The position numbers and the translations under genes were made by a program. Below, piece after piece: positions 1-46,832 of a DNA stretch of 46,832 nt; positions within the stretch are counted from its first letter, which is position 1; each line of letters opens with the position of its first letter. The stretch is from positions 1 through 46,832 of the forward strand of contig JAVZCK010000015.1 in the NCBI GenBank assembly GCA_038874435.1, read 5' to 3'. Below the pieces are notes generated by a model. The model had not been told where the DNA came from, did no database searches, and was given only the letters and a program-made list of their open reading frames with translations. The DNA comes from Thermoplasmata archaeon (GTDB lineage: Archaea > Thermoplasmatota > Thermoplasmata > Lutacidiplasmatales > SKW197).

Positions 1-15
1 CTTAGAAAAGAGAGG

Positions 16-43
16 GTGTCCCATCTTGCTCCAAATGGGACAC
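16..43. repeat. Perfect 9-bp inverted repeat
   Basis: GTGTCCCAT at 16-24 is matched by its exact reverse complement at 35-43 around a 10-nt loop. No gene overlaps it. It could be a factor-independent terminator stem, a protein-binding palindrome or the end of a degraded mobile element. Nothing in the window decides among these. Confidence 0.5.
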
Positions 44-194
44 ACTGCGAATGCTTCCTTTCTACCCAAGGAGGTTTTTATATGCCTCTCCCAAATAAAG
101 ATTTGTAATGGCTATTCTTTATGACCCCAGGTTACGGCAAAGACAGATGAGAATGGTATTATTACTAGTTGTAACACTGTACTATCACCTCGCA

Positions 195-231
195 TCGTGA
201 ACATTAAGAGATCAGTCATAAATGTTCACGA
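195..231. repeat. Perfect 11-bp inverted repeat at the 3' end of the 109-codon ORF
   Basis: TCGTGAACATT (195-205) and AATGTTCACGA (221-231) are exact reverse complements separated by 15 nt. The right arm spans the stop codon (226-228) of the leftward ORF, so the hairpin would form at the end of its transcript. A terminator role is possible. The ORF also seems to lose its family sequence just before this point, so a rearrangement end is an alternative. Confidence 0.5.
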
Positions 232-555
232 GGTTCCCGTATAGTTTACCGAAAAAATGTATGGAAGAATCATTCTTCCCAGGAAAGAGACCTTGATTGA
301 CTCCCTCCCCATCTCCTTTATTTTTTCCTTATCTCCATCAAAGAGGACAAGAGAAGCGTCGAAAAATTTGCCGAGGGTGGTGAGGGGCACATGGTCATGG
401 GAGTGCATTGACCTGATTTGTGATAATGAAATACCCATTTCCTTCAGTAGCTTATCAAGTTTGGCAACTCCCTCAAGTCCTTTTCTCTTCTTGATATATT
501 CTATATTTCCATGAATCATACCAGCTCTGCACCAACCATCTGTAATCTCCATCAT
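226..555 (-). pseudogene. Short, probably C-terminally truncated hypothetical protein
   Basis: The 109-aa product has a globular, non-membrane look and a motif-rich start (W8CRAG, HGNIEYIKKRKGLEG) resembling archaeal proteins of about 180 aa related to the DUF2378/heme-NO-binding-associated group. That resemblance is from memory and weak. If correct, about the C-terminal 40% is missing: the reading frame ends in a foreign-looking tail (VNYTGTS) beside an 11-bp inverted repeat, and none of the three leftward frames continues it. It could also be a genuine short gene. No function is assigned. Confidence 0.4.
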
Positions 556-658
556 CTAACCTACATCTCCACAATATCCGCAGAGTATATCTATCTTTCG
601 TGGTGCGGGCCGAAGAGGTGCAAACAGAGCCAGCAGCACTTGGTAGTATCCAAAGATT

Positions 659-732
659 GTTTATATACCTCCTCTCGTATAACTATATCAACAGTCAATG
701 TTCAAAATAATAATAAAAGAAGCAGGGGTGGT
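659..732 (+). promoter_or_regulatory. TATA box and Shine-Dalgarno of the first giant gene
   Basis: A TATA-like element, GTTTATATACC (659-669), lies 79 nt before the start codon, which predicts a leader of about 45-50 nt. GGTGGT at 727-732 sits 5 nt before ATG 738 and matches the archaeal 16S anti-SD. The stretch 556-737 contains no convincing gene. Confidence 0.55.
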
Positions 733-737
733 ATAAA

Positions 738-3700
738 ATGAAAAATAGAAAGTTTATGCTTAGGGAAAATGAGAGCGGTATTTCGGAAGTGGTAGCTACT
801 TTGCTGGTGCTCGTGATTACAGTAACCCTATTTTCCTCAATCTTTGCATGGATTAACGCAATGCCTCCTCCGATGTCCAAAACCTACACAGAATTCTCTG
901 CAAAGCTAGATACTGTTTATGTTGCAGGCAACTACTCCTTCTATGTGAACATCACCCATGCAGGCGGAGAAATTTTGTACGCATCGGCAACCACAATTAT
1001 CATAAGGATCGAGAATTATTCTCAGAGTTTTACACTCGGGTTGAGTGACGGAGATAAGGATGGAACACTGACAGATGGAAAATGGGAGCCGGGAGAGGTA
1101 TGGCGATGGAATTCCGCCCCTACATACTCCAACACTTCTACGGTTATTGTGCAGATAATTGATAAAGTGAAAAACCTTCTCGTTTGGTCTAGCATCCTCT
1201 ATCCACAAATAACAGAAATTCCTCCTGCAATTCTGGAAAGGGGCGTATTACCAGACCCCGTTAGCATTGGGGGCAACTTCAAGGTATGGGCGAACGTAAA
1301 AGACGATGACCTGAACTTTGATTCGGTCTATGTGAACCTCTCTGCACTTGGAATATCAACACCAGTAAAAATGAATCAGACCTTTGGATGGAAATTTGAG
1401 ACCTCGAACATAACCTGCAATGCCCAGGCAGGCAAATACCTTGCACTTATAAATGCTACAGATACAATGGGGCATGTTTCCACTGCAACTCTCTCCATAA
1501 CCGTTAGTGCTGCAGCACAGGAAGAAACACAACCACCGAAGCTCATCGTTGAAAGGATTTTGCTCAGCAATTTCTCACCTACACGAGGCGACACAGTTAC
1601 AATTACTGCCATTATCAAAAACCTGAATTCAATGCCTGCAGTGTCATCTAATGTCTCATTCTGGGATTATATCCCTCTAACTGACACATGGAGCTACATC
1701 GGATGGGCGAATGTATCCGTTGCGGGCTATGGTCAGAGCCAGGCCTACATGTACTGGACTGCAACCCCTGGTGGTTTGCACAAGATTTTCGTGAACATCA
1801 CAAGTGTGATGCCAGGGAATAGCAATGGAATAGGAGCAAACATCTCTCTAGTTGTGACCCCAAAGATTCTGCTCGTGGATGATGATGGAGCGATAATGGG
1901 AAGTGGAAGCAACCTAGATGTCGCCTCCTATATGGCTGCTGCCCTGGATGCAGCTAACCTGAATTACCGAATTTATAGCGTCCCATTCGGGCTTGATGGA
2001 CCGAAGTACGATAGCGGTCCTGTAGAAACCCAGATGCAGTACTTTGATGTTGTGATTTGGGTCAGCGGTAACACAAATAATTCCCTTACTTCAAACGACA
2101 CTGCTGAATTGGTAAAATTCTTATCAGGCACTTCCACAGTACCTGCAGGCAAGCTTTGGTTGGTAGGAGAAAACATTCTAGAGGGTGTGAGCAGCACATT
2201 CATGAACTATATCGGAATAAATGGTCTCCTCCCTGCAATTTCTCTACCTGCTCAAATCTATGGGCAGAATCCTGGTGTAGGCTGGATAAATCTTTCCAAC
2301 TGCCAGCCCCTCATGGATGGCAGTACATTTTCAATAGTTAGGCCTATAAATCCCCTTGCAAGTTTGAATGTACAGGCAGTGTTTATGAATGGAAGTGCAG
2401 ATCAGTATTATGGGATTCAATACAAAAATGTGGTGAGTGGAAGAGAGTACAAGGTCGTTACATTCACATTTGAGTTTGCGGCAATGCGAGATATGGGAGA
2501 CCAGGCAATCACAGCGTACAAAGTGGTGAACTGGCTTTCAGGCCTAGGAAATAGAACTGGGGAAGATTTAGCAGTGGCAAGCCAGTATATAGTGCCAATA
2601 AATCCAAGATACATGCAACCAGTGAACATCTCTGCAACTGTGCGTAATAACGGTGCAAGCGTTCAAGCAAATGTGGAAGTTGTTGCCTATATTTATGTTA
2701 ACGGTGCATTACTGGATACAGTTTCGCCAGTTAATACATCAATCACATTACAGCCAGATGGAGGTTCTCAACTCGTGAATTTCACATGGGTGCCGAGGAT
2801 GGTTGGCACATATGTAATTCGTGTCGTGGTTGACCCCAACAACAAGGTCACAGAGACGAATGAGGACAACAATGCCCTCAGTACTGCGGTAGGGATACAC
2901 GAGATTAATGTGCTTTACACCTTGCTGGTAGTAGATGACGATTCTTCAGCAGAAAACGGTGGGGGAGGCACATTGCCCAATGTCGCTCAGTATGTGATTG
3001 ATGCTCTAACAAGCCTGGGTTATGTAAACGGCACAGATATGGATATCCAGAAGGTGCCAAGAGGAGCGGACAGGAACAACACAGAATATAATGTCACGAA
3101 TTATAATTGCATTCTTTGGGTTACTGGTTTTGCATCCAATGGTTCTGGTTACAATACCCTTACATCTACAGACATGCAGATAATCAAGGATTTCTATCTA
3201 CCATCTGACCCTGCACAGCACACCTTTATTCTCATTGGAAGAGAAGTGCTGGGAGATAGTGGTGTAAGCGGAACAGCATTTATGACCCAGGTCCTGGGTG
3301 CCGCGAGCGCAGGAACAAAGTACACGGACGGAGTTGGGAAAGTAGTTTATGGTGTGAAAGAGAGCCCTGTAACAAATGGAATGAGAGTTGAGTACACCAA
3401 TGGAACAAGCTTCCCATGCTATGCCTACACAAAAACAGCCTCTGCTATACCTCTGTTCTGGGCAAATGGCACCACTTATTGGGACAGAACAACGGATTTG
3501 GTGATGGGCACTGGTGTTAAAGACATTTCTGGCTGGCACTCTGCATTTCTTTCGTTTGATCTCTCCTATACAACCAATTTCTCTCTCGTAAAGGAAATTC
3601 TGTTTAACCTTATCCATTGGGGTGGTAGAGTTGATGCAATACCTGAACTTCGGGTCACTTCCCCTGACATTTACGCAGGAACAAACTCTAGGCCATACAT

Positions 3701-6700
3701 CATTCTTCCAGAACTCAATCCCCAGATTGGCTCTTCCTACCTTTTGAAAGCAAACATCACGAATGTCGGTGGTTTGAGTGGCGATGTGATTGTTCGCTTC
3801 CTTGATGGCGATACAATAATTAACTCGGTTAACATTCATGTGCCAGAAAGCTATGCAGATGCTTCCAACAATGTTTACAATGGCAAATGCGTGGCTGAGA
3901 TAATCTGGACACCGTTGTATGCGGGCTATGAGAGAATCTCCGCAATAATTGACCCGGACAATCTCTATGTTGGAAGCGAGAAGTTGCGTGAGAACAACAA
4001 CGCAAGCCAGCAAATTCAGGTCTTTTTCTTCTACGATGATATGGAGGTGCCTGAACGAACTGCAGAAAACTGGAACCATGATGCAACACTGCTTAATATC
4101 AATGGCGAAAGCCCGCTTGATTTTCTTGCAAGAAAAGATGTGAGCACGCGGGTAATTGGGGACTGGGACTGGAATGTGAGCGGGAGCCAGGATTTTAACG
4201 GTACCACGACATTCAATGGCAATGGCACCTATCTCACAAACAATGCCACGGTACTGAACTACACAGGAGGCGCTGCCCACACTACACCAACTGCGTACTG
4301 GTTGCCTGAAACCCAAGGAAGAGTGACCATAAAGAGGAATGCAGATGTAATAATGATGTTCGACGTATCAGGGAGTATGTCATGGGACTTGCAAACTAGA
4401 ATGTATGCGGCGAAAGCGGCAGGAGGAATATTATTAGACACCCTAAATGAGGGGGATAGAGCAGCACTTGCCCGCTTCAATACACAGTCATATTTAAATA
4501 TTAGATTTACGTCTAATTTAGGAACGGTAAGACAGAGCGTTCTCTCTCTGTTCCCGGGTGGAGGTACAGCATTTTTAGATGCGACTGCTGTATCTGTCCG
4601 GTATGCTACAGGTGTGCCTTCTACATGGTCGTGGGCGAATAATTTCAACTACAACGATCATAATACATCAAACTTCCCAGCGGCAATAGTTCTCACAGAT
4701 GGACAGACGAACTCAGATCAAACATTTACTACATATGATTCATGTATAAGCGAAATTACAAAATATGATGTAGCATTGTTTACGATTGCATTTGGTGGTG
4801 ACGCAGATAGGGCAAACATGTGGAGATTGGCGTATGCAATGAATCATACTGGGAAGTCAAATGCAAATTACAGCAAACATTTCAATGTATCTACACCTGC
4901 TGAGTTAATCACGGCGTTCAAAGAGATATCTGCGATAATAAAGGAGGCTGCGGGGGGCGATGTGAGAGTACCATTGTTGGCACCTACAAAGGTGCGTCCT
5001 AAGGCGGTGGAGACAGTATATGCTCAGAACTTCGAGTTAGGCAGTGATTGGAGTATTGGAGGAACGGGTGCAAGCTGGGCAGTGGGACAACCAACTACAT
5101 GGGTAGGCGGAGCCCATAGTGGTACGCGATGTGCAGCAACAAACTTAGGAGGAAACTATAATGACGGAGAGGCCTCTTGGTTTTGCTCGCCGCTTATTAA
5201 TCTCACAGCTTACAAAAATGGAAACGTTACACTCACATTTTGGGCAGCATACAATTTTTACCATTGGTCATACTATTGGGCAGGATATCCATATAGAGAT
5301 TATTATGACCACGCCCTGCTTCAGGTATCAATAGATGGAGGAGTTACATGGACCGTATTGCACAGTTTCCCAGACGAAAATGCAGATGGTAATGGACAGT
5401 TAGCTAGTTGGAGACAATATACAATAAACTTGACACAGTATGTGGGGAAGGAAATATACCTAAGGTTTACTATGCAGGATGACGACAATGTAGTTTACAG
5501 TTATTCGGTTCAAGGGAACGATAGGAACAGTGGGATCTATATTGATGATATCACAATAACTGCAGAGAGGGGAGAAAATGATGGAGTAGACATTGGCTAC
5601 ACACTCTTCCCAGCACACTATCGGTTCCTTACAACACCAGCAGTGCGTGTGGGCACGCCATACCTTTCCTTCTGGAACTATGCATCTGGGAGTTATGAAA
5701 CAGGGAATCTACCAGATCATGTTGTGGTAATTGACTATGAGAATCACTATTATTGGTTGTACAACGATACAGGTGCAGTAGCATTTGAGGGCAACTTTGT
5801 GGTGCTCCAGAACAATTCTTACACAGGGAATGCGAGCAAAACTGGTGCATTGAATGTTGCACCTGTAACCTGCCTCTACAATCCCACACCAAGCCAGGAT
5901 GTATGGTTTAACATAAACGATTACTACGGCTGGAAGATATTTTCACTTCCTGCGGTTCCACACGCAGTAACAGATATGCTCATTGCATGGGAGGACCTGT
6001 GGGGCACAGTGCCAAACAACCAGATAGATGGTAACGGTGACCAATGGGTGCGGGTCACATTGTTAGATGATGGCACCTTCCGCGTAGTGCCTTACAGGGC
6101 AAGCGGTGGATATGAGCATGATTTCTTTATAGGTTCAGATTGGGTGTACATAAAGCATCATGGGGAGGCCTGGAGCAATGGAGCAGGCACATCAGCAGAC
6201 CCATACAAGGAAGTTACAGTGGTGCCCAGTGGTCAGCGTTTCCCTGTTTTCATGCGGAAATCAGAGGGAGGAATTTTGAGTTTTTACACAAAATACAGCA
6301 TTACACCAGGAACAAATGGTGGTTTCCTCTATCTTTGGGGAAGCACGGATGGCAGGACTTGGGTGTGGGATAGAAATCATAGAGTGTATCTCTCACCCAG
6401 GCAACCTTACAACGGAAATTTGAAGATGGATGCATTAACCAATGAAACCACAACGGGAGGACTAACTGGTAATGGTTGGATAGACATAGATGGAAAAATG
6501 CCCTACTGGTGTTTCAACGGCAAGAGTGCAGGTGGCACTTACGGCTGGGAGAAGATAGAGGTGGATTTGGCGAAGTATGTGCGAACATTTGCGTCAATAA
6601 GGATTGTGTTTGTATTTGCACAGTTTGGAGGAATGTTGCCACCAGAGTGGAGACCAGATATGGGATGGTATATAGACGATGTGCAGATTCGGGTGAGAGG

Positions 6701-7397
6701 TGGTGTGCCGGACTACTGGAAGATAGTAGAGAATGCATCTCAAGCCCGTAGTGGAAGCAGGTTTTGGTATTTCAATTCACCTAGCGATTATCTCCCACTC
6801 GGTGTGGATTCCTCACTCTACACAATTCCAATTGATTTAACGAGAGCCTACAGAGCCACGCTCATTGCCTTCTTCAAATTCAACATCAACGATGGTGCTG
6901 GCTTACCGCCAGATGGAGTGAGAGTAGAGGTAAGCAAAGACAATGGCGAGACATGGTATTCCATAACATATGGTGTGAGAATTGGTTGGGGTTACACAGG
7001 AAGAGATTTAACTACAGTTGAAAACCGTGGTTACTATGGAGTTACAGGTGATGCCACAGGTGGAGAATTGCCGCAACGCTATTCTGGTGTGAGAGGGACA
7101 CTCTACAAGACGAACTGGACATTTGTGCGAGCGAGCGATGCCAATACAGTGTCAGCGTATGATTGGGTGCCATCATTCACGCTTGTAAGGCTGAACTGTG
7201 ATTTGAGTGGATTTGCAGGCAACACAATAATCTTGAGGATAAGAGTGTTCACAAATGCCACAGGTAGCGAAACCGATGCCGTACACTATGCCAGTGCCAG
7301 CTACAACAAAGGCGTCTTTGTAGACGATGTGTTTGTGATTGGTAACTCCATAATCCATGGACTGCAGGGAGGTGGTGAACGATGCGCAAGGCCATGA
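738..7397 (+). CDS. Giant type IV pilin-like surface protein with CARDB and vWA domains (paralogue 1)
   Basis: The 2219-aa product begins with a short basic leader and a class III prepilin signal: Gly14 before ISEVVATLLVLVITV, then a hydrophobic helix to about residue 40. No other membrane segment is evident. Order of modules: Ig-like domains (about 50-260), a CARDB-like domain, an alpha/beta domain starting PKILLVDDDG (about 375-600), a CARDB domain (about 620-725), a second LLVVDDD domain (about 730-970), a beta domain, a von Willebrand A domain with MIDAS DVSGS at Asp1209, then MAM/jelly-roll-like domains with repeated YIDD motifs to the C terminus. Many N-glycosylation sequons are present. 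Known archaeal pilins are about 100-200 aa, so a pilus-tip or surface adhesin is inferred. Paralogue 2 follows with a 16-bp overlap. Confidence 0.85.
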   Translation: MKNRKFMLRENESGISEVVATLLVLVITVTLFSSIFAWINAMPPPMSKTYTEFSAKLDTVYVAGNYSFYVNITHAGGEILYASATTIIIRIENYSQSFTLGLSDGDKDGTLTDGKWEPGEVWRWNSAPTYSNTSTVIVQIIDKVKNLLVWSSILYPQITEIPPAILERGVLPDPVSIGGNFKVWANVKDDDLNFDSVYVNLSALGISTPVKMNQTFGWKFETSNITCNAQAGKYLALINATDTMGHVSTATLSITVSAAAQEETQPPKLIVERILLSNFSPTRGDTVTITAIIKNLNSMPAVSSNVSFWDYIPLTDTWSYIGWANVSVAGYGQSQAYMYWTATPGGLHKIFVNITSVMPGNSNGIGANISLVVTPKILLVDDDGAIMGSGSNLDVASYMAAALDAANLNYRIYSVPFGLDGPKYDSGPVETQMQYFDVVIWVSGNTNNSLTSNDTAELVKFLSGTSTVPAGKLWLVGENILEGVSSTFMNYIGINGLLPAISLPAQIYGQNPGVGWINLSNCQPLMDGSTFSIVRPINPLASLNVQAVFMNGSADQYYGIQYKNVVSGREYKVVTFTFEFAAMRDMGDQAITAYKVVNWLSGLGNRTGEDLAVASQYIVPINPRYMQPVNISATVRNNGASVQANVEVVAYIYVNGALLDTVSPVNTSITLQPDGGSQLVNFTWVPRMVGTYVIRVVVDPNNKVTETNEDNNALSTAVGIHEINVLYTLLVVDDDSSAENGGGGTLPNVAQYVIDALTSLGYVNGTDMDIQKVPRGADRNNTEYNVTNYNCILWVTGFASNGSGYNTLTSTDMQIIKDFYLPSDPAQHTFILIGREVLGDSGVSGTAFMTQVLGAASAGTKYTDGVGKVVYGVKESPVTNGMRVEYTNGTSFPCYAYTKTASAIPLFWANGTTYWDRTTDLVMGTGVKDISGWHSAFLSFDLSYTTNFSLVKEILFNLIHWGGRVDAIPELRVTSPDIYAGTNSRPYIILPELNPQIGSSYLLKANITNVGGLSGDVIVRFLDGDTIINSVNIHVPESYADASNNVYNGKCVAEIIWTPLYAGYERISAIIDPDNLYVGSEKLRENNNASQQIQVFFFYDDMEVPERTAENWNHDATLLNINGESPLDFLARKDVSTRVIGDWDWNVSGSQDFNGTTTFNGNGTYLTNNATVLNYTGGAAHTTPTAYWLPETQGRVTIKRNADVIMMFDVSGSMSWDLQTRMYAAKAAGGILLDTLNEGDRAALARFNTQSYLNIRFTSNLGTVRQSVLSLFPGGGTAFLDATAVSVRYATGVPSTWSWANNFNYNDHNTSNFPAAIVLTDGQTNSDQTFTTYDSCISEITKYDVALFTIAFGGDADRANMWRLAYAMNHTGKSNANYSKHFNVSTPAELITAFKEISAIIKEAAGGDVRVPLLAPTKVRPKAVETVYAQNFELGSDWSIGGTGASWAVGQPTTWVGGAHSGTRCAATNLGGNYNDGEASWFCSPLINLTAYKNGNVTLTFWAAYNFYHWSYYWAGYPYRDYYDHALLQVSIDGGVTWTVLHSFPDENADGNGQLASWRQYTINLTQYVGKEIYLRFTMQDDDNVVYSYSVQGNDRNSGIYIDDITITAERGENDGVDIGYTLFPAHYRFLTTPAVRVGTPYLSFWNYASGSYETGNLPDHVVVIDYENHYYWLYNDTGAVAFEGNFVVLQNNSYTGNASKTGALNVAPVTCLYNPTPSQDVWFNINDYYGWKIFSLPAVPHAVTDMLIAWEDLWGTVPNNQIDGNGDQWVRVTLLDDGTFRVVPYRASGGYEHDFFIGSDWVYIKHHGEAWSNGAGTSADPYKEVTVVPSGQRFPVFMRKSEGGILSFYTKYSITPGTNGGFLYLWGSTDGRTWVWDRNHRVYLSPRQPYNGNLKMDALTNETTTGGLTGNGWIDIDGKMPYWCFNGKSAGGTYGWEKIEVDLAKYVRTFASIRIVFVFAQFGGMLPPEWRPDMGWYIDDVQIRVRGGVPDYWKIVENASQARSGSRFWYFNSPSDYLPLGVDSSLYTIPIDLTRAYRATLIAFFKFNINDGAGLPPDGVRVEVSKDNGETWYSITYGVRIGWGYTGRDLTTVENRGYYGVTGDATGGELPQRYSGVRGTLYKTNWTFVRASDANTVSAYDWVPSFTLVRLNCDLSGFAGNTIILRIRVFTNATGSETDAVHYASASYNKGVFVDDVFVIGNSIIHGLQGGGERCARP

Positions 7398-10300
7398 AAG
7401 GAGTAAGCAGCATCATTGGCACCTTTCTCGTGCTCGTGATTACGGTAGTGATATTCTCAACAATTTTTGCCTGGGTGCAAACATTTCCAACTCCCCAGCC
7501 CCGTGCAAACACGCAATTTGATGCAGAGGCATGGTATGAGGAAGCGGGTACTGGATCAGGATATTATGCGAATGTGAACCTAACGCACATTGCAGGTGAG
7601 CTGCTTCCGACAAGCTATATCAGAATAGTGGTTGAGACCGAGAATGGAACAAGATTCTATCTACAACCAAGTGATGGTGGAATTACTGGGCAGTATTGGG
7701 ATTTAGGTACTGTCTGGAAATGGAAATCTTCTGCGTTGTTCACAGTCCCTCAGAACCTTACAATCCAGGTTATAAATACTGCAAAGAATCTCCTTTTCTG
7801 GCAGAAACTCATAATTGTTAACAACATCTGGTATCCACCACTAATTCAAGCTTCTGGTAGCTCGCCAACCCCGGTTGTGGCAGGGAATCCATTTAAAATC
7901 TGGGCGGATATTTATGACTTTGATCTCAACCCAAATTCTGTGTATGCCGACCTGACCCAGCTAGGGTTGGGCATAGTTAAACTAAATAACACTGCAGGGA
8001 CGAGATTTGAAACTGCAGAGCTGACAACTTTTGTGAATCCAGGCACATACACATACACAGTCAATGCAAGTGACTATCAAGAGCACAGGAGTTTGAGAAA
8101 GTATTCCATTACAGTTGTAGTTTCGGCGGTAGAGGTTCCACTGCCAAATCTCGTGGTGAGTCAGATCTCTCTAAGTCCTTCCTCTCCAACCCGAGGAGAG
8201 ACGGTAATTATCTCCGCAATCATCAAAAATTTTCAGAGCACACCTGCATCCTCAGCAACAATCACCACTTTTGATACGATTGTGGCTACGAATGCAACCA
8301 CAACCCTTGACACGCAGGTAATTTCTGTGCCGGGCTTTGGAGAAACAGAGATTTATATCACATGGGTGGCACAACCAGGAGGTGCGCACATAATTGAAGT
8401 TACAATTACAGATGTGATGCCTGGCAATCTTACAGGCACGCCAAAAAATGTTTCGGTTGTGGTAATGCCTCGCATTCTCTTCGTGGATGATGATGGTGCA
8501 GGGATTGGGAGTCCAAATGATATGGGGGCGAATTTTATTGCTGCACTTAATGCAATCAATGTAAACTACACATCTACAACAGTGGCTCTAAACTCTCCAG
8601 GGCCAGGATACGATACAGGGCCAGCTCTTTACCAACTGAGAAATTATGATGTAGTAATCTGGGAAGGTGGTTTTACAAACAACACGCTCATGGCATCGGA
8701 TGTGGCAAACCTTCAAAGATTCCTTGACAATGGGGGGAAGCTCTGGTTGGCGGGAGCGAACATTCTCGAGAATGTATCTGGGAGTTTTATAAATACCTAT
8801 CTTGGAATCTCAGGAGTGTTACCCGCATCTACACTACCTTCTAAAATCTACGGCACGAACTATGGTAATGGATGGATAAACCTGACAGGATTTGAACCAA
8901 GCATAAACACAATTAGCTTTGCAGTTACGAGAACGCTATCAATTGCTGCGGGTGCACAGCCCTTACTGGTTAACGAAACAGGTGCCTTGAAATTTGCGAG
9001 TCAGTTTAAGAGAACTGCAGGTGTTTATGAAAGCAGAGTTGTTCTGCTCTCCCTGGAATTTGGGTCACTTAGGTACACTGGCGACCACGCCATTCTTGCC
9101 TATCACATAATTAACTGGCTGTCTGGCATTAATGCAAGGACCGGTGATGATCTGGCAATTTCGAGCCAGGAAATCTCCACGCTCACTCCAAGGTACAGGG
9201 AGCCGCTCAATGTGAGTGCGGTAGTGCGTAACAATGGTGACACAAGCCATTCAGATGTGGAAGTGCAGCTGATTGTCTATGCCTATGGTGTTGAGGTGGA
9301 GCGAGTGTGGCCTGTAAGTGGGCAAACAATTTCTCTCAATGCGTTTGGAGATTCAAAAACTGTGAATTTTACATGGACACCGAGGATTGTGGGAATTTTT
9401 GTGTTGCAAGTAATGGTTGACCCCTACAACAAAATTCCAGAGGTGAATGAAAACAACAATGTGTACAATAACACACTCTTGCTTAATCAGGTGAATGTGA
9501 TTTACACGATGCTTGTTGTGGACGATGACGGCTCAGCCAATAATGGTGGGGGCTTGCCTGATGCATCAAGCGAAATCATAAATGCAATGCAGACGCTTGG
9601 CTACACGCTTGGGCGTGATATGGATGTCCAGATAGTTCCTAGGGGTGCAGATAGAAATAATTCTGAGTACAACATGAACAGGTACAATTGCGTAATCTGG
9701 ATTACAGGAACCGCATACAACGGCTCTGGCTACAACACACTCACAGCAACGGACATTAATCTAATCCAGAACTTCTATCTCACAGATGACCCGAGCCAGC
9801 ATGCGTTAATAATTATTGGCTCTTTCATTCTCAACGACTCTGCAGTTGCAAATACAGCATTCATGCGGAACATTCTCGGAGCCAACAACACTGGCACACC
9901 AGTAAACTACGGCTTAAACAATGTGCTCTATGGAGTACGAGAGAGCCCGATAACAAACGGTCTGGAATTTGTGATGAGCAATACATCCTTCGCAAGCTAT
10001 CCTGCAAGGGCATACAACAGAACAGAGAGGGCACTGCCGGTGTTCTGGGGTGATGCAATAAATCACTGGGATAGATTGAGCGATAATGTGCTAGGCTCTG
10101 CTGTGTTTGACGCAGCGGGCTGGCATTCTGTCTTTCTCTCGTTCAACCCAGCATACACTGCAAACAGGACAATGATTTCAGAAATCATGCTGAGCATTGT
10201 GCACTGGTGTGGAAGAATTGATGCAAAGCCAGAAATAAAGATAACTGCACCTGATATTTATGCAGCAACGCATTCACGAGCTTACATCTACCTTCGTGAT

Positions 10301-13300
10301 CTAAACCCACAGCTCGGTGCCACTTACCTTCTCAAAATTAACATTACAAATCTGGGTGGATTGAATGCATCTGTTACCATCAGATTCCTTGATGGCGATA
10401 CAGTGATTGGGGCAAGAAATGTGAATGTACCGCCGAGCAGTACAAATGCCACTGGTTATGTGTCCAATGGCAGGGCAGTTTCCGAGGTGCTCTGGGTACC
10501 ACTTTTTGTAGGTTATGAAACGATTAGGGTGATGGCAGACCCAGACGGAATTTATGCAAATGCAGAGTTCATCAGGGCAAACAACAATGCGAGCCAGAGA
10601 ATCCAGGTCTTTTTCTTCTACGATGATATGGAAGTGCCAGAGCGAACAGCAGAAAACTGGAACCATGATGCAACACTGCTTAATATCAATGGTGAAAGCC
10701 CGCTTGATTTTCTTGCAAGAAAAGATGTGAGCACGCGGGTAATTGGAGACTGGGACTGGAGTTTGAGCGGGAGCATAAATCGCTCTGGGCTTACTCTCAA
10801 TGGCAACGGAACCTATCTCACAAATAATGCTACTGTTTTCAACTACACAAAGGGTGCAGCCCACACAACACCGACAGCATACTGGTTGCCAGAGGTACCA
10901 AATCTTCCTGGTGTGACGGGAGAACGAGCACCCCTCGATATCTTTCTAGTCCTTGACAACTCGGGCTCAATGGCTGAAGACCCAGATGGAGACGGGAGAA
11001 CAAAGTGGCAGGACCTGGTGGATGCTGTTACTAATTCAATTTTGAATTATCTTACCGCAAATGACTACATAACTGTAATTGCATTCGGGGATAGAAACCA
11101 GAATCTTGACCAGGTTGTGTTCACAGACATGGGAGTGACAGCGAGCAGATACAATTCAGACCTCAAGTCAGATAATGGAGATAATGAAGCAGTGCACATC
11201 TGGGTTGCAAGAAGCTTGGCAACAACTGCTACAAAACAGACAATTGTGAATTATCTCACTAATCCCGCACTTGGAATGACACCTGTGCTTGCAGGTAGAT
11301 ACGATACTCCAATCTGGGACGCAATAGGTGTTGGCATCGCCTATGCAAGATACTACAACAAGACCTTTGATTTTGCAAACGGAATTTTGCCAAGTGTGAT
11401 CGTACTCTCAGATGGTATGGACTGGGGGAAGTACAGAGGAACGGGAGCGAAGGTCGGTGAAACGGACCTGGGTGGTAACAGAGGACCTGATGGAGGTAGT
11501 GAATTCTTTGGCCCATGGAGGTCCTGGTCTCTCGGTGACCAAACAGTGAATGGCGAAGTTACTTTATGTGCAGATTTCACAGCGTATGAGAACTGGTTCC
11601 CAATTACATTCTCAAATGCGGATAAAACTCGATGGGGCTTGATTGATACCTTCACCTCTACAGATGCCTGGGTTCACGTCCCAGTGTTCACAGTCGGACT
11701 TGGTGTGACCCATTTTGAGCATCCATCACTCGGGAAACTTGACACCAATCATTATGGCCAGGCGGCAGGGACACCAGAATACTGGCTCTGGAAAATTTCA
11801 AACACTTCTGCAGCTAAATTCACGAATTTGAGTTACGATGGGTATTTCTACGCCTCTCAATCCTCGCAGCTGAGCGGAATCTTTGCAGCAATAATGGCAT
11901 CAATTGGTGCACCTGGGGACATAAGGGCACCGCCGCCAGTGCCGAATAAAAATTCAAAGTTCACACCAAATGCAGTGGATACAACGACCCTTTTCTTTGA
12001 CGGATTCGAATCTGGCATTGGAGGCTGGACGGCGATTGGCGGAAACTGGGCGCAGAGCAATGCACAAAAATACAAAGGCACATACAGCTTGAAATACACA
12101 GGAGATAATACCGCAGGTAATGATTACATTCGTACTGCATCAGCAGTAACAATTCCCTCGGACATTGATTGGGCAATTGTAGCACTCTGGTCATACTACT
12201 ATCTTGCATGGGATAAGCAAGCTTCTGGCAACAATGCAGTGTATATCCCAAAAAACAACTGGACAATAGAGGTGAGCACGAGCACAGGTGGTCCCTGGAC
12301 AAGGGTAGCACCCTTGCATTGCTTCACGCCACTGAATGAAACAAGCACAACAGATGATGAATGGGTGCCAAATGCCTTTGACCTCACGAAATACAAGGGC
12401 CAGAGCATTTACCTCAGAATTGCAATGTACGATACTGGGATAAACGCCGGGGAGTATGCATACTTTGATGAATTCCGAGTTGTTTATGGAAAATCTCCCA
12501 GTGCTGCAAGTTCTCAACTCAATTATACAATTCCCTACAAGCGTTATCGGTTCCTCACAACGCCAGAAGTAAACATAAGCGGCGCTCCTAATGCCACGCT
12601 TTCCTTCTATACCAGATACTCCATCACAGAGGGTACAAACGGAGGATTCATCTATCTCTGGGGCAAGCAATCTGGTGAGACATCGTGGACCTGGGATGCC
12701 TCCCACAGAGTTTACATTCAGCCAAAGCAGCCGTATGGAGGTAATCTCAAGTTTGAGAGCGTTGAGAATGAGAGCACTGTCGGTGGCATAGATGGAAATA
12801 CTGGATTGATAGATAGATATGGACGCTTGCCTTACTGGTGCTTCAATGGGAGGAGTGCAGGTGGTACTTACGGCTGGGAGAAGATAGAGGCTGATTTAAG
12901 TAAATACATAGGGACATTCACGGCGGTGCGTGTGGTCTTTGTGTTCGCACAGTTCGGAGGGCAGTTACCGCCAAACTGGACCGCTGACATGGGCTGGTAT
13001 ATAGACGATGTGCAGATAAAGGTGACAGGGATTCCTACAGATTACTGGCAGTATGTGTATAACCCTGGTGGAGGATATCTCGGGAGCAACAGATACTGGT
13101 ATTACAATCAGGCATCTGGCTATCTCCCACTCGGTGTGGATTCCTCACTCTACACAATTCCAATTGATTTAACGAGAGCATACAGGGCAACACTCATTGC
13201 CTTCTTCAAATTCAACATCAACGATGGTGCTGGCTTACCGCCAGATGGAGTAAGGATAGAGGTGAGTAAGGACAATGGCGAGACATGGTATTCCATTACA

Positions 13301-13708
13301 TACGGTGTGAGAATTGGCTGGGGATATACAGGAAGAGATTTAACTACAGTTGAAAACCGTGGTTACTATGGAGTTACAGGTGATGCCACAGGTGGAGAAT
13401 TGCCGCAGCGTTATTCTGGTGTGAGAGGGACACTCTACAAGACGAACTGGACATTTGTGCGAGCGAGCGATGCCAATACAGTGTCAGCGTATGATTGGAT
13501 ACCATCATTCACGCTTGTAAGGCTGAACTGTGATTTGAGTGGATTTGCAGGCAACACAATAATCTTGAGGATAAGAGTGTTCACAAATGCCACAGGGAGC
13601 GAGACAGATTCTATCCACTATGCGAGTGCCAGCTACAACAAAGGCGTCTTTGTAGACGATGTCTTCGTGATTGGCACAACAATAACACATGGGATATCAA
13701 AACCATGA
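7382..13708 (+). CDS. Giant type IV pilin-like surface protein with CARDB and vWA domains (paralogue 2)
   Basis: The 2108-aa product starts MRKAMKG followed by VSSIIGTFLVLVITV, a class III signal with predicted cleavage after Gly7. The ATG lies inside the end of paralogue 1 and is preceded by GGGAGGTGG, a strong Shine-Dalgarno, so the two are translationally coupled. Domain order parallels paralogue 1: Ig-like, CARDB, LFVDDDG and LVVDDDG alpha/beta domains, CARDB, a vWA domain with MIDAS DNSGS at Asp1192 and an adjacent DPDGDG calcium-type loop, then jelly-roll domains ending VFVDDVFVIG. The vWA part is unrelated in sequence to that of paralogue 1, while the last 190 residues are almost identical. 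No C-terminal anchor is seen. The N-terminal helix would insert it in a pilus or the membrane. Confidence 0.85.
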   Translation: MRKAMKGVSSIIGTFLVLVITVVIFSTIFAWVQTFPTPQPRANTQFDAEAWYEEAGTGSGYYANVNLTHIAGELLPTSYIRIVVETENGTRFYLQPSDGGITGQYWDLGTVWKWKSSALFTVPQNLTIQVINTAKNLLFWQKLIIVNNIWYPPLIQASGSSPTPVVAGNPFKIWADIYDFDLNPNSVYADLTQLGLGIVKLNNTAGTRFETAELTTFVNPGTYTYTVNASDYQEHRSLRKYSITVVVSAVEVPLPNLVVSQISLSPSSPTRGETVIISAIIKNFQSTPASSATITTFDTIVATNATTTLDTQVISVPGFGETEIYITWVAQPGGAHIIEVTITDVMPGNLTGTPKNVSVVVMPRILFVDDDGAGIGSPNDMGANFIAALNAINVNYTSTTVALNSPGPGYDTGPALYQLRNYDVVIWEGGFTNNTLMASDVANLQRFLDNGGKLWLAGANILENVSGSFINTYLGISGVLPASTLPSKIYGTNYGNGWINLTGFEPSINTISFAVTRTLSIAAGAQPLLVNETGALKFASQFKRTAGVYESRVVLLSLEFGSLRYTGDHAILAYHIINWLSGINARTGDDLAISSQEISTLTPRYREPLNVSAVVRNNGDTSHSDVEVQLIVYAYGVEVERVWPVSGQTISLNAFGDSKTVNFTWTPRIVGIFVLQVMVDPYNKIPEVNENNNVYNNTLLLNQVNVIYTMLVVDDDGSANNGGGLPDASSEIINAMQTLGYTLGRDMDVQIVPRGADRNNSEYNMNRYNCVIWITGTAYNGSGYNTLTATDINLIQNFYLTDDPSQHALIIIGSFILNDSAVANTAFMRNILGANNTGTPVNYGLNNVLYGVRESPITNGLEFVMSNTSFASYPARAYNRTERALPVFWGDAINHWDRLSDNVLGSAVFDAAGWHSVFLSFNPAYTANRTMISEIMLSIVHWCGRIDAKPEIKITAPDIYAATHSRAYIYLRDLNPQLGATYLLKINITNLGGLNASVTIRFLDGDTVIGARNVNVPPSSTNATGYVSNGRAVSEVLWVPLFVGYETIRVMADPDGIYANAEFIRANNNASQRIQVFFFYDDMEVPERTAENWNHDATLLNINGESPLDFLARKDVSTRVIGDWDWSLSGSINRSGLTLNGNGTYLTNNATVFNYTKGAAHTTPTAYWLPEVPNLPGVTGERAPLDIFLVLDNSGSMAEDPDGDGRTKWQDLVDAVTNSILNYLTANDYITVIAFGDRNQNLDQVVFTDMGVTASRYNSDLKSDNGDNEAVHIWVARSLATTATKQTIVNYLTNPALGMTPVLAGRYDTPIWDAIGVGIAYARYYNKTFDFANGILPSVIVLSDGMDWGKYRGTGAKVGETDLGGNRGPDGGSEFFGPWRSWSLGDQTVNGEVTLCADFTAYENWFPITFSNADKTRWGLIDTFTSTDAWVHVPVFTVGLGVTHFEHPSLGKLDTNHYGQAAGTPEYWLWKISNTSAAKFTNLSYDGYFYASQSSQLSGIFAAIMASIGAPGDIRAPPPVPNKNSKFTPNAVDTTTLFFDGFESGIGGWTAIGGNWAQSNAQKYKGTYSLKYTGDNTAGNDYIRTASAVTIPSDIDWAIVALWSYYYLAWDKQASGNNAVYIPKNNWTIEVSTSTGGPWTRVAPLHCFTPLNETSTTDDEWVPNAFDLTKYKGQSIYLRIAMYDTGINAGEYAYFDEFRVVYGKSPSAASSQLNYTIPYKRYRFLTTPEVNISGAPNATLSFYTRYSITEGTNGGFIYLWGKQSGETSWTWDASHRVYIQPKQPYGGNLKFESVENESTVGGIDGNTGLIDRYGRLPYWCFNGRSAGGTYGWEKIEADLSKYIGTFTAVRVVFVFAQFGGQLPPNWTADMGWYIDDVQIKVTGIPTDYWQYVYNPGGGYLGSNRYWYYNQASGYLPLGVDSSLYTIPIDLTRAYRATLIAFFKFNINDGAGLPPDGVRIEVSKDNGETWYSITYGVRIGWGYTGRDLTTVENRGYYGVTGDATGGELPQRYSGVRGTLYKTNWTFVRASDANTVSAYDWIPSFTLVRLNCDLSGFAGNTIILRIRVFTNATGSETDSIHYASASYNKGVFVDDVFVIGTTITHGISKP

Positions 13709-13752
13709 AAAGGTTTTTACCCACCTCCGTTATCAGGGCATTGGTGTAAAGG

Positions 13753-14136
13753 ATGGCATGGAACCTCTGGCGAAATTACGGACACATTCTCTCAATCCTC
13801 ATCATAGTTTTATCTGCAATCCTGACTTTCTTGGGTGTCTGCGGATTTGAGCAGATAAAAAATGTAATGCCTGAGCAGATAAAAGCAATTGAGAACGCAA
13901 TAGGCAACTTTTACCTATGGTGCATCATTTTAGGGCCATTTCTCCTCCTAATCTTTGGCTGGCTTCTAATAGATTATTACAGCAAGAAGAGGGAATTTGA
14001 GAAACTCATAGACACTCAGAGCAAGGCACAATTCATAAAGAATTTACAGAGGATTGAAGAACTAGCTTTTTCCCTTCCCGAGCGATACGAGAAGAAAATA
14101 GAAAAGAAAAAAATTGAGCTGAAGGTCAAGCTCTGA
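13753..14136 (+). CDS. Small two-TM membrane protein with a charged C-terminal helix
   Basis: The 127-aa product has two hydrophobic segments (about 10-30 and 52-74) and a basic, helical C-terminal tail of about 50 residues rich in Lys and Glu. That is the layout of a membrane-anchored coiled coil facing the cytoplasm. It starts 44 nt after paralogue 2 in the same direction with a weak GTGTAAAGG upstream, so it may belong to the same transcript and serve the giant surface proteins. That role is inference. No family is recognised with certainty. It ends 4 nt from the convergent phospholipase-D-fold gene. Confidence 0.7.
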   Translation: MAWNLWRNYGHILSILIIVLSAILTFLGVCGFEQIKNVMPEQIKAIENAIGNFYLWCIILGPFLLLIFGWLLIDYYSKKREFEKLIDTQSKAQFIKNLQRIEELAFSLPERYEKKIEKKKIELKVKL

Positions 14137-14140
14137 TCAA

Positions 14141-16186
14141 TCATAGCTTGCACCTCAGCCAACTAACAAATTTTTTCACTCTCTTTTCCATCCCACCAAA
14201 CTTCCATCCAACAATTGCCCCGAGCAGGATAGGAAGGAGAACATAGAGCCAGTTTTGATTTTCCTCCGCATGCACAGATTCAACCGCAGACACAGTAATC
14301 TCTCTAGATGTAGCGTTTTCATTTCCACAAGCATCAACAACTTTCAAAGTTACTCTGTATTTTCCAGGCGAGGGGAATGTGTAGTTCACTAATGCGCCAC
14401 TTGCCTCAAATACACCATCTCCATTGAAATCCCAGAGATAGGAAACAATTTTTCCATTGTCGGTGGACCCTGAACCATCGAATCTTACTGTTTTATTGAC
14501 CACAATTTTTGCGGGTACTCCTATGTAGGCAGAGGGCTTTCGTACATCCTCCTTCCAGTCAAATTCAAAGACACCATTAAAATAACTCGCAATTGCCTTA
14601 CTCTCAATTAAAACACCCACTTCTCTGTTATCTTTGAACGAATTCTCACAGAAATTTGTGCTCCCAAGGTACACATAGGCATCATCAATAATGAATCCCT
14701 TTGTGTGGAGCATTCTGTAGCCATGTCCTCTAGCGTCAATAATCCTAGTGGAGATGTTTTTGTTCAACGAATTAAGATACTCTACAGTTTCTCTGTTTCC
14801 CTTTCCATTTGCCGCACTTCCATCTAGTAGAACTCTAACGGATACGCCTTTTTCAGAGAGTTTCACAAGTTTTTCCACAAATGGATTCACCACATTTCCC
14901 CAGTATAGTGGAAACTCCAATGCTTCTACGACCACGCTGTTCTTAGCAGAGGCTAGGCAGCGAAGGAGGTACTCTTGTGCATTGTCTGGTGCAGCAAGTA
15001 ATGTCACATTGGAGACATCGGCTCTGGTTGTGAAATTTGAAAGTGTAGGGTTGAAATCTTTCACAGGAACAGAATTAGTTGTAAGGATTGTTTGCACTCC
15101 GGTATCTCCGTAAATGTTTTTTGCATCCTGATTAAAGAGCGAGATAAGCTGCTGAGCAAACTCAGAGTTTTCCACTATTACACCCCAGCCCCTGTTTCCG
15201 CATAGGCCCTGCTCTATATAGCTTGTTCCTTTGTAGTTTTCAGTGCTCACAACCGCCCATTTTCCATCAATCACAATGTATTTGGCATGCATGTAATTGT
15301 ATCTGGTGTGTTTTGGTATTCCATAAAAGGTAAGGTTAGCAAAACCAGAAAGTTTTGAGAGCATGAATTTCTCTGCATTACCCAATCCTCCGACAGGAGA
15401 ACCTTCAACAATTACACTTACGCATACATTTCTTTTGCTTGCATTTTCCAACGCATAAACAATTTCTGGTGAATCCAATGTGTATGTGCAGACAAGGATT
15501 TCCCTTGTGGCATTCTCAATTCTCTGAAGCACAACTTCCAAGCCACTATCAGGCGTCACGAAAGCAGTTAGATTTACATTCGTAAATCTCGTAGGAACAA
15601 GTGCAGTTCTTCCAATTCTTGTCGTGGTCCAGTCATTTGCGGTATCCGTGTCCTTAACTGTCAACCTCTTGTAAACCGTTCCAACTGACGGATTTTTCAG
15701 CATACTTCCATTCCAACCCTCCTGCACTCTTTCTTTGCCATAGGCAATTGCATCTACTAGAGAGCCATCAGGGGCATAAAGGTAAATCTCATCGTTTGAA
15801 TTTGCAAGTTTAAATAGCCCCTTTACAGATACATCTTTTCCATTTTTGATTTCAATATCTGGCAGTTTCTCAAAATAATAGTAATAGCTAGAAGCATTGT
15901 TTGCAAGTGTGATGCAAGAGTATGCGGGAATTTCAACATCTCCAAACACAATTTTTCCCTCTCCATCAGAAAGCGAGAACCCGTTTAAGCAGAGAGCAGG
16001 GCCTGTGTTCTTCAATACCACATACTCAAGTCCATTTTCACAATTGGGTGCGAATTCCCAAATTAGCAGTTTTTTTTCTCCAACGGCCAAACATACATTT
16101 TGTTCGCCCTGCACTGCAACACCAAGAAAGCACTCGCTGATTATCAGAGCACCGATCAGTGTCCAGATTACTCCTTTTTGCTTCAT
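14141..16186 (-). CDS. Secreted, membrane-anchored phospholipase-D-fold protein (LTD, two HKD, PKD)
   Basis: The 681-aa product has an N-terminal signal peptide (MKQKGVIWTLIGALIIS), a lamin-tail-like domain (about 30-170), then two PLD-superfamily halves with intact HKD motifs: HAKYIVID...STENY and HTKGFIID...GSTNF. A PKD domain with YLWDFNGDG follows (about 550-640), and then a C-terminal TM helix with a basic tail. The two HKD motifs make one phosphodiesterase active site acting outside the cell, on DNA or phospholipid. Start M at 16186 is chosen over 16219 because it opens a clean signal peptide and a TATA box lies about 22 nt upstream, giving a leaderless message. Confidence 0.88.
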   Translation of the reverse strand: MKQKGVIWTLIGALIISECFLGVAVQGEQNVCLAVGEKKLLIWEFAPNCENGLEYVVLKNTGPALCLNGFSLSDGEGKIVFGDVEIPAYSCITLANNASSYYYYFEKLPDIEIKNGKDVSVKGLFKLANSNDEIYLYAPDGSLVDAIAYGKERVQEGWNGSMLKNPSVGTVYKRLTVKDTDTANDWTTTRIGRTALVPTRFTNVNLTAFVTPDSGLEVVLQRIENATREILVCTYTLDSPEIVYALENASKRNVCVSVIVEGSPVGGLGNAEKFMLSKLSGFANLTFYGIPKHTRYNYMHAKYIVIDGKWAVVSTENYKGTSYIEQGLCGNRGWGVIVENSEFAQQLISLFNQDAKNIYGDTGVQTILTTNSVPVKDFNPTLSNFTTRADVSNVTLLAAPDNAQEYLLRCLASAKNSVVVEALEFPLYWGNVVNPFVEKLVKLSEKGVSVRVLLDGSAANGKGNRETVEYLNSLNKNISTRIIDARGHGYRMLHTKGFIIDDAYVYLGSTNFCENSFKDNREVGVLIESKAIASYFNGVFEFDWKEDVRKPSAYIGVPAKIVVNKTVRFDGSGSTDNGKIVSYLWDFNGDGVFEASGALVNYTFPSPGKYRVTLKVVDACGNENATSREITVSAVESVHAEENQNWLYVLLPILLGAIVGWKFGGMEKRVKKFVSWLRCKL

Positions 16187-16203
16187 GATGATTGCATCGC
16201 TGA

Positions 16204-16213
16204 AGTAAATATA
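16204..16213 (-). promoter_or_regulatory. TATA box of the PLD-fold gene
   Basis: On the minus strand TTTATATTTAC precedes ATG 16186 by about 22 nt with no Shine-Dalgarno between. This spacing fits leaderless transcription and decides the start codon. It lies inside the longer reading frame that begins at 16219, which argues against that upstream start. Confidence 0.55.
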
Positions 16214-16248
16214 AACCAAGGCACTACATGTAGGGCTAAATGTAGGGT

Positions 16249-17094
16249 TTATTCTATGCTCTCAAGTAATTTCAAGCGCCTAATCTTATTCTGTTCTGCA
16301 ATCTCTGGCTGTACACCATTATCTACTTCTGCCTTTCTCAAAAATTCTATCAACAATTCAATTCCCTCTTTTGTAGGATATTTCAGATTTAGACCACAAC
16401 TTCTGAAGCAAGCATTTAAAATTTCCATTGCTTTCTCTTCGCTCCCCATACTCTTAGTAAAATCTAGGAACAGTGCATCCAGCACGGTTTTATAGTTCAC
16501 TTCATCATCTACCTCAATCTTTTCAAGTGCTTTCACTCTTTCTTTATAAGGGGTTACTTTGACTGGAGCCGTCATCATCACAGTGGCAAGTGCCATGAAA
16601 ATTTTTTCCACATTTTCACCCGTCTTTGCAGAAGAGAGATAACAATTTTCTGGATTTATTTTCAAACTTTCCGCAATTTGTTTAACATCTTCTAAGGAGA
16701 AGCAAGCCACATTAATTAAATCGCATTTATTTGCCACTATGATGGCTGGCTTCTCACCGACAACGCTCACCATCAGTGGATGCCAGTATTTTTCGATGCT
16801 GTCAAGCGTATCTCTTCTAGTGAGGTCACAAACGAATATTGCACCTTCCACACCAACAAAAGCGTTTTTCTGCACACTTCTGTAGTCCTTCTGTCCCAAA
16901 ATATCCCATATCATGAGGTTAATTTTGATTTCTCGCTCTCCGATTTTCAGATCAACAACTTTTTTTGAGACCTTTGTGCCAATGGTCTGGATATAGGAAT
17001 CATCGAATGCGTTAAGCACATACCTTCTAATTAAGCTGGTTTTCCCTGTTCCCCAATCTCCGATTAGCGCAATCTTTTTCGTATAGGTTTCCAT
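16249..17094 (-). CDS. Rab/Ras-like small GTPase with a C-terminal extension
   Basis: The 281-aa product has all G motifs: G1 GDWGTGKTS (12-20), a G2 threonine in YIQTIGTK, G3 WDILGQ, G4 NKCD and G5 SSAK. This is the Rab/Ras/Rho-like branch with the WDxxGQ switch II glutamine retained, so it should be GTPase-competent. About 100 residues after the G domain form an extra helical part of unknown role. There is no C-terminal Cys prenylation motif. It starts 10 nt after the stop of PRPP synthetase behind GGTGAGGAG, so the two are one operon. Such GTPases exist in several archaea, and their targets are mostly unknown. Confidence 0.88.
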   Translation of the reverse strand: METYTKKIALIGDWGTGKTSLIRRYVLNAFDDSYIQTIGTKVSKKVVDLKIGEREIKINLMIWDILGQKDYRSVQKNAFVGVEGAIFVCDLTRRDTLDSIEKYWHPLMVSVVGEKPAIIVANKCDLINVACFSLEDVKQIAESLKINPENCYLSSAKTGENVEKIFMALATVMMTAPVKVTPYKERVKALEKIEVDDEVNYKTVLDALFLDFTKSMGSEEKAMEILNACFRSCGLNLKYPTKEGIELLIEFLRKAEVDNGVQPEIAEQNKIRRLKLLESIE

Positions 17095-17104
17095 CTCCTC
17101 ACCA

Positions 17105-17962
17105 TTATATTATCCCAGATATAGCCCTTGCGATTTCCTCAGCAACAGAATAACTGGAAAACCTAGTTTCAATTGTATCTGAAGCAATTACTTCAGTGCA
17201 CAAGGATGCAAGCTCGTTACCTGAATTTCCTAGGAAAAGTCCATGAGTGCATCCACATGAAACAGATTTTGCACCAGCATCTAACATTTGCTTTGCTGCA
17301 GTTTTTATTGTTCCACCTGTAGAGATGATATCATCCACTATGACCACATTTTTGCCTTTGAAATCGTAATCTGGCAGTTTTATTGTCACAGTGTGTCCAT
17401 CCAATCTTACCTTGTCTAGATGTATATAAGGAATGCCTGAGAGTTCAGAGGTTCGTTTTACTCGCTCAATTCCTCCTTTGTCTGGTGAGACAATAACATC
17501 AATCTTCTTGCCTTTGAAATATCCAGCTACACAGGGAATGGCTGAAACTTCAAATGCAGGGATAGTGAACCATTTAATCACAGTGTTTGCATGGAGGTCC
17601 ACACTAAGAAAAGCATCACAGTTTGCTTGGATTGCCCTTGCAATTGCTCTTGCCGAGATTGCTTCGCCTTGCTTAAATACCTTGTCCTGTCTAGCATAGC
17701 CGAAGTAGGGGGCGACAAAAATAATCTTTCTTGCATTTGCCTCCCGTGTAGCATCGCAGAGCAAGATTGCCTCCAGAATTTTTTCGTCACTAGTTGTGCT
17801 CTGCACAATCACTGCGTCCTTGCCTCCAATTTCGGAACCGATTCTAATATACATCTCTCCATCTGGAAACCTTTTTCTCTCAACACTTGCAATTTCGCAG
17901 TTTGTAATTTTGGCAATTTTCTGGGAGAGTCCGGGCGATGCAGAACCAGGAATTACAATCAT
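17105..17962 (-). CDS. prs: Ribose-phosphate pyrophosphokinase
   Basis: The enzyme makes PRPP from ribose 5-phosphate and ATP for purine, pyrimidine, His and NAD synthesis. Visible family features are RFPDGEMYIRI near residue 36, the ATP-site stretch YFGYARQDK, DLHA, and the PRPP-binding loop VVIVDDIISTGGTI. Length (285 aa) matches archaeal class enzymes. The start at 17962 (MIVIPGS) is used: it has GGTGG upstream, a TATA-like TATATTTAC about 35 nt away, and matches the usual family N terminus. The 23 extra codons of the longer frame do not look conserved. The small GTPase is cotranscribed downstream. NAD synthesis (NadA) starts divergently next door. Confidence 0.95.
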   Translation of the reverse strand: MIVIPGSASPGLSQKIAKITNCEIASVERKRFPDGEMYIRIGSEIGGKDAVIVQSTTSDEKILEAILLCDATREANARKIIFVAPYFGYARQDKVFKQGEAISARAIARAIQANCDAFLSVDLHANTVIKWFTIPAFEVSAIPCVAGYFKGKKIDVIVSPDKGGIERVKRTSELSGIPYIHLDKVRLDGHTVTIKLPDYDFKGKNVVIVDDIISTGGTIKTAAKQMLDAGAKSVSCGCTHGLFLGNSGNELASLCTEVIASDTIETRFSSYSVAEEIARAISGII

Positions 17963-18033
17963 TCTGCCACCGCTATCTAAAAGCAAATGGGTAAATATAG
18001 GTTTTTGTTGGGATATTCCATCCACTTCCAAAA

Positions 18034-18042
18034 ACTATAAAC
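18034..18042 (+). promoter_or_regulatory. TATA box of nadA
   Basis: ACTATAAAC is centred about 28 nt before ATG 18066, and no Shine-Dalgarno is present between them. This fits a near-leaderless nadA transcript. Confidence 0.45.
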
Positions 18043-18065
18043 TTACCTTGTAATATTAGAGAACC

Positions 18066-18968
18066 ATGGATTACGCTAAAAGGATAATGGAACTCAAGAA
18101 GGAGCTCAATGCCGTCTTGCTTGTCCACAATTACCAGCGTCCGGAAATTCAGGATGTCGCAGATTATCTCGGAGATTCGCTGGGGCTCTCCATGGAGGCG
18201 AGCAGGACAGATAAAAAAGTAATCGTATTTTGTGGTGTCAACTTTATGGCGGAGACCGCTGCAATTCTCAATCCAGATAAGCTTGTGTTACATCCAGAAC
18301 CTGATGCGAAGTGTCCAATGGCAGGGATGATAGATGTAGATGGGCTTAGGAAGTATAAGAGCGAGCATCCAGAAGCAAAGGTTGTTGCCTATGTCAATAC
18401 AACTGCAGAGGTGAAGGCAGAGGCGGATATTTGCTGCACCTCAGCCAACGCTGTAAAGGTCTGCCAGAGCATTCCAGATAAGGAAATAATTTTTGTACCC
18501 GACACAAATCTAGGGCTTTATGTGATGCGATTTGTAAAAGATAAAAAAATTCATCTTTGGCCGGGATATTGTCATACTCATAGAGACATAACCAAGAAGG
18601 AGATAGAGGAGTTGCTTGTCCTGCATCCAAAATCTGAGGTTCTCGCACATCCAGAATGTGTACCTGAGGTAGTTGACATGGCGGATTTTGTGGGTTCTAC
18701 AGAGGGGATTGTGAAATATGTGAGAAACTCTCCGAAGCACGAGTTCATAGTGGCAACAGAGAAGGAAATGTGTTATAGATTGAAGAAGGAAAATCCAAAC
18801 AAGGAATTTTATCCGCCTCCCTCCGCGCTTTGTCCTAATATGAAAAAAATTACAATTGAGAAGGTAGTTCAGAGCATGGAACAGAAAATTTACCCTGTTA
18901 GAATTGACGAACGCGTTCGTGAGAAGGCCTACCAGCCAATAAAAAGAATGTTGGAGTACACAAAATGA
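18066..18968 (+). CDS. nadA: Quinolinate synthase
   Basis: NadA condenses iminoaspartate with dihydroxyacetone phosphate to quinolinate in de novo NAD synthesis and carries one [4Fe-4S] cluster. The three cluster cysteines fall at the expected places: Cys83 (KCPM), Cys169 (GYC) and Cys256 (ALCPN). HNYQ at the N terminus, GDSLGLS and the TNLG loop are the usual substrate-binding stretches. Length (300 aa) is standard for the short archaeal form. It overlaps the ketopantoate reductase by ATGA, so the two are translationally coupled, linking NAD and CoA precursor synthesis. Confidence 0.96.
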   Translation: MDYAKRIMELKKELNAVLLVHNYQRPEIQDVADYLGDSLGLSMEASRTDKKVIVFCGVNFMAETAAILNPDKLVLHPEPDAKCPMAGMIDVDGLRKYKSEHPEAKVVAYVNTTAEVKAEADICCTSANAVKVCQSIPDKEIIFVPDTNLGLYVMRFVKDKKIHLWPGYCHTHRDITKKEIEELLVLHPKSEVLAHPECVPEVVDMADFVGSTEGIVKYVRNSPKHEFIVATEKEMCYRLKKENPNKEFYPPPSALCPNMKKITIEKVVQSMEQKIYPVRIDERVREKAYQPIKRMLEYTK

Positions 18969-19879
18969 AGGTGCTGATCTTTGGTGCAGGCGCCATAGGA
19001 AGCTTTGTTGGTGCGATGCTGAGCCAGCAGCATGAAGTTATCCTTGTGGGAAGAAAACCACATGTGGAAAAGATAAATGAAGAGGGTCTTAAAATAGATG
19101 GAGTTCTTACAAAATTGGTAAAAGTTAGTGCGAGGGAAGAAATTCCGGGAGATGATTGGGATTTTGTTTTTATCACTACAAAGGCCTACGATACAAGGAA
19201 TGCGGTAAGAGAAATCCTGCAAGCCATAGACAAGGGCACAATTGTAAGTATGCAGAATGGATTGAATAACCTTGAGGTGATTGCGAAAGAGCTAGAAGTT
19301 AGTGGGAAGAAGTTGGAGATAGGGGCCTGTATTACGAGCATGGGAGTCACTTTTCTTGAGCCCGGAAAGATAAGGTTCAACGGTTGGGGAAGAACGGTTG
19401 TGGGAAGTTCTAGCCATAATGTCGCAACGACCTTATGCAAGATGCTGAACGACGCTATGATTTCCACAGAAGTCAGTGATAACATCCTTCAGGATATTTG
19501 GGTAAAGGGTGTTGTGAACTCTGCAATCAACCCTTTGACAGTAATCTTCAATGTGAATAATGGAATGCTTCTGCGAAATGCTTATCTGAAAGAGATGCTC
19601 GTGAGTGTGGCGGCGGAGAGCGAGGAGATAGGAAAGGTCTCAGGTTATATAAGTCCAGATGTTGACTGTGTAAGCCAGACGCTCAAAGTTGCAGAGCAAA
19701 CTGCAGAAAACTATTCAAGTATGCTCCAGGATGTGATGAAAGGAAAGAGGACAGAGATACTGGAAATTAATGGACACATTGTAGAGGTTGCTGAACGTAC
19801 TGGAAAAAAAGCACCGCTCAACCGATTTCTGGTGAACGCAGTCTCCGCAATACAGTCAACTGGGAGACGGCTTTGCTAA
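18965..19879 (+). CDS. panE: Ketopantoate reductase family protein (2-dehydropantoate 2-reductase)
   Basis: The 304-aa protein opens with a Rossmann dinucleotide motif (GAGAIGSFVGA, residues 7-17) and a NADPH-type VGR turn, and carries the PanE catalytic-site pattern WVKGVVNSAINPLT. It would reduce 2-dehydropantoate to pantoate for coenzyme A. The start is an ATGA overlap with nadA. Because it is coupled to nadA, an alternative oxidoreductase role feeding NAD synthesis (aspartate dehydrogenase) was considered. The sequence is plainly PanE-like. Its last 24 bp overlap the convergent priL gene. Confidence 0.85.
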   Translation: MKVLIFGAGAIGSFVGAMLSQQHEVILVGRKPHVEKINEEGLKIDGVLTKLVKVSAREEIPGDDWDFVFITTKAYDTRNAVREILQAIDKGTIVSMQNGLNNLEVIAKELEVSGKKLEIGACITSMGVTFLEPGKIRFNGWGRTVVGSSSHNVATTLCKMLNDAMISTEVSDNILQDIWVKGVVNSAINPLTVIFNVNNGMLLRNAYLKEMLVSVAAESEEIGKVSGYISPDVDCVSQTLKVAEQTAENYSSMLQDVMKGKRTEILEINGHIVEVAERTGKKAPLNRFLVNAVSAIQSTGRRLC

Positions 19880-20926
19880 TTTCTGCTTTTTCAACTCCCG
19901 TTTCTTATAGCGATAGTAGACCCATGGATGTTTCAGCCAATCCTTCTTGCAAAGTTCATCGTCACCAGGATTACAGAGACCATAGCTCTTCATCGTAGCA
20001 CAGCCAGGTGATTTATATGTGGTGTGTGAACTCTTGCCTGTGATGTGTTCCACCTGGTATTTACTCTTACTCAAGTCAAAGTCAGGCGATGTTGAAAACA
20101 GTTTTAGAATTTGTTCAGAATCAAGACCGAGCCCTTTCAGGAATGCCACAATTGCGAATCTAGCCATGTGGGGAGCATTCTCACCAGCTCTGATAATTTC
20201 AAGAATTTTTTTCATGCATGGAGGAAATGCGTCCTCTTTAAGCTCGCCAATTTCTTGGCTAGGAAAGGATTTTTTATGTTTTTCCATGATTTCTCTAATT
20301 TGGGCTATCTCTTCCTGAAACTTTTCTCTGATTCTAGCATCTACTGGAAGTGGAAGTTCTGCTTCGATCTTTCGTTTTAGTGCTTCCTCTAGAATTCTCA
20401 GGATTTTATCTCTTCCAAGATGGACCCAACCCTTGTCCAGTGCTTGATAAGCAAGTTTCCAATCAGGGTCACCACGAAACTGCGAAGTGTAGGTGAGATA
20501 CTGGGTAAAATGAATTGCAAAATCTGGTTCAATTCTCTCTCCAAGAAACTGAACCTCAATTCCAAGGTCCCTAGCGATTTGGACAAGTATCTCCTGCCGT
20601 TCAGATGCAGCAACTGCAGAAAAGTTTTTTGATTCGGCAACCGCATACCTATTGATCACAGTTTTATCCCTTACTGCAGAGATTATCATTCTAGCTACAG
20701 GGTAGCTTAAGAGAGAATACAAAAGCCCGATTTCGTCAGTATATGGCAAGTTGAATGGGGTTGTTGGCGTTTGCACTGCAGAAAGGGCCCTCTTACTACC
20801 AAGTTGTCTAGCAGTGGCATAGAGGTCATCATTGAGCAGATGATCCAGGTCTATTTTCTCATTTCTTATGTATTCGACAGCGTCCCTGAGAAAAGGATAT
20901 CTGGCAAGTATTTTCAACTCATGCAT
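19856..20926 (-). CDS. priL: DNA primase large subunit
   Basis: PriL is the regulatory subunit of the archaeo-eukaryotic primase, carrying an Fe-S domain that helps start RNA/DNA primers. The four C-terminal cluster cysteines are visible at 237, 309, 318 and 326, in the order PPCMKK, PGC, GLCNP and ELCKKDW. The family signature HPWVYYRYK follows. Length (356 aa) is normal. PriS is not in the window. It ends inside the 3' end of the convergent ketopantoate reductase gene. Leftward transcription probably starts from a weak TATA near 20950. Confidence 0.93.
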   Translation of the reverse strand: MHELKILARYPFLRDAVEYIRNEKIDLDHLLNDDLYATARQLGSKRALSAVQTPTTPFNLPYTDEIGLLYSLLSYPVARMIISAVRDKTVINRYAVAESKNFSAVAASERQEILVQIARDLGIEVQFLGERIEPDFAIHFTQYLTYTSQFRGDPDWKLAYQALDKGWVHLGRDKILRILEEALKRKIEAELPLPVDARIREKFQEEIAQIREIMEKHKKSFPSQEIGELKEDAFPPCMKKILEIIRAGENAPHMARFAIVAFLKGLGLDSEQILKLFSTSPDFDLSKSKYQVEHITGKSSHTTYKSPGCATMKSYGLCNPGDDELCKKDWLKHPWVYYRYKKRELKKQKLAKPSPS

Positions 20927-20973
20927 AAAAGAACAACGGAGAGGGGAGAGATAAAGATTTTTGTTTTGGGAAA

Positions 20974-20982
20974 AACTTTAAA
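20974..20982 (+). promoter_or_regulatory. TATA box of aspS
   Basis: ACTTTAAAC is about 27 nt before ATG 21006. No Shine-Dalgarno precedes the start, so the transcript is probably leaderless. Confidence 0.5.
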
Positions 20983-21005
20983 CCCATCGCCTCATTCCTG
21001 CCCTC

Positions 21006-22319
21006 ATGCAGCGAAAATACAGCAGTGAGTTGAGTGCGGAGATGGACGGACAAGAAGTAAGAATTGCTGGCTGGGTAGAGGATGTGCGGAAGCTGGGTAG
21101 TATTGCATTTATTGTGCTAAGAGATAGAGAGGGTAGAATCCAGATTACAGCAATAAAGAAGGAGATGGGTAAGGAGAAGTTTACAGAGATTACAGGACTC
21201 CCCAGAGAGAGCGTGATTGAAGTTATAGGTAAAATCCAGAAGAGTGCAGAGGCAAGAATGGGATTTGAGATTCTACCGAGGGACTTTACGGTACTCTCCA
21301 GGGCGGAAGTTCCCCTACCGCTGGGTGTTGTGGATAAGGTGAATGCAGAACTTGACACACGGCTTGACAATAGATTTATGGATTTGAGAAAAGATGAGGT
21401 ACTGGCAATCTTTAAGATTAAGAGCTTGGTTTGTGCAGGCATAAGGAATTACCTACTTGCAAATGGGTTCGTGGAAGTGCAAACGCCAAAGATAGTGTTT
21501 GCGGGAGCTGAGGGAGGCGCCACACTATTCGAAATCGAATACTTTGGTAAAAAAGCCTTTCTGGCTCAGAGCCCCCAACTCTACAAGCAGATGCTGATGG
21601 CAACAGGGCTCGACAGGGTTTTTGAGATTGCACCGGCATTTCGTGCTGAACCCTCGGACACAGTTAGACATTTGGCAGAGTTCATCTCTCTGGATGTGGA
21701 GCTAGCCTACATAGATTCTTCAGAGGATGTAATGAAAGTGCTAGAAAATCTGGTTGCTAGCACAATTGAGTATGTGGTACAGAATGGCACGAAGGAGCTC
21801 AATCTTCTGAAATGCGAGGTAAAGGTACCGAAGCTACCGTTTAGACGAATTTCCCACAGAGAATGCATAGAGATTTTGAGATCGATGGGCTGGCGAGGAG
21901 GGAACGACATAGATACAGAGGGAGAGAAAATGCTGGGAGAATACATAATGAAAAATTACAATGAGGAATTTCTCTTCATTACCGAGTTTCCAACGGAACT
22001 AAAGAAGGGCACATTCTACGCTATGCGAAAGGATGAAAATCCCGAATTGACCGGATATTTTGATCTTGATTACAAAGGCCAGGAACTCACATCTGGAGGG
22101 CAGAGAGAGCACAGATACGAAAAACTCAAAGCGCAGATGCTTGAAAACAATTTGAAGCTTGAGGCATTTGAACCCTATTTGAAGGCCTTCAGGTACGGAA
22201 TGCCACCGCATGGTGGCTTTGGTCTAGGGGTTGACCGCCTTGTCCAAAAAATGCTGAATCTTACGAACATAAGAGAAGCAGTACTTTTCCCGAGAGATAG
22301 ATTAAGGGTTACCCCCTAG
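21006..22319 (+). CDS. aspS: Aspartyl-tRNA synthetase (archaeal type)
   Basis: The class II synthetase charges tRNA with aspartate. The 437-aa protein has an N-terminal OB-fold anticodon-binding domain (about 1-105) and a catalytic domain with motif 1 (GFVEVQTPKI), motif 2 (FEIAPAFRAE) and motif 3 (YGMPPHGGFGLGVDRLV). It lacks the bacterial GAD insertion, as expected for the archaeal form. At the position of the OB-fold Trp/His known to separate discriminating from non-discriminating archaeal enzymes, it has Glu25 (GWVED), so its specificity cannot be read off. The 3' end overlaps the convergent HAD gene by 18 bp. Confidence 0.95.
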   Translation: MQRKYSSELSAEMDGQEVRIAGWVEDVRKLGSIAFIVLRDREGRIQITAIKKEMGKEKFTEITGLPRESVIEVIGKIQKSAEARMGFEILPRDFTVLSRAEVPLPLGVVDKVNAELDTRLDNRFMDLRKDEVLAIFKIKSLVCAGIRNYLLANGFVEVQTPKIVFAGAEGGATLFEIEYFGKKAFLAQSPQLYKQMLMATGLDRVFEIAPAFRAEPSDTVRHLAEFISLDVELAYIDSSEDVMKVLENLVASTIEYVVQNGTKELNLLKCEVKVPKLPFRRISHRECIEILRSMGWRGGNDIDTEGEKMLGEYIMKNYNEEFLFITEFPTELKKGTFYAMRKDENPELTGYFDLDYKGQELTSGGQREHRYEKLKAQMLENNLKLEAFEPYLKAFRYGMPPHGGFGLGVDRLVQKMLNLTNIREAVLFPRDRLRVTP

Positions 22320-22964
22320 AATCGTTTCAAAGATTGGAATCAGAGCACTCATGTCGCTCTGTTCAACGACATAATCCGCAGCACTGCAAATTTCCATATC
22401 TACAGGTGAGAATGCAATTCCAATGGCTGAGACCTCGAACATGCTCGTATCTATGAAGCTATTTCCTACAGAAATGATTTGGCTCTTTTCAGCACCAATT
22501 TTCTCTGCGAGTTCTCGTAATGCCTCTCCTTTTTCAAGTAATTTTACTCTAAGCACCCCTTCGCCAGTAAGATACCCAAGCTCGTCGGTCTTAAGCGCAT
22601 TCGCAACTACATGCTCTATTCCGAGTTCTTTTGCAACTCTGTGTGCCAGTATGTCTATACCTCCGCTCACAATAGCAGTAGAAATTCCAGTGTTTTTTAA
22701 GAACCTGAACAACTCCTTTGCACCCTTTTTAATAGGGATTTGCGACAGAATTTCCGCAATTTCACTGAGATGAATTTTACTTTTCTTCGAAAGCCATAGT
22801 TCTATGTCTCTTCGCATAAATTCCAGATCATCAATTTTTCTCTCTAGAAAGGCATGTAGTGCTGCATCATTATTCACGGAATAATGTCTGTGGACCCATG
22901 ACCAGGAACTATCTACATCTACCAGTGTACCATCTAAATCAAAAGCAACAAGTTTATACATCAT
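22302..22964 (-). CDS. HAD-superfamily phosphatase, phosphoserine-phosphatase-like
   Basis: The 220-aa protein has HAD motif I FDLDGT (Asp9/Asp11), motif II serine in IVSGG, a motif III lysine in the central part and motif IV GNSFIDTSMF. The helical cap after motif I is the type seen in phosphoserine phosphatases. In motif IV the first acidic residue (GDxxxD) is Asn, with the second Asp retained, so Mg binding may be altered. A TTG three bases upstream could also start, but ATG 22964 has GGTGAT at a workable spacing. The true substrate is uncertain. Confidence 0.8.
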   Translation of the reverse strand: MMYKLVAFDLDGTLVDVDSSWSWVHRHYSVNNDAALHAFLERKIDDLEFMRRDIELWLSKKSKIHLSEIAEILSQIPIKKGAKELFRFLKNTGISTAIVSGGIDILAHRVAKELGIEHVVANALKTDELGYLTGEGVLRVKLLEKGEALRELAEKIGAEKSQIISVGNSFIDTSMFEVSAIGIAFSPVDMEICSAADYVVEQSDMSALIPIFETILGGNP

Positions 22965-22975
22965 CAAATCACCAA

Positions 22976-23000
22976 TAATAAATAAAAATTAAAAAAGTTG
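22976..23000 (-). terminator. T-rich terminator of the 1028-aa surface protein gene
   Basis: Read leftward, the sequence just past the stop at 23009 has a run of six T followed shortly by runs of five and three T, the archaeal RNA polymerase termination pattern. The same AT-rich block probably includes the promoter of the HAD gene downstream. Confidence 0.45.
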
Positions 23001-23008
23001 TTGGAAAA

Positions 23009-26000
23009 TTATTTTTTCTTCTCTTTTTTCTCTTCCTTCTCTACCTTTTTCTTTCCTTTTGTCTCTTCTTCCTCTTCTTCTGCCACCTTACGTCGCTTGC
23101 TTATAAAGTATATCACCAGCAATGCAATGATCACTGCTGCAATTCCTCCACCATACATAGCATAGGTCTTCCAGGCGGCCTCGTTTATGGTTATGTCCTT
23201 CTTCATCACATTGTTATCTGCATATGTGTAGTATTCGTCATCAGAGTAGACACTCACATTTAGCGTGAAACTGCCTGCAGTATCTGGTGTCCATGTAAAC
23301 TCTACAGTCATAGTTTCATTGTACCTGAGCGCGGTGCCATTTGGGTATGTGAAGGAAGAGATATTACCAACCTCTCGTGTAGAGCCATCTCCTGAAATCA
23401 ACACAAACGCGAGATACTTCAGTACCGCACTGGAGTTTTCGCCGCCAATGTTTCGAATTTCCACCTTTATTGTGGACTGCGTTCCGACTTCAAACTTCTC
23501 TGGCAATGTTATGTTTGTGATTTCAAGATCTGGTCTTGCAGTGGTGTTCAATCGCACATTGAGTACTAGTGTTGTGTTCTTCGAATTTCCTGCTACATCC
23601 CAAACAGTAAGTGTGACATTCCAGTCACCTGGCTCTAGTCCACCTCCAAGCACATAGGTCGTGTTGTTGCTCTCCACCGTCTTGAACACCTCACCTTTCT
23701 TTTCAATTGTCCAGTTGTATTTCACAATGCTTCCGCCGTGTGGGTCATAGGATTCGCTAGCATTGAATGTAATATTAGTTTTCTCAATCACACTAGTTGT
23801 CTCTGTGCCTTCCATATCCAGAATCTTAATGACAGGCACAGGTAACTCTGTGTCATTAACAACTACCTTCATTGTTGCATTTGCCCAATTTCCCGCAATG
23901 TCTGTGACATTCAAGATGACATCGTAAATCCAGCAGCCCGTAACTGTAATCAGAGTTCCAGAAACATTTATTGTAGTTTTGTTTGTGTAGTCGACTTCTC
24001 CACCTATGTATGTGTGTGAGATGTTGTAAATGCGGTTATCCAGCGTTTCCGTTGTGGTAGTGTTATCTCCGAAGTCCCATGCCCAGCTCCTTATTGTCCC
24101 ATTGGTATCATTTCCTGTTATGCTGTCTGTTGAATATGAACCGTTGAAAATTACTGGTGTAGTCACATTTGTGAACACATAGGTTGTGTTGTTTCCATTT
24201 GCATTAATCACGGGTTTTGGTGCGACACCATCCACATTAAGGGTCATGTTTGTAGAGTTTGTTTGTCCACCGCTACCGATCACAGTGAGCGTTACCTTCA
24301 GGTTTTCTCCAGGGTTTGCATAGGTGTGGTTGATCGTCATATTCTCTGTGGTCTCTACCTTTCCATCTCCAAAGTCCCAGATATACTTGGTGATGTTACC
24401 TACAGCCACAACAGAGTTCTGGGCGCTGAAAGTTACATTAATGTTGGCTTTGACAATCACAGTGTAATTTTCATAGGTGTTGTTGAGGATGTTGTAGTCA
24501 CCCCAGTCCTCAGCAGTCACATTTATCACTGGTTGGACATCACTAAATTTCTCGAATTCCATAGTAGCAGTGTCTATTGCATGTCCCTCTCTCACATTTG
24601 GGTCGACCTCAAACTTCTGCCAGTTCTTTACTGGAATGAGATTTACAAAGCCCCTATCAAATGTGTGGTCTGTAAGAACATACCCTTCACCAAGGGAGAA
24701 CTGGTATTTGTAATCTGTAATCGCGTTATCATAGTTGAACCCGAAACTGCATGTATAGGAGTCGCTCGTATTTATTGTGTTGTCCGAGATGAACGTGTAG
24801 GAATAGTTCACATAGATTGGCGCATCTACTGTGACATCGATAGGCACACTTGCATTTGTGATACCCTCATCCCTTACATCTACACTGAAGCCAGAGACAT
24901 TTGTGTACGCGGTATCGTTTATCTCAAATCCCATCTGGTTGGGCACATAGAATGGACCCATTTTCACTAGGTAGTTCTTGAAATTGTTTAGTTCTGTTTG
25001 GCTCAACATGAAATCTCCGTTTCCAAAAGCAAAGTCAATCTGAAGGCGTACCATGTATGTATTTGCCATCTTCAAATAAGGTAGTGAGAAATAGGGCTCC
25101 AGCTTGGCATTGGTTTTAGCAGTGAGATTATTTATTTTTGTGAGGTCGAAGGAGGTAAGAACCTCGCTTTTCTTGACTTCCTTCACCATTGCATCCTTAA
25201 TGTTCAGAATTCCATCTGTCACTGTAACACTCTTGTTTATGTAAGTTGTGTAGCCCTCTGAGGCCACAATCAATATGAAGTTACCTGGGTAAGCACCTAT
25301 TTCAAAGTATGGATTGTTCTCAATTTCGTTTGTAAAGGTAAACATAGTAGCGGTCTCAATAAGAGTTATGTAGGTCTTTTTAACTTCGGTTAAAATGTTT
25401 CCGCTAGAATCCCTTAGATATCCTTTTACAAAGGTCTTGTACAAGGTCACATTTTCTTCAATGCCAGTTCCTTCCGAGAGTAGAATTGTTTTGTTAAATG
25501 TGGGTGCATAACCAGGATACTCAACAATTAGGTTGTACTTGCCTGCATAGAATGAGATGTTATACTCCTGTTTCTTGGGGTCTGTGGTGTTGTCTGGTAA
25601 GACCACACCCCATGAAGTAATCCTTTCGCAGTAGTTGTTAGCAAAGTCCACAACTTTCACCGTGGCATTCGTGGTAAATGACGCCCCGAGAGCCAATGTA
25701 ATAGTACCACTCACATAAGAATTTATCTCCTTTTTCTCAACCTCTAGTTCCTTCTCCACCTTCTGAGTAAACACACTAAATGGCTCTGATTCTGCATAGA
25801 GGAACACTTCGTTTCCTTTTCTCTGCGATTCGAATGTGAGTTTGTAATAGCCAGGATTAACAGAAAATATGAAGAAGCCACCATCTCTAGTTGTGGTTGA
25901 GGCAACAACATCATTTTTTGCAAATGAATACAGCTTCACCGTCAGGCCTTCTGGTGCAAAATCCCCATCTTTTGTAAGCACTGTCCCCGAAACTGTCACT

Positions 26001-26095
26001 GTCGGGGATGTTCCAATCGCCGGCACTGCTATAGTCGCTAGTAGTCCTAGCACCAACATTGCGCTTAGCAATTTCGCACACTGTTGTTTATTCAT
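23009..26095 (-). CDS. Large cell-surface protein with carboxypeptidase-regulatory-like, PKD and CARDB domains
   Basis: The 1028-aa protein starts with a Sec signal peptide (hydrophobic at 9-29), followed by several carboxypeptidase-regulatory-like beta domains (about 33-300), a unique region (300-530), three PKD-type domains (YIWDFGDG near 580, WAWDFGDN near 690, YNWTIEKK near 800), a CARDB-like domain (about 880-970) and a C-terminal TM helix. It ends in an intracellular tail of alternating Glu and Lys runs. Numerous Asn-X-Ser/Thr sites suggest glycosylation. GGAGGATGG is 5 nt before the start. It is a type I surface protein, perhaps structural or S-layer associated. No catalytic motif is seen. 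Confidence 0.85.
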   Translation of the reverse strand: MNKQQCAKLLSAMLVLGLLATIAVPAIGTSPTVTVSGTVLTKDGDFAPEGLTVKLYSFAKNDVVASTTTRDGGFFIFSVNPGYYKLTFESQRKGNEVFLYAESEPFSVFTQKVEKELEVEKKEINSYVSGTITLALGASFTTNATVKVVDFANNYCERITSWGVVLPDNTTDPKKQEYNISFYAGKYNLIVEYPGYAPTFNKTILLSEGTGIEENVTLYKTFVKGYLRDSSGNILTEVKKTYITLIETATMFTFTNEIENNPYFEIGAYPGNFILIVASEGYTTYINKSVTVTDGILNIKDAMVKEVKKSEVLTSFDLTKINNLTAKTNAKLEPYFSLPYLKMANTYMVRLQIDFAFGNGDFMLSQTELNNFKNYLVKMGPFYVPNQMGFEINDTAYTNVSGFSVDVRDEGITNASVPIDVTVDAPIYVNYSYTFISDNTINTSDSYTCSFGFNYDNAITDYKYQFSLGEGYVLTDHTFDRGFVNLIPVKNWQKFEVDPNVREGHAIDTATMEFEKFSDVQPVINVTAEDWGDYNILNNTYENYTVIVKANINVTFSAQNSVVAVGNITKYIWDFGDGKVETTENMTINHTYANPGENLKVTLTVIGSGGQTNSTNMTLNVDGVAPKPVINANGNNTTYVFTNVTTPVIFNGSYSTDSITGNDTNGTIRSWAWDFGDNTTTTETLDNRIYNISHTYIGGEVDYTNKTTINVSGTLITVTGCWIYDVILNVTDIAGNWANATMKVVVNDTELPVPVIKILDMEGTETTSVIEKTNITFNASESYDPHGGSIVKYNWTIEKKGEVFKTVESNNTTYVLGGGLEPGDWNVTLTVWDVAGNSKNTTLVLNVRLNTTARPDLEITNITLPEKFEVGTQSTIKVEIRNIGGENSSAVLKYLAFVLISGDGSTREVGNISSFTYPNGTALRYNETMTVEFTWTPDTAGSFTLNVSVYSDDEYYTYADNNVMKKDITINEAAWKTYAMYGGGIAAVIIALLVIYFISKRRKVAEEEEEETKGKKKVEKEEKKEKKK

Positions 26096-26207
26096 TTTCC
26101 ATCCTCCAATTGGCTATCTGAAGGGGGACTAATAACTACTTGTTAATATATTTTTGCCTTAAGATGGACCAAAACACCTGGCATCCACAATCTAATAAAT
26201 ACAAAGT

Positions 26208-26218
26208 ATTATATACCG
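26208..26218 (+). promoter_or_regulatory. TATA box of the 167-aa membrane protein gene
   Basis: TATTATATACC is about 24 nt before ATG 26238. The sequence between contains CACCTCCT, which resembles the anti-SD itself rather than a ribosome-binding site, so a leaderless start is likely. The leftward surface gene has its own AATATATTA-like element near 26145. Confidence 0.5.
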
Positions 26219-26237
26219 TTTTTCACTAGCACCTCCT

Positions 26238-26741
26238 ATGATACGGAAATATCTCGGGTCACTTATAGTGGTGTTTGTGGTCACAGTAATTTTGTTTCTA
26301 TCTGGACACAGCACTGCGACAAACCTTAATTCTAAATTTGTAAATACCCCCAACATTTATCAAACAGGGGAGAATGACACAGGTGGGAATCCATTTGAGA
26401 ATTTCACACCAGAGCAATTGTTTGACCCCGCCTCTCCGATGGCAATTCTCGGCTACCTTTCCATGTTTTTCTGTCTAACAATCCCGATCTCCCTTTTGAT
26501 AATTGCAATTGCAACGCTCGCAATTTTTGTAAGGATGGGCAAGATAAAGAAGGAACTGAGCCAGCTGAATCAGAGTAGACAACAAGCACCAGCCCACTAT
26601 GTTCAACCTCAGTTTGTGCAGCACCCCCAGCCAGCAACTACACCCACCGTTCAGCCCCACTCACCCCAGGCACCACAGCAACCTCCACAGCAATCACCGC
26701 AGAGCCAGCAGGTGCAGGGGCAGCAGGGCAAACAATTCTGA
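26238..26741 (+). CDS. Small membrane protein with a Gln/Pro-rich C-terminal tail
   Basis: The 167-aa product has an N-terminal hydrophobic signal-anchor (about 9-29), a short extracytoplasmic loop, a TM segment (about 74-98), a short basic helix and a low-complexity tail of about 60 residues rich in Gln, Pro and Ser. The tail is probably cytoplasmic and disordered. No family is recognised. The stop is 8 nt before tgtA, so they share a transcript, but a functional link to tRNA modification is not implied by sequence. Confidence 0.75.
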   Translation: MIRKYLGSLIVVFVVTVILFLSGHSTATNLNSKFVNTPNIYQTGENDTGGNPFENFTPEQLFDPASPMAILGYLSMFFCLTIPISLLIIAIATLAIFVRMGKIKKELSQLNQSRQQAPAHYVQPQFVQHPQPATTPTVQPHSPQAPQQPPQQSPQSQQVQGQQGKQF

Positions 26742-26749
26742 GTCCGACC

Positions 26750-28720
26750 ATGTTTGAGTTAAAGGAACGCTCCGGGCTTGCCAGAATTTGCGTGTTAAGA
26801 ACAAGGCATGGAAGTGTGGAAACCCCTGCATTGATGCCTGTGATAAACCCAAATAGACAACTAATCTCGCCTAAAGAAATGCAGCAGATTGGTGCCCAGA
26901 TTGTGATTACAAATGCTTACATCATTAAAAAGAGTTTTGGTGAGGTTGCAAAGGAGAAGAAATTACACCAGTTAATCGGTTTTGATGGGCCGATAATGAC
27001 GGATTCAGGCACATTTCAGTCCCATGTTTATGGAGATGTGGAGACCACTAATGTTGAGATTGTAGAATACCAGCGGGAAATAGGGAGTGACATAGGCACA
27101 ATCCTTGACGAATTTGTGGAGCCAGACGACACATTTGAAGTTGCGAAAAGGAAGGTGGAGGAAACAGTTAGACGGGCAAAGGAAGCAAGAGAGCTAGCAG
27201 GCGAAATGCTTCTCTCCACACCAGTTCAGGGCGGTTTGTTTTTCGAGTTGCGAAAGCAATGTGCAGAACAGCTTTCAGGAATAGGAGATTTCTTCCCGAT
27301 TGGTGGAATTGTGCCGCTCATGGAAAATTACAGATTTGGAGACCTTGTCGATGCTGGCATGAACTCAAGAATGCATCTGCCGCCTTCCGTGCCAGTCCAC
27401 TTCTTCGGTGCAGGGCATCCAATGGTGTTTGGATTTGCCTGCATAATGGGTGCGGACTTTTTTGATTCTGCATCGTATGCAAAGTATGCTGTGGATGGAC
27501 GGTATTTAACGCAGACTGGCACCTTACATTTAGAGGAACTTGAAGAACTTCCATGTGAATGCCCAATCTGCAGTTCCACGACTGGAAAAGAGTTGCGGGA
27601 GATGGATGAAAAGGAGAGAGTGCGAAAGCTTGCCTTGCATAACCTGCATGTGTGTTTTGGAGAGATAAGAAGGTTGAAGCGGGCAATAAGAAGCAACGAA
27701 CTCTGGGAGTATGTGGAGGAAAGAGCCAACGCCCATCCAAAATTGCAGGATGCCTTATTCAGATTACTCAGATACAGAAAATTTTTGGAGCAGTATGAGT
27801 CCCTGGGCGGTAAATCCTTTTTCTACAAAAGCAGGATATCTTTCCAAAGGCCTGCAGTATCTAGATTTCGAAGAAGAGTTTTTGAGCGATTTTTCAACCA
27901 GCGAAAAAAGCAAGTGCTTGTTGTATTTCCAAGCACCCTGCCCCCTTATCTGGAGAGATGGCAAGGTGTTGTTGAAAAAATTCAGAAACTCACTGATGCA
28001 GATTTTGTGGTGCCAACACCGTTTGGGCCATTACCTCTTGAACTTTCTCTCCTCTATCCCCCAGGTGTTGCTGTGCTTCCAGAACACATGGGAAGAGAGG
28101 CAACAGCCTGCCAGAATGCCTGGATGCTCAAGCTTGCCCATAGTCATGAATATGGTGTGGCTGTTTACTGGGATGGCGAGGAGACAATGAATGCATTAGA
28201 AATGTTGGCACCTCAAACTGGATGTTCAGAAAATTTGCTTATAAGGTTAGTAAAGTGTGTTTCTGATTTCCAATTTGGTGTGGGTGCTGGCGAAATTCTC
28301 TGCTCGGGCAAGATTGAAATTGTTTGTTCGAAGAATACTGGGAGGATAAGAAACATTCTGTGTGATGGTAAACACATTCTTTCAATGCGGAACGATGGTT
28401 ATCTTAACCTCAAGATAGAAGGGGCTAAGTTGCTGGCGAAACATTTCCAGAAGCCAAGGCTACGATGCATTGTGAGACAGGAATCATTTGAATTTAATGC
28501 AAAAGGTAAGAATGTATTTGCAAAGTTTGTGCTAGAGATGGACCCAGAACTGGTGCCAGGAGATGAGGTGATTGTTGTTAATGAGGTGGACGAAATTGGT
28601 GCCATTGGGAAGGTTTTACTCACTGCAGATGAAGCAAAAAGTTTTAAGCAGGGGCTGGCTGTGAAGGTGCGGGAGAGCATAGGTGGAAAAAATGGAGAAA
28701 GTGGAACTAGTAGCGATTAG
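26750..28720 (+). CDS. tgtA: Archaeosine tRNA-guanine(15) transglycosylase, full length with PUA domain
   Basis: TgtA swaps guanine 15 in the tRNA D-loop for preQ0, the first tRNA-bound step of archaeosine. The N-terminal catalytic TIM barrel shows the nucleophile loop TDSGTFQ (Asp85) and the zinc site Cys269, Cys271, Cys274 and His297, spaced as in the Pyrococcus enzyme. Two middle domains and a C-terminal PUA domain (about 570-650) that grips the acceptor stem complete a 656-aa single-chain form, where some archaea split the tail. It starts 8 nt after the small membrane protein, and the DUF402 gene overlaps its end by 29 bp. Confidence 0.94.
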   Translation: MFELKERSGLARICVLRTRHGSVETPALMPVINPNRQLISPKEMQQIGAQIVITNAYIIKKSFGEVAKEKKLHQLIGFDGPIMTDSGTFQSHVYGDVETTNVEIVEYQREIGSDIGTILDEFVEPDDTFEVAKRKVEETVRRAKEARELAGEMLLSTPVQGGLFFELRKQCAEQLSGIGDFFPIGGIVPLMENYRFGDLVDAGMNSRMHLPPSVPVHFFGAGHPMVFGFACIMGADFFDSASYAKYAVDGRYLTQTGTLHLEELEELPCECPICSSTTGKELREMDEKERVRKLALHNLHVCFGEIRRLKRAIRSNELWEYVEERANAHPKLQDALFRLLRYRKFLEQYESLGGKSFFYKSRISFQRPAVSRFRRRVFERFFNQRKKQVLVVFPSTLPPYLERWQGVVEKIQKLTDADFVVPTPFGPLPLELSLLYPPGVAVLPEHMGREATACQNAWMLKLAHSHEYGVAVYWDGEETMNALEMLAPQTGCSENLLIRLVKCVSDFQFGVGAGEILCSGKIEIVCSKNTGRIRNILCDGKHILSMRNDGYLNLKIEGAKLLAKHFQKPRLRCIVRQESFEFNAKGKNVFAKFVLEMDPELVPGDEVIVVNEVDEIGAIGKVLLTADEAKSFKQGLAVKVRESIGGKNGESGTSSD

Positions 28721-29222
28721 ACCTGGTAAACCTACAGAAATCTGGCATAATGAAAAAATTTACGAGGATGAGGATGTGGTGGTTTCACTCTTTGATTTCT
28801 CAAATTTGAAAAAGGAGTTCGTGGTAGATGGTAAGGTTGTGATAGATAGAAGCTGCAGGGCATTTTGTGCGGATTTTATCGGAAAACCCTACGAAATTCT
28901 CGTTGTGCTGGACAAGGAGAATGCTCTGAGGGGTTATTATGTAAACATCAACAGAAAAATTGAGAGGCAAGAAAACAAAATTTTTGTTCATGACCTCTTC
29001 CTGGATATCTGGGTATTTCCAGACATGAAATGGCAGGTGCTCGACGAAGAGGAATTTGAGGCTGCAAGAGAGAAAGGATTGCTTCCAGAAGAAGATGTTG
29101 AGCTAGCAAGGCAAACACTCAAGGAGTTTTTGGAGAAGATAGATAGCGGAGAATTCAGGAAAATGATAGAGAAGTTACCAAAATATGAAATTGGGTTGGT
29201 GATACCAAAGTCCTTGCCTTAA
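28692..29222 (+). CDS. DUF402 family protein (FAU-1/FomD-like)
   Basis: The 176-aa product has the DUF402 pattern: a beta barrel with NALRGYYVNI, FVHDLFLDIWVFPD and VLDEEEFEAA, then a C-terminal helix ending in KYEIGLVIP. Relatives include the RNA-binding FAU-1 RNase domain and nucleotide-hydrolysing FomD, so a phosphohydrolase or RNA-binding role is possible and substrate is not predictable. ATG 28692 is preferred to GTG 28683 because AGGTGG (28681-28686) is properly spaced from it. It is translationally coupled to tgtA. Confidence 0.85.
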   Translation: MEKVELVAIRPGKPTEIWHNEKIYEDEDVVVSLFDFSNLKKEFVVDGKVVIDRSCRAFCADFIGKPYEILVVLDKENALRGYYVNINRKIERQENKIFVHDLFLDIWVFPDMKWQVLDEEEFEAAREKGLLPEEDVELARQTLKEFLEKIDSGEFRKMIEKLPKYEIGLVIPKSLP

Positions 29223-29440
29223 TGCGAGTATTGAGGGTGCAACCCCTCGCTCGGAAAGCATGCAGAGAAAAACCTCAATTCTTTTTTGAAACTGAACAGT
29301 GAGCACAAAACCACAGGGTAAACGGATGCAACCTAGATTGTCCGTAGCATGTATCTACCAGAATAGCAAAGATGTAGTTTTATTTTCAGATTTTTATAAT
29401 TGAAAATACTTACCTCCAGACAATTTTATTTTCCGCTTTC
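29223..29440. other. Non-coding 218-nt gap with a GC-rich mini-hairpin
   Basis: No frame gives a credible gene. Ten nt after the DUF402 stop lies GGGTGCAACCCC (29235-29246), a 4-bp stem on a GCA loop. The identical 12-mer recurs at 34184-34195. A TATA-like TTTTTATAATTG (about 29391-29402) precedes the protease gene by roughly 45 nt. Confidence 0.55.
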
Positions 29441-31165
29441 GTGCCAGAGCCACCTATGCCTTACACAATTAACTACACACCTTCCCCGTACAACCTGCAT
29501 GATTTAAATAGCACAAAATCATATGTGGATGTGGAGGTGTATGGAGACTTGAAGAACGGCTATGTTGAGTTCACGCTCTGGCATGAGCGACTGAGCGATT
29601 TGGTTGTGTACATGAGACCTGCAAACTATCCCTGGCAGATATCATGGAAAGTGTGGAATACAAGTGAGGCAATTTTGTTGATGCCCACAGTGTATGGAAG
29701 TACAAGTCATACATCTAACATTGTGTTGCATTTGCCAGGAGCACAAAGCACTATGCATGCAAGATGGGAGTTTCGGGCACATTTCGGTGGTGCAAACTGG
29801 GAAGTGCCATACAAGGTTTATCTGGATACAATTACGCCTCAAAACGAAATTAAGCGAAATTGGCTCTATTTGCAAGACATAAATCCTCACACACTAATCT
29901 TCGTGCCACAGACACAGGTAGATGTGAGGGGGTGGGCAGTGGCACACCCGGGAATAACAAATCCCTCTGCTTATGATTCTGATCAGGATTATCTCACGGA
30001 TTGGGAAGAGTGTATGATTTACTTCACAAATCCCACTAATGGAGATTCAGATGCAGATGGCTTTGGAGATTGCTGTGAGTGCATTGGGTTTGTTACAGAC
30101 CCGTGGAGTTACACGCAGGATAGTGATGGAGATGGAATGCCTGATGAATATGAGGAACACGCTGCAAAACAAGGAAGTTGGCAAAATCCCACAATTCCAA
30201 ATAAACGTGTTGCATTAATTGTTGTTGGTGGAATCCATCCTGGGATGGAGGGTGGAAATTTTCCGTGGTTCTGGAATGATATTATATTCATGTGGGATAT
30301 TCTCCATTATTGTTGGAACTATAAAGATGATGATCTCAGGGGGTATTCCCAAGGTGAAGAGATTATAGTGTTTTACGCAGATGGAAACGTCCCAACCATA
30401 ACAAACTGCGAAGGTTGTGCTCTTATTCACGATCTCTCTTACAAAAATCCAGAATTTACTGATCCCATCCATCGGAAAATTATAGATTATCCTGCAACCA
30501 CTGACTCTTTTATTCAGTTTATCAACACCCCCCATCCTGAATTTGATTTTTCTTTCCTCCTTTTAGATGATCATGGGAGTTTAGATGGAAATTATTCAAC
30601 TTTTCACTTGTGGGGCGAAGAGGAGATATCCCCTTCGGATATAGAGCTATGGTTTTCTCCTCAGACAGGATACAATCGAGTGGCTATAGTGGTTGAAGCT
30701 TGTCACAGTGGAGGATTTGTAAATTATTTTAAAGACCGAGCTATCTGGCAGTTTAATGTATATTCCTCTTCTTCTGTGAGTACCCCTTCGCACTCTACAG
30801 ATTTGTGGACACCAGAGACCACCCATGCACACTCCTCTAATATGTATGGAATTCCGTATGATGCCCTCTATGAAAGAGAATACAGTGAGTACCTCTACTA
30901 TTTTATGAGTGCTCTCAGAAAGTGGACACCAATATGGTGTGAGGAAAAAGGTTTTTTTGTATCTTGGCAAAATTATTCTAATGATCCTTTTGTTTTTCTT
31001 GGTGAAGCACATACATGGGCATGGGAAAGAGATAGCATAAATCCGGGCTACTGGATATTGTTGCCCCTGTCAGAATATCCTGTTCCTCCACCTCCCCCGC
31101 CGGAAGGCGCATGGTACGAGGAAGTGCCACAGAAATGGGAAGGAATGCCCATGTGCTTTTTATGA
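29441..31165 (+). CDS. Legumain/caspase-like (C13-type) cysteine protease with TSP3-like calcium repeats
   Basis: The 574-aa product has a beta-rich N-terminal part, three Asp-rich TSP3-like calcium loops (DSDQDYLTDWEE, DSDADGFGD, DSDGDGMPDEYEE, about residues 185-235) and an alpha/beta catalytic domain with LLLDDHGS (His378) and VVEACHSGGF (Cys421). The His-Cys spacing of 43 matches legumain-type peptidases, where the HG and EAC.SG motifs carry the dyad. TSP3 repeats argue for an extracellular site, yet there is no signal peptide. The first start is GTG 29441 (ATG 29456 is an alternative), and the frame is open upstream to 29378 without a start, so the gene may be 5' truncated. The beta-helix gene follows after 11 nt. 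Confidence 0.75.
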   Translation: MPEPPMPYTINYTPSPYNLHDLNSTKSYVDVEVYGDLKNGYVEFTLWHERLSDLVVYMRPANYPWQISWKVWNTSEAILLMPTVYGSTSHTSNIVLHLPGAQSTMHARWEFRAHFGGANWEVPYKVYLDTITPQNEIKRNWLYLQDINPHTLIFVPQTQVDVRGWAVAHPGITNPSAYDSDQDYLTDWEECMIYFTNPTNGDSDADGFGDCCECIGFVTDPWSYTQDSDGDGMPDEYEEHAAKQGSWQNPTIPNKRVALIVVGGIHPGMEGGNFPWFWNDIIFMWDILHYCWNYKDDDLRGYSQGEEIIVFYADGNVPTITNCEGCALIHDLSYKNPEFTDPIHRKIIDYPATTDSFIQFINTPHPEFDFSFLLLDDHGSLDGNYSTFHLWGEEEISPSDIELWFSPQTGYNRVAIVVEACHSGGFVNYFKDRAIWQFNVYSSSSVSTPSHSTDLWTPETTHAHSSNMYGIPYDALYEREYSEYLYYFMSALRKWTPIWCEEKGFFVSWQNYSNDPFVFLGEAHTWAWERDSINPGYWILLPLSEYPVPPPPPPEGAWYEEVPQKWEGMPMCFL

Positions 31166-31176
31166 GAGGTGAAAAT

Positions 31177-34008
31177 ATGATAAAATTTAAATATATTTTA
31201 ATAATAATTTTTTTACTTACAACATTTTTATTTTCAAATGATGAAAGAGGCATAGTGGCTTCTCAAACAAATGTCCATGAACCAATATACATAAACGGCA
31301 ATACTGGTTTCGTTTTTGAGAATGGAGTTGTGGGTGGAAACGGTACATTTGATAATCCATATATAATTGAAGGATGGACAATCACCGCATCAGATGATTG
31401 GGGGATTAAGATTTGTAATACAGATACTCACTTCATCATAAGAAAATGTAAAGTAAAATCTCAAAATACATGTATAGAATTGATAAATGTGAGATATGGA
31501 AAAATAATCGATGCTGAACTTACCTCATCAAGATACAGTATTTCAATAACCCAGGGAAAAAATATATCGTTAGAGAATATGAGTTTTGCTAAAGGTGTAA
31601 ATGTAGTGCACACATACGAACTTTTCCTCTCCAATATAAGTTTTATGATGTGCGGAATTGATTTTGAAAACCTATTTTCACCGTTAGAGATACCTACATT
31701 CTTCAATGTAACGGTAAATGGAAGAGAACTCCTCATAATTAGTAATAAAATGAACATTACCATGGAGAACAGATGGATAGGGCAACTAGTGTTTGTCAAT
31801 TGTACTAACATATCAATTAGGAGATGCATAGGGTATGAGACAACTAGAGCAATCCAAATGTTCATGTGTAGTGAGATCTTTTTTCAAGAGAACATCTTTT
31901 ATAAAAATATTTTTGCAGGGATACATTTGAGTTTATGTAAATCAGTATCTATAGATTCTAATATATTCATTGAAAATGGAGATGGTTGTAAAGTGATAGG
32001 TAGTAGAGATGTAAAGCTAGAGAGAAATTGGTTTATTGGAAATGGATTTGGAACCACATTTGTTGAAGAGACATCAAATCTTTCCATAACTCACTCCATT
32101 TTTTACAATAATACCTATGGTGCAATATTATTTGTAAGAATGTCCTACGCGATAGTTACGAATGTTTCAATCTGGGACAATTTGTTTATTTTCAATAACT
32201 TTAATTGGAGTACATACCAATATGAAGGGAGACAAGCTCTCTCTTATGGAAAACCACCTCCATGTTTTCCATGGAATACTACAACCAAAGGGAATTTTTG
32301 GTCAGATTGGATAACTCCAGATAACAACAATGATGGGTTTGTTGATGAACCTTACCCTATTGAAATGCTGGAAGGGGACATAAATTATTCCGCACAAGCA
32401 TATGACTACCTACCATTGAGTAAACCTTCATTTGTTAGCATTATACATACTCCTGTCATGAAAATAGTTACTAGGAGAGTCAATATTAGTGCTACCATGG
32501 TACACTCAGGAGAAAACATTTCGAAAGTGATTTGTTATATTCGTTTCTCAAATGATTCCGAATTTATTCCTGTAAATATGACGCCAATTTCTTCTGGTGA
32601 ATGGATAAAACACTACTCGTGCATAATAGATATCCCCCCTGGTAAGCCTGTTCTTCAATATTATATATATGGTGAAGATTGGACAGGGAAAAACGCTACA
32701 ACAATAGTGTTTGAAGTGAACTTGAGACCTCCGCCACCGCAAAATCTCTCAGTAAAAACGAACAATGGAAATATCTATCTCCAATGGAATTGCGCACTCT
32801 CAAATCACGAGCCTCCTCTTCTATCTTTCAACGTATACCGTGGCCTCACCCCAGAAAATAAATCCCTTCTTGCCTCTGCTGATGCCAACACTACATCCTA
32901 TATTGATTCCAATGTCACACCTGGCATCACATACTACTACCATGTCACAGCCGTGAACGCAATTGGCGAGAGTGAACCCAGCAATACTGTTTCTGCTACA
33001 CCTGGCTCCGTTGCTTCGCCCCCACAGAACCTTACTACTGAAGCGAAGGAAAGGAGTATAGTTTTGGCATGGAATTTGCCTGTTGATGCAGGTGCTCCGC
33101 CGCTAACTGGTTACAACATCTATCGTGGACTTAGCATGGAAAACAAAACGCTCATTGCTACGGTTGATGCCAACACCACAACCTTTGTTGACACCAATAT
33201 CACACCAGGCATCACATACTACTACCATGTCACAGCCGTAAACGCAATTGGCGAGAGTGAGCCCAGCAACACAGTTTGTGTTACAGTGCCTCTAGCAAAA
33301 CTGACTGCAAAAATTCTTGTGGCAAAGAGCAATCTTCGCTCTGGCGAGGAAATTGAGACAAGAGTGGTTGTTGCTGATGCAGAGACAGGAGAGCCAGTAA
33401 AGAACGCAACTGTTTCTCTTTCCACGCAGTTGCCGGGTAAGTTTGAGAGCCTGGCAGGGCAAACAGACGGGAATGGAACATTTACAACAAAATTTATTAC
33501 AGGAAATGTAAATGCTAGTATCTTTGGGAAACTGGTTGCGAACATAAGTGCTGAGCATTACGAGAATGCAACAACAAGTATTTTGCTTGGAATTCTGCCA
33601 GGAGAAATGAAAATAAGCGTGGAGATTGATAAAACAGCGGTAAAAGTTGGTGAGAATTTTACTGTGGTTGTTAGTGTGAAGGATGAGAATGGGGATTGTG
33701 TGGAGGACGCAAGTGTGGAGATTCTGGTTGGTCAAGATGGAGCAGTTGCTGGCGAATATCAAAAGTTTACGAATGCTGAGGGAAGAGCAGTGTTTACTTT
33801 TTCTGCATTAAAAGAGGGAAATCTCGTGTTCCAGGTGGTTGCAAAAAAGGAGGGCTATGCTGAGGCAAGATCTGGAGTTGGTGTTTGGATTAAGGCAGTG
33901 CCAGAGCAAGGAATTGATTTCGGAATACCATTTGCATTGCTTCTAATTGTGCTTCTAATTGTAGGGATATGGGAAGAGAGGAAAGGGGGGCAGAAAATCT
34001 CTTCTTAA
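31177..34008 (+). CDS. NosD-like beta-helix surface protein with two FnIII and Ig-like domains
   Basis: The 943-aa product starts with a signal peptide (MIKFKYILIIIFLLTTFLF), continues with a right-handed parallel beta-helix of the NosD/PbH1 kind (about 40-390, opened by NGTFDNPYIIEGW), an Ig-like domain, two nearly identical fibronectin III domains (about 505-700), two Big1/invasin-like beta domains and a C-terminal TM helix with a basic tail. ATG 31177 with GAGGTGA upstream is chosen. The longer frame starting at 31111 lacks a signal peptide and overlaps the protease. The first 1500 nt are clearly AT-richer than the rest. It may display or be processed by the neighbouring protease, which is inference. 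Confidence 0.85.
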   Translation: MIKFKYILIIIFLLTTFLFSNDERGIVASQTNVHEPIYINGNTGFVFENGVVGGNGTFDNPYIIEGWTITASDDWGIKICNTDTHFIIRKCKVKSQNTCIELINVRYGKIIDAELTSSRYSISITQGKNISLENMSFAKGVNVVHTYELFLSNISFMMCGIDFENLFSPLEIPTFFNVTVNGRELLIISNKMNITMENRWIGQLVFVNCTNISIRRCIGYETTRAIQMFMCSEIFFQENIFYKNIFAGIHLSLCKSVSIDSNIFIENGDGCKVIGSRDVKLERNWFIGNGFGTTFVEETSNLSITHSIFYNNTYGAILFVRMSYAIVTNVSIWDNLFIFNNFNWSTYQYEGRQALSYGKPPPCFPWNTTTKGNFWSDWITPDNNNDGFVDEPYPIEMLEGDINYSAQAYDYLPLSKPSFVSIIHTPVMKIVTRRVNISATMVHSGENISKVICYIRFSNDSEFIPVNMTPISSGEWIKHYSCIIDIPPGKPVLQYYIYGEDWTGKNATTIVFEVNLRPPPPQNLSVKTNNGNIYLQWNCALSNHEPPLLSFNVYRGLTPENKSLLASADANTTSYIDSNVTPGITYYYHVTAVNAIGESEPSNTVSATPGSVASPPQNLTTEAKERSIVLAWNLPVDAGAPPLTGYNIYRGLSMENKTLIATVDANTTTFVDTNITPGITYYYHVTAVNAIGESEPSNTVCVTVPLAKLTAKILVAKSNLRSGEEIETRVVVADAETGEPVKNATVSLSTQLPGKFESLAGQTDGNGTFTTKFITGNVNASIFGKLVANISAEHYENATTSILLGILPGEMKISVEIDKTAVKVGENFTVVVSVKDENGDCVEDASVEILVGQDGAVAGEYQKFTNAEGRAVFTFSALKEGNLVFQVVAKKEGYAEARSGVGVWIKAVPEQGIDFGIPFALLLIVLLIVGIWEERKGGQKISS

Positions 34009-34038
34009 GAGAGGTAAATAAGGGCAACACATAGACCG

Positions 34039-34217
34039 CACGAAAAATGGGTAGGTTTGGGGAACCCTTTTGGTCGCTAACGCTCGCAAAAGCGTTCACG
34101 GAAAAAATGGACAGGTTCGGGGATACCGAAGGTATCCCCTTGAGGCAGGTTACCGTAAGGGTGCCAACCCTCGTGGTACCGTAGGGTGCAACCCCGTCCG
34201 TAAGGGGCGCAGCCCCT
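34039..34217 (+). repeat. Cluster of GC-rich mini-hairpins and an imperfect direct repeat
   Basis: The gap between the beta-helix gene and the carbonic anhydrase-like gene is almost all repeat. Imperfect direct copies lie at 34039-34064 and 34097-34124. Hairpins: 34079-34096 (6-bp stem), 34119-34139 (9-bp stem GGGGATACC, loop GAA), 34058-34071-like weak pairing, 34158-34171 (5-bp), 34184-34194 (4-bp, loop GCA) and 34203-34217 (6-bp AGGGGC, loop GCA). The last three are separated by related CGTAAGG/CCGTAGG spacers, as in a degenerate tandem array. No open frame of note. Function unknown: candidates are a REP-type element, a structured RNA or a recombination boundary. Confidence 0.6.
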
Positions 34218-34226
34218 CGTAGAAAA

Positions 34227-34237
34227 ATATAAAACCC
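34227..34237 (+). promoter_or_regulatory. TATA box of the gamma carbonic anhydrase-like gene
   Basis: AAATATAAAAC is centred about 26 nt before ATG 34257 with no Shine-Dalgarno, so the message is predicted to be leaderless. Confidence 0.55.
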
Positions 34238-34256
34238 AGAGAGAATTTGCCCAAAC

Positions 34257-34760
34257 ATGCCAAAAATTCATCCAAGCTGCTATGTGCATGAGACGGCTGT
34301 GATTATTGGAGATGTGGAGATTGGCGAAGATTCTTCCGTCTGGCCGAATGCAGTGATTCGTGGAGACCTTCTCCCAATAAAAATTGGAAAATGCACGAAC
34401 ATCCAGGATAATTGCGTAATTCACACATCTCCCAGAGACAAAGTTTTTATCGGGGACTATGTCACGCTCGGGCATGGTGCAGTGGTGCATGGTGCAAAGC
34501 TCGGTAATTACATTATTGTGGGAATGAATGCGGTGGTTCTCAACGGTGCTGAAATCGGTGATGGATGCATTGTGGGTGCTGGAGCAGTTGTGAAAGAGGG
34601 AATGAAGATTCCTCCTTACTCTGTTGCAGTTGGAATCCCAGCGAAAATAATCAGGGAGAATGACCAGAGCTTGCTCGAAGCCACGAAGAGAAATGCAGAG
34701 GAATATCTGGAACTTGCAAGAAACCATAAGGCAAACAAATACGAGGAATACAAAAAGTAA
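34257..34760 (+). CDS. Gamma-class carbonic anhydrase-like hexapeptide protein
   Basis: The 167-aa product is a left-handed beta-helix of hexapeptide repeats with a C-terminal helix, the length of the CamH/YrdA branch. The three zinc histidines of gamma carbonic anhydrase are visible at 56 (VIHT), 73 and 78 (GHGAVVHG), with Arg35/Asp37 and Gln50 also in place. It would form a trimer hydrating CO2 if active, although many CamH-like proteins have no proven activity. The acidic proton-shuttle loop of Cam is absent. It is monocistronic, and tRNA-Leu faces it from the other strand 4 nt past its stop. Confidence 0.88.
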   Translation: MPKIHPSCYVHETAVIIGDVEIGEDSSVWPNAVIRGDLLPIKIGKCTNIQDNCVIHTSPRDKVFIGDYVTLGHGAVVHGAKLGNYIIVGMNAVVLNGAEIGDGCIVGAGAVVKEGMKIPPYSVAVGIPAKIIRENDQSLLEATKRNAEEYLELARNHKANKYEEYKK

Positions 34761-34764
34761 ACAG

Positions 34765-34849
34765 TGCGGGAGCCAGGATTTGAACCTGGGAACCCCTACG
34801 GGACCAGACCCTGAATCTGGCGCCTTTGACCAGACTTGACTACTCCCGC
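34765..34849 (-). tRNA. tRNA-Leu (CAG anticodon)
   Basis: The 85-nt cloverleaf has acceptor arm GCGGGAG/CTCCCGC with A73, anticodon stem CCAGA/TCTGG around loop TTCAGGG (anticodon CAG), a long class II variable arm and the T arm GGTTCAAATCC. It is intronless and CCA is not encoded. It begins 1 nt after the hypB stop, so it is probably released from a hypB read-through transcript. Confidence 0.96.
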
Positions 34850-34850
34850 A

Positions 34851-35501
34851 TTAAAGCCCCATTTCTTTCATCAACTCATCGATGCCTTCTCCGTGTTTGG
34901 CATCAGTGAGCAGGATTTTCTTGTGGGGTAGTATTCTTTTGTAATCTGAAATTATCACATTCATGTCCACATCCACATAGCCCGCAAGGTCTTTTTTGTT
35001 GAGCACAGCCAAATCTGCATTTGCAAAGATGACTGGATGCTTTCGCACCATATCATCGCCTTCGGTTGTGGAAATCACCACAATGCGCATGTCTGCACCA
35101 AGCGGGAAATCAGAGGGACAGACCAGATTACCCACATTTTCAATGAAAAGCACATCAATTGAATGTAGGTCAAGTTGATCTATGGCATGATGGATGTAGT
35201 GAGCATCAAGATGACACTCCTTACCCGTGTTCACATTTACCGCTTGAGCCCCATGAGCGATAAAACGGAGATAATCATCGTTACCAGAAACATCGCCAGC
35301 AATCACCGCACAGCGAATTCCCTTCGCCTTCAATTTGTCAATTATCCGCTCAATTATCAAGGTCTTGCCAGAACCAATGGAGCCCATGAACTCATAGCTT
35401 TTTATCCCGTGCTCCTTTAATTCCCTGGAAATTTCCTGGGCAATTGAAAGATTTGCTTTCAAAATGTCAGTGCCTATCTGGACTTCCGTTATCTTGTGCA
35501 T
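34851..35501 (-). CDS. hypB: Hydrogenase/urease nickel incorporation GTPase HypB
   Basis: HypB is a SIMIBI-class GTPase that delivers nickel, with HypA, to [NiFe] hydrogenase large subunits. The 216-aa product has P-loop GSIGSGKT (40-47), AGDVSG, the metal-site pieces GKECHLDAH and NLVCPSDF at the dimer interface, and the G4-like NKKDL. It lacks the N-terminal His-rich or CxxCGC nickel-storage extension, as is usual in archaea. GAGGTG just before the start overlaps the stop region of the upstream 51-aa membrane protein gene, indicating an operon. No hydrogenase or other hyp gene is in the window. Confidence 0.95.
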   Translation of the reverse strand: MHKITEVQIGTDILKANLSIAQEISRELKEHGIKSYEFMGSIGSGKTLIIERIIDKLKAKGIRCAVIAGDVSGNDDYLRFIAHGAQAVNVNTGKECHLDAHYIHHAIDQLDLHSIDVLFIENVGNLVCPSDFPLGADMRIVVISTTEGDDMVRKHPVIFANADLAVLNKKDLAGYVDVDMNVIISDYKRILPHKKILLTDAKHGEGIDELMKEMGL

Positions 35502-35511
35502 TTCTTACACC

Positions 35512-35667
35512 TCATTCGTAGGTAATGAGATATACAAAGCCTGTGCCGAGCCAGGTGATTCCAGCCACCAATCCCCAGATGTTCCATTTCATTGCCACTG
35601 ATGCAACGATTAAGAGAATGGGCAGCACGAAGAGCAGGAAGAGTGGAAGTGCCTTCTTTGACTTCAT
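35512..35667 (-). CDS. 51-aa two-TM membrane protein upstream of hypB
   Basis: The reading frame codes for MKSKKALPLFLLFVLPILLI then a short hydrophilic turn (SVAMKWN) and a second hydrophobic stretch (IWGLVAGITWLGTGFVYLI), ending TYE. A positive N terminus and two membrane helices make this a credible small protein. A TATA-like TTTTTATTG (35692-35700) lies about 29 nt before ATG 35667, and only 10 nt separate its stop from hypB, whose Shine-Dalgarno includes the stop region. Family unknown. It may be a membrane partner or simply the first gene of the operon. Confidence 0.7.
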   Translation of the reverse strand: MKSKKALPLFLLFVLPILLIVASVAMKWNIWGLVAGITWLGTGFVYLITYE

Positions 35668-35710
35668 GTACGAAAGGAATAGAATTTACAATAAAAAGGT
35701 TGTGCTTTCA

Positions 35711-36895
35711 TTATTGTCTCAGAGGTTTTTGAAGAGAGTGTGAACCTGCAATTCCAGCCCAGAGGAATATGGCAATTCCATAAGCAATGAGCAGGGCAAA
35801 TGCCGCACCCGGCATTCCCATTGTTGGCACCAGTAACCAGAGCAATACTACGTCTGCAACTGCGGCGATGCCAAGCACAAACCCCTCGTATAACGGTTTG
35901 CCAGCACCAGTCCAGACAGAAGCAAAAACATCAGAGCAGGCAAAAAGAACCATCGCAATACTGAGCGTTGGTAGCACCTGAGATGCAGGCAGATAACTCT
36001 CGGGATAAATGATGCCTAACAAGGTTGTGGGAATCAGTAGAAATGGGATTGCAAGGAGAAACGAGATGCCTGCAGTAAGGGCAAGCCCGAATTGCAGGTT
36101 TTTCTTTATCTCCATATTTTTTGCGGTTTCTGGCAGCATCACAGTACTCACAGCGAAAGGTGCAAACACAAACACAGTCATCAAAGTTTTAGCAGCCATG
36201 TAGTAAGAAAGTTCAGCAGGGCTCAGAAATTCTTTGACAAACACGGCATCCAGATTGGCTACAAGAATGTATGCGATTGAAGAAACATAGAGGGGAAGTG
36301 AGAACCTAACCAATCTTTTCAGCAGGTTTTTATTGAGTAGGCCATGGGAGGCACAGAGTGCCTTTCTTGAGAGCACGAAAGGCAGGGGAAGCAGGGTTGC
36401 AACAAGGTAGATGAATGAGAACAGCAGAACCTCTGGGGAACACAAATAGAGAAATCCAAGAAGGGCAATTCTGATTGCATTTGCGGCAACGAGATAAAGA
36501 GAAAGTTGCTTGTAAGCATGAATGCCCCGAAAATAAGAATAAGCAAACTGGGAAACAAAGAATGAAAGGGCAAGGAGGCAGAGAGAGATGCCGCCAATGA
36601 AAACCATGATTGGAAGCGAAGCAAGCAGGAGAATTGTGGAAAATCCCAGCACATTAAATCCAATTGTCTGTTTCTCCTCCGAACTCAGAAACCTGGTCAT
36701 CGTGGTGTAGATGCCAGCAAACAGGGAATTGTAGAAAATCATTCCCAAAGAAACTAGGTATCTGAAGACACCAAAATCTTCAAAGAGCAGGAATCTGGCT
36801 GCGAGCAGGAAAAACACGAAATTCAGTGCATAACCCACAAGGTTGCCTGCGCCCACTACAACCGTGCTAGCCAGATACTTTCTGTAAACAGTCAT
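35711..36895 (-). CDS. Polysaccharide/lipid-oligosaccharide flippase (Wzx/MATE-like)
   Basis: The 394-aa product is almost entirely hydrophobic, with about 12 TM helices and the MOP-superfamily N terminus GAGNLVGYALNFVFFLLAARFL plus FEDFGVFRYL. It would move lipid-linked sugars across the membrane, for example for glycosylation of the many surface proteins here. The start at 36895 overlaps the upstream nuclease stop by ATGA. The longer frame (36955) would run 60 nt into that gene and adds no TM. The relation to the nuclease is transcriptional, and no shared function is apparent. Confidence 0.87.
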   Translation of the reverse strand: MTVYRKYLASTVVVGAGNLVGYALNFVFFLLAARFLLFEDFGVFRYLVSLGMIFYNSLFAGIYTTMTRFLSSEEKQTIGFNVLGFSTILLLASLPIMVFIGGISLCLLALSFFVSQFAYSYFRGIHAYKQLSLYLVAANAIRIALLGFLYLCSPEVLLFSFIYLVATLLPLPFVLSRKALCASHGLLNKNLLKRLVRFSLPLYVSSIAYILVANLDAVFVKEFLSPAELSYYMAAKTLMTVFVFAPFAVSTVMLPETAKNMEIKKNLQFGLALTAGISFLLAIPFLLIPTTLLGIIYPESYLPASQVLPTLSIAMVLFACSDVFASVWTGAGKPLYEGFVLGIAAVADVVLLWLLVPTMGMPGAAFALLIAYGIAIFLWAGIAGSHSLQKPLRQ

Positions 36896-38091
36896 AATGT
36901 GTATTCCTTCTTTTTCGTGCTGCAGTAAAACTTTGCGTATTTGGAGAATCCGCAAAGCTGGTTTATGGTCTGGAGAAGAGATGGAGGAAGATTTTCACTC
37001 TTCAGTTTTTGTGAAAGATTGAAACGGTCAATCTCCAGCAACTCTTCAGCAAGCCCTGCAGCAAAGATTGCCTCTTTGAGCATGGTGTACTCAGGACTCT
37101 CTTTTGCTGGCAGCTCTATGTTATCATACTCCCTAATTTTTACCTCACAATCTCTCCCAACGACTGCCAGATAGTTATTGGCTCTTGCATACTCCAGCAG
37201 TTTTTTCTTCACAGCATCCAATTCATCCTCGAGTTCCCGAATTTTTTCATGGAGTTCTCCGTAACGGGTAGCAAGTTGAAAACCTTCTTCAGCAGTAATT
37301 TCTTCTGGTCCAAACTCCTCCAATTTCAATGTGTGTTTTTTAAGCGGGCAGTATTTCCAGTACTGGCACCAGTTGCAGAGCACACTCTTTTTTGCTTCAA
37401 ATTCTTTCTGGTTGAGAATTTCAAAGGCGATGGTTCTCAGATTCTCCTTCAGCATGTTCAGTTGCTCGGGTGTGCGGAGCACCTCCCGCTCTGTGTCAAA
37501 ACGGAGATAGTGCCAGATTAATCGCACCTCTTTCACATCGTCAAACTGCTCCTGGAGAGCAATCTGATAAATTGCAAGCTGCTCGTTTTCCTCGCACCAG
37601 TCCTTGTCAGGCAATGTGCCGGTGGTCTTGTAGTCGTGGATTTCATACTTCCCATTTCCTGCCTTATCCACACGGTCAATCACACCAGTAATCTCTACGC
37701 CCTCGCCAAGGTCTATTGTAAAATCTTTCTCTACCCAGAGCGGCAGTGCCTGGTTGAAAGGATAGAATTTTTTGTAGTAGCTGATGATACAATTTTTTCC
37801 AACATCAAAGTAATTTTCCGCAGTGTACTCCTGTTTCACAATCTTTACCTTATCAGGGTCCCATCGTGTCTTCCACTCGGCAGTGTAGAAATCCTCAAGT
37901 TCTTTCAACGGATCAAGCTTCCCATTGATCAAATCAGTGTAGAGTTTTTCTAGTGTTTCATGAACAAGTGTGCCCATGAATGCTTCTATGGTCGTTCCTT
38001 CTGGCTCAATTTTGTCAATTCTAGACAATTTATACTGGAGTGGGCAGTTTTTGTATGTCTCTATGCTAGAATATGAGAGTTTTATTCCCAT
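36892..38091 (-). CDS. RecB-like PD-(D/E)XK nuclease with an Fe-S cluster motif
   Basis: The 399-aa protein starts KLSYSSIETYKNCPLQYKL, the typical N terminus of Cas4/AddB-like PDDEXK_1 enzymes. Active-site residues are His44 (TLVHE), Asp139 (VIDR), Asp153 and Lys155 (HDYKTT), and Gln171/Tyr175 (QLAIY). Cys16 and CNWCQYWKYC (Cys239, 242, 248) form the expected four-cysteine Fe-S clasp. A coiled coil (about 280-315) and a helical tail follow. It lacks any helicase domain. The start at 38091 sits about 26 nt from a shared TATA, and upstream Met codons give a non-conserved extension. A DNA repair or end-processing role is likely. Confidence 0.9.
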   Translation of the reverse strand: MGIKLSYSSIETYKNCPLQYKLSRIDKIEPEGTTIEAFMGTLVHETLEKLYTDLINGKLDPLKELEDFYTAEWKTRWDPDKVKIVKQEYTAENYFDVGKNCIISYYKKFYPFNQALPLWVEKDFTIDLGEGVEITGVIDRVDKAGNGKYEIHDYKTTGTLPDKDWCEENEQLAIYQIALQEQFDDVKEVRLIWHYLRFDTEREVLRTPEQLNMLKENLRTIAFEILNQKEFEAKKSVLCNWCQYWKYCPLKKHTLKLEEFGPEEITAEEGFQLATRYGELHEKIRELEDELDAVKKKLLEYARANNYLAVVGRDCEVKIREYDNIELPAKESPEYTMLKEAIFAAGLAEELLEIDRFNLSQKLKSENLPPSLLQTINQLCGFSKYAKFYCSTKKKEYTL

Positions 38092-38111
38092 GGGGTTGAG
38101 TAGGGGAAGAG

Positions 38112-38123
38112 AGTATATAAATA
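38112..38123. promoter_or_regulatory. Shared bidirectional TATA element
   Basis: AGTATATAAATA reads as a good TATA box on both strands. Rightward it is about 30 nt from ATG 38147 of the DHH gene, leftward about 26 nt from ATG 38091 of the nuclease gene. No second TATA or Shine-Dalgarno is visible, so both genes appear to be leaderless and to share one core promoter. Confidence 0.55.
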
Positions 38124-38146
38124 TGGTGCAGAACTGCAAAAAGTTT

Positions 38147-39241
38147 ATGCATGTGCAAAGCATTGTCGTATTGATGAGAAGAAGGGCCAGGGAAGTGGCA
38201 CACACCATTGTTTCTATAGCGTCAGAACATAACTGCTTACCTTTTTACATTGTCGCACATGCAGATGCAGACGGCATTACCGCATCCGCAATAATAACTA
38301 GGGTGCTTAATGCTCAAAAAATCATGCCGATAGTTGTGTTCACAAACTCAACGGAAATAAACGAGATAGTTTATCACGGCACGATAAATCCAGTACTACG
38401 AACTCCTACGGATGCAAAAGAGGGCATCTGGATTTTTTTGGATACTGGTTTCAACTCCCTCAATGTCCTCGAGAAACTCAAAAAGAAGATAATAATAGAC
38501 CATCACTTCTGCAGCGAACAACACTTGAAAAAAGCACAAACTGGCACATTTAATAAATCTATTAGCCATGAGTCTTGGACATTGCTGTTATCCCCGCATC
38601 TTTTTGGAGTTGCGCACAATGAGTGCACTGCTGCGTTTCTTGCTTACCTCATCGCTAAGAATGTGCGGGAAGATAGAGAACATGGGCCGCTTGCAGTAGT
38701 GGGGGCGTTGGGCGATGGCATCTATGGAAAAGAGTTTACAATTTCAGGAATTGCAAGAGAGGCTGTTCAGGAATCAATAGAGAAGAATGAAATTCAGATA
38801 AAGAGAGACCTCCTAGTTCCAGGCAAAGAGACCCTTTCCATTAAGAACCTACTCATAGAGATGAACCAGATGTTAGAGATGGGCTTTGAAACTGAGGCGC
38901 TGTTATCTGAAATGGTCTCAGATTTAAAAATTCCGAAAAATGAAATTGAAGAAAATAGATGGATTGATCTCTTACCGAAAGAAAAGCGGAATATTCTCTC
39001 ATGGATTGCAAAAAAAAGATTGAAAATGGGGCACGACGCAGGAGCGGTTCTTGGGATGGTGGGTGAGGTTTACCACCTTAAAAAACATAGGCCAGGTATA
39101 CATATGCATGACTGTGCCGAATTCGGAAAACTTTTGAACGAATGTGGCGAGAGAGCACTTGCCCATGAGGCCTATCACCTTTGCCTCCAGCAAACCGAAG
39201 AAAATTACAGAAATCTTGTCGACAAACTCTATCTACGCTGA
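38147..39241 (+). CDS. DHH-family phosphoesterase, archaeal RecJ/GAN-like
   Basis: The 364-aa protein has DHH superfamily motifs: HADADG (38-43), LDTG, IIDHHF (Asp118-His119-His120) and ALGDGIYG, then a C-terminal DHHA1-like domain with a GHDAGA loop. This matches archaeal RecJ homologues that are single-strand exonucleases linked to the CMG replisome, or related nucleases. The frame begins at 37970, but the start is placed at 38147 about 30 nt from the shared TATA. ATG 38174 is the main alternative. It faces an Fe-S nuclease gene, so a common role in replication or repair is plausible. Confidence 0.85.
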
Positions 39242-39423
39242 ACCTTTACAAAGTATTCAATGCTTCTGTCGTAGGTGCGTTCTGCTTCAGGAGGAAACAG
39301 ACACCCTGGCAATTCTCCATGACTCCTGTGGTAGGCGATGCATTCGCAGCAAATGCCCTTTCTCGGGCACGGCTCGTATGTGCAGGTGCATTTTCTCGCA
39401 TTTTCTGCCTTTCTGCAGTCCAT
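39229..39423 (-). CDS. Cys-rich DUF6485 family protein
   Basis: The 64-aa product has the sequence pattern of DUF6485: [26 protein letters not shown] and [10 protein letters not shown]. Seven cysteines are arranged for zinc or Fe-S binding. The start has GGTGAG at good spacing. The last 13 bp overlap the convergent DHH gene. It is small and of unknown function, but the conserved pattern makes it a real gene. Confidence 0.82.
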
Positions 39424-39468
39424 TATCTCACCTTGTTGTGAGAATGAAGAGGGTATAATAAAAGTTAT

Positions 39469-40884
39469 TCAATGTAAGAACAGGAGGCAATACAGTGTGA
39501 GAATCAAAAGACAGCTAGAAAAGACGGTGATGAAGATTGTTTTCCCTGGAAAACTCAGTTTAGTAGGTATGAAGGGCAGGAGCACCAGAGCAAAGATGAA
39601 TGTGAGAAGAGCTGCGTAGGGAATGCCAGAAACTAATTCTAGTATTCCACATGCGAGCATGAAGATCAGGAGGGTGAACACAACACTTTCCCTTAAACCT
39701 ATGTAGAATTCCATTATGGTTTTCTCATGTAGGCCAAATGCAGCGATGAGCAGTAAACCAGTGATGAAGTAAAATCCTAGGAGGACCGTGTAGAATGAAA
39801 GAGGAAGGAGCCACATCAGTGCTACAGCCGATAGTACTATGCAGATCCCAGCTGTAGGAAGAGTAAATTTCACAATTTTCAGTTTAGGTAAGCCGCCCAC
39901 AAGTCCAAATGCAATGAAGAAAGCCCCATTCAGGGGAAGAAGAAGTGAGGGTAGAAATTCTGCAGTTCCGAAGGGATATGCGGATACTGGAAACCATATC
40001 ATAAAGACCCCACAGAGAATCGAGATTTCGCGTAGCAACCTCTTGTTTTCCTGATAGACCAAAAAATGAAAGATAGCCAGAGGAGAGAGATAGTAAACGA
40101 TCTCAACTTCGTTAAACTCGACAAAGAAAGAATAGCCAAAGACCAGCACTGCATTTATGAGGGTCTGTGCCCTACAAATTCTGATCAATGTCGGTGCAGT
40201 CGGAGCAAGTGGAAATAACTTGAGATAAAAAACAACAATCACAAAAAAAGCAAGGCCCTCAGCTCCCAACAGGCAGCAAACCGTCCCCATTTGAAAGCTA
40301 AAAACGTTTTTTTCAAAAATGTATAAAAGAGTAGCAACCAGAGATGAAAGTCCCAAGTTCGCAGCAATGGTTCGGTTTTTCAACTTCTTAATTTCCTCTG
40401 GGTCCACTTTGTCAGTTTCCTGGTTTCGACTGAGTTCTTTCGCCTGGCTTTTCAGCGTAGGCTCCTCTCCTTCTAATTTAGTTGCTACATCTTTATCTCT
40501 ATGTATGCTCTGGCACTCTTCTTCCAATTCTACACCCTCAAACATCTCCTGAGTTTCTTTCTTTTCAAGTTCCAGAATTTCTCTTATTGTTTTAATGCCA
40601 AACTCTTTAGCAATTCTTTCCCTTGTTTTTATTGCCTCGTTTCTCCCTTTCTGGGTTAGAAAATAAACTTTTACCTTGCGTTTCTGTCCCTTTACATGCT
40701 CCAGTGTCTCGCCAACAAGCTCTAGCCCTTTCAACTTTTTTATAGCAATTGACACATGGGCACGGTCCATCTCAAGTGCCTCGGCAATACCGTACTGGGT
40801 GAGTACATATCTGCCCAGCAAGCCCTCTTCTGTCGCATTTTTCTCAAGGAGATAAACTAAGATTTTCTCCCATGATTTTACCAT
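39469..40884 (-). CDS. Winged-helix DNA-binding membrane protein
   Basis: The 471-aa product starts with a MarR-type winged helix (about 4-95, with GIAEALEMDRAHVSIAIKKL as helix-turn-helix), followed by an acidic linker and about 9-10 TM helices to the end. This is a one-component membrane-bound regulator layout. ATG 40884 (MVKSWEK) is preferred to 40962, because the longer frame would cross the palindrome and the promoter. A perfect 15-bp palindrome lies 12 nt upstream. It is divergent from thi4, which could be a regulated target. Confidence 0.82.
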   Translation of the reverse strand: MVKSWEKILVYLLEKNATEEGLLGRYVLTQYGIAEALEMDRAHVSIAIKKLKGLELVGETLEHVKGQKRKVKVYFLTQKGRNEAIKTRERIAKEFGIKTIREILELEKKETQEMFEGVELEEECQSIHRDKDVATKLEGEEPTLKSQAKELSRNQETDKVDPEEIKKLKNRTIAANLGLSSLVATLLYIFEKNVFSFQMGTVCCLLGAEGLAFFVIVVFYLKLFPLAPTAPTLIRICRAQTLINAVLVFGYSFFVEFNEVEIVYYLSPLAIFHFLVYQENKRLLREISILCGVFMIWFPVSAYPFGTAEFLPSLLLPLNGAFFIAFGLVGGLPKLKIVKFTLPTAGICIVLSAVALMWLLPLSFYTVLLGFYFITGLLLIAAFGLHEKTIMEFYIGLRESVVFTLLIFMLACGILELVSGIPYAALLTFIFALVLLPFIPTKLSFPGKTIFITVFSSCLLILTLYCLLFLH

Positions 40885-40895
40885 AACGCTCCAAT

Positions 40896-40910
40896 TTAGC
40901 AAAATGCTAA
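40896..40910. promoter_or_regulatory. Palindromic operator candidate TTAGCAAAATGCTAA
   Basis: TTAGCA and TGCTAA are exact inverted repeats around AAA. The site is 12 nt upstream of the winged-helix membrane gene start and about 65 nt left of the thi4 TATA region, between divergent genes, the usual place for an autoregulatory operator. Confidence 0.45.
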
Positions 40911-40974
40911 GGTGGTATTTATTGCCTTCCCTAGTGCGACTGCACAACAAAAAAAATCTCATGCAAAGATAACC

Positions 40975-40987
40975 CTATATACTCCTT
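40975..40987 (+). promoter_or_regulatory. TATA box of thi4
   Basis: CCCTATATACTCC lies about 33 nt before ATG 41014, and the short leader holds AGGTGAT (41004-41010) 3 nt upstream of the start. No THI-box riboswitch pattern was seen. Confidence 0.45.
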
Positions 40988-41013
40988 CCAATTCCATTTC
41001 AACAGGTGATTGT

Positions 41014-41802
41014 ATGGCAAAGCTCTTCTCAAAGGCAAGTGAAAAGGATGTGACAAAAGCGATAGTTAGCCAGTTTGCAAAGGATATGGTGGACTTCACA
41101 GAGGTGGATGTGGCAATTATTGGTGCAGGCCCAAGTGGCTTGCAGGCAGCAAGAGACCTCTCACTCAGTGGAATAAAAACACTTGTGATAGAGAGAAACA
41201 ACTATCTGGGTGGTGGTTTCTGGATTGGCGGTTTCTTGATGAACACTGTTACACTGCGTGAGCCAAGCCAGAAAATTCTTGATGAAATAGGAGTTCCCTA
41301 CACGGAATACACAAAGGGTCTCTACATAACACCTGGACCGCATGCCTGCTCCAAACTGATTGCAAGTGCCTGCGATGCGGGTGTTAAATTCCTGAACATG
41401 GCAAAATTTGACGATGTGGTAATTCGTGAGAAAAACAGAGTTGGGGGTGTTGTGATTAACTGGACGCCGGTTTCCGCCCTGCCAAGAGAAATTACATGTG
41501 TTGACCCAGTTGCTTTAGAAGCAAAGGTTGTGATTGACGCAAGCGGACATGATGCCGTCGTTGTGAAAAAGCTTGAGGAGCGGGGGCTCATCAAGACACC
41601 TGGCTTCGGTGCAATGTGGGTTGAAAAGTCAGAGGATGCAGTCGTAGAACACACATGCGAGGCCTACCCTGGCTTGATTGTCACAGGAATGGCTGTTTCC
41701 ACGACCTTTGGGCTGCCAAGAATGGGCCCCACATTTGGCTCAATGCTGCTTTCAGGCAGAAAGGGGGCTGAGATTGCAAAGAAACTTATCAAGAAGAAAT
41801 AA
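41014..41802 (+). CDS. thi4: Thiazole synthase Thi4
   Basis: Thi4 makes the thiazole phosphate of thiamine from NAD, glycine and sulfur. The 262-aa protein has the dinucleotide-binding [10 protein letters not shown] (37-46), acidic turn [16 protein letters not shown], and a C-terminal [20 protein letters not shown]. At the residue that separates sulfide-using from suicidal enzymes, it has Cys162 (ITCVDP), the yeast-like sulfur donor, not the His found in methanococcal homologues. ATG 41014 with AGGTGAT is chosen. The following DUF6775-like gene overlaps its end. Confidence 0.93.
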
Positions 41803-42577
41803 AATTTACATCTATCCATCTGCTTGGAAAATAGAATACGGCGAGATTGCGAGCTTCCTTTCCGAGCTCACAGGCATTCCAGTGGAGCTACGTAACTCTT
41901 TTTTTGACACCTTTGTGATCGATTCTGAAAAGCTCGCAGTGGACTTTGCAGCAGCTAGAATCTTTGACATCTTTTCTACATCCTGTGCAGCAGTGCATGA
42001 AAGCTATGCAATTACCGCAATAGAAAAGGAGTTTATAACAGAAGGGAAGCCAGTTTATGGGGTGCTCTACGATGCTGGCAGAGTTGCAGCAGCCCTGAGA
42101 AAATGGATTCCAAAACAGGAAAGAAGACTTGAAACTCAACACATTGTATTTCTGGATAGATTAATTGCCACCTATGATGCAGAAAGATACCATGCCAGAA
42201 TGCTCTATTGTTCCTTCCCTTCTCTGATATCCACCCTTGGTATGATTCAGGCACCTGCAAGACCAAAAGAATTCTACATTCTCAGAAATTCAAACCCCAA
42301 CATACCTGAAGAAGTATTGCTTGAGCAGTTTAAGGAAAAGGTCCTCACATATGATGACCCTCGGCTTACAGAAGTTGCAAAAGGACTTACACTTCAAACA
42401 GTTCTCTGGACCAACGGCTTTGAACCATTCTGCAAAAATCGTTCCTGCAGACTCTACAATGCGCACTGGCAGGAAGAATTAATTACCTCCCAGATGCAGG
42501 GAAAAATTTGTGGAAAACACCAGAAGATTATTCGAATAATAAAGGACAACCAGAATATAACCAATAAAAAACAATAA
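41774..42577 (+). CDS. DUF6775-like archaeal protein, putative metalloprotein
   Basis: The 267-aa product begins [17 protein letters not shown] and resembles archaeal DUF6775 proteins, described as putative metallopeptidases. No HExxH motif is visible. The C terminus has [14 protein letters not shown] and GKICGKH, which may bind zinc. No ATG is available near the conserved start: TTG 41774, inside thi4, is the best candidate, giving a 29-bp overlap and coupling to thi4. An ATG 41678 start would run 125 nt into thi4 and is less likely. Function is not assigned. Confidence 0.65.
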
Positions 42578-42607
42578 GTAAATAAAATAAAAAGGAAAAT
42601 GTTTTGT

Positions 42608-42826
42608 TTAGGCCTTCATTATCTTCATCCAGCCGTTGGACTCGTAGATTGCAAGCTTTCTCTTCTTCAGGAGTTTCTCGAACTCATCCCAGTCCACGAC
42701 TTCAATTCTCTCGTTCTTTCCCTTTGTGAACTGGATTCCCTCAGTTCCTTTCACTTTCCCTGGCTTCAGTCCCTTCTTGGATGCAATCTTCTTGGCGTCG
42801 TCCAACGATATCTTCTGCATTACCAT
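42608..42826 (-). CDS. Small basic hypothetical protein
   Basis: The 72-aa product starts MVMQKISLDDAKKIASKKGL and has a Lys-rich, mixed helix/strand sequence ending in YESNGWMKIMKA. The start at 42826 has AGGTGAG 5 nt upstream, and a TATA box (42877-42888) stands about 55 nt away, so the gene is probably real and expressed from its own promoter. It may bind nucleic acid. The family is not recognised. Confidence 0.7.
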   Translation of the reverse strand: MVMQKISLDDAKKIASKKGLKPGKVKGTEGIQFTKGKNERIEVVDWDEFEKLLKKRKLAIYESNGWMKIMKA

Positions 42827-42876
42827 TTTTCTCACCTGAGTGTTACATACACTCCAGATAACCATATAGCATACTG

Positions 42877-42888
42877 GTTTATATATTT
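42877..42888 (-). promoter_or_regulatory. TATA box of the 72-aa protein gene
   Basis: On the minus strand AAATATATAAAC is a near-consensus archaeal TATA box, placing the start of transcription near 42860 and leaving a leader of about 30 nt with a Shine-Dalgarno. Confidence 0.55.
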
Positions 42889-42996
42889 TTCGCTGGCTTG
42901 GACATCCCTCTTACCTATTTAAACCCTACATTATGAGATTGTTAAAGGGGGTTGAAGAAAAGCAAGCAAATGTGTTAATCAAATCTGCATGAAAGG

Positions 42997-43124
42997 CGCG
43001 GGGAAGGGGATTTGAACCCCTGAGGGCAATGCCCAACGGATTAGCAATCCGGTGCCTCGGCGTAGCCCGACCAACGAATCTTACGAGGCAAATCCGTCGC
43101 CTTACCGGGCTGGGCCATCCCCGC
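42997..43124 (-). tRNA. tRNA-Ser (GCT anticodon) with a 45-nt non-canonical intron
   Basis: Exons fold as GCGGGGA/TCCCCGC acceptor (G73), anticodon stem ACGGA/TCCGT around TTGCTAA (anticodon GCT), a long variable arm and T arm GGGGTTCAAATCCCC. An intron interrupts the 5' side of the anticodon arm. CGGATT occurs at both junctions, so the exact cut is ambiguous within 6 nt. A 7-bp stem TGCCTCG/CGAGGCA inside the intron and ATT on each side suit cutting after position 31 (intron 43048-43092). CCA is not encoded. A TATA box (43147-43159) is upstream. Confidence 0.9.
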
Positions 43125-43160
43125 TTTCTTGAAGAGGATAAAGCAGTTTTTATATTAAAC

Positions 43161-44306
43161 TTATTCTCTCTTCTTATAAAATTCTGCGATCGTGTCCACA
43201 ATGTAGTTCTGCTCCTCCTCCGTCAAAGCATAATAAAGCGGCAATGTAAGAATTTGCTGCCAGATTTTTTCAGTCACTGCAAGCTTTTTCCTGTATCTCT
43301 TGTAGGCAGGCTGGAGGTGGACAGGCATGTAGTGCACTCCAGTGGTAATCCCCTTTTCCGCAAGGAATGCCATCAAATCATCCCTTCTTTCACATTTTAT
43401 CACATAACTGTAGGCACTTGTTTTCACATGCGGGAGTAGTGTGGGGGTTTTAACCTCTGGGATTCCCTTCAATTTCTCAGTGTATCTGTTGAAAAGATAG
43501 GTTTTTCGTTCTAGGATTGAGGGAAGTTTTCGCATCTGGGCGATGCCTATTGCTGCAGCAACATCATTCATGTAGTATTTGTAGCCCACATCCTCGCAAA
43601 TAAAATGCCAATACCTTTCCTTTGCCTCCTTCAACCTCGTCCAGGTATCTCTGTCTGCCCCCAGAAACCTGTACTGTCTGAGTTTGTTGTTCAATTCATC
43701 GGAGTTTGTGGTAATGGCTCCACCTTCACCAGTAGTTATGTTTTTGGTTGCATGGAAGCTGAAGCAGGTCATTTCAGAGCCGAGCGAACCAATTTTTTTG
43801 CCTCTGTACTCTGCACCAAAGGCCTGGGCAGCATCTTCGATTACATGCATCCCTCTCTCTTTTGCAATTTCCAGGATTTCATCCATTTCACAGGGGTGCC
43901 CAGCATAATGAACTGGGAGAACGCACACGGAATTTTTCGCAATTCTTTTTTTCAGGTCATCTGGGCTGAGACATAGTGTTTCCTCGTCAACATCTACCCA
44001 GACAGGTTTTCCGCCAGCATGGAGCACTGCATGGGCGGTAGCTACGAATGTAAGAGAGGGAAGAAGCACGGCTTTTCCTCTTACCCCAATCATTTCCAGG
44101 GCCAGATGAAGGGCCGAGGTGCAGGAATTTGTGCAAATTGCGTGTTTTGCACCAAGATATTGACTAATTAATCTCTCGAATTCAAGGGTTTTTGGGCCGA
44201 GCCCCACCCACCCACTTTTAAATGCCTCCTTTATTTGTTCAAGTTCTTCTTCCCCGAGATAGGGTTTAAACAGGGGAATTCTAAAAGCTTTTTCCATGTT
44301 TCTCAT
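43161..44306 (-). CDS. DegT/DnrJ/EryC1/StrS-family PLP aminotransferase
   Basis: The 381-aa product is a sugar aminotransferase of the DegT fold. It shows the substrate/PLP stretch CTNSCTSALHLAL, VDEETLCLSP, DAAQAFGA with the PLP Asp, and the Schiff-base lysine in SFHATKNITTGEGG. Typical products are 3- or 4-amino sugars used in surface glycans. Start 44306 is 4 nt after the UPF0200 stop. ATG 44297 and 44321 are alternatives. It forms an operon with the UPF0200 gene. The flippase nearby could use similar glycan precursors, which is inference. Confidence 0.9.
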   Translation of the reverse strand: MRNMEKAFRIPLFKPYLGEEELEQIKEAFKSGWVGLGPKTLEFERLISQYLGAKHAICTNSCTSALHLALEMIGVRGKAVLLPSLTFVATAHAVLHAGGKPVWVDVDEETLCLSPDDLKKRIAKNSVCVLPVHYAGHPCEMDEILEIAKERGMHVIEDAAQAFGAEYRGKKIGSLGSEMTCFSFHATKNITTGEGGAITTNSDELNNKLRQYRFLGADRDTWTRLKEAKERYWHFICEDVGYKYYMNDVAAAIGIAQMRKLPSILERKTYLFNRYTEKLKGIPEVKTPTLLPHVKTSAYSYVIKCERRDDLMAFLAEKGITTGVHYMPVHLQPAYKRYRKKLAVTEKIWQQILTLPLYYALTEEEQNYIVDTIAEFYKKRE

Positions 44307-44310
44307 TCCA

Positions 44311-44859
44311 CTACAGTCCACGCTCTTTCAAAATCTTCTTTATCAGATTCTCAGCGTTTGTTCTAAATTCCTCAACTGTTCCTTCATTTACGAGCATATA
44401 ATCTACCATGGCCAGTGCACTGCCGAGCCCCCATTTCAATTCTCGCTGGTCTCTTAAAATGCATTTCTCGAGTGTGATTTCATCGTCACCCCTTGCCCTG
44501 GCAAGAATTCTCTCATATCTTGTTTCAGGCGAGGCATGAATTCCTATTGTCACAAGTTTATCGCCGAAGTTGTGGCGGAAAATGTTGAGTTCTGCATCTC
44601 CTCTCGTGCCATCAATTATTGTCTTTTTTTCTGTCACCCTAGGCACAACAAGTGTTGCCCAGTAACCCATACCATGTTGTTCTCGACGTTCAGATGCCAC
44701 CTTCGCCACGTTCTCTGGCGTATCAGGTAAGTTCATCTTTTTTGTTTCCTCCCGAACTATATCTCCCATTCTGATAGGCACGAAACCATATTTTTTAGCG
44801 ACATTCAGGAATTCTTCCTTGCCTGCACCAGGCATACCAACGGTTACTATCACGAGCAT
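44311..44859 (-). CDS. UPF0200 family P-loop kinase-like protein
   Basis: The 182-aa product has P-loop GMPGAGKEEF (8-17), MGDIVREE and IIDGTRG, which place it in the archaeal UPF0200 group, similar to adenylate and dephospho-CoA kinases. A nucleotide kinase role is likely but the substrate is unknown. ATG 44859 is chosen because the MLVIVTVGMPG start is conserved, while the upstream extension from 44922 is not. GCGGTG is about 9 nt upstream. The aminotransferase gene follows in the same operon. Confidence 0.87.
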   Translation of the reverse strand: MLVIVTVGMPGAGKEEFLNVAKKYGFVPIRMGDIVREETKKMNLPDTPENVAKVASERREQHGMGYWATLVVPRVTEKKTIIDGTRGDAELNIFRHNFGDKLVTIGIHASPETRYERILARARGDDEITLEKCILRDQRELKWGLGSALAMVDYMLVNEGTVEEFRTNAENLIKKILKERGL

Positions 44860-44972
44860 TATGAACACCGCATCGGAAATAACGAGGTTGTTTATTTGTT
44901 TTTTCAATTCGGGATTTGGCAATGTAGAAAGAATTTTTCGAAAAAAGACAGATATTTCAGTGTTGAAGTAAG

Positions 44973-44984
44973 GTATTTATTTTT
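44973..44984 (+). promoter_or_regulatory. TATA box of tRNA-Pro
   Basis: GTATTTATTTTT stands about 35 nt before the tRNA 5' end. No other gene lies between 44860 and 45013 on either strand. Confidence 0.45.
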
Positions 44985-45012
44985 CCTCTGTATTCTGTTG
45001 CTAAGCATAGCA

Positions 45013-45118
45013 GGGGCCGTGGGGTAGCTTGGCCTATCCTACGAGCTTTGGGAGATGCCACTGGTGTAAGTGGTATCGAGAAAAGCTTGAGACTCCAGTT
45101 CAAATCTGGACGGCCCCA
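45013..45118 (+). tRNA. tRNA-Pro (TGG anticodon) with a canonical 31-nt intron
   Basis: Acceptor GGGGCCG/CGGCCCC with A73, anticodon stem CGAGC/GCTTG around TTTGGGA (anticodon TGG) and T arm CCAGTTCAAATCTGG. The intron is 45053-45083, between positions 37 and 38. A bulge-helix-bulge can be drawn: outer stem CGAGC/GCTTG, 3-nt bulges GGA and AAA, a 4-bp central helix with one mismatch, and an inner stem GATGCCACT/AGTGGTATC. CCA is not encoded. The coiled-coil gene starts 6 nt downstream. Confidence 0.93.
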
Positions 45119-45124
45119 TAAGCT

Positions 45125-46222
45125 ATGAGAGAGTTCGTGGTGGTTGTTGTCTTGGATGCCGAGCAGAGTCAGACCCTAGTTCAGCTTGCGAACCAGATTC
45201 AGGAGATGTGTGAGAGATTAAAAAAGCGGGAGAGGGAAATTAAGGAGAGGGGGAAACAACTAGAAGAAATCGAGAAAGAGCTCGGGGCAAGGGCAGAGGA
45301 GCTTGAGAAACGAGAGAAGGCATTGGCAGAAGCGAGCAATGAGATTACAGAGAGGGAGAAGATAGTGGCTGCAGCAAGTGCAGAAATAGCAAGGAAAGAG
45401 GTAGAGTTAAAGGCCATAGAGGAATCTATGAGGGCCAAATTGGACAAAACGACAGATTTGGAGAAGATACTAGTTGAGAAAGAGCGGGAACTTACTGAAC
45501 TGAGAGCTAGGTTTGAGGAAAGAGAGAAGGTGCTGCTGAGCACGGAACAGGAACTCGGAAAAAAGCGAGAGGAGATAGATAGAATTGAAAAGGAATTATC
45601 TGAGAAACAGAAGATGCTCGAGCAAATGGCAAAGGAGGCAGAGAAGAGAGCAGTAGTGGATGTTGACGTAGAAAAACGTTTAAAAGAGATTGAAGAACGG
45701 GAGAACCGTGTGCAAGAACGCGAACTAAAGGTTGCGGAAAGAGAGAAAAATGTGGATGTGCGACTCACGGACATTGAGAGAAAAATCCGTGAAGCAGAGA
45801 AGCGTCTTGCTGAGATTGAGGAGAATGAAAAATTGATAAGTGAGGAATGCAGAGATAAAATTGAGTGGGCATCCAGCGAGGAAAAGCGAGTTCAAGCACT
45901 TCTTTCAGAGGTAGAGAAGAAGAGAAGGGAAATTGAGGAAAAGGAGAAAGGTATTTTTGCAAAAATGCGGGAAATTGAGATAGAGCGAGAGAAATTGATA
46001 GAATTGAGAGCCGAGATTGAATATAAGGAGACAAAGTTGAAAAACTCAGAAGCCCTGATGGAAGAAAAAATAAAGACACTTTCAGAAACAGAGAAAAAGC
46101 TCATGGAGTGGGAGGAGAACCTGAAGAAGAAGGAAGCTGAGATTGAGAATCTGGCGAAGAAAGCAGAAGAGGACATGGCAAAAATAAGAGAGTATCTTGA
46201 TGCGTTAGAAGGAAAAAAGTAA
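45125..46222 (+). CDS. Long coiled-coil protein
   Basis: After a short hydrophobic start (MREFVVVVVLDAEQSQ), the 365-aa product is almost entirely Glu/Lys/Arg-rich heptads from about residue 20 to the end, with many repeats of the form EKREKALAE or EIEEKEKGI and no proline-rich break. It should form a long rod, possibly for a structural or chromosome-associated role. It lacks Walker motifs, so it is not an SMC or Rad50. It follows tRNA-Pro directly and ends one codon boundary from the CCA end of tRNA-Thr on the other strand. Confidence 0.75.
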   Translation: MREFVVVVVLDAEQSQTLVQLANQIQEMCERLKKREREIKERGKQLEEIEKELGARAEELEKREKALAEASNEITEREKIVAAASAEIARKEVELKAIEESMRAKLDKTTDLEKILVEKERELTELRARFEEREKVLLSTEQELGKKREEIDRIEKELSEKQKMLEQMAKEAEKRAVVDVDVEKRLKEIEERENRVQERELKVAEREKNVDVRLTDIERKIREAEKRLAEIEENEKLISEECRDKIEWASSEEKRVQALLSEVEKKRREIEEKEKGIFAKMREIEIEREKLIELRAEIEYKETKLKNSEALMEEKIKTLSETEKKLMEWEENLKKKEAEIENLAKKAEEDMAKIREYLDALEGKK

Positions 46223-46297
46223 TGGAGCCGCTGAAGGGAATTGAACCCTCGACCTACTCCTTACCAAGGAGCCGCTCTACCACTGAGCCACAGCGGC
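46223..46297 (-). tRNA. tRNA-Thr (GGT anticodon), CCA encoded
   Basis: Acceptor GCCGCTG/CAGCGGC with T73, anticodon stem GCTCC/GGAGT around TTGGTAA (anticodon GGT) and T arm AGGGTTCAATTCCCT. The genomic sequence continues with CCA (46225-46223), which the other three tRNA genes here lack. It begins 1 nt after the NAC gene stop and is probably cotranscribed with it. Confidence 0.96.
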
Positions 46298-46298
46298 A

Positions 46299-46655
46299 TT
46301 AAATCTCTTTTTCAGACATTATTTTCAGAATTGCCTCGGCAGGTTGTCCATCTGTTTCTTCCAGGGCTTTCCTTGCCTCTTCTTCGCTCACATTGGTTTG
46401 CTGGACTACGAGGAGCACATCTTCGTGTGTGTACTTTTGCTTTGTAACTTTTTCTACAATTTCTGGCTCACCAATGAGTTGAAAGATTTTCTGTCCCTGG
46501 ATGGTGACGATTGCGACTTCTGCCTTTCTGAACACATAGTCCCTTGCCTTTGTCTTTATGATGACCTCTTCAACGCCTTCGATTTCTTCCGTGGAAATGC
46601 CCATCTTTTTCATCATTTTCTGGGCTTCTCGAGGCCGCATCCTGCCTGGCATCAT
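46299..46655 (-). CDS. nac: Nascent polypeptide-associated complex protein (archaeal NAC)
   Basis: aNAC homodimerises at the ribosome exit and shields nascent chains. The 118-aa product has a Met-rich basic start (MMPGRMRPREAQKMMKKMG), the NAC beta-barrel (about 25-75, KARDYVFRKAEVAIVTIQGQKIFQLIG) and a UBA domain (about 80-116, VSEEEARKALEETDGQPAEAI). Length is standard. A weak TATA (46684-46692) may be shared with the divergent partial gene. tRNA-Thr follows immediately. Confidence 0.95.
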   Translation of the reverse strand: MMPGRMRPREAQKMMKKMGISTEEIEGVEEVIIKTKARDYVFRKAEVAIVTIQGQKIFQLIGEPEIVEKVTKQKYTHEDVLLVVQQTNVSEEEARKALEETDGQPAEAILKIMSEKEI

Positions 46656-46707
46656 GTTATCTACAAGCAGTATTAGGAAGGGAATTTAAAACTTTTTGGT
46701 TGCCCTC

Positions 46708-46832
46708 ATGACTTCGGAAGGTTGGTATGAGCCACACAAGCTTTTACGCTGTCCCTTACCAATTTTCCACAGAGAAAATGAAATCAGAGGAGTAAACCAT
46801 ACTTTCATGTATTTGTTAAATGGTTCGTATGA
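46708..46832 (+). CDS. Partial hypothetical gene running off the window
   Basis: A reading frame opens at ATG 46708 (MTSEGWYEPHKLLRCPLPIF) and stays open for 41 codons to the edge. A TATA-like AATTTAAAACT lies about 20 nt upstream, fitting a leaderless start. The fragment is too short to recognise. Since the neighbouring packing is tight, a real gene is likely but not proven. Confidence 0.45.
   Translation, partial: MTSEGWYEPHKLLRCPLPIFHRENEIRGVNHTFMYLLNGSY

What the first reader, a model, noticed from the sequence alone, without database searches (positions are those of the whole stretch)
738..13708. Two tandem mega-pilins: class III signal fused to 2.1-2.2 kaa multi-domain adhesins
Seen: both proteins begin with a prepilin-type motif (a Gly followed by ISEVVATLLVLVITV or VSSIIGTFLVLVITV) and contain vWA domains with complete MIDAS residues. 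Known: archaeal type IV pilins are normally about 100-200 aa. Inference: these act as oversized pilus-tip or surface adhesins, with the vWA domains binding a metal-dependent ligand. They are translationally coupled and followed by a small two-TM protein that may help assembly. This is the strongest candidate for an undescribed system here.
Basis: partly seen in the sequence, partly recalled or inferred. Interest (0 to 1): 0.75.

Follow-up and report, generated by a model that had tools for sequence, protein, structure and literature searches.

The report
Tandem giant pilins with swappable tips
Two neighbouring archaeal genes encode pilus-type proteins more than ten times the usual size, each a constant stalk carrying an interchangeable binding module; relatives occur across a whole class of archaea and look like the archaeal version of bacterial pilins that carry a sticky module at the pilus tip.

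Summary
A1 (738-7397, 2219 aa) and A2 (7382-13708, 2108 aa) start with an archaeal type IV pilin module: both pass Pfam's Pilin_N cut-off, the family profile matches solved archaeal pilus subunits, and both have a class III processing site. Each carries a vWA domain with the full metal-binding triad. The genome has a T4P operon with two ATPases and two platform proteins, an archaellum operon, a PibD-type peptidase, small ordinary pilins and a second giant tandem pair. Giants of 1000-2650 aa are widespread in Thermoplasmata, often in arrays of 2-4, and two loci place them in or beside a T4P operon. In 32 relatives a constant stalk (about 1130 aa) and C-terminal cap (about 335 aa) flank a payload of 66-1169 aa. 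Synonymous-site evidence shows gene conversion between A1 and A2 on both sides of the payload. The sister species' A1 keeps 88% of the stalk but has a different vWA, although that contig ends soon after. Best reading: modular pilins assembled by the T4P machine, probably at the tip, with a payload slot renewed by recombination. Polymerisation and ligand are untested. The downstream two-TM DUF3198 gene is not conserved there. New variant of a known kind.

The parts
738..7397 (+). Giant modular pilin A1, 2219 aa
   Evidence: open frame; Pilin_N, CARDB, VWA_2 over curated cut-offs
738..776 (+). A1 leader, residues 1-13, ending E-S before GISEVV
   Evidence: fits charged -2 and G/A/S -1 rule
777..860 (+). 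A1 hydrophobic N-terminal helix, residues 14-41
   Evidence: predicted helix 14-41 at low to moderate confidence; family profile aligned with solved archaeal pilins
888..1199 (+). A1 pilin beta head, residues 51-154
   Evidence: predicted strands 51-154; profile positions 5-117 match 8fj5
1227..4307 (+). A1 stalk: Ig-like, CARDB-like, alpha/beta (ILLVDDDG), CARDB, second alpha/beta (LLVVDDDS), CARDB-like
   Evidence: AlphaFold2 secondary structure, mean pLDDT 75 for residues 1-1190, residues after 1100 unreliable; Pfam CARDB 610-715; profile matches 2l0d, 2kl6
4347..5027 (+). A1 vWA module, first part of the variable payload
   Evidence: VWA_2 and VWA over cut-off on the payload; MIDAS DVSGS/T/D
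5028..6263 (+). A1 distal payload, MAM/InhA-like beta modules
   Evidence: weak Pfam matches below curated cut-off
6264..7355 (+). A1 C-terminal cap, beta rich
   Evidence: conserved block in 32 giants
4002..4307 (+). Left gene-conversion tract in A1, residues 1089-1190
   Evidence: 49/50 aa and 16/19 four-fold sites identical to A2 in residues 1089-1138; boundary at YWLPE 1191
6783..7232 (+). Right gene-conversion tract in A1, residues 2016-2165
   Evidence: 67/75 four-fold sites identical to A2; quartet 63 sites for within-genome pairing against 5 for orthology
7382..13708 (+). Giant modular pilin A2, 2108 aa
   Evidence: open frame; Pilin_N and CARDB over cut-off
7382..7402 (+). A2 leader MRKAMKG, cleavage predicted after Gly7
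   Evidence: fits the rule
7403..7474 (+). A2 hydrophobic N-terminal helix
   Evidence: Pilin_N residues 6-87
10589..10894 (+). Left gene-conversion tract in A2 (approximate)
10943..11701 (+). A2 vWA module (MIDAS DNSGS/T/D); end approximate
   Evidence: VWA_2 matches below cut-off; motif positions
12596..13696 (+). A2 C-terminal cap
13115..13564 (+). Right gene-conversion tract in A2 (approximate)
13753..14136 (+). Two-TM DUF3198 protein; probably not part of the system
   Evidence: Pfam PF11433; not linked to the giants in the sister genome

Best explanation
A1 and A2 are giant modular type IV pilins. They are inserted via Sec, processed by a PibD-type peptidase and handed to the genome's two-ATPase/two-platform T4P machine, probably as minor, tip-located subunits because heads of this size would not pack along a filament. 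A stalk of Ig, CARDB and alpha/beta domains projects a vWA (MIDAS, metal-dependent) payload and a beta-rich cap that bind a surface or partner. Tandem copies exchange sequence through their conserved flanks, homogenising the ends and allowing payloads to be replaced, so the cell keeps several binding specificities on one carrier. Shown by sequence: pilin module, machinery, stalk/payload/cap plan, conversion tracts. Inferred: processing, polymerisation, tip position, adhesion, and payload exchange as the result of the conversion.
For: Pilin_N over cut-off. The stalk profile matches solved pilus subunits 8fj5 (E 5e-8, nearly the whole pilin), 8gi2 (Natrinema PilA2) and 9myg. 56 of 66 giants fit the charged/GAS processing rule, and 45 of 52 complete ones have no C-terminal TM. 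T4P operon: pilin-like 318 aa, ATPase, TadC, TadC, ATPase. A giant sits directly upstream of the same partner-ATPase-TadC-TadC-ATPase order in L077, and giants sit beside partners, two ATPases and two TadC in L024. The payload profile matches S. sanguinis PilB 7b7p (E 7e-5) and Mfa5 6tnj. Constant stalk (CV 6%) and cap (CV 12%) with a payload of 66-1169 aa (CV 59%) in 32 giants. Conversion: cap 63 against 5 sites for within-genome pairing, stalk 62 against 676. The A1 ortholog has an 88% stalk but 32-38% vWA, while A2 orthologs keep 88% vWA.
Against: No experiment shows processing or polymerisation. The giants are not next to the T4P operon in this genome. Seven of 52 complete giants, including B1 of the same genome, have a C-terminal TM-like stretch, which fits a two-ended membrane anchor better than a pilus tip. 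The payload structure model was poor (mean pLDDT 44.6). The vWA replacement rests on one gene whose sister contig ends about 120 aa after the boundary in Nextera adapter sequence; A2 and, as far as its truncated sister contig reaches, B1 keep the same payload in both species.
Confidence: 0.6

Rival explanations
1. Membrane-anchored surface adhesins or sheath proteins that use a class III signal and pilin-like helix only to be exported and held in the membrane, without polymerising, comparable with the proposed Sulfolobus bindosome.
For: Archaeal class III signals are used by large non-pilin proteins (bindosome subunits, PMC4371748). Some giants have a C-terminal TM as well. Thermoplasmatales carry an unidentified ~20 nm protein layer (PMC12448462).
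Against: The giants contain a whole pilin module homologous to filament subunits, not just a signal, and two loci put them with T4P ATPases and TadC proteins. No substrate-binding-protein domain was found.
Confidence: 0.28
2. Payload divergence reflects ordinary fast evolution under selection, and the similar ends reflect purifying selection, not exchange.
For: The cap is also conserved between distant species, and aa identity (99%) exceeds nt identity (84%).
Against: At four-fold sites A1 and A2 match at 33/34 in residues 2095-2154, against 14/30 and 15/31 for orthologs, and the pattern is independent in both genomes. A2 vWA is 88% conserved between the same two genomes in which A1 vWA is 32-38%.
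Confidence: 0.25
3. Archaellum-associated or secreted matrix proteins unrelated to T4P.
For: An archaellum operon is present.
Against: The N-terminus matches Pilin_N, not the archaellin family, and no giant was seen beside archaellum genes in the sampled loci.
Confidence: 0.05

Closest known systems
Modular type IV pilins, type example PilB of Streptococcus sanguinis (PMC8179133)
   Same: Pilin module carrying a vWA with MIDAS; detectable homology of the vWA; proposed tip adhesin
   Different: Archaeal Pilin_N instead of the bacterial IPR012902 motif; 2.1-2.2 kaa instead of 454 aa, where the most extreme case that survey names has 860 aa; long constant stalk and cap; tandem arrays with gene conversion
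CdiP pilus of Cuniculiplasma divulgatum (PMC12448462)
   Same: T4P machine with two ATPases and a split platform, pilins remote from the machinery; pili end in hooks of unknown composition
   Different: Known pilin CdiPB is 135 aa; no giant pilin is reported there
PilY1/PilC tip adhesins and DUF2341 proteins of archaeal T4P (PMC4858521)
   Same: Large multi-domain adhesins, in PilY1 with a vWA, proposed at the pilus tip
   Different: Not pilins; neither domain was found in A1/A2
Bindosome of Sulfolobus (PMC4371748)
   Same: Oversized class III proteins assembled with T4P-like components
   Different: Sugar-binding domains; no such domain here
VARTIG of Thermococcales (PMC8416519)
   Same: Large archaeal Ig/CARDB surface proteins with a recombining variable part
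   Different: Variable part is the C-terminal Ig domain and exchange is between species; here the variable part is internal, the C-terminus is conserved and exchange is seen between tandem copies
Two relatively large pilins of the Haloferax PilB4/PilC4 locus (PMC4371748)
   Same: A pair of large class III proteins with T4P genes
   Different: No domain data given; not compared here

Membership tests
Archaeal type IV pilin (Pilin_N) | Class III processing site before the hydrophobic helix (G/A/S at -1, charged at -2) | tested here: met
   A1 ES|G, A2 KG|V; rule from PMC4371748; FlaFind itself not run
Archaeal type IV pilin (Pilin_N) | Homology to pilins over helix and head | tested here: met
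   Pfam over cut-off; profile matches 8fj5, 8gi2, 9myg
Archaeal type IV pilin (Pilin_N) | Cognate peptidase, ATPase and platform in the genome | tested here: met
   peptidase: Arc_PepC_II over cut-off, Peptidase_A24 just below
Archaeal type IV pilin (Pilin_N) | Assembly into a filament | not testable with these tools
   needs pili
Modular pilin | Pilin module fused to a domain not specific to T4P | tested here: met
   vWA, CARDB
Modular pilin | Bacterial IPR012902-type N-terminal motif used in the survey | tested here: not met
   only the archaeal Pilin_N found; works like, but not a member of, the bacterial set
Modular pilin | Metal binding and ligand adhesion by the vWA | not testable with these tools
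   MIDAS residues present
Bindosome subunit | Substrate-binding-protein domain | tested here: not met
   no such Pfam match
PilY1-type adhesin | PilY1 beta-propeller or DUF2341 | tested here: not met
   no Pfam match
VARTIG | Variable C-terminal Ig domain with sorting signal | tested here: not met
   C-terminal cap is conserved, variable part internal

The most novel reading that the evidence does not exclude
Class-wide tandem arrays of giant pilins form an archaeal ligand-variation system: payloads are swapped by recombination between conserved flanks, so pilus-tip specificity is renewed without touching the assembly module.
Probability: 0.42. Interest if true: 0.78.

Novelty: new variant of a known kind. 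Interest (0 to 1): 0.62.

Why it matters
Archaeal T4P have been described with small pilins and tip structures of unknown composition (for example the hooks of CdiP pili). A common class of giant pilins in Thermoplasmata gives concrete candidates for tip adhesins, extends the modular-pilin idea to archaea at several times the reported size, and provides a carrier/payload system in which the exchange of binding domains can be followed in genomes.

Tried and rejected
DUF3198 as partner: single copy, unlinked in the sister genome. Foldseek of the stalk model: best matches have TM-scores of 0.2 or less, i.e. generic strings of beta domains, not used. AlphaFold2 of payload plus cap: mean pLDDT 44.6, not used. 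phmmer of the A1 vWA alone against the PDB: no match; only the profile finds relatives. Sigma-70 and terminator scans: at the shuffled expectation and the wrong promoter type for archaea. Horizontal transfer of the A1 payload from another family: considered because relatives in family f12 share the distal module (residues 1600-1842) at 48-52%, but cap and stalk end are about as similar (43-62%) while the vWA is only 24-26%, so no transfer is claimed. Misassembly as the cause of the similar ends: unlikely, since A1 and A2 still differ at 16% of nucleotides there.

Full report
WHAT IS THERE. Two open frames overlap by 16 nt on the + strand: A1 738-7397 (2219 aa) and A2 7382-13708 (2108 aa). An ATGA overlap at 7394-7397 offers a second start for A2. 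A TATA-like stretch (TTTATATA, 660-667, read from the sequence) precedes A1, and the genes are probably one transcript. The genome holds 2.16 Mb in 43 contigs. A close relative of the same genus is the Thermoplasmata MAG SKW197 (JAOAJK01): its contigs match handle G001 by length. The same genome has a second pair, B1/B2, on contig C19 (L012 3503-9895 and 9873-15482, 2130 and 1869 aa), and small Pilin_N pilins on C4.

PILIN IDENTITY. Pilin_N is over the curated cut-off in both proteins. The stalk profile (19 rows) finds solved archaeal pilus subunits: 8fj5 over profile positions 5-117, E 5e-8, and 8gi2 and 9myg. The homology therefore covers helix and head, not just a signal. The processing rule (G/A/S at -1, charged residue at -2; PMC4371748) is met by A1 as ES|GISEVV and by A2 as KG|VSSII. 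By my own scan it is met by 56 of 66 giants. The AlphaFold2 model of A1 1-1190 (mean pLDDT 75, pTM 0.57) gives a helix at 14-41, a beta head, then Ig, CARDB-like and two alpha/beta domains. The helix itself has low to moderate confidence, and residues after 1100 are not reliable.

MACHINERY. Contig C1 carries a 318-aa pilin-like protein, ATPase (T2SSE), TadC, TadC and a second ATPase. C8 carries an archaellum operon. C6 carries a peptidase with the archaeal A24 C-terminal domain over cut-off, Peptidase_A24 just below it, and the two expected Asp motifs. Two ATPases with a split platform is the arrangement reported for the hook-tipped CdiP pilus (PMC12448462).

DISTRIBUTION. Pilin_N occurs in 220 of 300 genomes of the class. 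Among the 150 best listed matches, 51 lie in frames of 130-300 aa and 72 in frames of 1000 aa or more, the largest 2652. That list is ranked by score and is not a random sample. In 40 fetched loci, tandem giants are common, with three in L083 and L094 and four in L080. In L077 a giant directly precedes partner-ATPase-TadC-TadC-ATPase. In L024 giants flank partner genes, two ATPases and two TadC. In L085 a giant neighbours the same partner family. One scan of 84,980 species with two short peptide patterns found the family in Thermoplasmata only, plus one marginal bacterial hit; its sensitivity is limited.

ARCHITECTURE. In 32 giants with both marker blocks, the stalk is 1067-1360 aa (CV 6%), the payload 66-1169 aa (CV 59%) and the cap 240-374 aa (CV 12%). 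A vWA begins about 50 aa after the stalk in 16 of 20 payloads scanned at E of 0.01 or better, many below Pfam's curated cut-off. Some payloads add Big_5, MAM-like or other Ig modules; B1 has no vWA. The payload profile finds S. sanguinis PilB (7b7p) and the fimbrial protein Mfa5 (6tnj) among other vWA proteins.

RECOMBINATION. With A1, A2 and the two SKW197 orthologs, informative sites in the stalk favour orthology 676 to 62. In the last 180 residues of the cap they favour within-genome pairing 63 to 5. At four-fold sites in residues 2095-2154, A1 and A2 agree at 33/34 and the SKW197 pair at 29/31, against 14/30 and 15/31 between species. A second tract lies at the end of the stalk (A1 1089-1138, 16/19 four-fold sites). 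B1 and B2 show high identity in the matching places. Several pairs elsewhere show the same order, with stalk and cap more alike than payload, but without the synonymous-site signal. Between A1 and its SKW197 ortholog, identity drops from 29/30 to 10/26 residues at position 1191, although the A2 vWA is 88% conserved between the same two genomes. A search of the whole SKW197 assembly for the A1 payload finds nothing at E of 1e-6 or better. The caveat is that the SKW197 contig ends about 120 aa later in adapter-derived sequence and A1 is split by an assembly gap, so this is one suggestive case, not proof.

HOW IT PROBABLY WORKS. Export by Sec, cleavage by the PibD-type peptidase, and use as a minor pilin; by size most likely at the tip, as argued for bulky modular pilins (PMC8179133, PMC9934059). 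The stalk holds the vWA and cap away from the cell. Binding of a metal-dependent ligand is inferred from the MIDAS. Recombination between neighbours keeps the flanks alike and can move payloads.

KNOWN OR NEW. Modular pilins with vWA are known in bacteria; that survey used a bacterial motif, and the most extreme case it names is 860 aa. I found no paper in the held library that describes giant archaeal pilins, though most subscription journals are missing from it. The finding is a new variant of a known kind, widespread and apparently undescribed, and the tandem payload-slot plan is its most interesting part.

Noticed in passing
L012:3503-15482: Second giant pair B1/B2 in the same genome; B1 lacks a vWA and ends in a TM-like stretch
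   Followed up: partly
L012:1-3345: Repeated ORF pieces (NLRACDFTD..., DINQEFPTSIFFDGDRDMSNNGLPATWPGGGTNR...) upstream of B1, looking like a decayed tandem array
   Followed up: no
L014 end and L015 start: SKW197 contig ends translate to MCIRDR and LSLIHI, the mark of Nextera adapter left in the assembly, exactly where the giant gene is broken
   Followed up: partly
window 226-555 (-): 109-aa ORF beside A1 is a shortened version of a 189-aa ORF at the same place in L015 (4194-4763); possible frameshift or pseudogene
   Followed up: no
L013:6809-7792: Transposase-like ORF next to the small pilin genes
   Followed up: no
L081, L093, L095, L101, L108: Another class of giants (1250-1440 aa) with pilin N-terminus but no stalk-end or cap block, mostly with a C-terminal TM and basic tail
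   Followed up: partly
L042:5116-6072, L077:14206-15006, L085:10012-10932: A 270-320 aa pilin-like partner (weak DUF7289 match, motif YVPxWM) accompanies T4P genes or giants; candidate dedicated minor pilin
   Followed up: partly
window 14141-16219 (-): Secreted protein with phospholipase-D-like and PKD-like sequence next to the giants (read by eye)
   Followed up: no
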